In this document: positions 1 to 64,000 of the stretch, piece by piece
How the letters are laid out: each line of letters begins with the position of its first letter
Position numbering within the stretch: the first letter of the stretch is position 1
Source: an uncultured Prevotella sp.
Lineage (GTDB): Bacteria > Bacteroidota > Bacteroidia > Bacteroidales > Bacteroidaceae
Direction: 5' to 3'
NCBI GenBank assembly: GCA_945833995.1
Contig: CAMAGM010000001.1
Span: 22,631 to 86,630 of the forward strand
Length of the DNA stretch: 64,000 nt
Notes under the pieces: generated by a model
Databases searched by the model: none
The model's input: only the letters and a program-made list of their open reading frames with translations
Told to the model about the DNA's origin: nothing
Translations under genes and position numbers: made by a program

Positions 1-638
1 TGACACCAGACTCTGTAGCTGCAGCCATTGGCGTGGAACTGCCTGAGACACTGCCCGCAGCAAAGAACCTTGCGGCACGTCCGCCACAGCTCTGCCAGGG
101 TTGCGGACATCGCGACGTTTATGCCGCCCTGAACAAGGTGGCAGAGGAATATCCCGACCACCGCATCTTCGGCGACATAGGTTGCTACACGCTCGGCGCA
201 CTGCCTCCATTCAAGGCATTGTCGAGCTGCGTTGATATGGGCGCATCGATAACCATGGCAAAGGGAGCCGCCGACGCAGGTCTGTTCCCAGCCATAGCCG
301 TGATAGGCGACTCGACCTTCACCCACTCGGGAATGACAGGTCTGCTGGACGCCGTGAACGACAAGTCGAATATCACGGTGATTATCTCCGACAACCTCAC
401 CACCGGAATGACAGGCGGTCAGGACTCTGCCGGCACAAACAAGTTTGAGGCAATCTGCATCGGACTTGGCGTAGAGCCAGATCACGTACGCGTGGTTGTT
501 CCCCTGCCAAAGAACATGGAGGAGATTACACGCACCATAAAAGAGGAGATAGAGTACAACGGAGTATCAGTAATCATTCCTCGTCGCGAGTGCATCCAGA
601 CAGCGGCAAGGCACGCGAGGGAAAGGAGAAAGAATTAG
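1..638 (+). CDS. iorA: indolepyruvate:ferredoxin oxidoreductase alpha subunit, C-terminal part (5' truncated by window edge)
   Basis: Frame is open from base 3 to the stop at 636-638. TPP-binding/oxidoreductase motifs CQGCGHRDVYAALNK, GDIGCYTLGALPPFKALSSCVDMGASI, GDSTFTHSGMTGLLDAV. Followed directly by the IorB gene. Confidence 0.93.
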   Translation, partial: TPDSVAAAIGVELPETLPAAKNLAARPPQLCQGCGHRDVYAALNKVAEEYPDHRIFGDIGCYTLGALPPFKALSSCVDMGASITMAKGAADAGLFPAIAVIGDSTFTHSGMTGLLDAVNDKSNITVIISDNLTTGMTGGQDSAGTNKFEAICIGLGVEPDHVRVVVPLPKNMEEITRTIKEEIEYNGVSVIIPRRECIQTAARHARERRKN

Positions 639-640
639 TA

Positions 641-749
641 TTAGAGGTGATAAGTGAGAGGTGAGAAGTGAGAGGTGAGAGATTACCTCATAGGCAAAAA
701 GCAAGGAGAGCTATTCTCTCACCCCTTACCTCTCACCCCTCACCACTCA
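641..749. repeat. intergenic hairpin element E1, (GTGAGAG)n/(CTCTCAC)n arms
   Basis: Left arm 654-682 GTGAGAGGTGAGAAGTGAGAGGTGAGAGA pairs with right arm 715-743 TCTCTCACCCCTTACCTCTCACCCCTCAC (25/29 by reverse complement). 7-nt internal periodicity. Confidence 0.85.
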
Positions 750-762
750 AAAAGAGAAGAAA

Positions 763-1335
763 ATGAAGAAAGATATTATCTTATGTGGTGTGGGAGGACA
801 AGGAATCCTCTCCATCGCAACAATCATAGGCGAGGCAGCAACAAAGGCAAACATCAACCTGAAGCAGGCTGAGGTACACGGAATGAGCCAAAGAGGTGGC
901 GACGTGCAGTCGAACCTCCGCCTCTCGACAGAGACCATCTACAGCGACCTTATTCAGAAAGGCGGAGCCGAAGTGATAATCTCCATGGAACCGATGGAGG
1001 CATTGCGCTACTTGCCTTATCTGGCAAAGGACGGAGTGATAGTGACAAGCAACAAGCCTTTCGTCAACATTCCCAACTACCCTGAGGAGCAAGACCTGTT
1101 CGGCGAGCTGAACGCACTGCCCAACAAGGTGGTGATGCTCGACATCGAGAACGTGGCAAAGGAGGCTGGCTCAGCCCGCTCTGCCAACGTGGTACTGCTC
1201 GGAATGGCTGCGAAATATATCGAGATAGTTTCATCGGAAGCCCTCCGCAACGCCGTTGCCACAATATTTGCCCGAAAAGGCGAAGCCATTGTGGAAGCAA
1301 ACCTCAAGGCGTTTGATATGGGGGCAAGTAATTAA
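763..1335 (+). CDS. iorB: indolepyruvate:ferredoxin oxidoreductase beta subunit
   Basis: MKKDIILCGVGGQGILSIATIIGEAA...VHGMSQRGGDVQSNLR is typical of IorB/pyruvate-ferredoxin gamma-type subunits; adjacent to iorA. Confidence 0.93.
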   Translation: MKKDIILCGVGGQGILSIATIIGEAATKANINLKQAEVHGMSQRGGDVQSNLRLSTETIYSDLIQKGGAEVIISMEPMEALRYLPYLAKDGVIVTSNKPFVNIPNYPEEQDLFGELNALPNKVVMLDIENVAKEAGSARSANVVLLGMAAKYIEIVSSEALRNAVATIFARKGEAIVEANLKAFDMGASN

Positions 1336-1442
1336 AGAGGTGAGAAGTGAGAGATATGTTAAAGGTTGAATATTGAAGGTTGAATTGCTGCGCAGTGCAG
1401 TATTCTCTCACCTCTCACCCCTCACCCCTCACCTCTCACCCC
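1336..1442. repeat. intergenic hairpin element E2, same heptamer family as E1
   Basis: Left arm 1336-1354 AGAGGTGAGAAGTGAGAGA, right arm 1404-1442 TCTCTCACCTCTCACCCCTCACCCCTCACCTCTCACCCC; spacer contains TGCGCAG (1389-1395). Confidence 0.85.
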
Positions 1443-1457
1443 TAAATAACAAAATAT

Positions 1458-2792
1458 ATGTACAGAAGACCACTACCTGACTGGAAGTCAGAATACCTCG
1501 ACCCTGAGTTGGAAACCATGTCGAGGGAGGAGATTGAGGCATTGCAGGTGAAGCGACTGAAAGCTACTGTCGAGCACTGCATGAACAATCCCGTTTACAA
1601 GGAACGATTGGAGAAGGCTGGCGTGACGGCAGAGAGCATTACAAGCGTTGACGACATTCGCCGCATCCCATTCACCACAAAGCAAGACCTGCGCGACACC
1701 TATCCCTTCGGACTCGCATCAGTGCCACTGACAGAGTGCGTGCGACTGCACTCATCGTCGGGAACTACTGGCAATCCTACCGTCATCCTTCACACACAGA
1801 AGGACCTCGACGAATGGGCAAACCAAGTGGCACGCAACCTATGGATGGTTGGCTTGCGCCCCGACGACGTGTTTCAGAACTCCTCTGGCTACGGAATGTT
1901 TACTGGTGGACTGGGCTTCCAATATGGAGCCGAGCGCATCGGTATGCTCACTATTCCAGCCGCTGCGGGCAACTCGCTCAGACAGATAAAATTCATGACC
2001 GACTTCGGCACTACTGCTGTCCACGCCGTTCCTTCCTACGTAACACGCCTGCACGAAGTGATGGTGGAACAGGGCATCGACCCTCGTCGCGACACCAAGC
2101 TACGCGTGCTTGCCATTGGTGCCGAGCCACACTCCGAGGAACAGCGTAAGCGCATTGAGGAGATGATGGGTGTGAAGGCTTACAACTCCTTCGGAATGTC
2201 GGAGATGTGCGGTCCTGGTGTGGGCTTCGAGTGCAAGGAACAAAACGGACTCCACTTCTGGGAGGACTACTACATAGTTGAGATTGTTGACCCAGAGACT
2301 CTTGAGCCAGTGCCCGACGGTGAGATAGGCGAACTTGTGCTGACAACGCTCAACCGCGAGGCAATGCCTCTGCTACGCTATCGCACACGCGACCTGACGA
2401 GGGTACTCGGACGCTCCTGTCCGTGTGGCAGAAACCACGTAAGGCTCGATCGCATGCGCGGACGCTCTGACGACATGATGGTGCTGCGCGGCGTGAACAT
2501 CTTCCCAATACAGATTGAGAAGATTCTGATGCAGTTCAAGGAGCTGGCAAATAACTATCTCATCACACTAACCACCGACGAGAACAACGACAACATGACC
2601 GTGGAGGTGGAACTGGAACAGCTCTTCACCGACGATTTCCAACGCCTTACAGCCCTGCAGAAGAAGATAACCCGCGCCCTAAAGGACGAAATTCTGCTTA
2701 CTCCTATCGTAAAACTCGTGCCAAAGGGAACTTTGCCAGTGAGCGATGGCAAGGCAGTGAGAGTGGTTGACAAGAGAACGGTGTATAAATAA
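1458..2792 (+). CDS. paaK: phenylacetate-CoA ligase family protein (aryl-CoA ligase), copy 1
   Basis: Adenylate-forming motif LHSSSGTTGNPTV, YNSFGMSEMCGPGVGFEC, RYRTRDLTRVL, RGRSDDMMVLRGVNIFP. Confidence 0.93.
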   Translation: MYRRPLPDWKSEYLDPELETMSREEIEALQVKRLKATVEHCMNNPVYKERLEKAGVTAESITSVDDIRRIPFTTKQDLRDTYPFGLASVPLTECVRLHSSSGTTGNPTVILHTQKDLDEWANQVARNLWMVGLRPDDVFQNSSGYGMFTGGLGFQYGAERIGMLTIPAAAGNSLRQIKFMTDFGTTAVHAVPSYVTRLHEVMVEQGIDPRRDTKLRVLAIGAEPHSEEQRKRIEEMMGVKAYNSFGMSEMCGPGVGFECKEQNGLHFWEDYYIVEIVDPETLEPVPDGEIGELVLTTLNREAMPLLRYRTRDLTRVLGRSCPCGRNHVRLDRMRGRSDDMMVLRGVNIFPIQIEKILMQFKELANNYLITLTTDENNDNMTVEVELEQLFTDDFQRLTALQKKITRALKDEILLTPIVKLVPKGTLPVSDGKAVRVVDKRTVYK

Positions 2793-2941
2793 GGCCCACC
2801 CCCTGCCCCTCCCTGGGGAGGGGAGTCCAATGCGGATGATGTAGGGCTACTGTAGAGAAATAATTAAACCAATTAACAATAAAGGCCTCCGCCAATGCGC
2901 AGCCTTCTCCCCTCCCCAGGGAGGGGCAGGGGGTGGGCCTC
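2792..2941. repeat. intergenic composite element E3 with perfect 34-bp inverted arms (CCTCCCTGGGGAGG family)
   Basis: 2792-2825 AGGCCCACCCCCTGCCCCTCCCTGGGGAGGGGAG is the exact reverse complement of 2907-2940. Each arm also holds its own palindrome CCCTCCCTGGGGAGGG-like. Confidence 0.92.
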
Positions 2942-2958
2942 AAATAAAAAATATAACT

Positions 2959-3381
2959 ATGACAATAAAACAGCTATCAATATTCATGGAGAACCGTAGC
3001 GGTGCGCTGCTACGAGTTCTTGAGATGCTGCGCGACAACGGCATCAGCATCGTAGTGAGCACACTGGGCGACACCGACGGATTCGGCATCTACCGCGTAA
3101 TCTGCAACGACACCGAAAAGGCATTCAAGCTGCTGCGCGACAAGAACATCTCAGCCACAATAACCAACGTCTATGCCATCCGCCTTGCCACCAACCAACC
3201 TGGTGCAGCGGCGGAAATAGTGGAGAAGTTGACAAAGGCTAGAGTGACCATAAAATACATGTACTCTTTCATGTATGGCGGCAACGGCATCGTCGTGCTG
3301 AAAGTCGATGACAACGACAAGGCAGAAGAAACGGTAATGCTGAACAAACTGGACTATATAACAGAAGAAGAACTAAAATAA
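2959..3381 (+). CDS. tandem ACT-domain protein (amino-acid binding)
   Basis: 140 aa, MTIKQLSIFMENRSGALLRVLEMLRDNGISI..., two ACT-like halves; commonly next to iorAB/paaK. Confidence 0.85.
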   Translation: MTIKQLSIFMENRSGALLRVLEMLRDNGISIVVSTLGDTDGFGIYRVICNDTEKAFKLLRDKNISATITNVYAIRLATNQPGAAAEIVEKLTKARVTIKYMYSFMYGGNGIVVLKVDDNDKAEETVMLNKLDYITEEELK

Positions 3382-3404
3382 CATCCACAAAAAATCAAAC
3401 ACAA

Positions 3405-4499
3405 ATGAAAAAAACTACGACAATCGTTGCGGCTCTGATGATGTGCGCAACAATGACCTGGGCGGAGACTACCAGTCCGCCAGAGACAAACGAGGAGAAA
3501 GACCTAAAGTATTGGGCAGAAGCCGTGGCTTCGAGAGTAAAAGTCACTGGCTACGCACAGGCTGGCTACACAGCCACGATGCCCGAAGAAGGACAGAACA
3601 CAAACACATTCGACATGAAACGCGCCATACTGATGGTGGCTGCCAACGTCACACCACAGTTCTACGCTTTCTTCATGCACGACTTCAAGAGCAAGGACAT
3701 GCAAGAGTACTACCTTGAGTACCGACCATCAAAGGCGTTCAACCTGCGCTTCGGACAGTCAAAAATTGAGCTATCGATGGAGAACCCAATGTCGCCAACG
3801 GTATTGGAGAGCATCGGACCAATGTCGCAAAGTGTATTTTGGCTTTGCGGTGCCGACCCGCTGATGGGCAATCCTGCTGGTCGAGACCTCGGGCTTATGG
3901 CATACGGTGACCTGTTCAAGGGCAAACTACGGTACGTGCTTGAGGTGGTGAACGGCGGACAGACAAACACTGCCGACAAGGACAACAGAAAGAACATAAT
4001 AGGGAAACTGGAATACAGACCCGACCCACGCTTCCGCGCCTCAGTGTCGGGACAACTCGGCTATGGTTGCGCCGTGAAGGCTTCGGAGTATAACCTCACG
4101 GTGATGGAGGGCGAGACATACCGCCAAAACCGCTATGCCGTGGGAATGGAATGGAAATCGAAGATTACAGGCAACGACTACCACAAGAATCGCTGCATGA
4201 TGGTGCGCACAGAGGTGCTCGGAGGCAAGGATGGCGACTGCGGCAGCTTCGGTGCCTACGTCTCCACTGCCATTCCGGTGTATAAGGGACTCGACGTGGT
4301 GGCAATGGCAGACTACATGAACTACAACACAGATGCCAAAATAAAGAAGACAAACCTCATGGCAGGACTCCAGTATTGGATATTCAAGAAATGTCGTCTG
4401 CAAGCACAATACACCTACAGTCTCCGCAGCGATGCAATGAAAATGCTGCAAGGCGAAAACCAAAGCATCATTCAAACACAAATACAAGTAGCGTTCTGA
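3405..4499 (+). CDS. outer-membrane porin (phosphate-selective porin O/P-like)
   Basis: Signal peptide, then alternating beta-strand pattern with AFNLRFGQSKIELSMENPMSPTVLESI and a C-terminal aromatic residue (QVAF). Confidence 0.75.
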   Translation: MKKTTTIVAALMMCATMTWAETTSPPETNEEKDLKYWAEAVASRVKVTGYAQAGYTATMPEEGQNTNTFDMKRAILMVAANVTPQFYAFFMHDFKSKDMQEYYLEYRPSKAFNLRFGQSKIELSMENPMSPTVLESIGPMSQSVFWLCGADPLMGNPAGRDLGLMAYGDLFKGKLRYVLEVVNGGQTNTADKDNRKNIIGKLEYRPDPRFRASVSGQLGYGCAVKASEYNLTVMEGETYRQNRYAVGMEWKSKITGNDYHKNRCMMVRTEVLGGKDGDCGSFGAYVSTAIPVYKGLDVVAMADYMNYNTDAKIKKTNLMAGLQYWIFKKCRLQAQYTYSLRSDAMKMLQGENQSIIQTQIQVAF

Positions 4500-4518
4500 A
4501 GAATTAAGAGTTACAAAT

Positions 4519-4617
4519 TAAAGGAGTTCAAGGAGTTAAAGACGTATGTCTGTGGCTTGCTAACTCCCTAACCCCAAAGCGAAATCACTATTGTCTTTAA
4601 CTCCCTGAACTCCTTTA
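4519..4617. repeat. intergenic hairpin element E4, AGGAGTT family
   Basis: 4519-4543 TAAAGGAGTTCAAGGAGTTAAAGAC vs 4593-4617 GTCTTTAACTCCCTGAACTCCTTTA: 24/25 inverted match. Confidence 0.88.
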
Positions 4618-4639
4618 ACTCTCCTAAAAAAATATAGTT

Positions 4640-6199
4640 ATGTTTATAAAGATATTACTTACGATAGTTTTCCTCTGCGTCACGGTGGCAGTAGGAGTGT
4701 ATTCAAGAAAGCAGGCGAAGTCGGTTGACGGCTTTGTGCTTGGCGGACGTTCGGTAGGTCCTTGGCTCACAGCCTTCGCCTACGGCACGTCGTATTTCTC
4801 TGCCGTGGTTTTCGTTGGCTATGCAGGACAGTTCGGTTGGAAATACGGAATGTCGGCATCGTGGATTGGCGTGGGCAACGCCATCATCGGCTCACTGTTG
4901 GCGTGGCTCGTTCTGGGCAAGCGTACGAAACTGATGACACAACACATACAGAGCCGCACCATGCCCGACTTTTTCGGCACACGATATGCCGACGAGGGAT
5001 TGCGCGTGGCGGCTTCCATAATAGCCTTCATATTCCTCATTCCCTACACAGCCGGCGTGTATATGGGCATCTCTAAACTCTTTGAGATGGGATTTGGAAT
5101 ACCTTATACCTACTGCGCCATAATCATGGCTCTGCTAACCGCCATCTACGTCATTCTCGGCGGTTACAAGGCAACAGCTATCAACGATTTCATTCAGGGC
5201 ATCATAATGCTCTTCGGCATAACGACGGTCATTGCCGTGGTGCTCCACAACCAGGGCGGACTTACGGAAGCCGTGGCGAAGATGTGCGATGCAGTGCCTA
5301 CTGCCCACGACCTTGAGGACAAGTCGGGACTGTTTGCCAACTTCCAGGCGGGTGAATTCGCCTCGTGGTTCGGCCCAGCACCTTTGAGCCTGCTCGGTGT
5401 TGTAGTCCTGACATCGCTCGGCACATGGGGACTGCCACAGATGGTGGGCAAGTTCTACTCCATCACCGATGAGTCGGCAATACGCCGCGGTACGATTATC
5501 TCTACTATTTTCGCCCTTGTTGTGTCGGGTGGCTGCTACTTCCTCGGAGGTTTCGGACGACTGTTCCCTGAGCCAGCCTTCAGTCTCGAAAAGCACAAGT
5601 ATGCCTACGATAGCATCGTGCCCTCCATGCTTGAGACATTGCCCGACGTGCTCATAGCCCTCGTGGTGCTCCTCGTCCTCTCAGCCTCCATGTCAACCCT
5701 CGCCTCACTGGTACTCACATCATCTTCTACAATGACCCTCGACCTTATCTATCGCGACAAGAAATCGCAGGAGGGCGAAGTGGAAGGTGGCGAGATTGAC
5801 GACATCGTGGCAGAAAAGATAGAGCGTCGCAAGGTACTCGTGATGCGAGTGCTGATAGTGTTCTTCATAGTGCTCTCGCTGATGATAGCTCTCAACCCGC
5901 CGCAGTTCATTGCACAGTTGATGGGCATCTCGTGGGGAGCCCTTGCCGGTGCCTTCCTTGCCCCATTCCTCTTGGGACTCTACTGGAAGGGCGTTACCCG
6001 CATCGCCGTATGGGCATGCTTCGTCTGGGGCGTTGGACTCACGGTAGTAAACATGATGCTTGGCAACGCCATCCTCAACCCCATCGACTGCGGTGCGGTG
6101 GCAATGGTGGGAGGCTTCGCCGTGGTCTGGATAGTCAGCCTCTTCACACCGAAGATGAAACAGGCAACTGTAGAAAACATATTTAAATGCTATGAATAA
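4640..6199 (+). CDS. sodium:solute symporter family (SSS) transporter
   Basis: 519 aa multi-TM; KSVDGFVLGGRSVGPWLTAFAYGTSYFSAVVFVGYAGQFGWKYG motif of the SSS family. Confidence 0.88.
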   Translation: MFIKILLTIVFLCVTVAVGVYSRKQAKSVDGFVLGGRSVGPWLTAFAYGTSYFSAVVFVGYAGQFGWKYGMSASWIGVGNAIIGSLLAWLVLGKRTKLMTQHIQSRTMPDFFGTRYADEGLRVAASIIAFIFLIPYTAGVYMGISKLFEMGFGIPYTYCAIIMALLTAIYVILGGYKATAINDFIQGIIMLFGITTVIAVVLHNQGGLTEAVAKMCDAVPTAHDLEDKSGLFANFQAGEFASWFGPAPLSLLGVVVLTSLGTWGLPQMVGKFYSITDESAIRRGTIISTIFALVVSGGCYFLGGFGRLFPEPAFSLEKHKYAYDSIVPSMLETLPDVLIALVVLLVLSASMSTLASLVLTSSSTMTLDLIYRDKKSQEGEVEGGEIDDIVAEKIERRKVLVMRVLIVFFIVLSLMIALNPPQFIAQLMGISWGALAGAFLAPFLLGLYWKGVTRIAVWACFVWGVGLTVVNMMLGNAILNPIDCGAVAMVGGFAVVWIVSLFTPKMKQATVENIFKCYE

Positions 6200-6590
6200 T
6201 CTAAAGGATTTCCTCAACGAGGGCGACCGCTTTGCCGCAACAAACGGGATGCAGCTCACCGAGATTCGTGAAGGCTATGCACGCGCCGAGATGACGGTAG
6301 AGAAGCGACACCTCAATGGCGCCAACGTCTGCCAAGGTGGAGCCTACTTCACCCTCGCCGACCTTGCCTTTGCCGCCGTGACCAACTCGCACGGCAACAT
6401 CACCCTCGGCATACAGAACAGCATCACCTTCCTGCAGTCGGCACACGAGGGCGACACCCTCATTGCCGAGGCATACGAGACCTTCAACCACCATCGCCTA
6501 CCCTTCTGCGAAATGCGCATCACCAACCAAAAGGGTGAACTTCTGTGCGTAGTTACTGGGTCGGCGTATAGGACGAGTAAGGAATGGTAG
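6192..6590 (+). CDS. paaI: PaaI-type hotdog-fold acyl-CoA thioesterase
   Basis: LNGANVCQGGAYFTLADLAFAAVTNSHG hotdog motif; overlaps the symporter stop by 8 nt. Confidence 0.85.
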   Translation: MNNLKDFLNEGDRFAATNGMQLTEIREGYARAEMTVEKRHLNGANVCQGGAYFTLADLAFAAVTNSHGNITLGIQNSITFLQSAHEGDTLIAEAYETFNHHRLPFCEMRITNQKGELLCVVTGSAYRTSKEW

Positions 6591-6737
6591 GCCCACCCCT
6601 ACCCCTCCCTGGGGAGGGGAGTACATTACGGATGATATAGGGGATTTTTTAGTGATATTTTTAAACAATTAATAACAATTGGTCACCCACCAGCGCGCAG
6701 CCCACCCCCCTCCCCAGGGAGGGGACGGGGGTAGGTC
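6589..6737. repeat. intergenic composite element E5, second copy of the E3 type
   Basis: Arms GGCCCACCCCTACCCCTCCCTGGGGAGGGGAGT and CCCACCCCCCTCCCCAGGGAGGGGACGGGGGTAGGTC. Spacer shares GCGGATGAT, TTAAACAATTAAT and CGCGCAGCC words with E3. Confidence 0.88.
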
Positions 6738-6767
6738 TCTGGAGTGAACCTCAAAAACAATAAAACT

Positions 6768-8075
6768 ATGATTTTAAACAGAGCAATGGAATGTATGGAT
6801 CGTGAGTCCATGCGCAAACTACAGACCGAACGTCTTATCAAGACAGTTAAGACATGTTATGAAAAGGTGCCCTTCTATCGCCGTAAGATGGACAAGATGG
6901 GCATCAAGCCAGAAGACATAAAGTCTATCGACGACATCCACCGTCTGCCATTCACCACAAAGCACGACCTGCGCGACGAATATCCTTTCGGTCTGCAGGC
7001 CGTTCCCCAGAGCGAGGTGGTCAGAATTCACGCCTCATCGGGAACAACAGGAAAGCCCGTAGTTGGAACATACACGAAGAACGACCTCGCTATGTGGGCT
7101 GAAGGCGCAGCACGCGTCATGGCAGCCGGTGGCGTGACGAAGGGCGACATCGTGCAGGTGAGCTACGGCTACGGACTGTTCACCGGCGGACTTGGCGCAC
7201 ACGACGCTGCAGGACTGCTCGGTGCCGTTCAGCTGCCTACATCTGCAGGCAACTCCGAGAAGCAGATAATGCTGATGAAGGACTTCGGTTCTTCCGTTCT
7301 CTGCTGCACGCCATCATACGCACTGCATCTTGCAGAAGTGATAGAAAAGAGCGACAGCGTGAAGAAGGAAGACCTAAAGCTGCGCGTCGGCTTCTTCGGT
7401 GCAGAGCCATGGACAGAGGGCATGCGCAAGGAACTGCAGGAGCGACTGGGCATCAAGGCTATCGACATCTACGGACTCACCGAGATGTGCGGTCCTGGTG
7501 TTGGCGGCGAGTGCGAATATCAGAACGGAACACACCTCTGGGAAGACATGTTCTTTCCTGAAATCATCAATCCCGACACACTGGAGCCATGCGAGCCAGG
7601 AGAGTTTGGTGAGCTTGTGTTCACGTCGCTCTGCAAGGAGGCGATGCCAATCATACGCTACCGCACACGCGACCTCACACGCCTCATCTACGACAAGTGC
7701 GAGTGTGGACGTACGGCAGTGCGCATGGACCGCATTCTCGGACGTTCCGACGACATGATGATCATACGCGGCGTGAACGTTTTCCCAAGTCAGATAGAGA
7801 CCTGTCTCACCGAGTTCCCAGCCTTCACGGCACAGTATTTCATCACCGTCGATCGCAAGAACAACGAGGACACCTTCGACCTCGACGTGGAGCTCCGCAG
7901 CGAGTTCTTCTCGCCCAACCCATCGAAGCAGATGCCATACATCAAACCTCTCTACGACCGCATCGTGTCGATGGTTGGCATCAAGCCAAACATCCACATC
8001 AAGGAGCCAGGACAAATCCAGCGCTCAATAGGAAAGGCAAAGCACGTTAACGACAAGAGAAACTTTAAGAATTAA
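6768..8075 (+). CDS. paaK: phenylacetate-CoA ligase family protein, copy 2
   Basis: IHASSGTTGKPVVGTY, YGLTEMCGPGVGGECEYQNG, GRSDDMMIIRGVNVFPSQIE. The ORF track starts at GTG 6744; ATG 6768 fits the paralogue better. Confidence 0.92.
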   Translation: MILNRAMECMDRESMRKLQTERLIKTVKTCYEKVPFYRRKMDKMGIKPEDIKSIDDIHRLPFTTKHDLRDEYPFGLQAVPQSEVVRIHASSGTTGKPVVGTYTKNDLAMWAEGAARVMAAGGVTKGDIVQVSYGYGLFTGGLGAHDAAGLLGAVQLPTSAGNSEKQIMLMKDFGSSVLCCTPSYALHLAEVIEKSDSVKKEDLKLRVGFFGAEPWTEGMRKELQERLGIKAIDIYGLTEMCGPGVGGECEYQNGTHLWEDMFFPEIINPDTLEPCEPGEFGELVFTSLCKEAMPIIRYRTRDLTRLIYDKCECGRTAVRMDRILGRSDDMMIIRGVNVFPSQIETCLTEFPAFTAQYFITVDRKNNEDTFDLDVELRSEFFSPNPSKQMPYIKPLYDRIVSMVGIKPNIHIKEPGQIQRSIGKAKHVNDKRNFKN

Positions 8076-8076
8076 C

Positions 8077-9396
8077 ATGAATACACCTTTAAATTACGAC
8101 ATCGTCACTGAGGCCATCGAGCAGATGGGTCTCGGCGACTTTTCACAAGCTACTATCAGAGACATACAAAGCCTATCGAGAACCCTTGAGGAAAAGACAG
8201 GTGAGACAGTCATTCACCTTGAGATGGGCGTACCGGGACTGAAGCCTTCGGAGATAGCCCTCCGTGCTGAGCAAGAAGCCCTTGCCAACGGCTGCGCCAC
8301 AATCTATCCACCTAACGGAGGAATCCCAAGGATAAAGAACGCCACATCGCAGTTCGTCAAGGCTTTCATCGGCATTGACATCGACCCGCTCTGCTGCATA
8401 CCTACCACAGGCTCCATGCAAGGCACCTTCGCAACGTTCACTATTTGGAAACACTCGTCGGTGGCAAACGAGAAAGGCGAGCCTACGGTACTTTTCATCG
8501 ACCCCGGCTTCCCAGTGCAGACAACGCAGTGTGACGTCATTGGAATAAAACACATCGGACTCGACATTCACGACTACCGCGGCAAGGATCTCATTGCAAA
8601 GCTCGAAGAGATAATCGCCCAGCACAACATCTGCGGCATCGTATATTCCAACCCGAACAACCCATCGTGGGTTTGCTTCAACGAAGAGGAATTGGAAGGA
8701 ATAGGCAAGTTGGCAACGAAATATGACTTCATCGTGCTTGAAGACCTTGCATATTTCGCCATGGACTTCCGCCGCGACCTCTCCCACCCCTTCGAGGCAC
8801 CATATCAGGCAACAGTGGCACGCTACACCGACAACTACATGCTGTCAGTCTCTGGTTCAAAGGCTTTCTCCTACGCAGGTCAGCGCATCGGCGTCTGCTG
8901 CATAAGCAACAAGCTCTACCACCGCGTCTATCCTTCGCTGCAGGAAAACTTCGGCGTAGGCGAGTTCGGCAATTTCTTCGCCAACCGTCTGATGTACACC
9001 TTCTCAAGTGGCACCACGCATAGCGTCCAGCACGCCATGGCAGCACTTATGGAAGCTGCATGCAATGGTTCCTACTGCTTCCTCGACGACGTGAGGGAAT
9101 ATGGCAGACGTGCAAAATACATGAAGGAAGTACTTCTCGCCAACGGCTTTTACCTTGTTTATGACAACGACCTCGGAGCACCCCTCGCTGACGGTTTCTA
9201 CTTCACCGTACAATATCCCGGAATGAACGACCTGCAACTCACCCGTGAGCTGATGTACTACGGCATCGCCGTCTATCCGCTCGACACCATGGGCTCGACA
9301 CAACAAGGTGTCCGCATCTGCACCTCGTTCTTCTCCGACAACCTTCAGCCACTGTTCAAGGAAAGGATAGAGGCGTTTAAGAGGAACATGAATTAA
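8077..9396 (+). CDS. pyridoxal-phosphate aminotransferase class I/II
   Basis: PLP lysine motif SVSGSKAFSYAGQRIGV, VYSNPNNPSW; 1 nt after paaK copy 2. Confidence 0.9.
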   Translation: MNTPLNYDIVTEAIEQMGLGDFSQATIRDIQSLSRTLEEKTGETVIHLEMGVPGLKPSEIALRAEQEALANGCATIYPPNGGIPRIKNATSQFVKAFIGIDIDPLCCIPTTGSMQGTFATFTIWKHSSVANEKGEPTVLFIDPGFPVQTTQCDVIGIKHIGLDIHDYRGKDLIAKLEEIIAQHNICGIVYSNPNNPSWVCFNEEELEGIGKLATKYDFIVLEDLAYFAMDFRRDLSHPFEAPYQATVARYTDNYMLSVSGSKAFSYAGQRIGVCCISNKLYHRVYPSLQENFGVGEFGNFFANRLMYTFSSGTTHSVQHAMAALMEAACNGSYCFLDDVREYGRRAKYMKEVLLANGFYLVYDNDLGAPLADGFYFTVQYPGMNDLQLTRELMYYGIAVYPLDTMGSTQQGVRICTSFFSDNLQPLFKERIEAFKRNMN

Positions 9397-9397
9397 G

Positions 9398-9545
9398 AAA
9401 GGAGGAGAGAGGAGTGAGGAGAGAGGAGTGAGAAGAGAGGAGTGAGAATACTTCACTGCGCAGCTAACACCTAAAATTCAAGCTTCGCTAATCTCACTCC
9501 TCTCACCTCACTCCTCTCACCTCTTACCTCTCACATCTCACCCTA
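9398..9545. repeat. intergenic hairpin element E6 (GAGGAGTGAGA)n/(TCTCACTCCTC)n
   Basis: Left arm 9398-9448 polypurine GGAGGAGAGAGGAGTGAGGAGAGAGGAGTGAGAAGAGAGGAGTGAGA; right arm 9491-9545 polypyrimidine; spacer TGCGCAG at 9457-9463. Overlaps the 3' end of the GH2 gene. Confidence 0.83.
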
Positions 9546-11914
9546 ATCTTCTTCGTCTTATACTTATCACTCGTAACCTCCAACACTACATCAGAGGGGG
9601 TAGTGCCGGCACGCAGAATTACCAACGCCGTTCCCATGAAGAGGTTGCGCTCGTTGCCTACGGCAAGCTCGTCGGACTGAATGTTTCCGTTGTCAACGGC
9701 AACAATCTCGGCATCGCCACTGACTTTGAACGTCAGTTTCTCACCAGCATTGAGCACACGGCGACCTTTCTTATCTACGGCAATTATGCGGACGTGCTGC
9801 AGATCCTTGCCATCGGCGTGCCATGTCTGCTTGTCGGCAACGAGTTGCAAGGCAACTGCCTCGCCTGTGGTCTCAAGGCTATGACGCGCTATTTCCTTTC
9901 CGTCCTTGCGTGCAACGGCAGTTATAGTACCTGGCTGATATACGATTCCGTCCCAACGTATGCGGTTGCGTACCTTCGGGTCACGCTCGTTCTTCTTCGT
10001 GCCGAGGCTCTTGCCGTTCATCAGCAGCTCCACCTCGTCGCCGTTGGTATAGGTGTAGAGAGAGACTTTCTCACCTGCCGTACGGTTCCAGTTCTCAGAG
10101 AATTTTCCCACTGAAATGTCAACGCCATTCCACATCATCTTTCCCTTGCCCTCCTCAATTACTGCGATGTGCGCCGTAGGCTCATCAGAGAAGAAACTCT
10201 TGAGGAAATACGCATCGGGCTTAGGCTGCAGCGAGATGTCGAAAACACCTTGGTTCCAGCCTTTCACGGGCCAACCCATGCTCTCGCCAAGATAGTCTAT
10301 TGCTCCCCAATAGGCAAGACCCACCACGCGGTCGAGATCCATTTCAAAATAGTTTGGTCCCATAGCCGACGTGCTTGCCTCACTCTGGTAGAAAATCTTC
10401 TCAGGATAGCGTCGTCCATCACCGGGGAAGTACATGTAGCGGTAGTTATAGGAAGCGATGTCGGTCTCCAAGGCAAGCGGTGCGGGAATGGAGTCGGTCT
10501 CAATGCTGCGGTAACGAGGGTGCATGGCAACGGTAACAAGGCGAGTGTCGTCATAACGGCGCAGCAGCTCGCGTTGCAGTTTGTAAGCTGTCACGCCCCA
10601 ATCGTTGAACGGCAAGTTGGCATACTGCTGAAGCTCATTGCCAAGACTCCAGAGTACTACAGACGGATGGTTGCGGTCGCGCTTAATGAACTCTGGCACG
10701 TCTTTCTGCCAAAGGCTCTCCCACTCCACTCGTCCACCGGCATACTGCGTGAGCCATTTGTCATAAAGCTCGTCAACCACTAGCAATCCGAGGCGGTCGC
10801 AAAGGTGGAGGAAGTCCTCGCTGTATGGGTTGTGCGACGTGCGAACATGATTATAGCCAAAGTCCTTCATCAGCTTCAGTCGCTTCTCTATGGCACGCGG
10901 ATAGGCAGCGGCACCAAGTGCGCCAAGCGTATGGTGGTTAGCCCAACCTTTCAGCAGCACCTTCTTACCATTGAGCAGCAAACCACGCTCTGGAGTGAAC
11001 TCCACTGTGCGCACGCCAAAAGGCTCGCTCACGCGGTCGATGGCGTTGCCCTCTGCATCGAATATCGTCACCTCTGCCGTATAAAGATATGGCGACTCGC
11101 ACGACCACAGCCTTGCATTGTCGAGTGTCAATGGAGCAAGCTCATACTCGCGCTGTCTCCACTTTGGCGAATAAGCCACGTCCTCACGCTGCTGTGCCAC
11201 CACATTTCCCTCTGCATCGAGAATCCTTACCTCTACAGGCAAGCGCTCTGCCTTGCCCATGCAAGCTATCTCTGCCTTTATGCGCACTTCCTTATTATCC
11301 ACGGTGCGGATAAAGAGCGGATGGCGTGGGAAGAATGTCTTAGAGTCGGTTACTATCACGTTCACGTCACGATAGAGTCCACCTCCAGTGTACCAACGTG
11401 AGTTGTTTGGCTGCTGTGTGTTTGCCTTTACTACAATCTCGTTTGCCTCGCCATATTTGAGCAGTTTCGATACGTCTATGTCGAAACCAAGATAGCCATA
11501 GTCAATACCGCCTACATGCTGTCCGTTCACCCATACGTCGCCCACGAGCATTATGCCCTGGAAGTCGAGCAGCACACGCCGTCCTTGCCACTCCACAGGT
11601 GCCATCAGCTCACGACGATACCAACCTACGTTCATCTCCTTGAAGCCGCGCGGACTCAGTCGGCTGCGCACATTGCTGCCCGCATCGCTATTGTCGGGAC
11701 GCTCAGATGCATCCGGCTCAACCCACGGCTGACCAATAAGGAAATCGTGCGGCAGGCAGACTGTCTCACAACTTGCGTTCTTCACAGCCTCAACTCCCGA
11801 CAATTCGCCAAGATGGAACTGCCAACCACGGTCAAGACTTATAGTATCTCTCTCGGCTGCAGCCGCCCTGCCAACAAGCAAAGCCATAGCTGCCATTATA
11901 ACTATTTTTTTCAT
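9524..11914 (-). CDS. glycoside hydrolase family 2 (beta-galactosidase-like), secreted
   Basis: Signal peptide; GH2 motifs NHHTLGALGAAAYPRAIEKRLKLMKDFGYNHVRTSHNP, WSLGNEL (acid/base), YQSEAS (nucleophile region). Confidence 0.92.
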   Translation of the reverse strand: MKKIVIMAAMALLVGRAAAAERDTISLDRGWQFHLGELSGVEAVKNASCETVCLPHDFLIGQPWVEPDASERPDNSDAGSNVRSRLSPRGFKEMNVGWYRRELMAPVEWQGRRVLLDFQGIMLVGDVWVNGQHVGGIDYGYLGFDIDVSKLLKYGEANEIVVKANTQQPNNSRWYTGGGLYRDVNVIVTDSKTFFPRHPLFIRTVDNKEVRIKAEIACMGKAERLPVEVRILDAEGNVVAQQREDVAYSPKWRQREYELAPLTLDNARLWSCESPYLYTAEVTIFDAEGNAIDRVSEPFGVRTVEFTPERGLLLNGKKVLLKGWANHHTLGALGAAAYPRAIEKRLKLMKDFGYNHVRTSHNPYSEDFLHLCDRLGLLVVDELYDKWLTQYAGGRVEWESLWQKDVPEFIKRDRNHPSVVLWSLGNELQQYANLPFNDWGVTAYKLQRELLRRYDDTRLVTVAMHPRYRSIETDSIPAPLALETDIASYNYRYMYFPGDGRRYPEKIFYQSEASTSAMGPNYFEMDLDRVVGLAYWGAIDYLGESMGWPVKGWNQGVFDISLQPKPDAYFLKSFFSDEPTAHIAVIEEGKGKMMWNGVDISVGKFSENWNRTAGEKVSLYTYTNGDEVELLMNGKSLGTKKNERDPKVRNRIRWDGIVYQPGTITAVARKDGKEIARHSLETTGEAVALQLVADKQTWHADGKDLQHVRIIAVDKKGRRVLNAGEKLTFKVSGDAEIVAVDNGNIQSDELAVGNERNLFMGTALVILRAGTTPSDVVLEVTSDKYKTKKIRVRCER

Positions 11915-11973
11915 ATTTATGCTTATAAAGTTAAAGATTTGTGTTCAGCCCTCATCAATTTCTTGGGAAATTC

Positions 11974-12008
11974 TTCTCCCCCCCCCAGGGGGAGTAGGAG
12001 GGGGCCTC
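11974..12008. repeat. degenerate single arm of the CCTCCCTGGGGAGG family
   Basis: CTCCCCCCCCCAGGGGGAGTAGGAGGGGGCCTCAA resembles the E3 right arm CTCCCCTCCCCAGGGAGGGGCAGGGGGTGGGCCTCA. Confidence 0.65.
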
Positions 12009-12013
12009 AACTT

Positions 12014-14770
12014 TTAGTTCCCATACGGCTTAGTAGTGTCGATGTCCTGTGCCGGATACCACACAAAGGCATCGGGATCGTCAGGCTGCGCTGGCGAATA
12101 GTCCTTCCATTCGGGGCGCAACGACTTCACTATAGGCAGGTTGAGTTGCTTCATTCCCATAATTGCCATCTTTGCCACCTCGTATGCCCCGTAAGGGTTG
12201 AAGTGGGTGTTGTCGGCAAGAGGCTTGGTCTGTCCGGGGAAGGTGTTGGCAGGATAGTGTACGAGCGAGCGCTTGCTACCCTCATAGCCGAGAGTCTCGA
12301 AGAAGGTGCGCGTCATGTCGTGCAGTTCTATCACCGGCACGTTCTCACGGCGTGCAACCTCACGCATTGCGTCAGGATAGTCGCCATGCGTCTCCTGTAT
12401 CTTTGTCTGCATGGCTTCGTCGAACGAGCGTCGTTGGGTTGGTGTGACGAAAACCATCGTTCCACCCTTTGCTCTCACCCTATCAATAAAAATCTTCAGG
12501 TTGTGGGCAAAGTTATACCATGCTCCGCTGCCTGGCTTGCGCTCTTTCTGGTCGTTGTGTCCAAACTCGCATAACACATAGTCGCCAGGCCTCATCATCT
12601 CCACAACTTGGTCAAGTCGGTTTGAGGCAATGAACGAGCTTGTTGCCAGTCCGCTCTCGGCATGGTTTGCAATGGCCACGTCGGTGTTGAACCATCGTGT
12701 CACCATCTGTCCCCAGCTTGCGTATGGCTCGCCAGTCTGGTCAACCACGGTTGAGTTGCCGCAAAGGAAAATGGTAGTAGCCGTTGTGTCGCGCTCTATT
12801 CTCACCTCCTTCACTGTCGGAGCAGCACCTGTGAACTCCAGGGTAAGCAGGTCGTCCCATGTTCTTGTTCCTATCTCGCGTGGATGGCGCGAAACGTTCT
12901 TTCCGTCGGCAACAAATGGCGTGCGCTTGTTCACGATGAACTCCACCGTCTTGAACTCACCCTTTTTCGTTGCTGTTTCCTCTACCATCAGTCGGCGGCT
13001 CTCAGCGCGCACCACTGTCTTTCCTGCCTTTTTCTTCGAGCCAAGCACCACCGTCACCTTATAGTTGCCATCGGGCACCTCTGCTGAGAAGCTGAATGGG
13101 GCGTTGTCCATTGTTGACTTTCCGCTTAGGTCAGCCACAACTGGTTGCGTCATCAGCAGACAACGTGCGAGGCTACCGCCATTGCGTGCCAGTCCCTTTG
13201 CCACGCTCTTGGCATTGAGTCGTGCGCCGAGCAATGAGGTGTGTGTATGGTCGTGGTTGAAATAATCCTTGGCTTTCTCCTTGCCTATCTCGTCGAGGAA
13301 GTCTGCCGAAATGTTGTGGACATCCACAAGCTCCACACCAGTTTCCTTCACCACCTCACGATACCACTTCCCATAGGTGTCGTTGCGTCGCTCTATTTTT
13401 CCTCCAGGCCACTCGTTGCGTGGAGTGAGCGACACGAGTATAGGTGTCGCACCCTTCTCGCGCACGTCCTGAATGAACTTCTTCAGATACCAACCGAAGG
13501 AATATACCACCTCGTATTTCCCACTGTCGGCGAGTCTATACACATGGCTCGTATCCTTCGTGCAGGCTATCGTTCCGCGCTGCTTCTGGTTGTCAATAGG
13601 ACCAATGTCGTTGTGCCCGAACTGAATCAGCACATAGTCGCCAGGCTGCAGGCTGTTATACACCTTGTCCCAACGTCCCTCGTTGAGGAATGTACGAGTG
13701 CTGCGTCCAGCCTTTGCACAGTTCACGCAGGTCACGAGATTCTTGTCGAACACGGTATAGGCCTGCGAGCCCCAACCCCACATTCCGTTCTCGTCCTTGT
13801 CCTCGTTCTTCACTGTGCTGTCGCCCGTGATGAACACCACAGGCTTCCCTGCCTCGCGCACAAAGTTTTCTGTTGGAAGTGCCACGTTCTGCATCATAGC
13901 CTGCAGCGGAGCCAGTTTCGGGTCGTTGCTCTCGGCAATGCCCTCAGCAGCCGACCTTGCGTTCATCATAGCACCGAAATGGCTTGTGTGTATGTGGTCG
14001 CCATAGAAATGGTATTTCTCCTTCCAAGGACCATATTTGTCGAGCTTTGCAGCCGAGCGTTCGTTGAGGTCAATGTATGGCACACCCTCCTGCTCCGCCA
14101 CTTGGCTTGCCCACAGTCCGAAGGTCTTTGCCACACGCACTATCTTTCCCTGCTCGTCGTATGCGTCGCGCGGAGTGAGCGACATCAGTATTGGGTTTGC
14201 TCCCACGGCACGGCAGTCGCGGATATATTTCCGCAAATATTCCCCATAGGTATAAACCGTTTCCTTCACTCCAGTCTCCTTTATGGTCACGTTGAGCGTG
14301 TCGTTTCCAATGCCGGGAATGCTCGCCCTTGCCCTTCCGCTGTCGTAAGGGCCATTGTCGTTGTGTCCGATGGAAATAATCACCCAGTCGCCCTTCCTTA
14401 TGCCTTTTCTTACATCGGGCCACAGGCGTGTATAGAACGTGCGGCTACTCATGCCGCCAAGAGCCTGATTCTCCACCGTTATCTTGTTCTCGTCGAAGAA
14501 CTCCTGTGCATAGTAGCCCCACCCCCACTGTCCGTTGTTGCCGTTGCCCAAAGTGCCGTTTCTCATAGTCGAGTTTCCTATCAGGAATAGCACAGGGTTG
14601 GTTCCCTTGCGGCTCGTGCCTGCGGGAATTCGTGCTGTCTTTGCCTTGTTAAGGCTGTCCAGGGTGTTATCGACAACCTTGTTCACGTCCTCCATTGGTT
14701 TTGCCACTTGCGCAGAGGCAAAAGCGGCAGAGAACAACAAAGTTGCTCCAAACAAAAGTCTTGTTTTCAT
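12014..14770 (-). CDS. multidomain rhamnogalacturonan acetylesterase (three SGNH/CE12-like domains)
   Basis: Three copies of the SGNH block I (GNSTMRNG, GDSTVKNE, GNSTVVDQ), three GHND blocks and three terminal D-x-x-H motifs (DHIH, DHTH, DNTH). Start at M39 of the ORF (signal peptide MKTRLLFGATLLFSAAFASAQ). Confidence 0.9.
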   Translation of the reverse strand: MKTRLLFGATLLFSAAFASAQVAKPMEDVNKVVDNTLDSLNKAKTARIPAGTSRKGTNPVLFLIGNSTMRNGTLGNGNNGQWGWGYYAQEFFDENKITVENQALGGMSSRTFYTRLWPDVRKGIRKGDWVIISIGHNDNGPYDSGRARASIPGIGNDTLNVTIKETGVKETVYTYGEYLRKYIRDCRAVGANPILMSLTPRDAYDEQGKIVRVAKTFGLWASQVAEQEGVPYIDLNERSAAKLDKYGPWKEKYHFYGDHIHTSHFGAMMNARSAAEGIAESNDPKLAPLQAMMQNVALPTENFVREAGKPVVFITGDSTVKNEDKDENGMWGWGSQAYTVFDKNLVTCVNCAKAGRSTRTFLNEGRWDKVYNSLQPGDYVLIQFGHNDIGPIDNQKQRGTIACTKDTSHVYRLADSGKYEVVYSFGWYLKKFIQDVREKGATPILVSLTPRNEWPGGKIERRNDTYGKWYREVVKETGVELVDVHNISADFLDEIGKEKAKDYFNHDHTHTSLLGARLNAKSVAKGLARNGGSLARCLLMTQPVVADLSGKSTMDNAPFSFSAEVPDGNYKVTVVLGSKKKAGKTVVRAESRRLMVEETATKKGEFKTVEFIVNKRTPFVADGKNVSRHPREIGTRTWDDLLTLEFTGAAPTVKEVRIERDTTATTIFLCGNSTVVDQTGEPYASWGQMVTRWFNTDVAIANHAESGLATSSFIASNRLDQVVEMMRPGDYVLCEFGHNDQKERKPGSGAWYNFAHNLKIFIDRVRAKGGTMVFVTPTQRRSFDEAMQTKIQETHGDYPDAMREVARRENVPVIELHDMTRTFFETLGYEGSKRSLVHYPANTFPGQTKPLADNTHFNPYGAYEVAKMAIMGMKQLNLPIVKSLRPEWKDYSPAQPDDPDAFVWYPAQDIDTTKPYGN

Positions 14771-14814
14771 CTCCGTTATACAGTTTTTAGTTTCATTGCT
14801 TGTTATTTTTGGTG

Positions 14815-14822
14815 CAAAGTTA
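14815..14822 (-). promoter_or_regulatory. Bacteroidetes -7 element TAACTTTG for the tri-SGNH gene
   Basis: Plus-strand CAAAGTTA 14815-14822, 45 nt upstream of ATG 14770; possible -33 TTTG at 14838-14841. Confidence 0.55.
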
Positions 14823-14886
14823 CAAAACATTCCCCTCAAATGCCCATAATATTTGATTTTTTTCTTTTGATTTTTGTTCGCCAAAC

Positions 14887-14966
14887 ATCGACAAGTCGAT
14901 TAGGCAATATCGACAAGTCGATTTCCGCATATCGACAAGTCGATTCCTAATGATCGAAAGGTGGGG
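14887..14966. promoter_or_regulatory. tandem palindrome array, 22-bp period, upstream of the tri-SGNH esterase gene
   Basis: ATCGACAAGTCGAT (6+2+6 palindrome) at 14887, 14909 and 14931, with a degenerate fourth ATCGAAAGGT at 14953; exact 22-nt spacing. Confidence 0.85.
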
Positions 14967-14988
14967 TTGACACATACCATAAACGGCT

Positions 14989-15128
14989 AAATGCCCACGT
15001 TGCCTACGTTGGACACTTTCCTCACGCACATTATAAATATATATACATAATTATTTTTTCTTTTTATTCTTCATATAATATAAAAAGTTTATTTTATTGA
15101 TGTCCAACGTGGGCAAACGTGGGCAAAT
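14989..15128. repeat. inverted repeat flanking an AT-rich core
   Basis: 14989-15015 AAATGCCCACGTTGCCTACGTTGGACA vs 15101-15128 TGTCCAACGTGGGCAAACGTGGGCAAAT; core is A/T rich. Confidence 0.75.
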
Positions 15129-15211
15129 GGCAAAAAACGACCTCGTTTTTGGAGCGCAGGCATCAAACAATCATCAAGACAAAAGTTAAATATGGTTGCA
15201 ATTTGAAATGG

Positions 15212-15294
15212 CTGGAGGTGTGGGCATCTCGCCCGCATCTTGCGCACCATCCAGAAAAAATCTCTTGTGATTATTACCTCGTAGGCGAGGTGCG
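15212..15294. repeat. degenerate copy of the palindromic MITE-like repeat at 63889-63994
   Basis: CTGGAGGTGTGGGCATCTCGCCCGCATCTTGCGCACCATC...TATTACCTCGTAGGCGAGGTGCG, near-identical word order to 63889-63972. Confidence 0.85.
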
Positions 15295-15401
15295 AATTAA
15301 CGTCTTTTCTGCCTCAAGTACGGACTTACATAAAGTAAAGTCCCTACAGGCGGATGGATATTTAACTACATTAAAGGGAGGAAAACTTCTATATATTAAT
15401 G

Positions 15402-15438
15402 GAGGGCTGGTACCGGAAAATCATTCCACCCAGCCCTC
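15402..15438 (-). terminator. hairpin downstream of the fimbrillin-like gene
   Basis: GAGGGCTGG (15402-15410) / CCAGCCCTC (15430-15438). Confidence 0.5.
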
Positions 15439-15489
15439 ACGGAGGTTTAAATCAAATGAATATTGTTATGAGTTGATTACTGTTTTTGT

Positions 15490-16452
15490 TTATCGTGCTT
15501 CTCCTTCTACAGGATTCTCCGTTCCTGATTGCCAACTTTTAATAGTTATTTCGGAAAGAGAGAATCCCTCTTTTTTAAGGGTCAATTTGTATATATACTC
15601 ATATCCACCTTTAAACTCTACACCACCAGATGGGACGGTATACTTATATCCATTATCGACATCAACATATACACCTATCATTTTTGTTCCACCAGACACT
15701 GTTTGAGGTGGAATGATACAAGACACTCCCGATGTGCATAGTGCCTCTACTGCATCAGATTCACACACATATACATAGCCTGTACTACCCGTACCAGTTG
15801 CTTTTAATTCCGCACCAGTAGCTGATATTGTCGCATTTCTCATAATGCCATACAAATATAAATTTGAAAAACCAGTTTTAAAATCAGCTAAATCATAAGC
15901 TTCTGATGGATCTTCTACTATTACAGTAATCTTAGACATGCAATGATTGAATTCCAGCGGAATTGGGTTTGCAGGATCCACATTGGTTGTAAAAGCATAC
16001 ATCAAATCACTCTTTCTATAGTTTGCATCTGTACTCTGATCTTGCTGAACTGCAAATGATGTTGCATCCCAAGTCATTTGATTTCCACTTGCGTCTTTGG
16101 CTGGATAAACTGCACGAGCCTCTAACTGATCACCAGAACCCAATACATACAAATCAGCGTCTGTTGTCCAACCGACAGGAGTCTTGGTATATGTCACATA
16201 GCCATTTTCTGGCAAGCCCTCTATCATAGTACAATGAACACCGTCAGGAAAAACGCTAATTGCCTCTCCATCTAAGAAATCTGTATTTTGGAGTTGAGAT
16301 TCATTACCACTTGAACGGGTTTGCATTCCTTTTATTCCTACAGTGATTTGAAGTGGATGTTTGGTAGATTCAATAGAGTAGTCATCCCTACTACTACAAG
16401 CCGCGAACATTGTGCCAATGCAGACGGCGATTAAAAACTGTTTAATTTGCAT
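15490..16452 (-). CDS. fimbrillin-like lipoprotein
   Basis: Lipobox MFAACSSRDD; Bacteroidetes fimbrillin-type pattern (QTRSS..., FNHCMSKITVIV, Thr/Ser-rich beta domains). Confidence 0.75.
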   Translation of the reverse strand: MQIKQFLIAVCIGTMFAACSSRDDYSIESTKHPLQITVGIKGMQTRSSGNESQLQNTDFLDGEAISVFPDGVHCTMIEGLPENGYVTYTKTPVGWTTDADLYVLGSGDQLEARAVYPAKDASGNQMTWDATSFAVQQDQSTDANYRKSDLMYAFTTNVDPANPIPLEFNHCMSKITVIVEDPSEAYDLADFKTGFSNLYLYGIMRNATISATGAELKATGTGSTGYVYVCESDAVEALCTSGVSCIIPPQTVSGGTKMIGVYVDVDNGYKYTVPSGGVEFKGGYEYIYKLTLKKEGFSLSEITIKSWQSGTENPVEGEAR

Positions 16453-16863
16453 AGATTTTTGTTTTAAGTTTGCCTATAGGTTCTCGGAGTCGGCGTTAAA
16501 AAATTAATTGTATTATACCTATAAACGAAAATGCGTGGAACCTGGCATTGCCTGTTCCATTTGTCGAGGTTCTGGACTACCCTACAATGTAGAACGGCAA
16601 CGCAGAACCCACGCAGTGGAGTTTATATAATTATCCATAACACATAAATGCAGACAAAAGAAAGTCCACGTTATGCGTACAGAATCATGTATAAACTGCT
16701 ACATGAGCATCTATCGTTGCTAAGTCCTGACATTGTATGAAATTGTCCAGATTTCGACAAATCAGAAACGAAGCGCATGATAAACGCCTTCTCATAAATA
16801 GTAACCCCCGAAACACCGAACACTTTCGATGCTCGCTTTGCAGCGACTAACGGAAGTCGGGGG

Positions 16864-16895
16864 CAAAAGTAAGAATTTAAATCGAAACTTCCAAA
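16864..16895 (-). promoter_or_regulatory. Bacteroidetes-type promoter reading toward the fimbrillin gene
   Basis: Minus-strand TTTG (16892-16895), N20, TACTTTTG (16864-16871); about 410 nt upstream of ATG 16452. Confidence 0.5.
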
Positions 16896-17007
16896 TTTTC
16901 AGAAAGAAAAATGCAAAAGCATCGTCATTTTCTTTAAAATGGAACAAAAAACGAGCGGCAAAGCAAAGCTTCACCGCTTTTTTTGTTAAAGAGATAATAG
17001 ATAAATT

Positions 17008-17107
17008 GATTTTCGCCCAAATGTGGGGTAAAAAGGGTAGATTTGGGCAAAAGCTGATGGATTTTCGCCCAAATGTGGGGTAAAAAGGGTGGATTTGGGC
17101 GAAAATC
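17008..17107. repeat. 52-bp direct repeat with nested perfect 15-bp inverted repeat upstream of PL11
   Basis: GATTTTCGCCCAAATGTGGGGTAAAAAGGGT at 17008 and 17060; GATTTTCGCCCAAAT 17060-17074 vs ATTTGGGCGAAAATC 17093-17107 exact. Confidence 0.85.
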
Positions 17108-17160
17108 AAAAAACATAGGGAAAAGTCAGAAAACATAGGTGAGGTGTGGTTTTTTATTTG

Positions 17161-17168
17161 TAACTTTG
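17161..17168 (+). promoter_or_regulatory. -7 element TAACTTTG for the PL11-fusion gene
   Basis: TAACTTTG 24 nt upstream of ATG 17192, preceded by a T-rich stretch. Confidence 0.6.
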
Positions 17169-17191
17169 CCCACATAAAACTAAAAACGATT

Positions 17192-20100
17192 ATGAGCAAA
17201 CTAACTTACATTCTGTCAGCAATGCTGGCTTGCGGCATTTCCTTGACATCGCCAGCCTTTGGCGGCAATGTGCGGAATGTCAACTTAGAGAAACTTGACA
17301 GGGGCGTGGTGGCTTTGCCTGCACAAGGGAAAGGCGTGTTCGTCAGTTGGAGACTACTGGCTGACGACGACTCCAATGCGACATTCATGGTGGTGAGGGA
17401 CGGAACGGTGATAGCCCGCAACATCGACGTGACGAACTTCACCGACAAGGACGGAAAGGCTACGAGCCGCTACCGCATCGTGACCCAACAGCGGGGACGC
17501 GAGGAGGTATCGGAAGAGGCAACGCCTTGGAACGACATCTATCACAGGATGGCAGTCAACCGACCGGACGGTGGGACGACACCCGACGGCAAGCCCTACC
17601 ACTACACGCCAAACGACTGCAGCGTGGGCGATGTTGACGGCGACGGGAAGTATGAGCTGATATTGAAGTGGGACCCATCGAACGCACACGACAACGCACA
17701 CGACGGATATACCGGCAACGTGATTCTCGACTGCTACAGGCTTGACGGACAACAGCTGTGGCGCATCGACCTCGGAAGGAACATACGCGCTGGGGCACAC
17801 TACACGCAGTTCCTCGTCTATGACTTCGACGGCGACGGCAAGGCAGAGATGATCTGCAAGACCGCACCAGGAGCCATCGACGGCAAGGGACGATTCGTGA
17901 CAGAGGCTGCCACCGACGAGGGAATACGACGTGCAGACAACCAAGCCGACCACCGCAACGCGAAGGGCAGAATACTGACCGGCGAGGAGATGCTGACCGT
18001 GTTCAACGGAATGACTGGCGAGGCAATGCATACCATATGGTACAATCCCAACCGTGGCTACGGACTGGGCGGCAGTGCCGAATATGCGGGTTGGGGCGAC
18101 AAGACGACGCTTGGCAACCGTGGCGAGCGCTTCCTTGCCTGCGTGGCATTCCTCGACGGAATGGACAAGAAGCCAAGCGCAGTGATGTGCCGCGGCTACT
18201 ACACGCGGTCTTACCTCTGGGCAGTGGACTTCGACGGCAAGCGGTTGCAGACGAAGTGGCTGCACGCATCACTATCGGACAGCGAGTGGCAAGTGACCGA
18301 CGGAGGCGGAAACATAACGAGCCAAAAGAAGGGACTGAAAGCCACCGCTTTCGGACAAGGAGCGCACAGCATTGCCGTGGCAGACGTTGACGGCGACGGC
18401 TGCGACGAGATAACCTACGGCTCGGCGGCAATAGACCACGACGGCTCGCTGCTCTACTCCACCGGACTTGGACACGGCGACGCGCAACACCTTGGCGACC
18501 TCGTGCCAAGCCGTCCGGGACTGGAATACTATATGGTGCATGAGGCACGACCATACGGTGCCGACCTGCGCGACGCACGCACTGGAGAAATACTTTGGAG
18601 CGAGACCGCCGACGAGGACACAGGAAGGGGAATGGCAGCCGACATAGACGCTGCACACGAGGGCAGCGAGATGTGGCACATCTGCCGCAACGCCATTCTC
18701 GACAGCAAGGGGAACATGATTTCAGAGGCAATGCCACCGATGAACTTCCGCATCTATTGGGACGGCGACCTCCAGGACGAGCTTCTGGGCAACCTGAAGA
18801 CCCGTCCGCACTTCCCACCATGCCTCTACAAATGGAACGGCAGTGACGTGGAGCCACTACCACTGAGCAACGGCAAGATGCTGCACGAGATGGGCAACTC
18901 GGCAAGCTGCAACTGGACCAAGGCAACACCAAACCTCCAGGCAGACATCTTCGGCGACTGGCGCGAGGAACTGATATTCTGGGACTCATCAGACGCGTCA
19001 CACCTCAACATATTCACAACAAACACTCCGACAGAGCACCGCATACCCACACTGATGCACGACCATGTGTATAGAATGGGAGTGGCATGGCAAAACGTGA
19101 CATACAACCAGCCGCCACACCTCGGACGCACTCCTGACGACTACGAGAAAGCGGCAAGGGGCGACGTGGGACAACAGGAAAGGAAGCGCAACTACTACGC
19201 AGAAGGCAGGGAACTCGTGTGCCACAATGGCAACAACCGCTACACACGGGCACTCTATGGGACACACGACCCTTTCAGACTTGAGACCTCCGACCGACCA
19301 TTGTTCGCCACATTCAAGAAAGGGGAGTGCCGCAACCTCAGCATCTATGCCATCATAGGCAATGAGAGGGTTGCGCTCGACTCGACATATTTCGACTGCG
19401 AGGCACGCTATCTCGGCGGACGACGCACCTACACGCTGCGCCATGGGCAGCTGCAAATAGACATCACGGCAATGGCTTCGTTCATAGGCGACGAGGACGC
19501 AATATGGCAATTCAAGACCACAGGGCAAGACATCGAGCTGGAGGCTGTGCTTGCCGAAACGCGAAGCAGCAAGTTCCAACGCAACGGCGACCTCGGAGTG
19601 GACGACCTATCGAAGTTTGAGGCGAAGACCGGCACTCCGCCCATTGCCACAGCGAGATGGGACGGACACGGCGAGACCTATCTCCTTATGAAAGGGAACA
19701 AAGAACTGAGGGCCACCCCCAGCCCCTCCCTGGGGAGGGGGGAAGGATATGCGGGAGTCAAGGATAGGTTTGCTGAGGAGGAAAAATTGAGGACTGAAAT
19801 AATGTCGAGGGTGGAGATAACCACCCCCGACTCTTTGTTTAATACCCTCGGCAGTGTGCTTATGGCTGCTGCCGACGGACTATGGGACGGCGAGACATGG
19901 CAGCACGGCTGCATCGGTTGGCGAATGCCATTGGCTGGCTGGCGAGGCTGCTATGTTGGCGACGCAGTGGGCTGGGGCGACCGTTCCTACCGCCACTTCC
20001 AAGCCTACGCACGCAGCCAGGTGAGGAACGTGCCACCTACCCTACCCCACCCCACACAAGACAGCACGCAGAACATGGCAAGGGCAGAGAAACGTTGGGG

Positions 20101-22123
20101 AACGCAGATGTATAGCAACGGCTACATCTGCCGCTATCCCGACCGCACCGACGTGATGCACCACTACGACATGAACCTCAACTACATCGACGGACTGCTC
20201 TGGCACCTCTCCTACGATGCCGACCGCCGCAAGCTTGAGGAGTTCTTCCCCGTGCTCAAGAGCCACCTCGAATGGGAGAAACGCAACTTCGACCCCGACG
20301 GCGACCACCTCTACGACGCCTACTGCTGCATCTGGGCATCAGACGCACTCTACTACAACGGTGGAGCAGTGACCCACTCGTCGGCATACAACTACCGCGG
20401 CAACCTGCTCGCCTCACGCATTGCCGAACTGTTGGGACTCGACGGCAAGCCATACCGCGACGAGGCAGACGCAATACTCAAAGCCATGAACCAGCGACTC
20501 TGGCTCAGCGACCGCGGACACTGGGCGGAATACCAAGACCTCATGGGACTGAAACGCCTGCACAAGAGCGCGGCACTATGGAGCATCTACACACCCATCG
20601 ACTGCGGGGCATGCACCGCCGAGCAAGCCTACCAGGCAACAAAATATGTTGACCGCGACATTCCCCACATCCCGATAGACGTAGAGGGCGAGGGAACCAT
20701 TGGCTACACCATATCCACAACCGACTGGATGCCATACGCATGGAGCACCAACAACGTGGCACACGAGGAAGTGGCAAACATGGCGCTGGCTTATCTCCAG
20801 GCAGGACGTGCCGACGAGGGATTCCGCCTCTTGAAAAGCGACCTTACGGACGAGATGCTGCTGGGCAAGTCGCCAGGCAACTTCGGACAGATAAGCCACT
20901 ACGACCGTGAGCGCAACGAGGCTTACCGCGACTTCGGCGACAACGTGGGCATAACGAGCCGCGCCATAATAAACGGACTCTTCGGCATTACGCCCGACGC
21001 ACTCAACGGGCAGTGCATCATAAAGCCCGCCTTCCCCGACCACTGGAACGAGGCAAGCATACGCACGCCCTATCTGAGCTACACCTTCCGCCGCAAAGGC
21101 AACAAGGACATCTACACCATTGAGCACCATTTCCCACAGCCGCTGAGAATCATCATAAGGACAAATGCCGGCAACGGCGCATACATGGACACTCAAGGAA
21201 ACTCAAACACGAGGCAGACCATAGTGGTTGACCGCCGAAAGCTGCCAAAGCCAAACGCCTTCGCCGAGATAGCAGCAGCAAAGGCAAACGTGGCATCGGA
21301 GGAATACCTTCGACGCATGGGGCTCGACAACATAACGCCAAACGCAGAGGACAGGCACGACCACATCGACCTCTCAGCACACTACAACGCCAGCGTGACC
21401 GACATCTTCCGCAACAGCTACGTCAGTCCACGACCGCCCTACACCACGCTGCAAATCCCAACGCAGGGCATAGGTGAATGGTGTCACCCAAAGCTGACGG
21501 CGGAGATTGACGACACCGGACTGCGCAACAGCCTAAAGCCCATTGCAGCCGACAGCCGTCTCGGCACGTTCGACACCCACAAGGGACTCAGCTTCACGCT
21601 GCCCAAAGAAGGACGAAACATCATCTTCACATCTCTTTGGGACAACTATCCCAATGATATCACAATTCCCATCGGCTCAAAGCCATACCACGCAGCCTAC
21701 CTGATGATGGCTGGCACCACGAACAACATGCAGAGCCGAATAGACAACGCCCTCGTCATAGCCACCTACACGGACAACTCGTGCGACACGCTTCATCTTG
21801 AGAACCCCATCAACTGGCAAACCATCAACGAGGAGTTTGTCTTCGATGGCAAGGCGTTCTGGTCGGCACCCGTAAAGCCCCTCCGCTTCCGATTTGACAA
21901 CGGCGCAGTAAGCCGCAACATCAACGTTTCCGGCGCAGCACCCCTCCCCAGGGAGGGGATGGGGGTGGGTCAAGCTCCCTCACCCTACGCCATCCACCAC
22001 GGCGCAGGCGTGATACTGAAAATGCCTCTCAACTCCTCGAAGCCTCTCAAGTCCCTACGCCTCGTCACCCTCTCGAACGACGTAGTTGTAGGACTAATGG
22101 GATTGACATTGGAAAAACTTTAA
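17192..22123 (+). CDS. rhamnogalacturonan lyase PL11 fused to a C-terminal (alpha/alpha)6-like glycosidase module (DUF4450-type, tentative)
   Basis: N-terminal half: VNLEKLDRGVVALPAQGKGVFVSWRLLADD, DCSVGDVDGDGKYELILKWDPSNAHDNAHDGYTG, GLGHGDAQHLGDL (PL11). C-terminal half: LYYNGGAVTHSSAYNYRGNLLASRIAELLG six-hairpin-like. Start M17 of the ORF. Confidence 0.88.
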   Translation: MSKLTYILSAMLACGISLTSPAFGGNVRNVNLEKLDRGVVALPAQGKGVFVSWRLLADDDSNATFMVVRDGTVIARNIDVTNFTDKDGKATSRYRIVTQQRGREEVSEEATPWNDIYHRMAVNRPDGGTTPDGKPYHYTPNDCSVGDVDGDGKYELILKWDPSNAHDNAHDGYTGNVILDCYRLDGQQLWRIDLGRNIRAGAHYTQFLVYDFDGDGKAEMICKTAPGAIDGKGRFVTEAATDEGIRRADNQADHRNAKGRILTGEEMLTVFNGMTGEAMHTIWYNPNRGYGLGGSAEYAGWGDKTTLGNRGERFLACVAFLDGMDKKPSAVMCRGYYTRSYLWAVDFDGKRLQTKWLHASLSDSEWQVTDGGGNITSQKKGLKATAFGQGAHSIAVADVDGDGCDEITYGSAAIDHDGSLLYSTGLGHGDAQHLGDLVPSRPGLEYYMVHEARPYGADLRDARTGEILWSETADEDTGRGMAADIDAAHEGSEMWHICRNAILDSKGNMISEAMPPMNFRIYWDGDLQDELLGNLKTRPHFPPCLYKWNGSDVEPLPLSNGKMLHEMGNSASCNWTKATPNLQADIFGDWREELIFWDSSDASHLNIFTTNTPTEHRIPTLMHDHVYRMGVAWQNVTYNQPPHLGRTPDDYEKAARGDVGQQERKRNYYAEGRELVCHNGNNRYTRALYGTHDPFRLETSDRPLFATFKKGECRNLSIYAIIGNERVALDSTYFDCEARYLGGRRTYTLRHGQLQIDITAMASFIGDEDAIWQFKTTGQDIELEAVLAETRSSKFQRNGDLGVDDLSKFEAKTGTPPIATARWDGHGETYLLMKGNKELRATPSPSLGRGEGYAGVKDRFAEEEKLRTEIMSRVEITTPDSLFNTLGSVLMAAADGLWDGETWQHGCIGWRMPLAGWRGCYVGDAVGWGDRSYRHFQAYARSQVRNVPPTLPHPTQDSTQNMARAEKRWGTQMYSNGYICRYPDRTDVMHHYDMNLNYIDGLLWHLSYDADRRKLEEFFPVLKSHLEWEKRNFDPDGDHLYDAYCCIWASDALYYNGGAVTHSSAYNYRGNLLASRIAELLGLDGKPYRDEADAILKAMNQRLWLSDRGHWAEYQDLMGLKRLHKSAALWSIYTPIDCGACTAEQAYQATKYVDRDIPHIPIDVEGEGTIGYTISTTDWMPYAWSTNNVAHEEVANMALAYLQAGRADEGFRLLKSDLTDEMLLGKSPGNFGQISHYDRERNEAYRDFGDNVGITSRAIINGLFGITPDALNGQCIIKPAFPDHWNEASIRTPYLSYTFRRKGNKDIYTIEHHFPQPLRIIIRTNAGNGAYMDTQGNSNTRQTIVVDRRKLPKPNAFAEIAAAKANVASEEYLRRMGLDNITPNAEDRHDHIDLSAHYNASVTDIFRNSYVSPRPPYTTLQIPTQGIGEWCHPKLTAEIDDTGLRNSLKPIAADSRLGTFDTHKGLSFTLPKEGRNIIFTSLWDNYPNDITIPIGSKPYHAAYLMMAGTTNNMQSRIDNALVIATYTDNSCDTLHLENPINWQTINEEFVFDGKAFWSAPVKPLRFRFDNGAVSRNINVSGAAPLPREGMGVGQAPSPYAIHHGAGVILKMPLNSSKPLKSLRLVTLSNDVVVGLMGLTLEKL
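19709..19745. repeat. CDS-embedded arm of the CCTCCCTGGGGAGG element (in frame)
   Basis: AGGGCCACCCCCAGCCCCTCCCTGGGGAGGGGGGAAG translated as RATPSPSLGRGEG inside the PL11-fusion protein. Confidence 0.9.
21937..21971. repeat. second CDS-embedded arm, opposite orientation (in frame)
   Basis: GCACCCCTCCCCAGGGAGGGGATGGGGGTGGGTC translated as APLPREGMGVGQ. Confidence 0.9.
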
Positions 22124-22137
22124 CCTGCATTACTGTT

Positions 22138-24963
22138 TTACCGCCTTGCGAATATCACAAACGAGCCGCTATAGGTAGAGTCAGATGTAATATGGTAACG
22201 CTTATCGTTCAGGCGTCCTTTCTCCGAGCGTCCCTGCACATGTGGCACTATGCGCACCCACTTGCTGTCTGGGGCATCGCGGTCGATGTAGCCATAGTCG
22301 CCCACGCTTGGTTTCAACACGATGCGCCCCATTGCTGTGTCAATCCAGCGTGCTGCCCTTGTTCCGCTCCACTGCCTTGCGTCGTAGAGTCCCAATATTG
22401 GTGCCGACTTCTTGTTGGGATAGGCATCCTCCGGACCAAGTCCGAACCACTGCTTTGGCTGTGTCTCGACAGCGGTTCCTACGAGAGGCAGGAAGCGTAC
22501 GGCAACTTGTGGTGTCATAGAGTAGCTGACTGTCATGTTGCCCTGCGGCGTGATGCAGAAAGTGTATGTTCCGTCAATGCGGTTGCTGTCGTCTATCACC
22601 CATGTTGCCTCGGTGGTGACGACGACGTTCTCCGCCTTCCTGTCACACGTCATCTGCTTGACCAGTGTTGAGTATTCCTCACCGTTGATGCGTGTCTTGC
22701 CCGTGATGTCGCCCTCGTTCAGTTTGTGCCAAAACGTGGGTCTCATGCCCTGTGGCATTCCGCTCTTGCGGCTGAACACAAAGCGGCGGCTGCCTGCCGA
22801 CACCGTTATCGACTCGTCACTCTCGGCAACAGCCAATACCCCACCCTTTTGAGGCGAATCTTTCAGTGCGTAATTTGCCTCTGAAAGGACGATGCTTTTC
22901 TGTCCCATCTCATGTCCATCGCCATTTTGGATGCTCATCTGCAGGTAGGCAGTCTGCCCGGGCTTTAGTTGCCGCAAACCAGTCTTGCCAATGTGCATGG
23001 TTCCCTTGCCGTGGGGCTGCGCGTCAAGCGTTCCCTTGCCTTTTCCCACCTGCTTGCCATCAACAAACACCTTATAATATATTAATATGTCATCGGCATT
23101 GAGGAAATCGTAGTCGTTGCGCAGGACAACATCGGCATTTGAATGGTCCTCAGACAAACTGGCGCTGACAGGATAAATGGGGCAATAGACCGACTTCACC
23201 TCCCAAAAGTCGCGTGTAGGGTGGCGATAGGAGTCGGTTATTCCGTCCCAGCCCTGTGCATCAATACGCGAGTAAAGGCTATCCTTCTCAATGCTGTTAT
23301 ATCGCTTCGTGTCTTTTGGCACTGGGGTGTATATGCCCTGGTCTGCCCACATCCACACGGCACCGCCCGCACCGGCAGGATGGCGTGTCAATGCGCGGAA
23401 ACAATCCTCCAACCCTCCAAAGCGCATCTCCCCATAGGCATGGACGTATTCCGTGGTTATTATGGGTCGCTTGCTCTGAGCGGCTATTGAGTCGTATTCA
23501 TGGGCTGTCCAATAGTGCGGGGCAAGGATATCAACCTCTTCGGGCAGTGTCTCATGGGCATTCCAAGGCATACAGACTGGACGTGTGGGATCCAGTGCCT
23601 TTACAGTCTTCACCGCCTGCAGATGGAGGTCTGTCAGAGGATCTTCGTTGCCCACCGACCAATAGATTACGGAAGGGTTGTTGAGGTCGCGCATCACTGT
23701 CTCATAAGCACGCAGCATGACGGGAGCGACGAACGACTGGTCGTACATCAGTTTTCCCGCACCGCCGAGCGACACCTCCGCGCCAACATACATGCCTATG
23801 GAGTCGCACATATCGATAAATCCCTTTGCGTGCTGATAGTGGGCGGCTCGGACGTAGTTGACGTTGGCTTGTTTCATCAGCTTCAGGTCCTTGAGCCAGT
23901 GCTCACGCGTGGTTGCCCTGCCGACGGTGGGCCATTCGTCGTGGCGGTTTACTCCTCGTAGCTTTATGGCTTGTCCGTTTAGTGTCAATACGCCATCCTT
24001 TATCTCAATCTGTCGCAGACCGATGCGCTCCTCAAAAGTCTGTGTTATAATTCCCTCTTCCATCAGCTCTATGCTCAAGCTGTAAAGACGTGGAGTCTCG
24101 GCTGTCCATTTCTCGGCATTGCGCACGGTCAGTGTTTTCTTCTGCTCACAATAGCTGGCTGTGTGCGAAGCACATTCGTAAGTCTCGTCCGACACGGTTT
24201 CCCCATCAGGTGCTGTCAGCCTGACGTGCAACTTATATGGTTTCCCCGGCGAGCGGTAGTTGCCAGGCAGCGTTGACTTATGGTCGTCAGCCACCATCAT
24301 CTTCAATTGCAGTTTGGCGTCACGGTAATGACTATCAAATGTCGTGACTGCCGTTACCCTGTCTATCCAACGGAGTTTAGGCATAGCCTCAACCGTAACA
24401 TCGCGGTATATTCCGCCTAAGGTCCAGTCGTCATAAGTGTCGGTCTTATATCCGTGATATACTTGTCTGACACGCACTGCCAACGTGTTTTCTCCCTCAT
24501 GGGCAATGCCTGTGACATCCATGGAGAACGAGGTATAGCCACTGTCATGCCGCCCTACACGTTGTCCGTTAAGCCACACCTCGGCAGAGTTCCACACTCC
24601 ACCAAAATGAAGTAGCACACGCTTGTCGGCAAACGTGTCTGGCAATAAGAACCGCTTGATGTAAAGTCCCTCGGAAGCTTTGTCGTCCTGACAACTGCCA
24701 GTGCGCGACTTGTCGGAGAACCCACGATAGACGGGTTCCTCAAACCCAAGGACAGCCCAATTTGAAGGCACGTGGACGTGCGTGAAACCAGAGGCACGGA
24801 AAGAAGGCTCATAGAAGCCTACCCTTACCAACGAGTCAGCCTCCTCGCTTCCCGTTGCCAAACGGAAAAGCCAATCGTTTTGCCCGCTAATAGTCACGAC
24901 ATTCCTTGCCATACAAACAAGTAGTTGGCAGAAAAGAATAGAAAGAATAAATGTTCGTTTCAT
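22138..24963 (-). CDS. glycoside hydrolase family 2 (LacZ-like beta-galactosidase), secreted
   Basis: LRGVNRHDEWPTVGRATT, YWSVGNEDP (acid/base), TTEYVHAYG (nucleophile), DWTLGGIYRDV. Start at M5 of the ORF. Confidence 0.92.
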   Translation of the reverse strand: MKRTFILSILFCQLLVCMARNVVTISGQNDWLFRLATGSEEADSLVRVGFYEPSFRASGFTHVHVPSNWAVLGFEEPVYRGFSDKSRTGSCQDDKASEGLYIKRFLLPDTFADKRVLLHFGGVWNSAEVWLNGQRVGRHDSGYTSFSMDVTGIAHEGENTLAVRVRQVYHGYKTDTYDDWTLGGIYRDVTVEAMPKLRWIDRVTAVTTFDSHYRDAKLQLKMMVADDHKSTLPGNYRSPGKPYKLHVRLTAPDGETVSDETYECASHTASYCEQKKTLTVRNAEKWTAETPRLYSLSIELMEEGIITQTFEERIGLRQIEIKDGVLTLNGQAIKLRGVNRHDEWPTVGRATTREHWLKDLKLMKQANVNYVRAAHYQHAKGFIDMCDSIGMYVGAEVSLGGAGKLMYDQSFVAPVMLRAYETVMRDLNNPSVIYWSVGNEDPLTDLHLQAVKTVKALDPTRPVCMPWNAHETLPEEVDILAPHYWTAHEYDSIAAQSKRPIITTEYVHAYGEMRFGGLEDCFRALTRHPAGAGGAVWMWADQGIYTPVPKDTKRYNSIEKDSLYSRIDAQGWDGITDSYRHPTRDFWEVKSVYCPIYPVSASLSEDHSNADVVLRNDYDFLNADDILIYYKVFVDGKQVGKGKGTLDAQPHGKGTMHIGKTGLRQLKPGQTAYLQMSIQNGDGHEMGQKSIVLSEANYALKDSPQKGGVLAVAESDESITVSAGSRRFVFSRKSGMPQGMRPTFWHKLNEGDITGKTRINGEEYSTLVKQMTCDRKAENVVVTTEATWVIDDSNRIDGTYTFCITPQGNMTVSYSMTPQVAVRFLPLVGTAVETQPKQWFGLGPEDAYPNKKSAPILGLYDARQWSGTRAARWIDTAMGRIVLKPSVGDYGYIDRDAPDSKWVRIVPHVQGRSEKGRLNDKRYHITSDSTYSGSFVIFARR

Positions 24964-24982
24964 GATGTAGTTCATTTTTTTG

Positions 24983-24990
24983 CAAATGTA
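24983..24990 (-). promoter_or_regulatory. possible -7 element TACATTTG for the GH2 gene
   Basis: Plus-strand CAAATGTA 20-27 nt upstream of ATG 24963. Confidence 0.4.
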
Positions 24991-25040
24991 CTAAAGTCCG
25001 ACAAGTTACGGCTTTAAAAATTGACACATCTACTATAATA

Positions 25041-25111
25041 ATTGTAACGAGAGGAATGGAAAAACTAAGGCGACACGCCCTTTCGCAGGGAATGTCGCCT
25101 TTCGTTACAAT
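25041..25111 (-). terminator. two-level hairpin between susD and GH2
   Basis: Outer ATTGTAACGA/TCGTTACAAT (25041-25050/25102-25111) and inner AAGGCGACA/TGTCGCCTT (25067-25075/25093-25101). Confidence 0.65.
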
Positions 25112-25159
25112 TAATAAACCTAACTTATTTAAACAAATATTACTCAAGTACGGAACTTC

Positions 25160-27295
25160 TTAGTAACCGGGGTTCTGCCATGCAGCCTTTTCTGAATCAG
25201 AAAGGTTCGTACCATCAGCATTCTGCATCTGGTCGAGGAAGCTCTGTGGAATAGGGCGTACATAGTGTTTGTTCTTGTCGAAAGAGTTCACATCCTTGTT
25301 GAACTTCACTGCGCGGGTCTCAAGAGTCTTTGTGCGTGAGAGATGTTCCCAACGAACAAATTCTCCTACAAGCTCACGTGTATGCTCGTTAAGAATGAAG
25401 TTGAGGGCACGGTCGAACTTTCCGCTAACACCAAGCTTTTTGAGAATAGCCTCATCTTCAGCAGGCAGGTTATCCCAGTCCCAACTAGTCATTTCGCTCT
25501 CTGTAGATTCGTAGCTCACTTCCAATCCTGGGTTAGACAGATAATAGGTGTTCATACCGAGATTCCAACCGTTGTTTGCCTTGACGCGTGCGTCATTGTT
25601 GAGCTGTGTACTCTTTATTGCTGCTTCGTAGCACCCATCAACATAGAAGCTGCGGTTCTCACCCTTATGCCATGCACCACGACGACGGAGAGCGTTTATG
25701 TCCTGCTTTGCTCCATCGTAATCGTCGAGACGGATCTTTATCTCAGCACGAATGAGGTATGTCTCACCAAGACGTGCAAGAATAATGTCACGTGAGCCAG
25801 AGTCACCTGCATATGCATTCAAGTATCCACATGTGTGCTTGCTTACACCCGGGAACATATTTGATCCCCATGAGCCATAGGTGGAAGTAAGAGTGTTGCC
25901 AAACTGGTCACCAACGAACTGACCGTCCTTATAGAGAATCCAAGAGTTGAGCACTGGCTGGTTTGGCTGACCGGAGAAGGTTGACTCGCCCGTGCGTGTC
26001 TGAGAGCGACCGCCCTTTGGCAAGCGTCCTGCCTCGTCAACGAAGTTGGCGTCAACCTGATAACGCTTTGCGCCAAAGTTGAACTTGTCATAAGCGTGTT
26101 CGTCTTTCTTGTTGATGATGAATACAGTTGATGGCTCACCGATTTTTACAGGAGCAGCACCTGTTTTCTCGTCGCCTTTATAATCAACGGCAGTTCCGTA
26201 AACAGTTGCAAACGACTTCCAGAGGCGTGCGTCATTTACGTTGTCAAATGCAGACAGAGTGTATTCTGTTGGACGGAAGCGCTGAAAGTCCTTACCGCCT
26301 GAAATGACTCCACGCTCTTTGCCAAGAGTGGTATTGGCGAAGTTGGAGAACTGTGGGTTGAAGAACGCGCCTGCGTTGCGGTTTGTAGTACGTCCACCAA
26401 AATTCTCGTCTTGAGGAGCCACCATAAGAACCTCATCGCTCTTCTCAATGTCGCAGTTTGGACCAGTCCAGTTGCCGTAGAGGTCGATAACGTCGCTCTC
26501 CAGCTTGCGAGCCTGGATTGCATAGTTGGCAGCCTCGAGGCCTTTTCTCAAGAAGCCTTCCTTCAATGAAGAATTCCAGTCGGCATTACGCTCCGAAGCA
26601 GCGAAAAGACAAGCCTTTGCAAGGAAATGGGCTGCTGTAGCTTTTGTCCAGCTCTCACCCTTGCCAACGATGTCGTTGGTCTCGCCGTCGAAAAGGTTGT
26701 AGGCTTGTTCAAGGTCGGAGATCACCTGTTCCCAGCACTGCTGTGGTGTTGTGTTCTCAAACGAGCGAATGATGCCATCTGCTGGCTTAAGCTGCAGCAC
26801 GCAGTGACCAAACTGCGTGGTGAGAAGATAATAGCTGAAGCCACGATAGAGATAAGCCTGTGCAAGACAAGCGTTGCGTATTGCCTCATCTTCAACAAGA
26901 TCGGCACTGGCTATAATCTGATTGCATGACGCAATGCCATAATATGACGTATCCCAAATGTTGTTGTTAGTACCAGTGTTACCGTTTACTGTAACCCATT
27001 GAGGAGCCATACGGATGTCGTATGTCTGCCACATTTCGTTTGCCATATCAGTTCCGATGGCAAACTCGTCAGTGCCACCCATCATGGCATTGTAACCTTG
27101 ACTCTCATAGCCTCCAATCCAACGGATGGAGCCGTAGAGGGATTTAGTAAGAGACTGTAGACCCTCTGCTGTCTTGAAATATTCTGTCGAATAGCCAGTG
27201 GTATAATTCTCCTCAAGGAAATCACTGGAACATGATGCCAATCCCTGCACCATGGATGCCAGAATACCGACTTTTATATAATTATTGATTTTCAT
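25160..27295 (-). CDS. SusD/RagB-family outer-membrane lipoprotein
   Basis: Lipobox GLASCSSDFLEE; SusD C-terminal pattern (ILNEHTRELVGEFVRWEHL...RPIPQSFLDQM...WQNPGY). Confidence 0.95.
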   Translation of the reverse strand: MKINNYIKVGILASMVQGLASCSSDFLEENYTTGYSTEYFKTAEGLQSLTKSLYGSIRWIGGYESQGYNAMMGGTDEFAIGTDMANEMWQTYDIRMAPQWVTVNGNTGTNNNIWDTSYYGIASCNQIIASADLVEDEAIRNACLAQAYLYRGFSYYLLTTQFGHCVLQLKPADGIIRSFENTTPQQCWEQVISDLEQAYNLFDGETNDIVGKGESWTKATAAHFLAKACLFAASERNADWNSSLKEGFLRKGLEAANYAIQARKLESDVIDLYGNWTGPNCDIEKSDEVLMVAPQDENFGGRTTNRNAGAFFNPQFSNFANTTLGKERGVISGGKDFQRFRPTEYTLSAFDNVNDARLWKSFATVYGTAVDYKGDEKTGAAPVKIGEPSTVFIINKKDEHAYDKFNFGAKRYQVDANFVDEAGRLPKGGRSQTRTGESTFSGQPNQPVLNSWILYKDGQFVGDQFGNTLTSTYGSWGSNMFPGVSKHTCGYLNAYAGDSGSRDIILARLGETYLIRAEIKIRLDDYDGAKQDINALRRRGAWHKGENRSFYVDGCYEAAIKSTQLNNDARVKANNGWNLGMNTYYLSNPGLEVSYESTESEMTSWDWDNLPAEDEAILKKLGVSGKFDRALNFILNEHTRELVGEFVRWEHLSRTKTLETRAVKFNKDVNSFDKNKHYVRPIPQSFLDQMQNADGTNLSDSEKAAWQNPGY

Positions 27296-27327
27296 TGTAT
27301 GTTCTGTTTAAATGTTTTACTAAGAAA

Positions 27328-30300
27328 TTAGAAACCAATCTCAAGACCAACTACCCAACTGCGGTTGTAGTACTGCTGGCCTGTGTCGAGGTCGAGACCA
27401 TCTATCGACTGCAGCAAATCGAATGGGTTGATGACCTGGGCGTATACCTTCAGGTTCTTTGCAAAGCTCTTGACAATGTTCTTTGGCAACTGATAACCAA
27501 TCGAAATGTTACGCATACGGATAAAGTTTGCCTTCTTATAGGTCAGAGCACCAGAATAAGGATCGGCATCACCCGTCTGAACGGTCGTAAGGATTGGTTT
27601 CTGATAAGATGCGCCTGGATTGTCTGGTGTCCAGTAGTCTACACATTCACCAAGGGTGCCATATCCGAAGAGGCTTTGCACAGGACGTTGAGCCCAGTAG
27701 CCGAAACGGCCGTAGAGTTGGAAGCTAAGCTCGATTCCCTTGTAGTTGAATGTGTTCATCCAGCCTGCTGTTACATTTGGTCTGCGGTTACCGATTATCA
27801 CACGGTCGGCATCGGTCATCTTGTAGTCGCCGTCAACGTCGTATGGGCGAACCTTACCAGGTGAGAAGTTCTCGCCGTTGGCATTCCATTTCTCCATTTC
27901 GGCACGGTCTTCAGGAGTGTCTTGCCAAATGCCGGCAGCCGAGTAGCCATAGTAAACACTGAGTTGCTCACCAATGAACCATTTGTTGGTGACATCGTCT
28001 TCCTTACCGTTTGAGAGTTCCTCAATCTTGTCTTTCTGCCAGCTGAGGTTCAACGATGAGTTCCATGTGAAGTCCTTCGTCTCTACTGGTATGGCATTGA
28101 GGGTAAGCTCAACACCCTTGTTTGATGTCTTTCCAATGTTGGCGATGGTAGAACCATAACCGGTTACAGTAGGAATAGACATATTGAGGAGGAGGTCATT
28201 TGTCTTTGATGTGTAGAACTCAAGACTACCGCTGATACGGTTTCTCAAGAAGCCGAAGTCGATACCTACGTTCCACTGTGTCGTCTTTTCCCAACCCACT
28301 TCAGTATTTGACATCACAAGGACATTCTTCACATAAGCAGGATCATTCATGAGGTATGCTTTCTCTTGACCGTCTGCGGTAGGCACGAAAATTGACTGTA
28401 TGAGACCGAGAGTGGAGTATGGATCTATGGCCGAGTTACCTGTCGTACCCACACCGGCACGGATCTTCAAGTTTGAAAGCCAGTTGACGTCGCGGAGGAA
28501 GCTTTCCTGCTGGATTCTCCAACCGAGAGAAACTGATGGGAAGAAAGCCCACTTGCGACCCTTTGAAAGCTGAGAGGCACCGTCCCAACGTGCTGAGGCA
28601 GTAAGAAGATAACGGTCGTCAAAACCATAGTTGAGACGTATCATGTAAGACTCAAGCTGGCGGTCGTTGATGCCTGTGCTCATGCTTGCGCCATTGGTTG
28701 AGTCGGTGATGTCGAGTGAGCCCATGGCGTTCCACTTGTACATGTTCTGCTCAAGACCAGAAAGTGCCATGCTTGCTGTCTCGTAGTTCCATTTCGATGC
28801 CGACTGGAGCAAGGTTACACCCACGTTGTGCTTCTTGGCAAATGTGTTGTTGTAGGTAATCATGTTGTCGAGAGTCCATGAGAAGTCGCGGCGCTGTGAC
28901 CAGCTTGCCTGATTTTTACCACCGTTCATCCACTTGTATGCCGACTCTGTATCGATAAAGTCACCCTTGCGATAGTGACGATAGTCAGGACCGAAGGTGA
29001 TTTTATACTCCAAGCCCTTGAGAGGAGCGTAAATCTCACCAAGATGCATTGTTGCAGAGAACGAACCTAAAACACGATAGGTCTCACGGTTAGACATATT
29101 GTGCTCCCACTCGTTAATGGGGTTGTATGACTGGTTGTCACCACCTGGATATTTGATTCGATCACCATTAGCGTCATAAGGCTGTGCCCAACTGTATGAC
29201 TTCTTATAGAGGTAATAGATGCCGCTTGCAGAGTTCGTAGAAGAAGGAGCATAGGAGCTTGACATTCCATAATCCTGATCCTCGCGCGACGCATTTATCG
29301 ACATGTTGATGGTCATCCAATCTACAGGCTTAACGTTTACACCCATACGTGCCGTATAACGCTGATACTCCTGTCCCTTCTGCGTACCACGGTTGCTCAG
29401 ATAACCGAATGAGCCAAAGGCGTTGAGTTTGTCACTACCGCCAGATGCACTAAGAGTATGCTCATGAATGAAACCTGTACGGACAGCCTGTCCAAGCCAG
29501 TCGTATTCCTTAATTCTTGAAGGATCCCATGTGCCGCCGTCCCATGCGCTCAGAATGTTTTCCACAGCTGTTGGGTCGTCAAGTATGCCGAAGATGGCCT
29601 CATCATTCTCACGAGAATTGCCTGTTCGAGGGTCAGCATACTTGGTCGGGTCAGAATTGTAGGCCGCCCAACGACGATAAGTTACATAATCGGCAGCACC
29701 TACGTTTTCGTTTCTGTCAACAATTTCCTGCCATGTTACAGAACCTGAGTAGTTTAGTGAGAATTGTCCTGGTTTTCCGCCCTTTGTCGTGATAATAACG
29801 ACGCCATTTGCACCACGTGAACCATAGATAGCAGTAGCCGAAGCATCCTTAAGGATGTCGATAGACTCAATGTCGCGTGGGTTCAAGGTCTCAATGCCGG
29901 AACCTGACATCAAAGGCACACCATCGACAACATAAAGTGGAGAATTTGATGCTTTCAGAGAACGCTCACCACGAATGCGAATGTCTCCTACAGTACCTGG
30001 ACGCTCGTTTGTGGTAATGTCCACACCGGCTGCCTTTCCCTGCAATGCCTCAAAGGCATTATTTACAGGACGGCTTTCCAACTCCTTTGAACCAACATGG
30101 CTCAAGGCACCCGTCACGTCGCTCTTGCGCTGCACACCATAACCAACGACAACAACCTCTTCCAAGGCTTTGCTGTCTTCCTTCAGTACGACCTTAATGG
30201 TCTCACCCGTAACCTTAACGCGCTGCGAAACAAATCCTATGTAGGAAATCTCGAGCGTGGCACCACGCTGCACGTTGGCAATCTTGAAGTTACCGTCGAA

Positions 30301-30522
30301 GTCAGTAACGCTACCGTTGCTCGTGCCAACGATTTTCACACTTGCACCGATGATTGGCTCGCCGTTGGCATCAACGACAACACCGTTCACGGCACCTGCC
30401 TGTTGCATTGAGTTTGTTGATGCGGCAGCTGGCATCACTCCACACAGTGGGTTGAATGTCAGGGCTGTGCATGCCAATGCAAATGGCAACACTGTCTGCT
30501 TAATCAGTTTTGTTTGTTTCAT
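27328..30522 (-). CDS. SusC/RagA-family TonB-dependent transporter
   Basis: NGVVVDANGEPIIGASVKIVG CarboxypepD_reg-like domain, plug motif SIDILKDASATAIYGSRGANGVVIITTK. Confidence 0.97.
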   Translation of the reverse strand: MKQTKLIKQTVLPFALACTALTFNPLCGVMPAAASTNSMQQAGAVNGVVVDANGEPIIGASVKIVGTSNGSVTDFDGNFKIANVQRGATLEISYIGFVSQRVKVTGETIKVVLKEDSKALEEVVVVGYGVQRKSDVTGALSHVGSKELESRPVNNAFEALQGKAAGVDITTNERPGTVGDIRIRGERSLKASNSPLYVVDGVPLMSGSGIETLNPRDIESIDILKDASATAIYGSRGANGVVIITTKGGKPGQFSLNYSGSVTWQEIVDRNENVGAADYVTYRRWAAYNSDPTKYADPRTGNSRENDEAIFGILDDPTAVENILSAWDGGTWDPSRIKEYDWLGQAVRTGFIHEHTLSASGGSDKLNAFGSFGYLSNRGTQKGQEYQRYTARMGVNVKPVDWMTINMSINASREDQDYGMSSSYAPSSTNSASGIYYLYKKSYSWAQPYDANGDRIKYPGGDNQSYNPINEWEHNMSNRETYRVLGSFSATMHLGEIYAPLKGLEYKITFGPDYRHYRKGDFIDTESAYKWMNGGKNQASWSQRRDFSWTLDNMITYNNTFAKKHNVGVTLLQSASKWNYETASMALSGLEQNMYKWNAMGSLDITDSTNGASMSTGINDRQLESYMIRLNYGFDDRYLLTASARWDGASQLSKGRKWAFFPSVSLGWRIQQESFLRDVNWLSNLKIRAGVGTTGNSAIDPYSTLGLIQSIFVPTADGQEKAYLMNDPAYVKNVLVMSNTEVGWEKTTQWNVGIDFGFLRNRISGSLEFYTSKTNDLLLNMSIPTVTGYGSTIANIGKTSNKGVELTLNAIPVETKDFTWNSSLNLSWQKDKIEELSNGKEDDVTNKWFIGEQLSVYYGYSAAGIWQDTPEDRAEMEKWNANGENFSPGKVRPYDVDGDYKMTDADRVIIGNRRPNVTAGWMNTFNYKGIELSFQLYGRFGYWAQRPVQSLFGYGTLGECVDYWTPDNPGASYQKPILTTVQTGDADPYSGALTYKKANFIRMRNISIGYQLPKNIVKSFAKNLKVYAQVINPFDLLQSIDGLDLDTGQQYYNRSWVVGLEIGF

Positions 30523-30833
30523 CTTATATTATATTTTATTAGGTATTGCAAAGATGTTAGTAACCATAAATTTACTTTTCGAGTGCAAAATTACTGTAAA
30601 ATTATACTCCAAAACTACATTTTTTGGCAGTTCAACTAAAAGTTTTGTTAAATTCCGTGTTTTGTCACCATATTTTTAGCAAGGAGAGTGAGATAGACTC
30701 ATATATTTACGGCTTATCAACCTCCACTACATCATTGTCTGATAGTTTCTTGATTTTGAAATTAACAATGTGTCTATCCTACACCATATTTTGTCAAATG
30801 CCGACAAAGGGCGAGCATTGAATTGTTAAACGA

Positions 30834-30841
30834 CAAAGTTA
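30834..30841 (-). promoter_or_regulatory. -7 element TAACTTTG for the minus-strand susC
   Basis: Plus-strand CAAAGTTA lying between two AATTGTTAAACG direct repeats (30821, 30843; 22-bp apart). Confidence 0.45.
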
Positions 30842-30890
30842 CAATTGTTAAACGTTAATTGCCGTTTTGTGTTGTTTTGCCTCCCAGCTT

Positions 30891-30934
30891 CCTTCGAGAT
30901 GGTCTCGGGATGCCTTCGAGACGATATCGGGATG
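30891..30934. promoter_or_regulatory. 22-bp tandem repeat array upstream of susC
   Basis: CCTTCGAGATGGTCTCGGGATG (30891) and CCTTCGAGACGATATCGGGATG (30913). Confidence 0.8.
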
Positions 30935-31030
30935 CCTTGTATTCTTTCCCACGCTCCGAAACAACTGAAATAGTTACAAATATGCAACTATCCGAACTTC
31001 AGCCTAAGCCTCGCTATACTCATAAATGAA

Positions 31031-31080
31031 ACGAAATGAGGACTGGGTGGAGGGATTTCCAATACCAGTCCTCATTTCGT
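31031..31080 (-). terminator. hairpin terminator downstream of the minus-strand glycosidase gene
   Basis: ACGAAATGAGGACTGG / CCAGTCCTCATTTCGT perfect 16-bp stem, 8 nt past the stop. Confidence 0.75.
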
Positions 31081-31087
31081 GATTAGG

Positions 31088-33250
31088 CTACTGCATCTTC
31101 TGCAATCCCTCCCAACGCACGTTCCATTTCCCGTTTTGTGGGAAACCGGGGTTGGCGGTGGCGGGGGATCCGTCCCATCCTGCGCACATCATTGCCACGG
31201 CACAGAGCAGCGCTCCGTTGCCCGGGAGATAGATGCGTAGGCGCTTGGGCTCTTGGAAGTTGTGACCGTTGACGAGATAGGTGTTCTTCTGCTTCGGGGT
31301 GAGCAGGGCATCAACGGCTGCCTCGCCATTGCCAAGGCGTGCGGCGCACATGGCAATCATGCCATAGTCCCATCCCCACGTCGTCTCCCAGTTCCAATTG
31401 GCGTTCACCCAGTCGAGGGTGGCGAGCATGGTGGAGGTGTCGTATAGAGGTGAGAGATTACTTTGGGGTGAGGAGGGTAGTAAGCCACAGGCTCCCAATA
31501 CGGCGGGGTGGTCGTTTGTGACAAGCGTGGAAAGGGGAGTTTGGAGTGAGGACTGAGGAACTGGCAGTGCAGAGACATAGATGCCTTCTGACTCTGCCAA
31601 TGGTGCTATGCGGCTGATGATATCGTCCCACTCTGCATTGCGCGGCTTCCCCATGCGTTCGCGCCACTGTTGCGCCACGGTCAGTCCATAACGCCAGTAT
31701 GCCTGCTCAAAGGGTTGGTGATAGGAGTTCTTCCATGTCATGCACTCCTGCATGGCAGTCTGTCCAAACAAGACTATTGGCTTACCCTCGCCTTTGTCGC
31801 ACGACTTGGCGAAGTCTGCCATGAACTCTGCCGTAGCCTCAACAGCCTCGGCGTGTGCCTCCAGCGTGGCTTTGTCGGGATGACGTCGATAGGCTTCCTC
31901 TGCCATGTAGATGTAGTGTGGCTGTTGCCAGGTGAGGAACGAGCCTGTGTTTGACGGTGCCTCACCAGCCCATGGGTCGGTCATCTTCATCCATCGCGCA
32001 CCTTTGAAGCCCTGTCGGCGTGCTATCTCGCGTGAGGGGGCAAGGGCAACGGTGTCATACCATGTCAGTGTGCGGTCAATCACCTCTGGGCGGTTCCATA
32101 GGGAGAAATGAACGGCATGCCACCATGTCATCTCAAGGTGCGGGCGACCAAACCATGAGTTGTAGGTCAGACCTGTCTCCTGTGGAGGCACGCCGCCATT
32201 GCCGCAGTTGACGTAGGTGACATACTGCGACAGCACCGTGCGGCGCTCAAGTTCCTTAGCCCTTGGGTCGGTGCATAGGGAGAAATCGACGAATGCTCCG
32301 CTCTGCCAGAAAGTCTCCATCCGCTTGCGGCACGCCTGCAGCTCACTGTCAATCCTCAACTCGCTTGCAGGACAGGCATTCTGACTGCCACTGTATGTCA
32401 CGGCAACATCGATGGTGTTGTCGAGAGGCGTGAGCGTGAATACGTGTGGCTCGGTGTTGGAGAGCTTTGCCCTGCCTTGCCATCGCAGACTAATATAATA
32501 ATGTGTATCGTCTATCTGATGTTCTATCAATGCGCTCTGCTTTGTGGAGGAGAGAATCCTCGACGTGTGTCGGTCGGTGCTCGCCCAGTCGGCGGCATCG
32601 TCGGAGTGCTTGCCAGTGGGATATGGAAGGCGCAATGCGAGTTTGGCTTGGCGCTTGCCGAAGAGCGGTGTGGCGATATGTGCGAACATCTCGTCGCCAT
32701 TGGCTCCAGTGACAACCTCAACGGGAGAGCCGGCAACCTTATAGCCCGACTCCACGGTGCCTTCCCATAGCTTCAACTCTTGTCGGATGTCGCTGATGGC
32801 GGTCAAAGGCAGCGTGTTGCCCTTATCATCGCTGAAGACAAAACCGAGACAGCCAAGATTGAGGCGGTGGGGATTGACGCGGAAATACTCCGTGGCATCC
32901 TTGTTTCGTCCGTCCGTCTTGTACTCCACGGCATATATTTCCTTGTGTCCATGCCCAGCGTCAACACTTTTCTGCGACTCCTGTTCGGTGAGTCTTTTGG
33001 TGTTGGGAAACGAGTGCCAACCCCACGTCGTCATCGTGGTGAGTGGCACTCCCTCGGCATACTGTTCTGGGAAACTCTGCAGTCCTGTAACGTCGATGGT
33101 GGCGGCAAACGCCCCATTGCCCACTGTGAGCGACGACAGAGGGTCGGCAGCCTCCACCTTGGGATTGTTGCGCTCAAGCACTGCCTTGCGGTCTATTTTG
33201 GCAGTTTGCGTAACTGTCAGCACTGCCAGCAGAATCGATAGTATTGTCAT
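31088..33250 (-). CDS. putative secreted (alpha/alpha)6 glycosidase (family not assigned from sequence alone)
   Basis: Signal peptide; LSSLTVGNGAFAATIDVTGLQSFPE, YNSWFGRPHLEMTWWHAVHFSLWNRPE, WNWETTWGWDYGMIAMCAARLG resemble GH65/GH95-like catalytic folds. Start abuts the rhaD stop. Confidence 0.65.
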   Translation of the reverse strand: MTILSILLAVLTVTQTAKIDRKAVLERNNPKVEAADPLSSLTVGNGAFAATIDVTGLQSFPEQYAEGVPLTTMTTWGWHSFPNTKRLTEQESQKSVDAGHGHKEIYAVEYKTDGRNKDATEYFRVNPHRLNLGCLGFVFSDDKGNTLPLTAISDIRQELKLWEGTVESGYKVAGSPVEVVTGANGDEMFAHIATPLFGKRQAKLALRLPYPTGKHSDDAADWASTDRHTSRILSSTKQSALIEHQIDDTHYYISLRWQGRAKLSNTEPHVFTLTPLDNTIDVAVTYSGSQNACPASELRIDSELQACRKRMETFWQSGAFVDFSLCTDPRAKELERRTVLSQYVTYVNCGNGGVPPQETGLTYNSWFGRPHLEMTWWHAVHFSLWNRPEVIDRTLTWYDTVALAPSREIARRQGFKGARWMKMTDPWAGEAPSNTGSFLTWQQPHYIYMAEEAYRRHPDKATLEAHAEAVEATAEFMADFAKSCDKGEGKPIVLFGQTAMQECMTWKNSYHQPFEQAYWRYGLTVAQQWRERMGKPRNAEWDDIISRIAPLAESEGIYVSALPVPQSSLQTPLSTLVTNDHPAVLGACGLLPSSPQSNLSPLYDTSTMLATLDWVNANWNWETTWGWDYGMIAMCAARLGNGEAAVDALLTPKQKNTYLVNGHNFQEPKRLRIYLPGNGALLCAVAMMCAGWDGSPATANPGFPQNGKWNVRWEGLQKMQ
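31446..31480. repeat. CDS-embedded fragment of the (GTGAGAG) element family
   Basis: AGAGGTGAGAGATTAC (31446-31461) is identical to 671-686 in E1; encodes SNLSPL on the minus strand. Confidence 0.65.
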
Positions 33251-34060
33251 TTATCTCGGCAAATTGAAAGCTCTCGTCATTTCTGCCATTTCCTCCTGAC
33301 TCATGCCGTCAGGCTCGAATCCCATGCACTTGGCGTTGATGTATATCTTCGCACTCTTGGAGAGAACGTCGATTTGGTCGAAAGCGTCCATCACGTCGAG
33401 ACCTTTGGCAAACACGCCATGCTTCTCCCACATCACCACGTCGTAGTCCTCAAGCTCTCTCAGTGTGCCATCGGCAAGCTCCAGGCTTCCAGGCAGAGTG
33501 TAAGGAACAATGCCGAGACCTAATGGGCAGAAAGCCTTTGTCTCAGGAATCATGCTCCACAGCAAGTTGCTGAGCACGTCCTTGCCCATCATCTTCTTGT
33601 TGTGGCTCATAGCGATGAGCTCTATTGGGTGGGTGTGTACCGTAGCCCTGTAGTTTGAGCCCTTCTCAATCATTCGGGCATGGACAGAGAGGTGGCTTGG
33701 CAGCTCCGATGTTGGCATCACGGCATTGTCGGCTATGATGACATAGCTCGCACAGTCGTCGAGAATGCGTATTATCGAGCCATTGTCCATAGGCCAGCGT
33801 GCGAGGTCGCGCATACGCTTTCCCGTTCCCTTGCAGAAGAAATAGGCTCCCTTTAGAGCGGGCAATGCCGTTCCGATCTGGATAGTGTCGCTGATGGCAG
33901 GCATCTGGCGTATGTCGTCATCGACGAGGTCGGTGATGTTTACTGTTATGTTTCCTCCGTTGCGCTCAGCCCATCCGTTCTGCCAGAGATAGCCAGCGAC
34001 TTCTGCTATTTTGTCGATTTCCTTTTTTAGTTCCAATCGACCTTCCAAAATACTGCTCAT
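33251..34060 (-). CDS. rhaD: rhamnulose-1-phosphate aldolase
   Basis: AGYLWQNGWAERNGGNITVNITDL, YRATVHTHPIELIAMSHN, MWEKHGVFAKGLDVMDAFDQID - RhaD class II aldolase signatures. Confidence 0.93.
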   Translation of the reverse strand: MSSILEGRLELKKEIDKIAEVAGYLWQNGWAERNGGNITVNITDLVDDDIRQMPAISDTIQIGTALPALKGAYFFCKGTGKRMRDLARWPMDNGSIIRILDDCASYVIIADNAVMPTSELPSHLSVHARMIEKGSNYRATVHTHPIELIAMSHNKKMMGKDVLSNLLWSMIPETKAFCPLGLGIVPYTLPGSLELADGTLRELEDYDVVMWEKHGVFAKGLDVMDAFDQIDVLSKSAKIYINAKCMGFEPDGMSQEEMAEMTRAFNLPR

Positions 34061-34108
34061 AGTTTTATATGTTTTAAAAGTTATAATCTTTCATATCACC
34101 TCTAACTC

Positions 34109-34984
34109 TCACCTATTCATCGCCCTAAAGTCGGAGGGTTTCATTCCCGTCTTCGCCTTGAATTTCGAGGAGAAATAGTCGGGCGACTCGAAATTGAGGC
34201 GGTAGGCTATTTCCTTTATGCTGTCGTCGGTGGTGGAGAGCAGCTCCTTGGCGCGTTGCAGTCTCAGGTCGTGCTGATATTGCGCTGGGGCGATGCCCGT
34301 ATATTCCTTGAACAGCTTGCGGAAACTGGAGTATCCCATGCCAAACTCTTGTGCTACGCCCTGAATGGTAAGGTCCTGTTCCAATGCCTCACGTATTCTC
34401 AGTCGTGCCTTGTTGATGATATCGACCTGTTGTGAGTTCTTGTTAAGTATGATGTTTCGTTCAAGCGAGTACATCAGTCCTATGAGATAGTTCACCATTC
34501 CCGCCAAGGTCTGCTGAACGTAAGCCGACTCCTCTTGAGCAATGTCGTATGCCTTCTCGTATGTAGCCTTTATCTCGTGACTGAATCCAACACGATATAT
34601 TGGTTTCTCCGGTGAGAGGAATCCTGCTTTCACTCGCTCGTCGATGTTCTTTCCCTTAAAGCCAATCCAATATTGTTTCCAACCCGTTGTCTCAAGTGGG
34701 TGATAGGTGTGCCACTCGCCTGGGAAAAGCAGGAACATATCGCCAGGCTTTATAGCCTGTTTCTTAACGTGTGCCGAGCTGAATACTCCCTCGCCCTCCA
34801 TGTTGTAGAGCAGTTGGTATTCGTCGAGCGTACGTCCTCTGTCGAGGTAAAAATAGTAGCCGTAGGCATGTCCCTTCGTTGGATAGGGTTCTCCAGGCTC
34901 GATTTGCTCCTTACCTATGGTGCTCACGGTGAGTCCCCATTCGGCGTCGCGTTCACTCGCCAGCAGATACTTACTTGTTTGCAT
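34109..34984 (-). CDS. AraC-family transcriptional regulator
   Basis: N-terminal cupin (LLYNMEGEGVFSS...FPGEWHTYHP), C-terminal double HTH (GMGYSSFRKLFKEYTGIAPAQYQHDLRLQRAKELL...RLNFESPDYFSSKFKAKTGMKPSDFR). Confidence 0.95.
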   Translation of the reverse strand: MQTSKYLLASERDAEWGLTVSTIGKEQIEPGEPYPTKGHAYGYYFYLDRGRTLDEYQLLYNMEGEGVFSSAHVKKQAIKPGDMFLLFPGEWHTYHPLETTGWKQYWIGFKGKNIDERVKAGFLSPEKPIYRVGFSHEIKATYEKAYDIAQEESAYVQQTLAGMVNYLIGLMYSLERNIILNKNSQQVDIINKARLRIREALEQDLTIQGVAQEFGMGYSSFRKLFKEYTGIAPAQYQHDLRLQRAKELLSTTDDSIKEIAYRLNFESPDYFSSKFKAKTGMKPSDFRAMNR

Positions 34985-35032
34985 TTTAAATAAGAATAGG
35001 TCGTAATTGTTTTTTTGTTTTATTTGCGTGCA

Positions 35033-35040
35033 AAGATAAT
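35033..35040 (-). promoter_or_regulatory. -7 element TATCTTTG for the AraC regulator gene
   Basis: Plus-strand CAAAGATA about 50 nt upstream of ATG 34984. Confidence 0.5.
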
Positions 35041-35408
35041 GTAAATCTTTGAAACGTGCAAGTTTTTGTCAAATTTTGATGCCGTTCGGTCAAAAGTTAT
35101 AGAAAGTTTTTCGACTATTGCGATTGAAAAGCCAACTGCCAAGGGCATCAACCTTTTACATCCCAGCGATGCGGAGAGAGGAATTTAACATGCAGGCTCA
35201 TGATTTTGGCAGTTTTAAACTTTCCTTGACTTTTTCTACACATGCGACTTCTTTTGTACATACAACTTAACAGCCATTGTGTTTTATGGCTAAATTTTAA
35301 GGATTGCAAAGTTAAAATAAACTACAAAATGTATGGATTGCAAAAAAACAGCGGGGCAAGTTATTGCCAAAAATCCCAAATAATAGGGTATTATCGCCAA
35401 AAATTATA

Positions 35409-35438
35409 GTTTGATTACGTGATTTTTCAATACCTTTG
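35409..35438 (+). promoter_or_regulatory. Bacteroidetes promoter TTTG-N18-TACCTTTG for susC (35487)
   Basis: TTTG 35409-35412, TACCTTTG 35431-35438, 49 nt upstream of ATG. Confidence 0.65.
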
Positions 35439-35486
35439 CACACAAATAAACTAACGTTTGCAAATATTTAAATAACTATAAATAAC

Positions 35487-38400
35487 ATGAACAAACAAGG
35501 CAAGTTAATTACCAAGTCAGTCTTGCCGTTCGCGCTATCTTGTATGGTTATGACTTTTTCGCCCAATATAGGTGTCCAAAAGGTTATGGCCGACATTCAT
35601 GAAGTGCAACAGGCTGGGACGATCAAAGGCACTGTCGTCGATGAAAACGGTGAGCCAGTTATTGGTGCAACGGTCCTTGTCGTAGGCGGCAAGACTACGC
35701 AGGGTACAGTTACCGACTTTGACGGAAATTTTAGTATTAATGTAAAACCTGGTCAAAAACTCAAGATTACCTACATCGGCTACGACGAGGCTTTGGTTTC
35801 TGCCAAGCAAGGTATGAAGGTGCAGATGAAGTCCTCCACAGGTTTTGAGCTTCAAGGTGTAGAGGTTGTCGCTTACGGTGTGCAGAAGAAGGTGACCGTC
35901 ACAGGTGCGATCTCCAGTGTGAAGAGCGAGGATTTGGTGCGCACTTCTGTCGGATCTGTGAACAATATTCTCGGAGGTCAGCTTTCGGGTGTGACCACGG
36001 TGCAGTATTCTGGTGAGCCAGGTTCGGACGCTGCTGAGATTTTCATTCGTGGTAAGGCGACGTTCGGCGATGCCACCCCACTCATTCAGGTTGACGGTGT
36101 GGAGCGTTCGATGGCCGACATCGACCCCAATGAAATAGAGAGCATTACCGTGCTCAAGGATGCCTCCGCCACTGCCGTGTTTGGTGTGCGCGGAGCAAAT
36201 GGTGTTGTGCTCATAACCACAAAGCGAGGAACGGAAGGCAAGGCGAAAATCAGCGTATCTACCTCATGGACAGCCCTCTCTCCCACCAAGATGATTGAGC
36301 AGGCAAACTCTTTCGAATATGCCAATTTCTATAATCAGATGTCCTACAACGACTATCTGCAGAGAGCCAATGTGGCAGTAGCGAATGGCAAATATGGCAA
36401 TATAAATGACTACATGGCAGAGAACGCCTTTGCTCCAAGCTTCTCACAGGCAATAATACAGAAGTTCAAGGACGGCAGCGACCCAATACGCTTCCCAAGC
36501 ACCAGTTGGGCAGACTATATAATGAAGGATGTCACCCTTCAGCAACAGCACAACTTGAACATATCGGGTGGAACCGACCGAGTCAAATACTTCATCTCAG
36601 CCGGATACTATTCGCAGGGCGGTCTGTTCAACGAGTTTGACCGAGGCTATAACTATGGCTACCAGTATCAGCGCTTCAACTATCGTGGAAACCTCGACCT
36701 CAAGGCAACGAAGACAACGACACTGTCGTTCAATGTGGCAGGTAACGTGAACGATGCCGACAAGCCATACACAGGTCAAGGGTCGGCTGGTATGATAAAG
36801 AATATCTACTATGCTACACCGTTCTCAAGCCCTGGTATAGTGGATGGCAAGATGGTTTATTGCACCACTGACTACACCGACGGTCTCAATCTTCCGTTCC
36901 TTGGTGGAACAGGTATGGCATACTATGGCAACGGATTCATGCAGACCAATATCAACAAGATACAGATGGACCTCGTGCTCGACCAGAAGCTTGATGCCAT
37001 CACGAAGGGTCTCTCACTGAAATTGAAGGGAGCATACAACTCTGCCTACACCGTCAACAAGCAAGGTAACTGCGGCGTGGCTTCATACAATCCTCTCGTA
37101 CAGTATGACGAGGCTGGCAACGTGATGTACAATGCCGACGGTACACCTTATATATTATATCGCCAGAACGGAAATGACACAGACCCTTCCTATTCCTATA
37201 ACCAAGGAAAAGGTCGTGACTGGTATTTGGAGGGAAGCCTCAACTACTCGCGCGTGTTCGGCAACCACACCTTCAACGCTCTTGTACTCTACAACCAATC
37301 AAAGCAGTATTACTACTCCGGTACATCCTATCCTGACGTGCCACGTTCGTATGTGGGACTCGTAGGACGTGTGACCTACGACTATGCCAACAAGTACATG
37401 GCAGAATTCAATGTCGGCTACAACGGCTCGGAGAACTTCGCCCCAGACAGGCGCTTCGGTACGTTCCCCGCTGGTTCGGTAGGATGGATTGTAAGCCAGG
37501 AGAAATTCTGGAAACCTCTTGCAAAGGTTGTCAGTTTCATGAAACTGCGTGCCTCTGTGGGACTCGTTGGTAATGACAAGACTGTGGAGGCAATACGATT
37601 CATGTATCTCGCCGACCCATACGGCACTGGCTCCGACGGACTTATGACCAACTGTCTGACATCTCCATATATTAACACATACGCCTACCTCTTCGGTAAC
37701 GCCCAGTCGGGTACGGTGTCGGGAACGTCAGGCATCGCCGGAGCTTACGAGTATCTGAAGAACAATCCTGACGTGGGTTGGGAGAAGGCTCTGAAACAGG
37801 ACTACGGAATTGACATCAACTTCCTCGGTGACCGTTTGAGAGCTACGTTCGACTACTACCGTGAGCATCGTACAGACATTCTTCTGCGTGACCAGACAGT
37901 ACCTTCAACCATCGGTTTCACCATGCCTTACACAAACATGGGTGTGACAGATTCTTGGGGTTGGGAATTCTCTTTGGGATTCAACGACAAAATAGGCAAG
38001 GACTTCCGTTTCTGGAGCAAGCTTAACCTCAGCTACAACCAAAACGAGGTGGTGGAGATGAAAGAGACTCCACAAAAGAACGAATATATGTTCCAGCGCG
38101 GACACCGCATCGGCTCCCGACTGATGTACCAGTTCTGGAAGTACTATGAGGGAGAACAGACAAAGGCAGAATACCAGCAGGTTTTCGGCACTCCGTTCCC
38201 AGAGCAGCTTGTAGCCAACCTCCAGCCAGGCGACTGTGTTTACGTTGACCTTGACAAGGATGGAAGAATTGACGAGAACGACATGAGCCGCGAGCTTGGC
38301 TATACAGACGACCCAGAGTATATGGCAGGTCTGACGTTTGGATTCAACTATAAGAGACTGACCTTCAATGCCCAGCTGACTGGTGCATGGAACGTGTCGC

Positions 38401-38810
38401 GCTACATCACCGACGTTTTCCGTCAGCCGTTCTTCTGCTCGTCGAACACCACACAGGGAGGTCTTCTCTCATACCATGTGGACAACACATGGACTCCAGG
38501 AGTATATGAGTCGCAGGACGCACTCTATCCACGTGCAACATGGACGAATGCCGTACAGAACTATGCAGCGTCAGACCTGTGGGAGAAAGATGCCAAGTAT
38601 CTTCGTCTGAAGACTATATCGCTCTCCTACGATTTTATCAACCCGACATTCAAGAAGATCGGAATGACGAAATGCGAGGTGACTCTCTCTGGTTACAACC
38701 TCTTTACCATCACTCCATACAAGTGGGGTGACCCTGAGACAAGGGCGTCTAGCGCACCTTCCTACCCACTTCAGCGCACTTATACAGTCAGTCTGAACAT
38801 AGGCTTCTAA
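35487..38810 (+). CDS. SusC-family TonB-dependent transporter
   Basis: KGTVVDENGEPVIGATVLVVG, plug SITVLKDASATAVFGVRGANGVVLITTKRG. Confidence 0.97.
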   Translation: MNKQGKLITKSVLPFALSCMVMTFSPNIGVQKVMADIHEVQQAGTIKGTVVDENGEPVIGATVLVVGGKTTQGTVTDFDGNFSINVKPGQKLKITYIGYDEALVSAKQGMKVQMKSSTGFELQGVEVVAYGVQKKVTVTGAISSVKSEDLVRTSVGSVNNILGGQLSGVTTVQYSGEPGSDAAEIFIRGKATFGDATPLIQVDGVERSMADIDPNEIESITVLKDASATAVFGVRGANGVVLITTKRGTEGKAKISVSTSWTALSPTKMIEQANSFEYANFYNQMSYNDYLQRANVAVANGKYGNINDYMAENAFAPSFSQAIIQKFKDGSDPIRFPSTSWADYIMKDVTLQQQHNLNISGGTDRVKYFISAGYYSQGGLFNEFDRGYNYGYQYQRFNYRGNLDLKATKTTTLSFNVAGNVNDADKPYTGQGSAGMIKNIYYATPFSSPGIVDGKMVYCTTDYTDGLNLPFLGGTGMAYYGNGFMQTNINKIQMDLVLDQKLDAITKGLSLKLKGAYNSAYTVNKQGNCGVASYNPLVQYDEAGNVMYNADGTPYILYRQNGNDTDPSYSYNQGKGRDWYLEGSLNYSRVFGNHTFNALVLYNQSKQYYYSGTSYPDVPRSYVGLVGRVTYDYANKYMAEFNVGYNGSENFAPDRRFGTFPAGSVGWIVSQEKFWKPLAKVVSFMKLRASVGLVGNDKTVEAIRFMYLADPYGTGSDGLMTNCLTSPYINTYAYLFGNAQSGTVSGTSGIAGAYEYLKNNPDVGWEKALKQDYGIDINFLGDRLRATFDYYREHRTDILLRDQTVPSTIGFTMPYTNMGVTDSWGWEFSLGFNDKIGKDFRFWSKLNLSYNQNEVVEMKETPQKNEYMFQRGHRIGSRLMYQFWKYYEGEQTKAEYQQVFGTPFPEQLVANLQPGDCVYVDLDKDGRIDENDMSRELGYTDDPEYMAGLTFGFNYKRLTFNAQLTGAWNVSRYITDVFRQPFFCSSNTTQGGLLSYHVDNTWTPGVYESQDALYPRATWTNAVQNYAASDLWEKDAKYLRLKTISLSYDFINPTFKKIGMTKCEVTLSGYNLFTITPYKWGDPETRASSAPSYPLQRTYTVSLNIGF

Positions 38811-38846
38811 TAATGTAACAAGGTATAATGTAAAGAAAAGAACGAA

Positions 38847-41141
38847 ATGAAACACAATATATTATTACGTAGTGCAGTAGCCATGCTTGCGGCAAGTGCG
38901 ACGGTAATGTCGTGCACCGATGAGATTGCCCTTGGCAACGCTTCCATTGACGAAGTGGTAAGCTCCACTGCCACTATCGACACCGTGTTCAACAATGCTG
39001 AATATACTCGTCAGTTTCTTGTCGGAATATATTCCAAACAGTATTACGGACTTCCCTACGCCAATGGAGGCGACAAGATGCCCCATTCCGGCAATCCCTA
39101 TACTGGAAAGTTTGACGGTCTGACAGACTGTTGGCATCTGTTTTGGAATGGAGCCGCAGTGTATGGACAGTACTATACTGGTGCGATGACAGCCACCGTC
39201 AACCGCTCTGACGGACTCGATGGACCTCTCTATTCATACGACAAGGAGTACCAATGGTATATGATACGCGCTTCCCACATCTTCCTCAACAATGTGGATA
39301 GGGCACCAGAGGTGGACATGGCTCAAGAGGAGAAGAACCGTCTGAAGGCTGAGGCGCGCTGCCTTATGGTTGATGCCTTCTTCAATACTTTCCAGCACTT
39401 CGGAGGCATACCAATCATGGACCATGTGCTTGAGACAAGCGAGACTTCAGGACAATTCCCACGCAATTCCGTGGAGGAATGTGTTGATTGGATGGTGTGC
39501 CAGATAGACAGCGCAATCAACGAGAGCGCATTCCCATGGATTACTTCTAATCCAGCAACAATGAACGGTAGATGGACAAAGGCCGGTGCCATGGCATTGA
39601 AATGCAAGATTCTGCAGTTCGCAGCCTCGCCCCTGCTCAATCCAAAGGACGGAAAGCCATATTACTCTGCAGCTTCTGAGGAGGTTAGACCATACATCAT
39701 GTACACCGATGCCTCGAAGTATCAGGAGCGTTGGGACAAGTTTGCAAAGGCCTGCGACGATTTCTACAATATGCTGCAGAGCAATGGACAGTATGAGCTT
39801 GTTCAGGCTGTGATACCAACCACGGCTAAGACTCCTACATCCAAGCTGCCATACTACCGCCTCGCTTACAGACAGGGATATTTCCTCAACGCCTCTACCG
39901 AGATTCTCCACTCTGTCCGCGTCTATGGCAACGACCCGATGCAGACAGCCAGATATGGTTGGCACCAATGGTATTCAAAGGATGTTCCACGTAACTCCTA
40001 TTGCCCAACACATGAGTATGTAGAGAAGTTCTCGTGGTATGACGGCGAACCGTTCAACTGGGAGAATGCGGCAAAGAAGACCTATAAGGACAATGCCACA
40101 GAGCCAGAGGTGACAGAGCAAGCCAATGCCGACGGATCAGTGACTTATGTAGTATCAAACTTCGTAACCAATAAGCTGACAGGTGCCATCACGCGTAACG
40201 CAAAGTCGCTCCACACCATGTTTGTCAGCGGTGACGTGCCAGCAGGAGGTCGACAGATAAACACTTCTCTCACCCGCGACCCTCGTCTCTATGAGGAGTG
40301 CATTGTCAATGGTCAGAACACTAACCTCGACTGGACAACAGCCTCTATGACAGGTTATCCATGGGAGATATGGTATAACGGCAACGATGGTGGTACGGGT
40401 GTCTTGACACAGCAAAACACAATGTTCGGTTCGGGATACGGATTCAACAAATACTATCTCGGAACAGGTTCATATACCGCCGACCAGAGTGCAGACTCTT
40501 ACCGCTTCCCAACACAGTGGGTTGCCCTGTCACTGCCAGAATTCTATCTGCAATACGCAGAGGCTCTCGTGATGCGCTCTAACCCCGATGTCACGAAAGC
40601 TGTTCAGATGGTAGATAAGGTACGTTCTCGCGTAGGACTTCCAACCATGGCTAAGGTATGGACAAGCTCCACTTGGCGTGCGGCAAAGGGCTACTCTGCC
40701 ACAACGGCAGCAGCAGCGGCATCGGCTACAGTAAGTCTCGACAATGGAGAGACATCTACCGAGTTTATGGAGGAACTGCTCGACGAGCGTGTTCGCGAGC
40801 TTGGACTCACCAATGCCCGCTGGTTCGACATGGTTCGCCTGAAACGAACTGACTGGATGACCAAGCAACTGCATGGACTTATGCAGTATCGTATGATACA
40901 GAAGGGTAACGTGTTTGAGAGCCGCAACGTGGCATGGGTAGGTTCCGATAGAGAGAACGACGCATCGTCAACCCAGCCTCTGTTCTTCTTGAACACCATA
41001 AAGACCATTACGGGCAACAGCCGCTATCTTTGGGACAAGAACCCCAAAAGCGACGAAGTGAGGAAATGGTTGCTTGACCCACTGCCACAGGCAGAAATCA
41101 ACAAGAATTATGGTCTTGTCCAAAATCCTGGATGGGAATAA
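38847..41141 (+). CDS. SusD-family lipoprotein
   Basis: Lipobox ATVMSCTDE; ELLDERVRELGLTNARWFDMVRLKRTDWM and C-terminal LVQNPGWE. Confidence 0.94.
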   Translation: MKHNILLRSAVAMLAASATVMSCTDEIALGNASIDEVVSSTATIDTVFNNAEYTRQFLVGIYSKQYYGLPYANGGDKMPHSGNPYTGKFDGLTDCWHLFWNGAAVYGQYYTGAMTATVNRSDGLDGPLYSYDKEYQWYMIRASHIFLNNVDRAPEVDMAQEEKNRLKAEARCLMVDAFFNTFQHFGGIPIMDHVLETSETSGQFPRNSVEECVDWMVCQIDSAINESAFPWITSNPATMNGRWTKAGAMALKCKILQFAASPLLNPKDGKPYYSAASEEVRPYIMYTDASKYQERWDKFAKACDDFYNMLQSNGQYELVQAVIPTTAKTPTSKLPYYRLAYRQGYFLNASTEILHSVRVYGNDPMQTARYGWHQWYSKDVPRNSYCPTHEYVEKFSWYDGEPFNWENAAKKTYKDNATEPEVTEQANADGSVTYVVSNFVTNKLTGAITRNAKSLHTMFVSGDVPAGGRQINTSLTRDPRLYEECIVNGQNTNLDWTTASMTGYPWEIWYNGNDGGTGVLTQQNTMFGSGYGFNKYYLGTGSYTADQSADSYRFPTQWVALSLPEFYLQYAEALVMRSNPDVTKAVQMVDKVRSRVGLPTMAKVWTSSTWRAAKGYSATTAAAAASATVSLDNGETSTEFMEELLDERVRELGLTNARWFDMVRLKRTDWMTKQLHGLMQYRMIQKGNVFESRNVAWVGSDRENDASSTQPLFFLNTIKTITGNSRYLWDKNPKSDEVRKWLLDPLPQAEINKNYGLVQNPGWE

Positions 41142-41163
41142 CAATATAAAAATGAACTCGTAT

Positions 41164-44040
41164 ATGAAAACAAAGAACATATTTATGTTGACATTGCTCG
41201 CAGGTACTTGCCTGCCTGCAATGGCACAGTCGGACATCATAGATTCCGTGGCATATAAGGACCAGACCGTTGATATCGGTGCCAACCGCCAGTTCACACG
41301 CGAGCAATCAACGGCTTCCGTAAATGTCATTACAAGAAAGGATGTCAACAAGCGTGGAGCACGCAACATCGGCAACAATATCCTGGGACAAGGCTCCGGA
41401 CTTGTCGGACTCGATGGCAGTGGACTTTACAATAACCAGAATCCAACGTTCTACATAAGGGGGCTACAGTCGCTCAACGGAAGCACACCACTCTTCATCA
41501 TTGATGGAGTGGAACGCTCGATAGACAATGTGGTGGCTGAGGATGTGGAGAGCGTGCAGATACTGAAGGATGCCGCAGCCACTGCCCTCTATGGATACAA
41601 GGGAGCAAATGGTGTGGTAATCATTACAACAAAGCACGGACAGTACAACACCAAGTCGTTCACGTTCACATACGACCATGTGTTCCAGTTCCTCACCAAC
41701 AAGCCAGTAATGGCTGATGCCGCCACATACGCCTCTGCCGTAAACGAGGCTTATCGCAACCAAGGCAGTACAGGCAACGTGGCTTATAGCGATGCCGTGA
41801 TAAACGCATACAAGAACGGAACGAACCCTCTCTACTATCCAAATGTAAACTGGGTGGACGAGACTTTCCGCAATGTTTCCAATAACGACAGATTCAACCT
41901 CGAATTCAAGGGTGGTACAAAGAATTTCCGTTATTTCACCAACGTACAGCTTCTGACGAACAAGGGCTTTATCAAGAATTTCCAAAACGACGGTTATTCC
42001 ACCCAAAACAAATATACCCGTGGAACATTGCGCTCAAACATGGATATTGACCTCGGTCCAAAGACAAAGTTGCACACGCATCTCTTTGGCTTGCTTACAG
42101 AGCAGTCGCAACCTGGGGCACAGGCGGACCTTTGGTCGATGATCTATCAGGTACCAGCCAACGCTTTCCCAATAAAGGTCTCTGACGCTGTATGGGGTGG
42201 CAATACCGTGTACACTACGAATAACCCAGTGGCACAGAGCCAGGGTGCATCGTTCTACAAGAACCATCAGCGCGCACTCTATGCAGACCTCGTCCTTGAA
42301 CAGGATTTGTCGGCTATTACCCCAGGACTCAGTGCCCAGGGACAGATAGGCTATGACACTTGGTCGAACCTTTACGAGGACCACTCCAAGACCTATCGCT
42401 ATAGCTACTATGAGGTGGCAAACAATGGAGATGTAATGGCAGATGGTAGTGCCTCGATTTCCTCTGTGCTCGGTTCTGACTCCAGCATGGGCACAGCTTC
42501 AGGCAACAACGCTTGGGTACGCCGCTGTGTCTTCAATGGCTCTATAAATTATGACATGACTTTCGCAGAGAAACATGACGTATATGGACAGTTGAAGTAT
42601 GACTATGAGTTCAACGACCAGACAGGAACAAACACCACCGTCTATCGCCACAACATTTCCCTGTTCGCACATTATGGCTACGACAAGAGATACCTCCTCG
42701 ACGTGGCTCTCGTAGAGTCGGGCTCCAGCCGCCTCGCACCTGGCAGCAAGTGGGCTTTCTCACCTAACGTGAGTGCGGCATGGAACATCTCCAATGAGGA
42801 GTTCATGAAGGATGTGAAATGGGTTGACTTCCTCAAGCTCCGTGCATCATGGGGCAACCAATCACTTGATGTCCTCCCAGGCAGCAACGTATGGACATAC
42901 TACGACCAGTTCTATCTGATGAACGGAACTTCCTATCCTTTCGATGCCACGTACACTGGAACCCAGTGGGGAAATACATATCTCTCAACGGCTAAGACAC
43001 AGTCATTAGGACATGAGATGGCAAGCAAGTTCAACGTAGGAATTGACGCTACTCTCTTTGGCAGCCTAAACATCTCCTTGGACTATTACTATCAGCACCG
43101 TTACGATATTTGGTGCTCCACAGCAGGAAGTTATACAAGCGTCTTCGGACTTACTGCTCCATATGAGAATGTAGGTGTTGTCGATTCCAAGGGCTTTGAC
43201 ATCTCTGCCAACTACAGCAAGACGATAAACAAGGAATTCACAATCAACGTTGGTGCTTCGCTCACTCTCAACAAGAGCATAGTGAAGGAACAGGCCGAGG
43301 AGCCACAACTTTATGCCCATACGTCTTCTACAGGCGAACGCTATGGTCAGGCATTTGGCTACATTGCCAACGGCTTCTTCCAGAAGAGCGATGACCTCAA
43401 CGGCGACGGTGTCATCTCCGCAGCCGAAATGACAGAAAAGGGCTATCCTGTACAGTCGTTTACTACTGTCTATCCTGGTGATGTAAAGTATATCGACATT
43501 ACTGGCGACGGCACTATAGACGCCAACGACCGCAAGGCAATAGGCTATAGCACAACAACTCCTGACCTCTACTACAACTTCCACCTTGGCGCAGAATACA
43601 AGGGAATTGGTCTCGACGCCATGTTCCAGGGCGTAGGCAAGTGGACAGGTTTCATGACAACCAACGGACTTTACCGCTCGGCAGTGGCAACTAACACCTT
43701 GTCGCAGTATCTCTATGATAACTCTTGGTCGGCAGAGCGTGGCAATACGGAGAACGCTCTCTTCCCACGACTCTCTACCACAAGCAATGCCAACAACGAC
43801 TTGAACAGCACGCTCAACATGTTTGACCGCAGCTATCTCAAGCTCCGCTACGTTGAACTCTACTACAATCTGCCGAAGTCATTGCTCGAAAGCCTTAAGG
43901 TGGTAAATAACCTCAAGCTCTACCTCCGTGGCACCGACCTCTTCACTATCGACAACCTCGACGAGGCTGACGCAGCATCCTACGGTGCGACACAGCCATT
44001 GACGAGAAGTGTACAGATTGGTGCAGCAGTAACATTCTAA
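41164..44040 (+). CDS. SusC-family TonB-dependent transporter without N-terminal CarboxypepD_reg domain
   Basis: Plug SVQILKDAAATALYGYKGANGVVIITTKHG; signal peptide MKTKNIFMLTLLAGTCLPAMAQ leads almost directly into the plug. Start at M31 (41164) or M27 (41152) of the ORF. Confidence 0.93.
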   Translation: MKTKNIFMLTLLAGTCLPAMAQSDIIDSVAYKDQTVDIGANRQFTREQSTASVNVITRKDVNKRGARNIGNNILGQGSGLVGLDGSGLYNNQNPTFYIRGLQSLNGSTPLFIIDGVERSIDNVVAEDVESVQILKDAAATALYGYKGANGVVIITTKHGQYNTKSFTFTYDHVFQFLTNKPVMADAATYASAVNEAYRNQGSTGNVAYSDAVINAYKNGTNPLYYPNVNWVDETFRNVSNNDRFNLEFKGGTKNFRYFTNVQLLTNKGFIKNFQNDGYSTQNKYTRGTLRSNMDIDLGPKTKLHTHLFGLLTEQSQPGAQADLWSMIYQVPANAFPIKVSDAVWGGNTVYTTNNPVAQSQGASFYKNHQRALYADLVLEQDLSAITPGLSAQGQIGYDTWSNLYEDHSKTYRYSYYEVANNGDVMADGSASISSVLGSDSSMGTASGNNAWVRRCVFNGSINYDMTFAEKHDVYGQLKYDYEFNDQTGTNTTVYRHNISLFAHYGYDKRYLLDVALVESGSSRLAPGSKWAFSPNVSAAWNISNEEFMKDVKWVDFLKLRASWGNQSLDVLPGSNVWTYYDQFYLMNGTSYPFDATYTGTQWGNTYLSTAKTQSLGHEMASKFNVGIDATLFGSLNISLDYYYQHRYDIWCSTAGSYTSVFGLTAPYENVGVVDSKGFDISANYSKTINKEFTINVGASLTLNKSIVKEQAEEPQLYAHTSSTGERYGQAFGYIANGFFQKSDDLNGDGVISAAEMTEKGYPVQSFTTVYPGDVKYIDITGDGTIDANDRKAIGYSTTTPDLYYNFHLGAEYKGIGLDAMFQGVGKWTGFMTTNGLYRSAVATNTLSQYLYDNSWSAERGNTENALFPRLSTTSNANNDLNSTLNMFDRSYLKLRYVELYYNLPKSLLESLKVVNNLKLYLRGTDLFTIDNLDEADAASYGATQPLTRSVQIGAAVTF

Positions 44041-44062
44041 ACCTTTTAAAATGATTACGAAT

Positions 44063-45889
44063 ATGAAATTGAAAAAGAATATATTTGGCTTTGCAGTGGC
44101 TGCTGTGGCATTGTCATCATGCAATATGGACTACAATGAATATACAGCCTACGACAAGGAATACATCGAGCGTTCCTTCGCTTATGTGGGAGGTCTCATG
44201 ACGATGATCTACAACGACATCGACACCGACTGGGGCAACCTCTCGGGTGCAATGCTTTCATCTGCCACCGACGAGTCGGAGTACAGCCACAACGGAAACT
44301 CAATAGAGGATTTCTACAACGGGAACTGGAGTCCTGCCAATCCTCATCAGACTATTTGGACATCGGCATACGAGGGCATCACTTATTGCAACGAGGTTAT
44401 TGACAATTGGTCAAACCTCGACTTTGAGCAGTTCAAGCTCAACCTCGACTATGAGAAGCAGATGTACTTGTACAAGAACTACGTGTATGAGGCACGTTGG
44501 GCCCGTGCATACTTCTATTTCACACTGCTCCGACAGTATGGAAGCGTGCCATTTAAGACCACCAATACCACAGGTACGGAGGAGACAGCACTACCTTGCA
44601 CCAGTGCTGACGAAATTTTCGCTTTCATAGCAACAGAGTGCGACAGTATAAAGGACAAGATTATAGAGGACTATTCTGCCGACAAGGAACACATTCTCGC
44701 AAAGGCAGAAACTGGACGTGCCAACAAGTATGCCGTTCTCGCACTGAAAGCCCAAGCAGCCCTCTACCATGCCTCTCCTCTCTTCACCCAGGGAAAGAGC
44801 GCCGATGAGAAAAAGGAACTTTGGGCAGAGGCTGTTGCAGCCAACAAGGAACTCATTGATGCCGCTGAGGCTAAAGGTCTTGGACTGGCCTCCGACATCT
44901 CATTGCTTTGGGATACTGAATACTACTCCAACGCAGAGAGTACAAAGGAGATCATTTTCGCACGCCGTACAGCTTCCGCAAACACGTTTGAGGGCTACAA
45001 CTTCCCTGTTGGATATTCTTCTGGTCAGGGTGGTAACTGTCCGACCCAGGATCTTGTTGACGCCTTTGAGTGTACCGACGGTAAGAGCATAGCTGAGAGT
45101 GCTCTATATGACGCCGCCAATCCTTATGTCAACCGCGATGTTCGTCTTTCAAAGACTGTAGTGACCAACGGTGAGGCTTGGCCTAACGACCTTGAGTCCT
45201 ACAGCAGCGACCACCCTGTGCTTGAGACCTATGTCGGCGGTTATCACTCACGCACTGGAAATGCCGCAGGAAAGTCTTATGCCACTCCTACAGGATATTA
45301 CCTTAAGAAGTTCTGCAATCCCAATCAGATTCTCCGCGCACGTTCTGGCGTTTCTGTCACAACATCGCCTCATGGATGGCTAACATTCCGCATGGGTGGT
45401 ATGTATCTCAACTATGCAGAGGCTCTCTATCAGTATTTCAAGGCTTCAGGCAATGGCAATGCTGCCTATGCGAGCGGCACCGTCACATACAAAGACTCCG
45501 AAGGGAAGCAGCAAACCATATCAGTGCCTGCCTCACAGACCGCAGCCAAGATGGCGAGCAAGACGAGAGTACGTTCGGGAATGCCAGAATTTGCTTTAGG
45601 TATGAGCAACGAGGAGTTCTGGACAAAGTACAAGAACGAGCGTAGAGTAGAGCTCGCCTTCGAGGGACACCGTTTCTACGATATACGCAGATGGATGGAA
45701 GATGGAGATAAGTTTATGAAAATCCATCGTATGGAGATAACGAAGAACGAGGATGGCACTTTTGCTTACAAGACCGTGGCTGTTACCCGCGGCGACGGAC
45801 AGTGGCAGTCGAAATGGAATCTATTCCCATTCTCGCAGACAGAAATCATGAAGTCAGGCAATGCCATCGTGCAGAATCCTGGTTGGTGA
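44063..45889 (+). CDS. SusD-family lipoprotein
   Basis: Lipobox VALSSCNMDY; ERRVELAFEGHRFYDIRRWM...NPGW C-terminus. Confidence 0.95.
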   Translation: MKLKKNIFGFAVAAVALSSCNMDYNEYTAYDKEYIERSFAYVGGLMTMIYNDIDTDWGNLSGAMLSSATDESEYSHNGNSIEDFYNGNWSPANPHQTIWTSAYEGITYCNEVIDNWSNLDFEQFKLNLDYEKQMYLYKNYVYEARWARAYFYFTLLRQYGSVPFKTTNTTGTEETALPCTSADEIFAFIATECDSIKDKIIEDYSADKEHILAKAETGRANKYAVLALKAQAALYHASPLFTQGKSADEKKELWAEAVAANKELIDAAEAKGLGLASDISLLWDTEYYSNAESTKEIIFARRTASANTFEGYNFPVGYSSGQGGNCPTQDLVDAFECTDGKSIAESALYDAANPYVNRDVRLSKTVVTNGEAWPNDLESYSSDHPVLETYVGGYHSRTGNAAGKSYATPTGYYLKKFCNPNQILRARSGVSVTTSPHGWLTFRMGGMYLNYAEALYQYFKASGNGNAAYASGTVTYKDSEGKQQTISVPASQTAAKMASKTRVRSGMPEFALGMSNEEFWTKYKNERRVELAFEGHRFYDIRRWMEDGDKFMKIHRMEITKNEDGTFAYKTVAVTRGDGQWQSKWNLFPFSQTEIMKSGNAIVQNPGW

Positions 45890-45907
45890 CAACATAACGA
45901 CTTTGAA

Positions 45908-45953
45908 TCCCGGTAGCAGTCTTCTTGCAAGAGCAAGGAAGTCTGCTACCGGG
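45908..45953 (+). terminator. strong hairpin between susD and the downstream secreted-protein gene
   Basis: TCCCGGTAGCAG..CTTCTTGC / GCAAGGAAG..CTGCTACCGGGA. Confidence 0.75.
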
Positions 45954-46005
45954 AACAAGAAATAGAGATAACAATTTTTTAATATTAACTAAAATCAATG
46001 TTACA

Positions 46006-48120
46006 ATGAAAAAGTTTACTTTAATTTCATTGCTTATGCTCATCTGTTGCACGATGGCTAAAGCAGAGTTGATGGACAAGTATTTCTTCAAGATTCCGAC
46101 AGACAAGATGGCGGAGGGCTGGATTGTTCAAGACGCAGGAAACTTTGTTGGTACTCCAGGAAAGGACTACTTCGAGGCAAAGAACAACAAGAACGGCGGT
46201 CGTATGCTCAACTATTTCTGGAATGAGGATGGCTGGGCAAAGGTTCAGGATCTCAGCACACTTCCTAACAGCGAGTACAAGTTCACTATGGACTTGAACA
46301 TGTCAAACATGGCTACTCGTGCAGACATGGAGTTCACCCTTCTGCCTATCAATGCTTGTACTTCAACTGACAGCCGTGTATCTACACACAACTATCGTTG
46401 GTGGAACAGCACAGAGGGTGAGGACTATTTCTTCCGTTGGAGAGTTGGCGAAGCTCCTGCTGCTGCAAACGGTGACTTCACAATCTACATCAACGAGAAT
46501 CCAACTGCAAGAAACGACTGGGAAAAGACTACAGAGGAGACTCTCGTTCTCTCAAGCCAGAAGACCTACAAGTTCGCTTGTGTGATTAACGTAGCCAACA
46601 ACACCGCTACATACACCATCGCAGACGAGGAAGGCAATGAGCTTGCTACAGGTGTTCACAACTATGTTTGCGAGGAAGACCGCGCCGGTATTATGGTCTT
46701 CTCTATGAACGGAACTTCTACACACCAGATTTCCAACATAGGTCTTTCATATTTGGCTGAAGGTCCTTTCGCAACAGAACCATCTGTCGATGCATTGGCA
46801 GTTATCGGAACACAGCGTGCATACTATGTTGACTTTGCAGAGGGAACTACTCTCCACTGGGTACAGCTTGGTGATGCTGAGGATGCTGTCAATGGAGCAT
46901 CTTATGCAAATGGCGAGGAATACACAGCAGGATATTGGGAGTCAAATGATACTCGTGACTTCGAAGCCAACCTTGACGAATACTTTGGAAAGAAGATTAT
47001 CTACTGCACTGAGTCTGGTAGCCTCAAGGTATGGGCAACAATGGAGGACGACGAGACAAACGTTTCCGACGAGATTGTTACTCGTGTTGTTTGCGAAGAA
47101 GTGTTTATGCCTACTCCTGTAGCAACAATCACTAACGTGACCGAAGGCTATGGTAAGGAATACACAATCACTGCCGACAACTCAGAAACACTTCTGAAGC
47201 CTGTCGTTACAATCAACTGTGTCATTAAGAATGCTGCTGGTAGCGTTGTTGAGACAAAGGCATTGATGTCTGGAGAGAAAGTGACGCTTGATGAAGCAGG
47301 TAGCATCGAGCTTTACTCTTACGATGGCACTCACCCAAACCCATGGTATTCTCCTTCCGAAACCATCACAATCAACAACAATGTTGAGTATGTTCAGCAC
47401 AGCCTGACAAACTATGCTTGGGAAAAGGCAGAATGCGACGCTGCTAAGGCTGGCTACACAGTGACTGAAATCGTTGATAACGCAAACAAGTCTCACTGGG
47501 ATCGTATCTATTCAGACCAAAAGTACGGTTATGATGACCTCGGCAACGCTTCTGTATGGGCTGACGGTACAGAGTATGTTTGGGTGAAGGAAGGCTTCGG
47601 CTTCTATCCTGGTACTGCTATCGGTACTGACGATGCCAAGTGGAATGTGCAGGTTCCAGACGATATCTACACAGGCTTCTTGCCATTGGTGCCAGCCCAA
47701 GCCGATAACTACACCGCAGGTGCATGGGCAATATTCCCACTCCAGGGTATCGTTTATTATGCTACTAATATTAAGGACCTCACCATAGGCATTGATCCTC
47801 AGTATGTATCTGATGATGCCTCGAAACCAAACTTCTATATCATTCACAAGCGTGGTGGCTACGACCGTCCTGACAAGGGTGACTGCAATGCCACAACAGT
47901 ATGCGTAGCTGGTGAGAACTACAGCCTCTATCGTTACGACACCGCTATCTGCGACGTACGAATCATGACCTACAAGGGCTTCACCCCTGGCACAGGTATC
48001 TCTTCTACAACCGCTGATGAGAAGAAAGCTCCAGTTATAAGGAAGAAGCTCACCGACAAGGGTATAATCATTGTAAATGGCGAGAATGAATACACTGTTT
48101 CAGGTGTTCGCGTTAAGTAA
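46006..48120 (+). CDS. secreted protein of unknown function in the SusE/F position, with short C-terminal sorting-like tail
   Basis: Signal peptide MKKFTLISLLMLICCTMAKA; C-term RKKLTDKGIIIVNGENEYTVSGVRVK. Downstream of SusD and upstream of PL11. Confidence 0.6.
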   Translation: MKKFTLISLLMLICCTMAKAELMDKYFFKIPTDKMAEGWIVQDAGNFVGTPGKDYFEAKNNKNGGRMLNYFWNEDGWAKVQDLSTLPNSEYKFTMDLNMSNMATRADMEFTLLPINACTSTDSRVSTHNYRWWNSTEGEDYFFRWRVGEAPAAANGDFTIYINENPTARNDWEKTTEETLVLSSQKTYKFACVINVANNTATYTIADEEGNELATGVHNYVCEEDRAGIMVFSMNGTSTHQISNIGLSYLAEGPFATEPSVDALAVIGTQRAYYVDFAEGTTLHWVQLGDAEDAVNGASYANGEEYTAGYWESNDTRDFEANLDEYFGKKIIYCTESGSLKVWATMEDDETNVSDEIVTRVVCEEVFMPTPVATITNVTEGYGKEYTITADNSETLLKPVVTINCVIKNAAGSVVETKALMSGEKVTLDEAGSIELYSYDGTHPNPWYSPSETITINNNVEYVQHSLTNYAWEKAECDAAKAGYTVTEIVDNANKSHWDRIYSDQKYGYDDLGNASVWADGTEYVWVKEGFGFYPGTAIGTDDAKWNVQVPDDIYTGFLPLVPAQADNYTAGAWAIFPLQGIVYYATNIKDLTIGIDPQYVSDDASKPNFYIIHKRGGYDRPDKGDCNATTVCVAGENYSLYRYDTAICDVRIMTYKGFTPGTGISSTTADEKKAPVIRKKLTDKGIIIVNGENEYTVSGVRVK

Positions 48121-48144
48121 TCTGTTTTACAGACTCTGATATTT

Positions 48145-48181
48145 CGACCGGGACTTTGTTTTAATAGCATAGTCCTGGTCG
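48145..48181 (+). terminator. hairpin between the secreted-protein gene and PL11
   Basis: CGACCGGGACT / AGTCCTGGTCG. Confidence 0.65.
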
Positions 48182-48231
48182 TAATGTTATTTCTTGATTT
48201 TTATGATTTTTGCTATAATCAATATGTTTTT

Positions 48232-51200
48232 ATGAAAAGACTACTTGTCACATCTGCTTTTGTCATGTCGATATTTCTTGGAGCGAGTGCCCAGAGATTT
48301 ACCGACAAACTTGACCGCGGACTCGTTGCAGTACAGACTTCCGGAGGAGTATATTGCTCATGGCGCATTCAGGCCGATGAGTATTACGACGTAAAATATA
48401 ATCTTTACCGCGACGGCACGAAGGTAAATGCCGAACCGCTAAGCGTCTCTAACTTTACAGACGCTTCAGGCTCGCAAAGCTCAACTTATACTGTTAGGGC
48501 TGTAGTGAAAGGAGTGGAACAGGAGGCATCAAAGACAGCTTCCGTATTTGCAAACAACTACAAGTCAATAACCATCAAACACGAATCTTCTTTAAAATCG
48601 ACATATATCCCAAATGATGCCTGCTGCGCTGATGTTGACGGTGACGGCGAAGTTGAAATCCTTTTGAAGTTTGACAATAAGGAGGAAGGGGCACAGCTAT
48701 ATCCGAAAAATGGCCCCGTCGTCGATGGAGTTGAGACAAAGGAGTATTCACTGCTCGAATGTATAAAGCAAGACGGTACTTTGCTATGGTGGGTGAATTG
48801 TGGACCTAACATGGGTGACTTCCAGAATAATGAACAGAACATAGTAGGATATGACTGGGACATGGACGGTAAGGCAGAAGTTGTCATGCGTCTTGTGGAA
48901 GGAGCAACGATCCATCTTGCAGATGGTTCTACATACACTATAGGAGCTGACGGCAAGAACGGCACGTCATGGACCAACTACCGTATTCCAAAGGGTTCAG
49001 GCTCTGTGGAATGGTTTACCTATTATGGCAATGAGTTCCTCTATTACTGTGAGGGTGCGACTGGCAAACCATACCAATGTATAGACTACCCTTTGAAACG
49101 TTTGGAGGCAGGCGAGACAGACCTGAACAACGCATGGGGCGATGGCTATGGTCACCGTTCCAACAAGCATTTCTTCGGAGCTCCATATCTTGACGGTAAG
49201 CATCCGAGCATATTCATCGGACGAGGCATTTACACACGCCACAAGTTCATTGCCTACGACGTTGACCCAGCGACCCATTCCCTCAATGTAAGATGGCAAT
49301 GGACCAACAACAAGGCAGGATCGCCATGGTATGGTCAAGGTTATCATAACTATACCATAGCCGATGTCGATTGGGATGGACGTGACGAGATTGTATGGGG
49401 CTCAATGGTGATTGACGACAACGGTTTTGGACTTTCTACAACAGGACTCGGTCATGGAGATGCACAACATGTAGGAAATCTTAATCCGTACAACCACGGA
49501 CAAGAGGTTTTCGCCTGCAACGAGGACAATCCTGCCAATAACTACCGCGATGCCACTACAAGCAAGATTTTCTATCGTATGACCGATACCAACGATGCAG
49601 GCAGAGCTCTCGCAGGCAACTTCTATAATACCATTCCTGGTTCTATAGGCAACGGAGCACATGACACGCCTATATCAACCGTTACCAACGACCATGTGTC
49701 AGTAAATACCAATGGTCTTGGAATGAATTTCCGTATCTATTGGGATGGTGACCTTCAGGAGGAATGTTTCGACAACATAACAGTATCAAAACCTGGTGTC
49801 GGTACGCTCGCAACTTTCTCGGGAGCATACTCCAACAATAGTACGAAAGCAACCCCATGCTATCAGGGCGACATCTTCGGCGACTGGCGCGAGGAAGTAA
49901 TCGAGCGCACTGCCGACAATAACATCAGGATATACACGACAACAACCCCGACTGAATGGCGCAACTATTCGCTATGGTATGACCATCAATATAGAAATGC
50001 TATGGTTTGGCAGCCATGCGGCTACAATCAGCCTCCTCACGCCTCATATTTTCTTGGTGAACTTGAAGGCATTACCATCGCGCCTCCCCCACTCACAACT
50101 GCGGGACGAGAGATCGTGACATCATCTATCAATACTGCCTTTAACGGCAAGCACGCTCTGCTCGATGCTACTTGTGATGTCACTGTGGCAGTGTCAGAAG
50201 GAGCTTCACCTGCAGTTTTCACCGACAACGCCCCTTCATGGGTTCAGGGTACAGCTGCGAGCGAATGTACAATGAAAGATACTGAAATAAAATACACATA
50301 TTATACTCATACGCTAACAGGCAGTGCCTTCACTGGCGAGATGAGTCTTGTGAAGCAGGGTGATGGAACACTTGTCCTTCCTAATGTCACGGAAACTTAT
50401 ACAGGCAAAACGGACGTATGGGCTGGAACGCTGTGCTTCGACGGCACTATGGAGAACAGTCCCGTTTGGCTTAACCGATTCGCAGCCCTTTGTTCTGATG
50501 GAGGAAACTTCAAGGGTGGCATCAAGGCCGACTATGCCTCAGAGATACACCCTGGAGGCAAAGGAAACGTTGGCACTATCACCGCCTCGTCACTTGACCT
50601 GGGATTCGGTGCGCGTGTGCTTTTTGATGTCAATGGCAGCAACGTTGACAAGGTTATTGCCGCAAAGTTGAGTATCGAGAAGAAAGACTGGACAAATGGG
50701 CCTGCATATAATGCACCTGTTTTTGTATTCACTTCACAACCAGATGCAGGCACATACATTGTTGCAGAAGTAGGAGAATTGACGGGCAACATCTCAGACA
50801 TAACAATAGAAGGACTTGCCGGGAAAAAGTTTGAACTAAATTACACTGAGGGAAAGATAACCTTGACCATATTTGAAGGTCGAGGCAGTGAAAGCATCGT
50901 TTGGACAGGAGAACGAGACGGTGTTTGGGATCTCATGAACTCTGAGAATTTCTCTTCTTCCGACAAGACATTTGTTACAGGCGACGAAGTCACATTTGAC
51001 GACACGGCAGCAAACACAAACATCACAGTAGCAGAGAACGTCGCTCCAGGAAATCTTTTCTTCAAGAACGACGCAAAAGCATATACTTTGGCAGGTGATG
51101 GTGCCATTGAGGGTAACGGAACCCTTTTCGTAGAGGGTAAGGGAACGGTAAACCTGAAGAATGTCAACAGGTACGATGGCGGAACTGTCGTTAGCGGCGG

Positions 51201-52827
51201 TGTCCTTGCCCCGTCGTCGCTTGCCAACAACGATGGGTCGCAATACGGCTCACTTGGAGATGCGAGCAACAGTATCACACTGAAGAATGGTGGCACATTG
51301 AAAACGGCAACGACAATGACAGCTTCCCACCCAATTGTAATAGAGGAAGGCGGCGGTACAATATATGCCGCGGGGACATTGACCCTAAACGGTAGCATAC
51401 AGCGGGGAAACTCTGGCAGGAACCGCAATCTGCACAAGGCGGGAACAGGCACACTGCAACTTAACTGTTCCGCTGATTTCGACACACTCTACATCGAGGC
51501 GGGAAAGGTTTATGACTTCCAGGATGCCCACTTCACAGGCAAGACCATTGTATTCAATGGCAGCAAGGTGACTCTTCAGGCAAATAACAGCATCTATAGT
51601 TCAAATACCGACAATGTGAACATCGTTGTACCTAAGGGTATGAGTGGTACGTGGTATCCCGACGGACGCTGTGACTATACAGGAAAGCTGACGGGTGAGG
51701 GAACGATAGATATCTATGCCACATGGGTGCGCTGTCCGTTTAAGGGCAATTGGAGTGAGTTTGCAGGTACGATCAATGCCAAGCGTGGTCCAAAGAATGC
51801 CTATGAGCCAGTGTTTGACTTCAACAACACCTATGGCATTCCTCTCGCCACACTCAATGTTGACGCAGCCTTTACAGAGGCAACTCCTTTCAACACAAGT
51901 GGAAAGAGCTTCTCTATCGGAGCCCTTACAGGCTCGGGATATATAAGCAGTGGAGGATATTATGGCTCGGGAACCAATACGCTAACCATTGGAAGCAACA
52001 ACACCAACTTCACATTCTCTGGAACGATCAATGGCAGCCATGTGGTGAAGGACGGTACGGGTGTATGGACTATCTCCAATGAGGATGTCCTTGCCAATGC
52101 CAAGTCGTTGAAGGTAAAAGGAGGAGCCGTAAAATTGAATAAAGCTGCCGCCACCATGTCAATGACTTCACCTACAATCCTATATGTCCAGGATGGCGGT
52201 GAACTTCGTGGTCAAGGCTATAGTTACGGAATAAACCTTCTCGCCGATGGCGGACTACGTCCTGGTACAAATGTTCCTTCTTCACAGATAAAGAATGTTG
52301 GTGTCATAGAGATTGAGAGGAATCTCAAGGCAGAAGCAGGCTCACACATCTATGTGAACAAGACGAGGGCAGATTCTATTGCCATCAATTCCATAACAGG
52401 TGCGGAATCGCAGGCATGGTCATTCCTTAAGGTTGGAGGGAATGCCACTCTCAACGGTACTGTCCATGTTACATATTCCACAACATGGAATCCTACTGAA
52501 GGCGACTACGTGAGAGTTCTGGACTGCAGGGGCACTATTGACGGAACACCGACATTTGACCTTCAGGAGTTGCCCAATGGCCTATCATGGGATACATCTG
52601 AGCTTCTCTCGCATGGTATTGTTAGGGTCTGCAAGTCCACAGGCGTAAATGGCATAGAGTCAGACGCTGAGTTTAATGCCGACGTCTATACGCTCTCTGG
52701 TGTGTTGGTGGTGAAGAATATGAGAACCACTAAGTCCACCTTGATGGAAGATTTGAAGAGACGTTGTCCTGCTCCTGGAACATACATAGTACGTTCGGGA
52801 GAACTAAGTATAAAAGTGAGACACTAA
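48232..52827 (+). CDS. rhamnogalacturonan lyase PL11 with autotransporter-type beta-strand repeats and C-terminal sorting-like domain
   Basis: DKLDRGLVAVQTSGGVYCSWRI, DACCADVDGDGEVEILLKFD, GLGHGDAQHVGNL (PL11). Then GDGTLVLPNVTETYTGKTDVWAGTL and GKGTVNLKNVNRYDGGTVVSGGVLAP (PATR-like), C-term VYTLSGVLVV...GTYIVRSGELSIKVRH. Confidence 0.87.
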   Translation: MKRLLVTSAFVMSIFLGASAQRFTDKLDRGLVAVQTSGGVYCSWRIQADEYYDVKYNLYRDGTKVNAEPLSVSNFTDASGSQSSTYTVRAVVKGVEQEASKTASVFANNYKSITIKHESSLKSTYIPNDACCADVDGDGEVEILLKFDNKEEGAQLYPKNGPVVDGVETKEYSLLECIKQDGTLLWWVNCGPNMGDFQNNEQNIVGYDWDMDGKAEVVMRLVEGATIHLADGSTYTIGADGKNGTSWTNYRIPKGSGSVEWFTYYGNEFLYYCEGATGKPYQCIDYPLKRLEAGETDLNNAWGDGYGHRSNKHFFGAPYLDGKHPSIFIGRGIYTRHKFIAYDVDPATHSLNVRWQWTNNKAGSPWYGQGYHNYTIADVDWDGRDEIVWGSMVIDDNGFGLSTTGLGHGDAQHVGNLNPYNHGQEVFACNEDNPANNYRDATTSKIFYRMTDTNDAGRALAGNFYNTIPGSIGNGAHDTPISTVTNDHVSVNTNGLGMNFRIYWDGDLQEECFDNITVSKPGVGTLATFSGAYSNNSTKATPCYQGDIFGDWREEVIERTADNNIRIYTTTTPTEWRNYSLWYDHQYRNAMVWQPCGYNQPPHASYFLGELEGITIAPPPLTTAGREIVTSSINTAFNGKHALLDATCDVTVAVSEGASPAVFTDNAPSWVQGTAASECTMKDTEIKYTYYTHTLTGSAFTGEMSLVKQGDGTLVLPNVTETYTGKTDVWAGTLCFDGTMENSPVWLNRFAALCSDGGNFKGGIKADYASEIHPGGKGNVGTITASSLDLGFGARVLFDVNGSNVDKVIAAKLSIEKKDWTNGPAYNAPVFVFTSQPDAGTYIVAEVGELTGNISDITIEGLAGKKFELNYTEGKITLTIFEGRGSESIVWTGERDGVWDLMNSENFSSSDKTFVTGDEVTFDDTAANTNITVAENVAPGNLFFKNDAKAYTLAGDGAIEGNGTLFVEGKGTVNLKNVNRYDGGTVVSGGVLAPSSLANNDGSQYGSLGDASNSITLKNGGTLKTATTMTASHPIVIEEGGGTIYAAGTLTLNGSIQRGNSGRNRNLHKAGTGTLQLNCSADFDTLYIEAGKVYDFQDAHFTGKTIVFNGSKVTLQANNSIYSSNTDNVNIVVPKGMSGTWYPDGRCDYTGKLTGEGTIDIYATWVRCPFKGNWSEFAGTINAKRGPKNAYEPVFDFNNTYGIPLATLNVDAAFTEATPFNTSGKSFSIGALTGSGYISSGGYYGSGTNTLTIGSNNTNFTFSGTINGSHVVKDGTGVWTISNEDVLANAKSLKVKGGAVKLNKAAATMSMTSPTILYVQDGGELRGQGYSYGINLLADGGLRPGTNVPSSQIKNVGVIEIERNLKAEAGSHIYVNKTRADSIAINSITGAESQAWSFLKVGGNATLNGTVHVTYSTTWNPTEGDYVRVLDCRGTIDGTPTFDLQELPNGLSWDTSELLSHGIVRVCKSTGVNGIESDAEFNADVYTLSGVLVVKNMRTTKSTLMEDLKRRCPAPGTYIVRSGELSIKVRH

Positions 52828-52836
52828 AATTCTTTA

Positions 52837-52870
52837 AGGCGTGGAGGTTGAAATTGCAACCTTCACGCCT
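52837..52870 (+). terminator. hairpin terminator after the giant PL11 gene
   Basis: AGGCGTGGAGGTTG / CAACCTTCACGCCT. Confidence 0.7.
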
Positions 52871-52910
52871 CACTTACTTATTTATATATTTGAAAGTTCA
52901 ATTATGGCAT

Positions 52911-53092
52911 TTAGCCTGCATTATTCATGCTGTTCCGTCGCGAAAGGTCTAAATGGCAGTACATCAGCGTGAGCACAGCGATGACGATGCAGAATGTAGT
53001 AAATCCTACTTTCCAAGAGGAAGAGCGAGCACCTCGCTGAGGTGCTGCCAGTTAGACCTTGCAGTAGGAACGAGTATGAATAATGCAGGTTA
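52911..53092. repeat. 182-bp imperfect long hairpin (MITE-like)
   Basis: TAGCCTGCATTATTCATGCTGTTCC...AAAGGTCTAAATGGCAGTACATCAGCG (52912-52969) vs CGCTGAGGTGCTGCCAGTTAGACCTT...GGAACGAGTATGAATAATGCAGGTTA (53035-53092). Confidence 0.8.
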
Positions 53093-53232
53093 GAATTAAT
53101 TGAAGTTTTTTCTCCAAGCTCAAGGAGCTCCTTTACCCCTCGGCCAGCAGCTGGAGATATATTATCAAAACTTACCCCGCATGTTTAGTTGTTGAGTTTA
53201 GTTGAGTTTAGGTCTCCCCCTAAACAGCGCTA

Positions 53233-53464
53233 CCTAAACAAACACCTAAACTCAACAACTTAACATTGGGGGTGTTGTGTTAGGTTGGAGGGCATGGGGG
53301 AGGGAATGGTTAATTATAATTATTATATTATTAAAATAATATAATAATATACTATATATATTTATATCTTATATAGTTGAGCTAAATCACATTTCCCTTT
53401 CCTTTCCCAAACTAAACCACTCAACCCCGCGTGTTTAGTTGTTGAGTTTAGGTGTTTGTTTAGG
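53233..53464. repeat. 32-bp inverted repeat (one mismatch) flanking an AT-rich core, with an additional partial arm at 53178-53212
   Basis: CCTAAACAAACACCTAAACTCAACAACTTAAC (53233-53264) vs GTTTAGTTGTTGAGTTTAGGTGTTTGTTTAGG (53433-53464). Confidence 0.85.
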
Positions 53465-53590
53465 TGTTTATCATGAAAGTGGCAAAGAAGGGGACTTTAA
53501 CTTCCGTTAACTTTGAATGGCTTGTTTTGCTTGGATATAGGGCGAGAATTGCCTAACTTTGCTGCGTGAAAAGTTTACAAAGCGCGCGTA

Positions 53591-53634
53591 ACCGTCACGA
53601 AGGCATCACGAGACCATACCGAAGGATGACGAGA
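53591..53634. promoter_or_regulatory. 22-bp tandem array upstream of GH105, homologous to 30891-30934
   Basis: ACCGTCACGAAGGCATCACGAG / ACCATACCGAAGGATGACGAGA; first unit matches the reverse complement of the susC array at 19/22. Confidence 0.75.
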
Positions 53635-53821
53635 GACAAAAACTTCACAAAACACATTAAAGTTCTTTTCCGCGCTATTACCGGGGAATGACGGCGGATT
53701 GTTGTTTGACCTGCGATTCTCACCCCAATTTTCCTTCTTTCGCTTGCCCACGCTTTCCATCAAATGACAAAATGTTGGGTATTTAAAGCAAAAAGCATAG
53801 GTTGGGGAATAAAAAATTATG

Positions 53822-53829
53822 TACTTTTG
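53822..53829 (+). promoter_or_regulatory. -7 element TACTTTTG for the GH105-PL26 operon
   Basis: TACTTTTG about 73 nt upstream of ATG 53902. Confidence 0.5.
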
Positions 53830-53901
53830 CAGTCGAGAACATTGAACTGAAATAACAATATCTGGAAATCTAATAATATCATCTCAATAATATCCACGAC
53901 A

Positions 53902-55209
53902 ATGAGAACCATTTTAGCTGCCTTTATGGCACTCGCACCTTTAGCGTGCAACGCACAGACTGTAGTAAACGATGCCACTACTCCACTCCACCTGATGAAA
54001 CCCGCCTACAAATACAACTATGGCGTGGCTGACAGGAACGACGTGAAGGCGGACATCGACCGAATATTGGACTATCTCGACAAAACCACATTCGCCGAAC
54101 TCGATGAGACAGGAAAGCGTCTGAAACAAGGCGACTTTAGGCTCACCTCCTACGAATGGGGCGTGACCTACTCGGCAATGTTGCGGGCAGGTGAGACGAC
54201 AGGCGACCCACGATATACGAAATATGCCATCGACCGCATGGACTTCCTTTGCGAGCAGGCTCCGCGTTTCATAAAGATGAAGGAAAAAGGAGAGAAAATT
54301 GACAACCTCATGGAACAGGTGGTCTCTCCCGATGCCCTCGACGACTGCGGTGCCATCTGCTGCGCCATGATAAAGGCAAAGGACATCAAGGGAAAGAAGA
54401 ACGGCAAACTGTGGCAGGAGCAGATTGACCGCTACTATGATTTCATCGCCAACAAGGAATATCGCTACACCGACGGGCAGTTTGCCCGCCTGCGCCCAGT
54501 GAAAAACACAGTGTGGCTCGACGACATGTTTATGGGCATCCCCGCCCTCGCGCTGAATGGCAACTACGAAGAGGCTCTGCGTCAGTTCCGCCTTTTCCAC
54601 GACAAGATGTGGGTGGCAGAGAAGTCGCTCTACCGCCACGGCTGGACTCCCACGGAGTCGGGCTATCACCCATCGTTCTTCTGGGGAAGGGCAAACGGTT
54701 GGGCTTTGCTCACGGCTTGCGAGTTGCTCGACGTGCGTGAGGATTCCTACATACTCGACTGTTTCCGTCAGCACCTCAACGGACTGATGGCTCTTCAATC
54801 GGCAGACGGCGCATGGCATCAGCTGCTCGACCGCAACGACACATATCTTGAGACATCATGCACAGCCATATATGCCTATTGCCTCGCCCACGCCATAAAC
54901 AAGGGCTGGATTGAGGCAGAGCCATACATCGGGCAGACACTTCTGGCATGGAACTATGTGGCTGCCCACATCACCGACCGCGGTCAGGTGGAGGGCACTT
55001 GCGTCGGCACAGGTCTGGCTTTCGACCCTGCTTTCTATGCCTATCGCCCAGTCAACAACTATGCCGCCCACGGCTATGGTCCTGCAATATGGGCAGGAGC
55101 TGAGATTTACGCCCTTCTCTCCACCCACTGCATAAAGACCAACGACAGTGCCGTACACTACTATCCCGTTGACCCAAAGACCGACAAGCCTATTTTCTAC
55201 GTGGAATAG
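53902..55209 (+). CDS. unsaturated rhamnogalacturonyl hydrolase (GH105, YteR-like)
   Basis: LDDMFMGIPALALNG, SGYHPSFFWGRANGWALLTACELL, LETSCTAIYAYCLAHAINKGWI. Confidence 0.92.
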   Translation: MRTILAAFMALAPLACNAQTVVNDATTPLHLMKPAYKYNYGVADRNDVKADIDRILDYLDKTTFAELDETGKRLKQGDFRLTSYEWGVTYSAMLRAGETTGDPRYTKYAIDRMDFLCEQAPRFIKMKEKGEKIDNLMEQVVSPDALDDCGAICCAMIKAKDIKGKKNGKLWQEQIDRYYDFIANKEYRYTDGQFARLRPVKNTVWLDDMFMGIPALALNGNYEEALRQFRLFHDKMWVAEKSLYRHGWTPTESGYHPSFFWGRANGWALLTACELLDVREDSYILDCFRQHLNGLMALQSADGAWHQLLDRNDTYLETSCTAIYAYCLAHAINKGWIEAEPYIGQTLLAWNYVAAHITDRGQVEGTCVGTGLAFDPAFYAYRPVNNYAAHGYGPAIWAGAEIYALLSTHCIKTNDSAVHYYPVDPKTDKPIFYVE

Positions 55210-55239
55210 GTTTGCCCGCAACATAATAGCAACTACAAT

Positions 55240-58104
55240 ATGGGAAGACTGCTTTTTCTTTTCCTGCTCTCTGCGTTCTGCACTGCGGCAAGCGCCAAGG
55301 GCGAATGGTGGATAGAGGCTGAGGATGCCTCGTCGAAAGTCACCACACGCGATGGTGTGACAACAATCATTGCCCCTAAAGGACTCACGCTGTGGAACAC
55401 CAACCGCATGGAGGGCAACACCATTATAGAATATGACGCACGCATTGTGTCCGACCCACAGTTCCGCGACGAGAAGGGAAACATACGCGTGAGCGACCTC
55501 AACTGCTTTTGGATGGCAGACAAGTGCGGAGGCTATGGGGGAAAGTTTGCCAACAACTATGCCCTGAGGATGTATTACCTTGGCTACGGCGGCAACTGGA
55601 ACACCACCACACGTTTCCGCCGCTACACTGGCTACGCCCCAACCGTGGAGCAGGAATGGCTGAAACCCATTATACTAAGGGAATATACCGACGCAGAGCA
55701 CCTGATCAAGCCCGACCACTGGTATCACATCCGACTGGAGGCCATTGACGGAAGGGTGAGATACATCATAGACGGTGAATGTCTTGTCGATTATGTTGAC
55801 CCGCAACCACTAAGGAGCGGATATTTCGGATTCAGGACAACGCTTGCCCATGCCGAGATGAGGAATTTCACCTATTCCTGTTCCAATCCCGATAGCGATG
55901 GCGTAGTGCTGAAATGGATTGGTGGCAAAGGGCAGGGAGCTGTTACCTTTGGCGTGCCCTTCAGCCAAGGGGAAGTCTTGGCAAACGACCCCACTTTCGT
56001 GTTGAGGACAGACAAGGGCGAGGCAATAGGTTTCGACACCCGACGCCTTGCCTCGTGGGGCGACGGCAGCACCAAATGGCAGGCTTTCACGGCAGTAGTT
56101 CCGCAAGGCGTTGATTCCTTAATCCTCTCCAAGGGCAACACGAGAAGGAAAACTTCTTCCCAGAAAACAAAGGCTGACGCTTTGGCTCCTTCGGTTGAGG
56201 GCATCGTCCCGCCATTCTCCGTAACCCTAAACCATAGGGAGTGTCCTATCGTGGAACATATTGTAGAGAGACAAGGCAACGTGTCCACCGTGCATAAGTT
56301 CACAGGCAACAATTTCATCATCAGGACATACACTTACCGAGGCAGCAAGGAGGTGAAACTCGTGCATACGCTGCTCGTTGACAGCGTCCTCAACAAAGAG
56401 GGACTGAAAGAACTCTCCATACGTTTCAAAGTGCCAATGCACGGCAAGGCATACGAGAGGTATGTGAAGTTTGACGACCGCAGCAGGATGTCTGTCCAGC
56501 CACTCATTTCCCGTCGCCCAATCGACCTTGCCAAGAAAGACCCCAAGACCATCGAGGCTCTTGGTCAAATTGCGAAATGGGATGGTTTCCGCCTTAGCCA
56601 ACTTTCGCCCAATGGCTATTCCATAAGGAAGCGCACCACGGGCCAAAGTCCTTGGATTGGCACCATCGAGGGCAGTAGGAGCAATGGCATGGTGGAGGTT
56701 GGCGACAGCCTGTCGTCAACAGTCTTCCGTCTGAAGGATTTCTGGCAGAGCTATCCTTCAACACTACAAGTAGATGACGCGAGGAGCGACTCTGCCACAG
56801 TGGTTGTAAGCCTCTATTCCCCAGAGGCTGAGGCATATAGTTTCGCACACTACGACTCCATCGCCCATTCGCTCGATTTCTCCTACGAGGACGTGCAGCC
56901 AGGAATGAGCACCGCATGGGGAATTGCCCGAACAAGCACCATCTACATCAATCCCGACTCCGACGAGGAGAGCATCCTGTTGCCCACCCCAGCCTATCTT
57001 CACCGCAAGAGGGCGTTTGGCATCTGGAGCCTGCCTGTTGTGGAGAACAGCCGCGACTCTCTTGTCGAGGGCACTCTCAACGGCATTATGGACTTCTACG
57101 AGCGTGAGATAGAGAGAAACTCCTGGTATGGATTCTTCAACTATGGCGACGTGATGCACGGCTATGACACAAGCCGCGACGAATGGCGCTACGACGTTGG
57201 AGGCTATGCCTGGGACAACACCGAACTGGCTTCGCCCACGATGTTCTGGTATCAGTTCCTACGCACTGCCGACCGCAGGGTGTGGCGAATGGCAGAGGCT
57301 ATGACCCGCCACTGCTCGGAGGTTGACACATACCATTCAGGTCCTCATGCCGGACTTGGCAGCCGCCACAACGTGGTTCATTGGGGCTGTGGTGCCAAGG
57401 AGTCGAGAATAAGCGAGGCTTGGTGGAACAGGTTCCTCTACTATCTCACTGCCGACGACCGCCTTGGCGACATCATGCACGAGGTGGCTGATGCCGACAC
57501 ACTGCTCTATGTGCTCGACCCTATGCGCCTTGCCCAGCCAAGGGCAGACTTCCCTTGCTCTGCCCCAGCGCGATTGAGGATTGGTCCCGACTGGGTGGGC
57601 TATGCCTCCAACTGGCTCACTGAGTGGGAACGCACTGGAAACAAGAAATACCGTGACAAGATGCTTGCTGGCATGAACTCCATTGCCCATTTGCCCCACC
57701 ACTTCTTCCAAGGTCCGATGGCTTTGGGCTACGACCCTGCCACTGGCATCATCTCCACCGACATGCCAGACGAGGAGACCACCAACCACCTAATGCCCAT
57801 CATGGGAGGATTTGAGCTGCTCAACGAGCTTCAGCTCTCTATCGAAGCCCCAGAGTTCTTCTATCTTTGGCGGGAGCACTGCAGACAATACAAGGACAAG
57901 GCATTCCAAATAAAGCGCAACAAGTTCCGCATTCCCCGCCTTCAGGCCTACGCCGCCTGGCAGGGAAATGCCCCAACAGCCAAAGCCGCCTGGGACAGTC
58001 TCCTTGGCAATCTCCCCCTATCTCCCAAGCCCACTCTTTGGACAAACGACTGCGCCACATGGACAATGGATGCCATTTTCATGCAAGAGACAATAAGAAA
58101 CTGA
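55240..58104 (+). CDS. DUF6250-type module plus exo-rhamnogalacturonan lyase-like (PL26/YetA-like) protein
   Basis: N-term GEWWIEAEDASSKVTT...DLNCFWMADKCGGYGGKF; central VLKWIGGKGQGAVTFGVPFSQGEVL...LASWGDGSTKWQAFTAVVP (YetA/PcRGLX-like N-domain); GPHAGLGSRHNVVHWGCGAKESRISEAWW. Confidence 0.8.
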   Translation: MGRLLFLFLLSAFCTAASAKGEWWIEAEDASSKVTTRDGVTTIIAPKGLTLWNTNRMEGNTIIEYDARIVSDPQFRDEKGNIRVSDLNCFWMADKCGGYGGKFANNYALRMYYLGYGGNWNTTTRFRRYTGYAPTVEQEWLKPIILREYTDAEHLIKPDHWYHIRLEAIDGRVRYIIDGECLVDYVDPQPLRSGYFGFRTTLAHAEMRNFTYSCSNPDSDGVVLKWIGGKGQGAVTFGVPFSQGEVLANDPTFVLRTDKGEAIGFDTRRLASWGDGSTKWQAFTAVVPQGVDSLILSKGNTRRKTSSQKTKADALAPSVEGIVPPFSVTLNHRECPIVEHIVERQGNVSTVHKFTGNNFIIRTYTYRGSKEVKLVHTLLVDSVLNKEGLKELSIRFKVPMHGKAYERYVKFDDRSRMSVQPLISRRPIDLAKKDPKTIEALGQIAKWDGFRLSQLSPNGYSIRKRTTGQSPWIGTIEGSRSNGMVEVGDSLSSTVFRLKDFWQSYPSTLQVDDARSDSATVVVSLYSPEAEAYSFAHYDSIAHSLDFSYEDVQPGMSTAWGIARTSTIYINPDSDEESILLPTPAYLHRKRAFGIWSLPVVENSRDSLVEGTLNGIMDFYEREIERNSWYGFFNYGDVMHGYDTSRDEWRYDVGGYAWDNTELASPTMFWYQFLRTADRRVWRMAEAMTRHCSEVDTYHSGPHAGLGSRHNVVHWGCGAKESRISEAWWNRFLYYLTADDRLGDIMHEVADADTLLYVLDPMRLAQPRADFPCSAPARLRIGPDWVGYASNWLTEWERTGNKKYRDKMLAGMNSIAHLPHHFFQGPMALGYDPATGIISTDMPDEETTNHLMPIMGGFELLNELQLSIEAPEFFYLWREHCRQYKDKAFQIKRNKFRIPRLQAYAAWQGNAPTAKAAWDSLLGNLPLSPKPTLWTNDCATWTMDAIFMQETIRN

Positions 58105-58276
58105 AATTTCCCACCCTTTGAAATGGTACTTCGGCAAGATATTACTACATGATATTCTGCCCTTTGAATGCGCAGCACTGGATAACCAACTACATTACAA
58201 GGGTGGAAAGCTTCAAATCTTAATCGCTAATATGGGTTTATTCCTTGATTAATTTATGTAAATCATTGTCGAAAGC

Positions 58277-58332
58277 ATACACAGACTTCCAGCCGAGTTC
58301 TTTTACAAGAGTTCGGCTGGAGGTCTGTGTAT
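58277..58332. terminator. bidirectional terminator hairpin between convergent PL26-like and mcrC genes
   Basis: ATACACAGACTTCCAGCCGAGTTCTT / AAGAGTTCGGCTGGAGGTCTGTGTAT. Confidence 0.8.
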
Positions 58333-58366
58333 CAGTAGGTCTTCGCTGTAGTCTTTTGCCATATTC

Positions 58367-59617
58367 TCATTTATTAGAGTCCATAACTGGCAGTGGAATA
58401 CATATTTTATAAAACCTTGCCAACTTATCTACATGAGTCGTACATAAATCACGAAGTTTCTTCTTCAAAAACGGATTCCTCACTATATTTCCTTCTTTGG
58501 GATAAATGATTATGCAAGGAACATTTGGTATGGGAGATTCTTCATCTATATCCTTAAATCCAAGATGTTGTAAGATAGGAATGTCTCTACTATAACCACT
58601 TAACTGCCATATCACTTCTTTGTCAAGTGATGTTGTCTCATATCTTGGAATATATTTCGTGTCAAGTATTGCCTTAAAACCAGTTGCGCCATAAAGGAAG
58701 TCTGGTAATCCCGTCTTACCTTTGAATTGATACGATATTTTGTCTCCGTATGCTTCATTTAGCAATCCATATACATAGTGCTCATAAAGCAAGGACATAT
58801 CCAGAGTAAACGGAGGAACATTTTCGTCCAAAGCACTTGTTTTACTGATGCTGTAATCGTATCTCCTAAGAATAAGTTTTGCCAAACGTACAGCCTCATT
58901 GTATTCACTAAAGAGTTTATGCCCCTTTATCTGAGAAACTTCCTTTATCTGTACTTCATCACTTACGTTTTCAAACAGAGCCAGAGATTTTGATAGCATC
59001 AGTTTGCATTTGTTTCCTATGGGATGAGTATCTGTTATTGTTTTGAGTATCTGGGAACTGAACAATAAGGCTTTCTTGATAAGCCTGTTTTCTGGAATGT
59101 CAACGGTATATTCGTCAAAGTCACAAAATACCCTATCGAATCTTTTTGAAGCAATGTTTTTTCGCTCATTCTTCATCACCCGTATGTGTCCTTTGACTTT
59201 TTTCAGATTCTCGCTAAAATGTACATAACCTTTCTTCAAAGATTTGATTCTACTTACAACTCCAAGAAAATGCAGAACAACGAGAGGACTTAAAACACCT
59301 TTTAGCGATGGCGCATGTATGACAGGAGCCTCACTATCAATATTGTATATCTCAGCGAAGGACTCCACAGACAAGTCTGATGAGAAGCATGTCATGAACA
59401 TGGTAAGAAAATCAATTTCTTCCACTCCTCGCTTTGTCGTTACAACTAATGCCTCCTTATTATCATCTATCCACTCTGCTCCAATAAAATATGATGCATA
59501 ATATCCCAATGGATCGTGTTCCATAGGTTTATTCCATCGAACAAGCTTCAGGTTATCATATCTGTCGTTTTGTTCAACGCTCAGAAGTTCGTGTTCTTGA
59601 ATAAGAATGGATTTCAT
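58367..59617 (-). CDS. mcrC: McrC-family restriction endonuclease subunit
   Basis: FLGVVSRIKSLKKGYVHFSENLKKVKGHIRV, then PD-(D/E)XK-like block GLPDFLYGATGFKAILDTKY; follows mcrB. Confidence 0.9.
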   Translation of the reverse strand: MKSILIQEHELLSVEQNDRYDNLKLVRWNKPMEHDPLGYYASYFIGAEWIDDNKEALVVTTKRGVEEIDFLTMFMTCFSSDLSVESFAEIYNIDSEAPVIHAPSLKGVLSPLVVLHFLGVVSRIKSLKKGYVHFSENLKKVKGHIRVMKNERKNIASKRFDRVFCDFDEYTVDIPENRLIKKALLFSSQILKTITDTHPIGNKCKLMLSKSLALFENVSDEVQIKEVSQIKGHKLFSEYNEAVRLAKLILRRYDYSISKTSALDENVPPFTLDMSLLYEHYVYGLLNEAYGDKISYQFKGKTGLPDFLYGATGFKAILDTKYIPRYETTSLDKEVIWQLSGYSRDIPILQHLGFKDIDEESPIPNVPCIIIYPKEGNIVRNPFLKKKLRDLCTTHVDKLARFYKICIPLPVMDSNK

Positions 59618-59629
59618 ACCAGTTGTCTA

Positions 59630-61441
59630 TTATTCGTTTTTATCTTCTTCGTCTTCATCCTCTGTCTCTGGGATTGGACTCAGAGCAAGCCAAGAGTTAA
59701 AGGCCGTTTCCTTTTCTTCTTTCTTTACATTCAGGATACCATCGTTGATATATTCGTTGATAAGAGGAAGGATTTCATACTCTACTTTGTCGTGAAGTTC
59801 ATCTTCACTTTCTGCCATGAAGTAACTATGACCTACCATCAAATCATCTATGCTCATGTCGCCACAAAGATGTTTAGGATTCTCAATGAATTTCTTAATG
59901 TCCTCAAATAAACCTAAAGCAATATTTCCAAGTTCTTCATTGGCTATATCAGAATAGTATTTTTTAATCACAGAATTCTGAGACTTGAGTGTTACGAATG
60001 CGAATCTTCTACGTAGTGCATAGTCAAGTGTTCCTGTACTTCTATCTGTGGTATTCATTGTACCTATGATATACAGGTTTGACGGTACTCCAAACTCACC
60101 CTTTGTATATGGTAGCATCACCTTGATAGGATGATTTCCATTAAGTCTCTTATCTGATTCCAACAAAGTAATGAGTTCACCAAATATCTTTGAGACATTT
60201 CCTCGGTTGATTTCGTCAATAATCAGGACCACAGATTTATCATTACTTTGATCTGTTTGCACAGCATTGCAAGCACGTTTGAAGATGCCATCCTCTGGCT
60301 CGTATGTTACACCTATAGAATTACCGTCAGCATTAGTTTGCACATGAGGCTTCAATCCTTCCACAAAATCCTCATAATCAAGTGACTGATGGAATGTTGT
60401 GAAGAATATCTGCTCTCCACGCAATGAGTCATAGCGTTTCATCACAGCTTTATGGTCTGTGAGGTCAATATCTTTAATACCTAATGTCTTTAAGGCTATA
60501 GCAGCGGTATTATATGTTTTACCCGTGCCAGGAGCACCTTGAAGAATTATGTTACGCTTCTTTAAGAGAAGATTGGAGCATTTCTCCAAATATGCAATGT
60601 CATTCATATATTTTAACCAACTTTCGATGTAACTATATTGTTCTGTGCCTTTTCTACAAGAAGAGAACGTTCCTTGAGAGAATAATCCTGCTCGCGGTTG
60701 CCTAAACTCGTTTGCCCATGCCAGTATCCTGACTTTTCTAAAATTTACATTGATATAGTTCTCACACAGAGAATCACTGGTGAAATTGTCACCTATAATC
60801 TGACATAATGCTAATGCTTGGCTGCCTCTTCTGACAAGAACTATATTCCCATTTTCAATTGTTTTGAAGTTTTGGCATTGAGCATCATTCCATTCGCCAG
60901 TTCCGATTACAGGCTCAGGCTCCCTCAACATTAGATTAGGATCAATGACAGTTCCACCTTTACCCTTTGGAAGATGCATTTGAATATGCCAGAATTTATC
61001 ATATTCTGTTTTTAAGGGTAAAATGGGTACATGCGCTTGTTCTACTTTTAGAATATCTTCAATAGTCGTTCCGTTAAGAATCCAGTATTTCTTTTCTGCT
61101 GAAGATTCACCATGTTTTGCTAATTCCTTCTGCAAAATGGAATCCAAACGACCATCCTGTATCTTGTTGTAGTAAGTTTTAAGAATCTTATCGGTATCTG
61201 TGCCATTACCTTGCTTATCATCGTGCTTTTCTTTCGTGTTGTTTATGTAGCCCACGAACCTGCTTGGAGCAAAACAAATATGACCGTCAATTACCTCAAC
61301 AACCATATTTTTGCCTCGCTTCAATTTATCAACAGCCCATTGTTTGTAGTCTTCACCGCTCTCACCGTGAAGATATGAGTACAAAGTTTCGACGTTCGAA
61401 ATGATGTCCTCGCGCTTTTCTATGTAATCAGTTCTTTCCAT
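59630..61441 (-). CDS. mcrB: McrB-family AAA+ GTPase
   Basis: Walker A ILQGAPGTGKTYNTA, Walker B VVLIIDEINRGNVSKIFGELITLLE, McrB-type NTP signature IGTMNTTDRS. Confidence 0.93.
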   Translation of the reverse strand: MERTDYIEKREDIISNVETLYSYLHGESGEDYKQWAVDKLKRGKNMVVEVIDGHICFAPSRFVGYINNTKEKHDDKQGNGTDTDKILKTYYNKIQDGRLDSILQKELAKHGESSAEKKYWILNGTTIEDILKVEQAHVPILPLKTEYDKFWHIQMHLPKGKGGTVIDPNLMLREPEPVIGTGEWNDAQCQNFKTIENGNIVLVRRGSQALALCQIIGDNFTSDSLCENYINVNFRKVRILAWANEFRQPRAGLFSQGTFSSCRKGTEQYSYIESWLKYMNDIAYLEKCSNLLLKKRNIILQGAPGTGKTYNTAAIALKTLGIKDIDLTDHKAVMKRYDSLRGEQIFFTTFHQSLDYEDFVEGLKPHVQTNADGNSIGVTYEPEDGIFKRACNAVQTDQSNDKSVVLIIDEINRGNVSKIFGELITLLESDKRLNGNHPIKVMLPYTKGEFGVPSNLYIIGTMNTTDRSTGTLDYALRRRFAFVTLKSQNSVIKKYYSDIANEELGNIALGLFEDIKKFIENPKHLCGDMSIDDLMVGHSYFMAESEDELHDKVEYEILPLINEYINDGILNVKKEEKETAFNSWLALSPIPETEDEDEEDKNE

Positions 61442-61471
61442 ATAAATTCTTAAACTCTTATTTCTCCATTC

Positions 61472-62590
61472 TCATGCCTCATCCTCCTTTTCCTTATATT
61501 CTGCAATCCATTCTCGCAGTTTTTGTTGAAGCAGGGCCTTGTCAGGCAGACAGAGTGCATATTGCTGTGCATAGATATTGGCATCCTGTGGCAAAGTGAG
61601 TTCTACGAGAGCATCATTCTTGCGCTCGCAGAGGAGAATGCCGATAGTTGGTTTCTCGAAATCCTCTTTCACGAAGCGGTCATAGTAGTTGACGTACATC
61701 TGCATCTGACCGAGGTCCTGATGGGTGAGGTCATCCATCTTCAAGTCAACGAGGACGTAGCACTGAAGCAGGCGGTTGTACAGCACAAGGTCAACATAGA
61801 AATGTCGCTCCTCAAAGGTGAACCGCTTCTGCCGCGCCTCGAAAAGGAATCCCTTGCCCATTTCGAGCAGAAAGTCTTGTAAGCGGCTGATAATTGCACT
61901 TTCAAGGTCACTCTCGCTATAGGATGCATCCGATTTCAAACCAATGAATTCCAAAACCACGGGGTCCTTGATGATGTCAGATGGTTTCTCTACCACCTGC
62001 CCCTCGGTAGCCAGTCGCATCACTTCGTCTTTGTCACGACTAAGCGCCAGACGTTCATAGAGACCACTGCCAATCTGACGTTGCAGTTGACGTTTGCTCC
62101 ACCCCTGTTTGGATGCTTCTATCTCATAGAAACTACGTGCGTCGGGATCTGAAACATGCGTAAGTATCAGATAATGAGACCAAGAAAGGACGAATTGAAG
62201 ATTTCGTAACCGGTGGTTACGATTTTCGGAATGGATTTCCGGATCGGTGGTTTGGATTTCTGTTCCCTTAATTTCGTAACCGCTGGTTACGGTTTTTGAA
62301 TATAGGACATAAAACTTACGCATTGTTGTAAGGTTTTCCACCGACCACCCTTTTCCTAATCGCTCGGTAAGTCGTTCAGAAACACGTTTCAACACCCCTT
62401 TGCCATATTCGGCACGCACCTTGCCGCCTTGTTCGTCCTCAATAATATAACGACCTACCTCATAGTATGTATATACCTGAGCTGTATTGGCAACAGAAGC
62501 TACCTTCTTACGTGCCTCTATCACCAAGTTCTCTATCTTTTCAGCCAGATGTGTGGCTCTGGTTTCGATGTTTGCAATCTCGTTTGCCAT
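61472..62590 (-). CDS. PD-(D/E)XK nuclease, YhcG/DUF1016 family
   Basis: YYEVGRYIIEDEQGGKVRAEYGKGVLKRVSERLTERLGKGWSVENL; C-term FTFEERHFYVDLVLYNRLLQCYVLVDLKMDDLTHQDLGQMQMYVNYYD. Confidence 0.95.
   Translation of the reverse strand: MANEIANIETRATHLAEKIENLVIEARKKVASVANTAQVYTYYEVGRYIIEDEQGGKVRAEYGKGVLKRVSERLTERLGKGWSVENLTTMRKFYVLYSKTVTSGYEIKGTEIQTTDPEIHSENRNHRLRNLQFVLSWSHYLILTHVSDPDARSFYEIEASKQGWSKRQLQRQIGSGLYERLALSRDKDEVMRLATEGQVVEKPSDIIKDPVVLEFIGLKSDASYSESDLESAIISRLQDFLLEMGKGFLFEARQKRFTFEERHFYVDLVLYNRLLQCYVLVDLKMDDLTHQDLGQMQMYVNYYDRFVKEDFEKPTIGILLCERKNDALVELTLPQDANIYAQQYALCLPDKALLQQKLREWIAEYKEKEDEA
62201..62296. repeat. degenerate palindromic repeat inside the YhcG/DUF1016 CDS
   Basis: ATTTCGTAACCGGTGGTTACGATTTT (62201), ATTTCCGGATCGGTGGTTTGGATTTC (62235), ATTTCGTAACCGCTGGTTACGGTTTT (62271). 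Confidence 0.8.
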
Positions 62591-62662
62591 AACTTACTTT
62601 ATTTTTAGGTTATTCCATACCTTCATTATCTCACTCATTAGCACATCAGCCATTTGCTACTG

Positions 62663-62725
62663 TTATAAAGGTTGCACATTGCTTACAAGGTCACTCATCT
62701 TGACCTGTAGTATTTCTGCAATCTT
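62663..62725 (-). pseudogene. possible remnant of an HTH (XRE-like) regulator C-terminus upstream of the YhcG gene
   Basis: Minus-strand reading between two stops gives KIAEILQVKMSDLVSNVQPL*, resembling the last helices of Cro/C1-type HTH domains. No start and no upstream HTH in frame. Confidence 0.4.
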
Positions 62726-62926
62726 TTATGCGAAATTTTAATGCTGCAAAAATACTAATTTTTAATGTAAAACGTGCAGGAATTAACAAAAATATGACCA
62801 AACGCAGTCGTTTCCTTTGCCTTTTAGTTAATTTTTGGTTGGTTTATCGCAAAAACAACTACCCTAATCAGACAAAATATAGGGTAGAATGGACAAATAG
62901 TGTAGTGAGTTGCGGAAAGAATCATA

Positions 62927-62934
62927 TAATTTTG
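62927..62934 (+). promoter_or_regulatory. -7 element TAATTTTG for the SGNH esterase gene
   Basis: TAATTTTG 43 nt upstream of ATG 62977. Confidence 0.5.
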
Positions 62935-62976
62935 CAAGCGAATATTTTAACAACATAATTGACAACTATCAAATAA

Positions 62977-63639
62977 ATGAAAAGGAATCTCTTTTGCTTG
63001 ATGCTGTTGGCACTCGTATCGGTAGCCAATGCGCAGACTAAAATTCTTAATATCATTGGCGACTCGTATGTGAGGAACCATAAGCGACCCATGGAGGAGA
63101 CTTGGCACTGCAAGATGGCACGCCAGTTGGGACTTGCCTACAACAACTATGGGCGCAACGGTGGATGCGTGGCTTTCGACCGAACACACGATGGCAAATA
63201 CAACTTCGGTCCTGCAATGTATGCCAAGACGGGACAAATGGATCCTGCTGCCGACTATGTCATCGTCATTGGCGGACACAACGATGCCTTCAAGGTGAAG
63301 GACAACAAGGACTCTTTGGCTATGTTCAGGGACTCCCTGCAACTCTTGATAACCAACATCAAGGCACAATGCCCTCATGCCAGGATTGGCTATGTCACCC
63401 CATGGTATTGTGACTATCCCGGGTTCAAGCAAGTGTGCAAGACAATAAGGCAAGTGTGCCGTAAAAACAAAATCCCCGTGCTCGACAACTATACCAAAAA
63501 CTCGGTCATAAAAGTGCGCGACGAGGACTTCCGCAAAAAATATTTCCAAGGTCCAAACGACACTGCCCATCTTAACGCCGATGGTCACGACCTTTTCCTT
63601 CCAGTAGGCATGGAATGGTTTATGAGAAACGTGCAGTGA
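62977..63639 (+). CDS. SGNH/GDSL-type esterase, secreted
   Basis: Signal peptide; ILNIIGDSYVRNH block I, VIVIGGHNDAF block III, TAHLNADGHDLF terminal D-x-x-H. Confidence 0.85.
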   Translation: MKRNLFCLMLLALVSVANAQTKILNIIGDSYVRNHKRPMEETWHCKMARQLGLAYNNYGRNGGCVAFDRTHDGKYNFGPAMYAKTGQMDPAADYVIVIGGHNDAFKVKDNKDSLAMFRDSLQLLITNIKAQCPHARIGYVTPWYCDYPGFKQVCKTIRQVCRKNKIPVLDNYTKNSVIKVRDEDFRKKYFQGPNDTAHLNADGHDLFLPVGMEWFMRNVQ

Positions 63640-63857
63640 GTGGCATGTTTTCATAAACAACGAGGCAGTACCAATAAGTGGATATATGCTGAGAGAAGCC
63701 TTGGTGTAATTATATAAAGTTGCAAACCATATTAAATAACTGTATATTAGACTATTACAAAGATAAGGCGACAGATGACAGGTAGTTTGAAAATTTATAT
63801 ATATGAATTAACTGAACTTTGCTTTTCCCTTTGGCCAGCGACCGTTGGTTCCCACCA

Positions 63858-63994
63858 TTTAATGTGGTTGAATATCCAGCGGCAACGGCTGGGGGTGTGG
63901 GCGTCTCGCCCGCACCTTGCGCACCATCATGCAAAATGCCTTTTGTCAATATTACCTCGTAGGCGAGGTGCGGGCGAGACGCCCACACCCCCAG
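63858..63994. repeat. palindromic MITE-like element with perfect 29-bp inverted arms
   Basis: CTGGGGGTGTGGGCGTCTCGCCCGCACCT (63889-63917) and exact reverse complement (63966-63994), 48-bp loop; subterminal TTTAATGTGGTTGAATATCC (63858-63877) matches 15356-15375 inverted at 18/20. Confidence 0.92.
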
Positions 63995-64000
63995 TGCTGC

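Follow-up and report, generated by a model that had tools for sequence, protein, structure and literature searches.

Palindromes in the hinge of YhcG/DUF1016 nuclease genes as putative recognition sites of the proteins encoding them

Within the window, i.e., the whole analysed stretch of 64,000 nucleotides from an uncultured Prevotella sp., the gene for a predicted nuclease carries in its interior three degenerate copies of a 26-nt repeat (62201-62296), which raises the question of what a palindromic array means inside the coding sequence of such a protein. The repeat search of the window found the copies at exactly the positions given by the initial annotation, and they are situated, as stated there, in frame in the hinge of a YhcG protein (372-aa ORF, 61472-62590), where they encode the peptide reported for them. 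All three are given on the minus strand. Copy 1 (62271-62296; CCGTAACC-AGC-GGTTACGAAATT), with 92% identity to the reference copy of the search, is the first palindrome after the putative recognition helix, its centre lying 25 nt past the helix codons. Copy 2 (62235-62260; 73%) is degenerate, and close relatives possess a near-perfect version of it (AAAATCCAAACCAGTGGTTTGGAAATT). Copy 3 (62201-62226; AAAATCGTAACCACCGGTTACGAAAT), which is itself the reference copy, has the same stem as copy 1 but stands in a different reading frame. The description of the array as palindromic applies fully to copies 1 and 3, both with the perfect core CGTAACC-N3-GGTTACG, but in the middle copy the palindrome has decayed. 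This core occurs twice in the draft genome of 2.9 Mb, both times inside the yhcG gene of the window.

The gene (61472-62590, minus strand) belongs to the YhcG/DUF1016 family by both of its domains (Pfam PF17761, E = 3.7e-36; PF06250, E = 1.6e-51), and PADLOC flags it as PDC-S02, a defence candidate. The DUF1016_N domain comprises residues 19-180 (62051-62536, minus strand) and the PD-(D/E)XK nuclease domain residues 205-358 (61517-61978, minus strand; both by Pfam). D267, D282, and K284 of the nuclease domain fall on columns that are invariant across 51 homologues, and with these conserved catalytic-domain residues present, the protein is predicted to be a nuclease. For YhcG, a mainly alpha-helical N-domain with no confident matches and a nuclease domain related to Holliday-junction-resolvase-like nucleases have been described (PMC1189080). 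The AlphaFold2 model of the window protein has a low mean pLDDT of 62 overall, with a good N-domain that is all-helical and shows mostly good pLDDT at residues 1-100 and 131-170. Residues 101-130, i.e., the hinge, are unstructured in this model (pLDDT <40) and are flanked by helix 84-98, which is preceded by helix 61-78, and by helix 137-143. A sequence search found no solved homologue of the protein, and a fold search gave no significant match.

Concerning the neighbourhood, a McrB-like AAA protein (59630-61441, minus strand; ORF and Pfam) is encoded 30 nt downstream of yhcG and is probably co-transcribed with it, and a McrC-like protein (58367-59617, minus strand; PF10117, E = 1.2e-24) is a further neighbour. 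The three genes are packed tightly on the same strand (58367-62590) and possibly form a combined defence operon. Other repeats of the window are purine/pyrimidine heptamer arrays of the CTCACCC/GAGGTGA type, some of them in facing pairs (643-749, 1405-1443, and 9402-9542), and, near the window end, a 32-nt inverted repeat with 97% complementarity and a 42-nt loop (63889-63994). Two weak matches to miRNA models were traced to this unrelated inverted repeat, which matches weakly and by shape only, and were discarded.

Similar palindromes are found throughout the family, as sampled by 80 homologous loci of GTDB species plus some 30 more from the genus. They are around 27 bp long, number one to several per DUF1016 gene, and are mostly situated between the codons of the helix and those of the conserved SWSHY motif; 53 of 71 and 70 of 80 DUF1016 genes possess them, and the remainder had none by the same scan. 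By label, their hosts are Bacteroidales, Treponema, Fibrobacter, Verrucomicrobia, Clostridia, Desulfobacterales, Nitrospirae, Granulicella, and Betaproteobacteria, among others, and yhcG of E. coli K-12 (b3220) contains three. An odd centre is common to each of the 99 best palindromes, whose rough consensus is AATT-N6-ACAsTGT-N6-AATT. Over 94 DUF1016 genes, the hinges hold 1213 bases in perfect arms vs 119 +/- 27 after synonymous shuffling, about ten times more than the encoded proteins require; outside the hinge, the same genes show no excess (564 palindromic bases vs 585 +/- 59). Chance or local slippage as the origin is rejected by this synonymous-shuffle null, and since the stems track protein residues and are held as DNA in three frames (see below), the palindromes are not what repeat slippage predicts.

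Two assumptions of the initial annotation did not survive this comparison. The linker is not normally short in this family, DUF1016 hinges ranging from about 7 to 70 aa, and the palindromes, which occur family-wide across phyla and track putative DNA-reading residues, are no repeat-driven insertion peculiar to this window or genome. The homologues were also checked for a conserved linker free of nucleotide repeats, and their hinges carry palindromes instead. In a second DUF1016 class (L008:4082-5212 and L003:867-1955), palindromes of a similar kind occupy as many as three fixed positions in the gene (-255, -78, and +33 nt, counted from the helix) and encode IVATVSQQL-like repeats. YhcG/DUF1016 genes were present in 122 of the 297 sampled genomes of the phylum; on a Cetobacterium plasmid (L432:1-2169), one separates the hsdM and hsdS genes of a type I restriction system.

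At radius 6 of the stem, 170 of 197 pairs are Watson-Crick, vs 57 expected from the columns, and all four pair types are found. The 99 palindromes are distributed over the reading frames as 66/30/3. Copies of the same gene in different frames share at least 5 of 6 stem bases in 38% of pairs, as compared to 5% between genes, and within a gene the stems of different-frame copies are as alike as those of same-frame copies. Among the mismatches, G.T is rarer than A.C (44 vs 113), and at radii 6-7 only 1-2 G.T were seen where 11-20 were expected. Judged from these base comparisons, it is as a DNA sequence that the palindromes are conserved, and not at the level of protein or mRNA.

The stem bases, in turn, can be predicted from the protein. 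The putative HTH-like recognition helix of the window protein, as suggested by the AlphaFold2 model and by stem-base prediction, has the motif GWSVENLTTMRKFY (residues 81-94; 62309-62350, minus strand), the general form of which is G[FW]S-a-b-c-L-d-e-f-R-x-F-Y; in this scheme, d is position 7. Among 102 discovery genes, the association between helix position 7 and stem position -8 was the strongest, and the rules for helix 7/-8 and helix 4/-6 were fixed on these genes before fresh genes were fetched. The fixed -8 rule, which constitutes the clean test of the code, was obeyed by 17 of 20 new combinations in fresh genes of the same genus and by 29 of 36 in the phylum and in plasmids of several phyla (shuffled: 13.8, with a maximum of 24 in 2000). 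The helix 4/-6 rule had appeared convincing in the discovery set (D with G in 15/16, E with T in 22/27) and was withdrawn after 24 of 46 vs 20.8 in fresh data. At -8, Glu/Asp are associated with C, Lys with G, and Trp/Tyr/Phe/Ala with T (pooled: E with C 32/33, K with G 22/23, W with T 15/16, Y with T 14/14, A with T 8/8), and tree-independent pairs agree at about 15:0 for acidic, 14:0 for basic, and 13:0 for aromatic residues or Ala. Thr, Ser, and Arg at helix position 7 are poor predictors, T88 of the window protein being among them. In a pool that includes the discovery genes, and for which Phe was added and Thr and Ser were dropped after the fact, the -8 rule holds for the first palindrome past the helix in 106 of 109 genes (33 by chance); later copies obey it less (43/55 and 16/20).

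When all 238 protein columns were trained on discovery genes and scored on fresh ones, the best out-of-sample predictors were helix 7 for -8 (kappa 0.53), helix 4 for -7 (0.43), helix 8 for -5 (0.74), and the residue after SWSHY for -4 (0.76), with medians around 0.01-0.04. This last residue (column C47) corresponds in the window protein to L141 (62168-62170, minus strand), a putative contact of stem position -4. Arg at this place is accompanied by C at -4 in 49 of 49 cases, with G on the partner strand, and Lys/Arg at helix 8 by C at -5 in 38 of 43. In common direct-readout chemistry, Arg/Lys go with G and Glu/Asp with C, and the observed pairings fit this scheme. Four-contact rules from 94 genes, applied to 88 fresh genes, picked out the own palindrome with a mean AUC of 0.89 (shuffled 0.50), a value that is somewhat optimistic because the contact columns were chosen partly with the fresh genes in view; for 20 fresh genes with C-parts <50% identical to every training gene, the AUC was 0.86. 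With its own clade left out of training, the window protein ranks the stem of its copy 1 first of 182 palindromes. Nearest-neighbour prediction by whole-helix identity is only moderate (4.54 of 8 bases vs 3.44 at random), and cluster-weighted mutual information over all data is noisy, with non-helix columns beating the helix for -4, for -6, and slightly for -8.

The hinge was suspected by the initial annotation to be a hypervariable site in a defence gene, which is borne out for this PADLOC candidate inasmuch as near-identical genes and E. coli strains differ there. The genes L083 and L086 are 99% identical outside the hinge and 45% identical within it. E. coli hinges come in two main cassettes, with flanks mostly 90-100% identical, and the alleles L262 and L263 exhibit compensatory changes in the arms (CGCC/GGCG vs CTCC/GGAG). 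A swap of the hinge is accompanied by a swap of the preceding helix, and in unrelated bacteria, a given helix type recurs together with its stem. Palindromes have also been lost, two of them by a 78-nt in-frame deletion in an O157 strain (L261), and in other E. coli strains (L260 and L274) through frameshifting deletions. In many E. coli strains, including B strains, yhcG is broken in or beside the third hinge palindrome (L257, L258, L256, and L266); as IS elements or rearrangement are involved, the hinge truncations in E. coli B and others were rejected as evidence of self-cleavage.

As helix and palindromes adjoin and recombine together, shared cassette ancestry may inflate their association and may explain part of it. 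The putative -4 contact, situated on the far side of the hinge, speaks against such ancestry being the whole story, and the latter does not predict the single-residue switches that are found on a constant background (e.g., VETLDKC/TCGTCTA vs VETLKKC/GGGTCTA).

We consider it probable that the palindromes are cognate DNA-recognition sites of the proteins that encode them, and DUF1016_N is best read as a sequence-specific DNA reader. The N-terminal domain would bind the palindrome as a dimer, with one half-site per subunit, and contacts would be made by helix 4 to -7, by helix 7 to -8, by helix 8 to -5, and by the residue after SWSHY to -4; in the window protein, these would be E85 to -7, T88 to -8, T89 to -5, and L141 to -4. 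The palindrome would then be encoded between the two DNA-reading segments of the domain, and helix and hinge would be exchanged between alleles as one cassette, such that the match of reader and site is kept while the specificity diversifies. There are reasonable grounds to expect that the target of each nuclease of the family can be read from the palindromes of its own gene, and that the partly decoded code at four positions predicts the target of any member, including E. coli YhcG.

What the self-recognition serves is a matter of more tentative judgement. Our first guess is that binding inside the gene body would throttle the transcription of a dangerous nuclease or would mark the gene, and autoregulation as the main purpose is put forward with some reserve; self-cleavage driving cassette exchange would be the next guess. 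The data are compatible with autoregulation, with a controlled self-cleavage that results in cassette exchange, and with rivalry among mobile DUF1016 copies. It seems rather unlikely that the sites serve site-specific self-cleavage (as a driver of homing or of cassette exchange) or attack on incoming copies of rival DUF1016 elements and not autoregulation: the conserved PD-(D/E)XK residues, the kinship of the nuclease domain to Holliday-junction-resolvase-like nucleases (PMC1189080), the swapping of hinge cassettes between otherwise near-identical genes, and the frequent occurrence of DUF1016 genes on plasmids would all agree with such a role, yet uncontrolled self-cleavage would be lethal, and exchange can also result from ordinary recombination.

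The distribution of the palindromes beyond the family was studied in 546 whole genomes, of which 249 were sampled from the genus and 297 from the phylum. The search used the strict pattern AATTN6ACAsTGTN6AATT; pairing of the N6 stretches is not required by it, and rarer palindrome variants fall outside it. Among 37 palindromic matches (loci fetched, with 4 or more of the 6 positions pairing), 36 are situated in DUF1016 genes, including one DUF1016 relic (L112), and the lone exception (L119) is intergenic. This palindrome (L119:1501-1527, same genus) is of the DUF1016 type and identical to one inside a DUF1016 gene of another genome (L118). Strict matches with fewer pairing positions are a mix of decayed copies and chance hits; in viral contigs, scans for DUF1016 found few genes, and pattern matches there are mostly due to chance.

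A few similar palindromes are situated in the flanks of genes. Repeated segments with palindrome pairs 55 nt apart are found on the flanks of Fibrobacter DUF1016 genes (L029:2860-2915 and 4570-4625; L031:446-501). A RhuM-like gene (L043:1609-2863) has similar pairs, 54 nt apart, on each side, in the manner of the terminal repeats of small mobile units. In the viral contig L227, the fetched stretch of which is without DUF1016, the identical palindrome AATTCCCCAGACACTGTCTGCGGAATT at 4739 and 6061 flanks a two-gene pair, possibly an antitoxin/toxin module.

A REP-like selfish palindromic element, tolerated in a disordered hinge (pLDDT <40, residues 101-130) much like Rickettsia palindromic elements in coding regions, and finding a safe harbour in the nuclease gene, could be imagined from the palindromic, multi-copy, in-frame nature of the array and from the similar palindromes outside DUF1016 genes (L119, the flanks of L043 and of the Fibrobacter loci L029/L031, and the viral L187, L227, and L240). 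We regard this as improbable: nearly all sites sit in DUF1016 genes, and stems that track the helix and the residue after SWSHY are not predicted for a mere passenger. Still less can be said for quasi-palindrome correction, i.e., template switching at the fork that makes and keeps perfect palindromes in a tolerant linker without any function. The joint change of both arms even between the E. coli alleles L262 and L263 would suit this process, as would a hinge unstructured in the AlphaFold2 model, but the AATT and ACAsTGT core common across phyla, the confinement to a single gene family, and the residue-to-base rules obeyed by fresh genes would go unexplained. Coding-region mRNA hairpins regulating translation or mRNA decay are the least credible alternative, for although the palindromes would fold in mRNA, G.T is tolerated no more than A.C, the Rfam family search at the hinge site gave no match, and pairing in RNA does not by itself account for the helix code.

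If the palindromes are indeed sites read by their own proteins, each DUF1016/YhcG member would have a predicted DNA target and DUF1016_N a domain function, and the family would represent a protein-DNA code found in nature, with a reader and its matching site both contributed by each gene. It would also constitute a new arrangement, the sites of a nuclease forming part of its own coding sequence, with a ready test in E. coli K-12. DUF1016/YhcG is widespread and flagged as a defence candidate, and the palindromes would point to its substrate if this reading is right. In the open-access literature, with few subscription journals or preprints covered, no paper was found that connects DUF1016/YhcG with a DNA target or with palindromes inside the gene itself; relative to that literature, the palindromes, the putative DNA-reading helix, and the predicted target would be new for this family.

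Concerning known systems, REPs are extragenic and dispersed, and the RAYT gene is flanked by them (PMC3733652). The hinge palindromes resemble them as short multi-copy palindromes tied to a nuclease-like gene but are situated inside an ORF and are nearly absent elsewhere, and the window nuclease is PD-(D/E)XK by Pfam, not HUH. Dispersed extragenic copies were not found, the window's own core being restricted to its two occurrences in the gene and 36 of 37 sites to DUF1016. Rickettsia palindromic elements, of around 100-150 nt, insert into coding sequences as well as into RNAs and intergenic regions (PMC4316617). The in-frame position within coding sequence is common to both, whereas the DUF1016 palindromes measure around 27 bp, stand at a fixed site in a single family, and agree with residues of the encoded protein; insertion into many unrelated genes was not observed.

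Homing endonucleases cut the allele that lacks their gene. They share with DUF1016, whose specificity is deduced from sequence, the coupling of a sequence-specific nuclease gene and its target, but the DUF1016 sites stand intact inside their own gene, and the window gene likewise contains intact palindromes instead of interrupting a target site. Autoregulated HTH repressors read a dyad in their own gene, and their helix residues and operator bases co-evolve. DUF1016 resembles them in the putative reading of a dyad in its own gene and in the co-evolution of helix and bases; it differs in that the reader bears a nuclease domain, and in that the sites are coding sequence between two contact segments, at a position conserved across phyla. 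As is expected of a self-recognising DNA-binding protein, residues of DUF1016 proteins predict the bases of their own sites in unseen genes.
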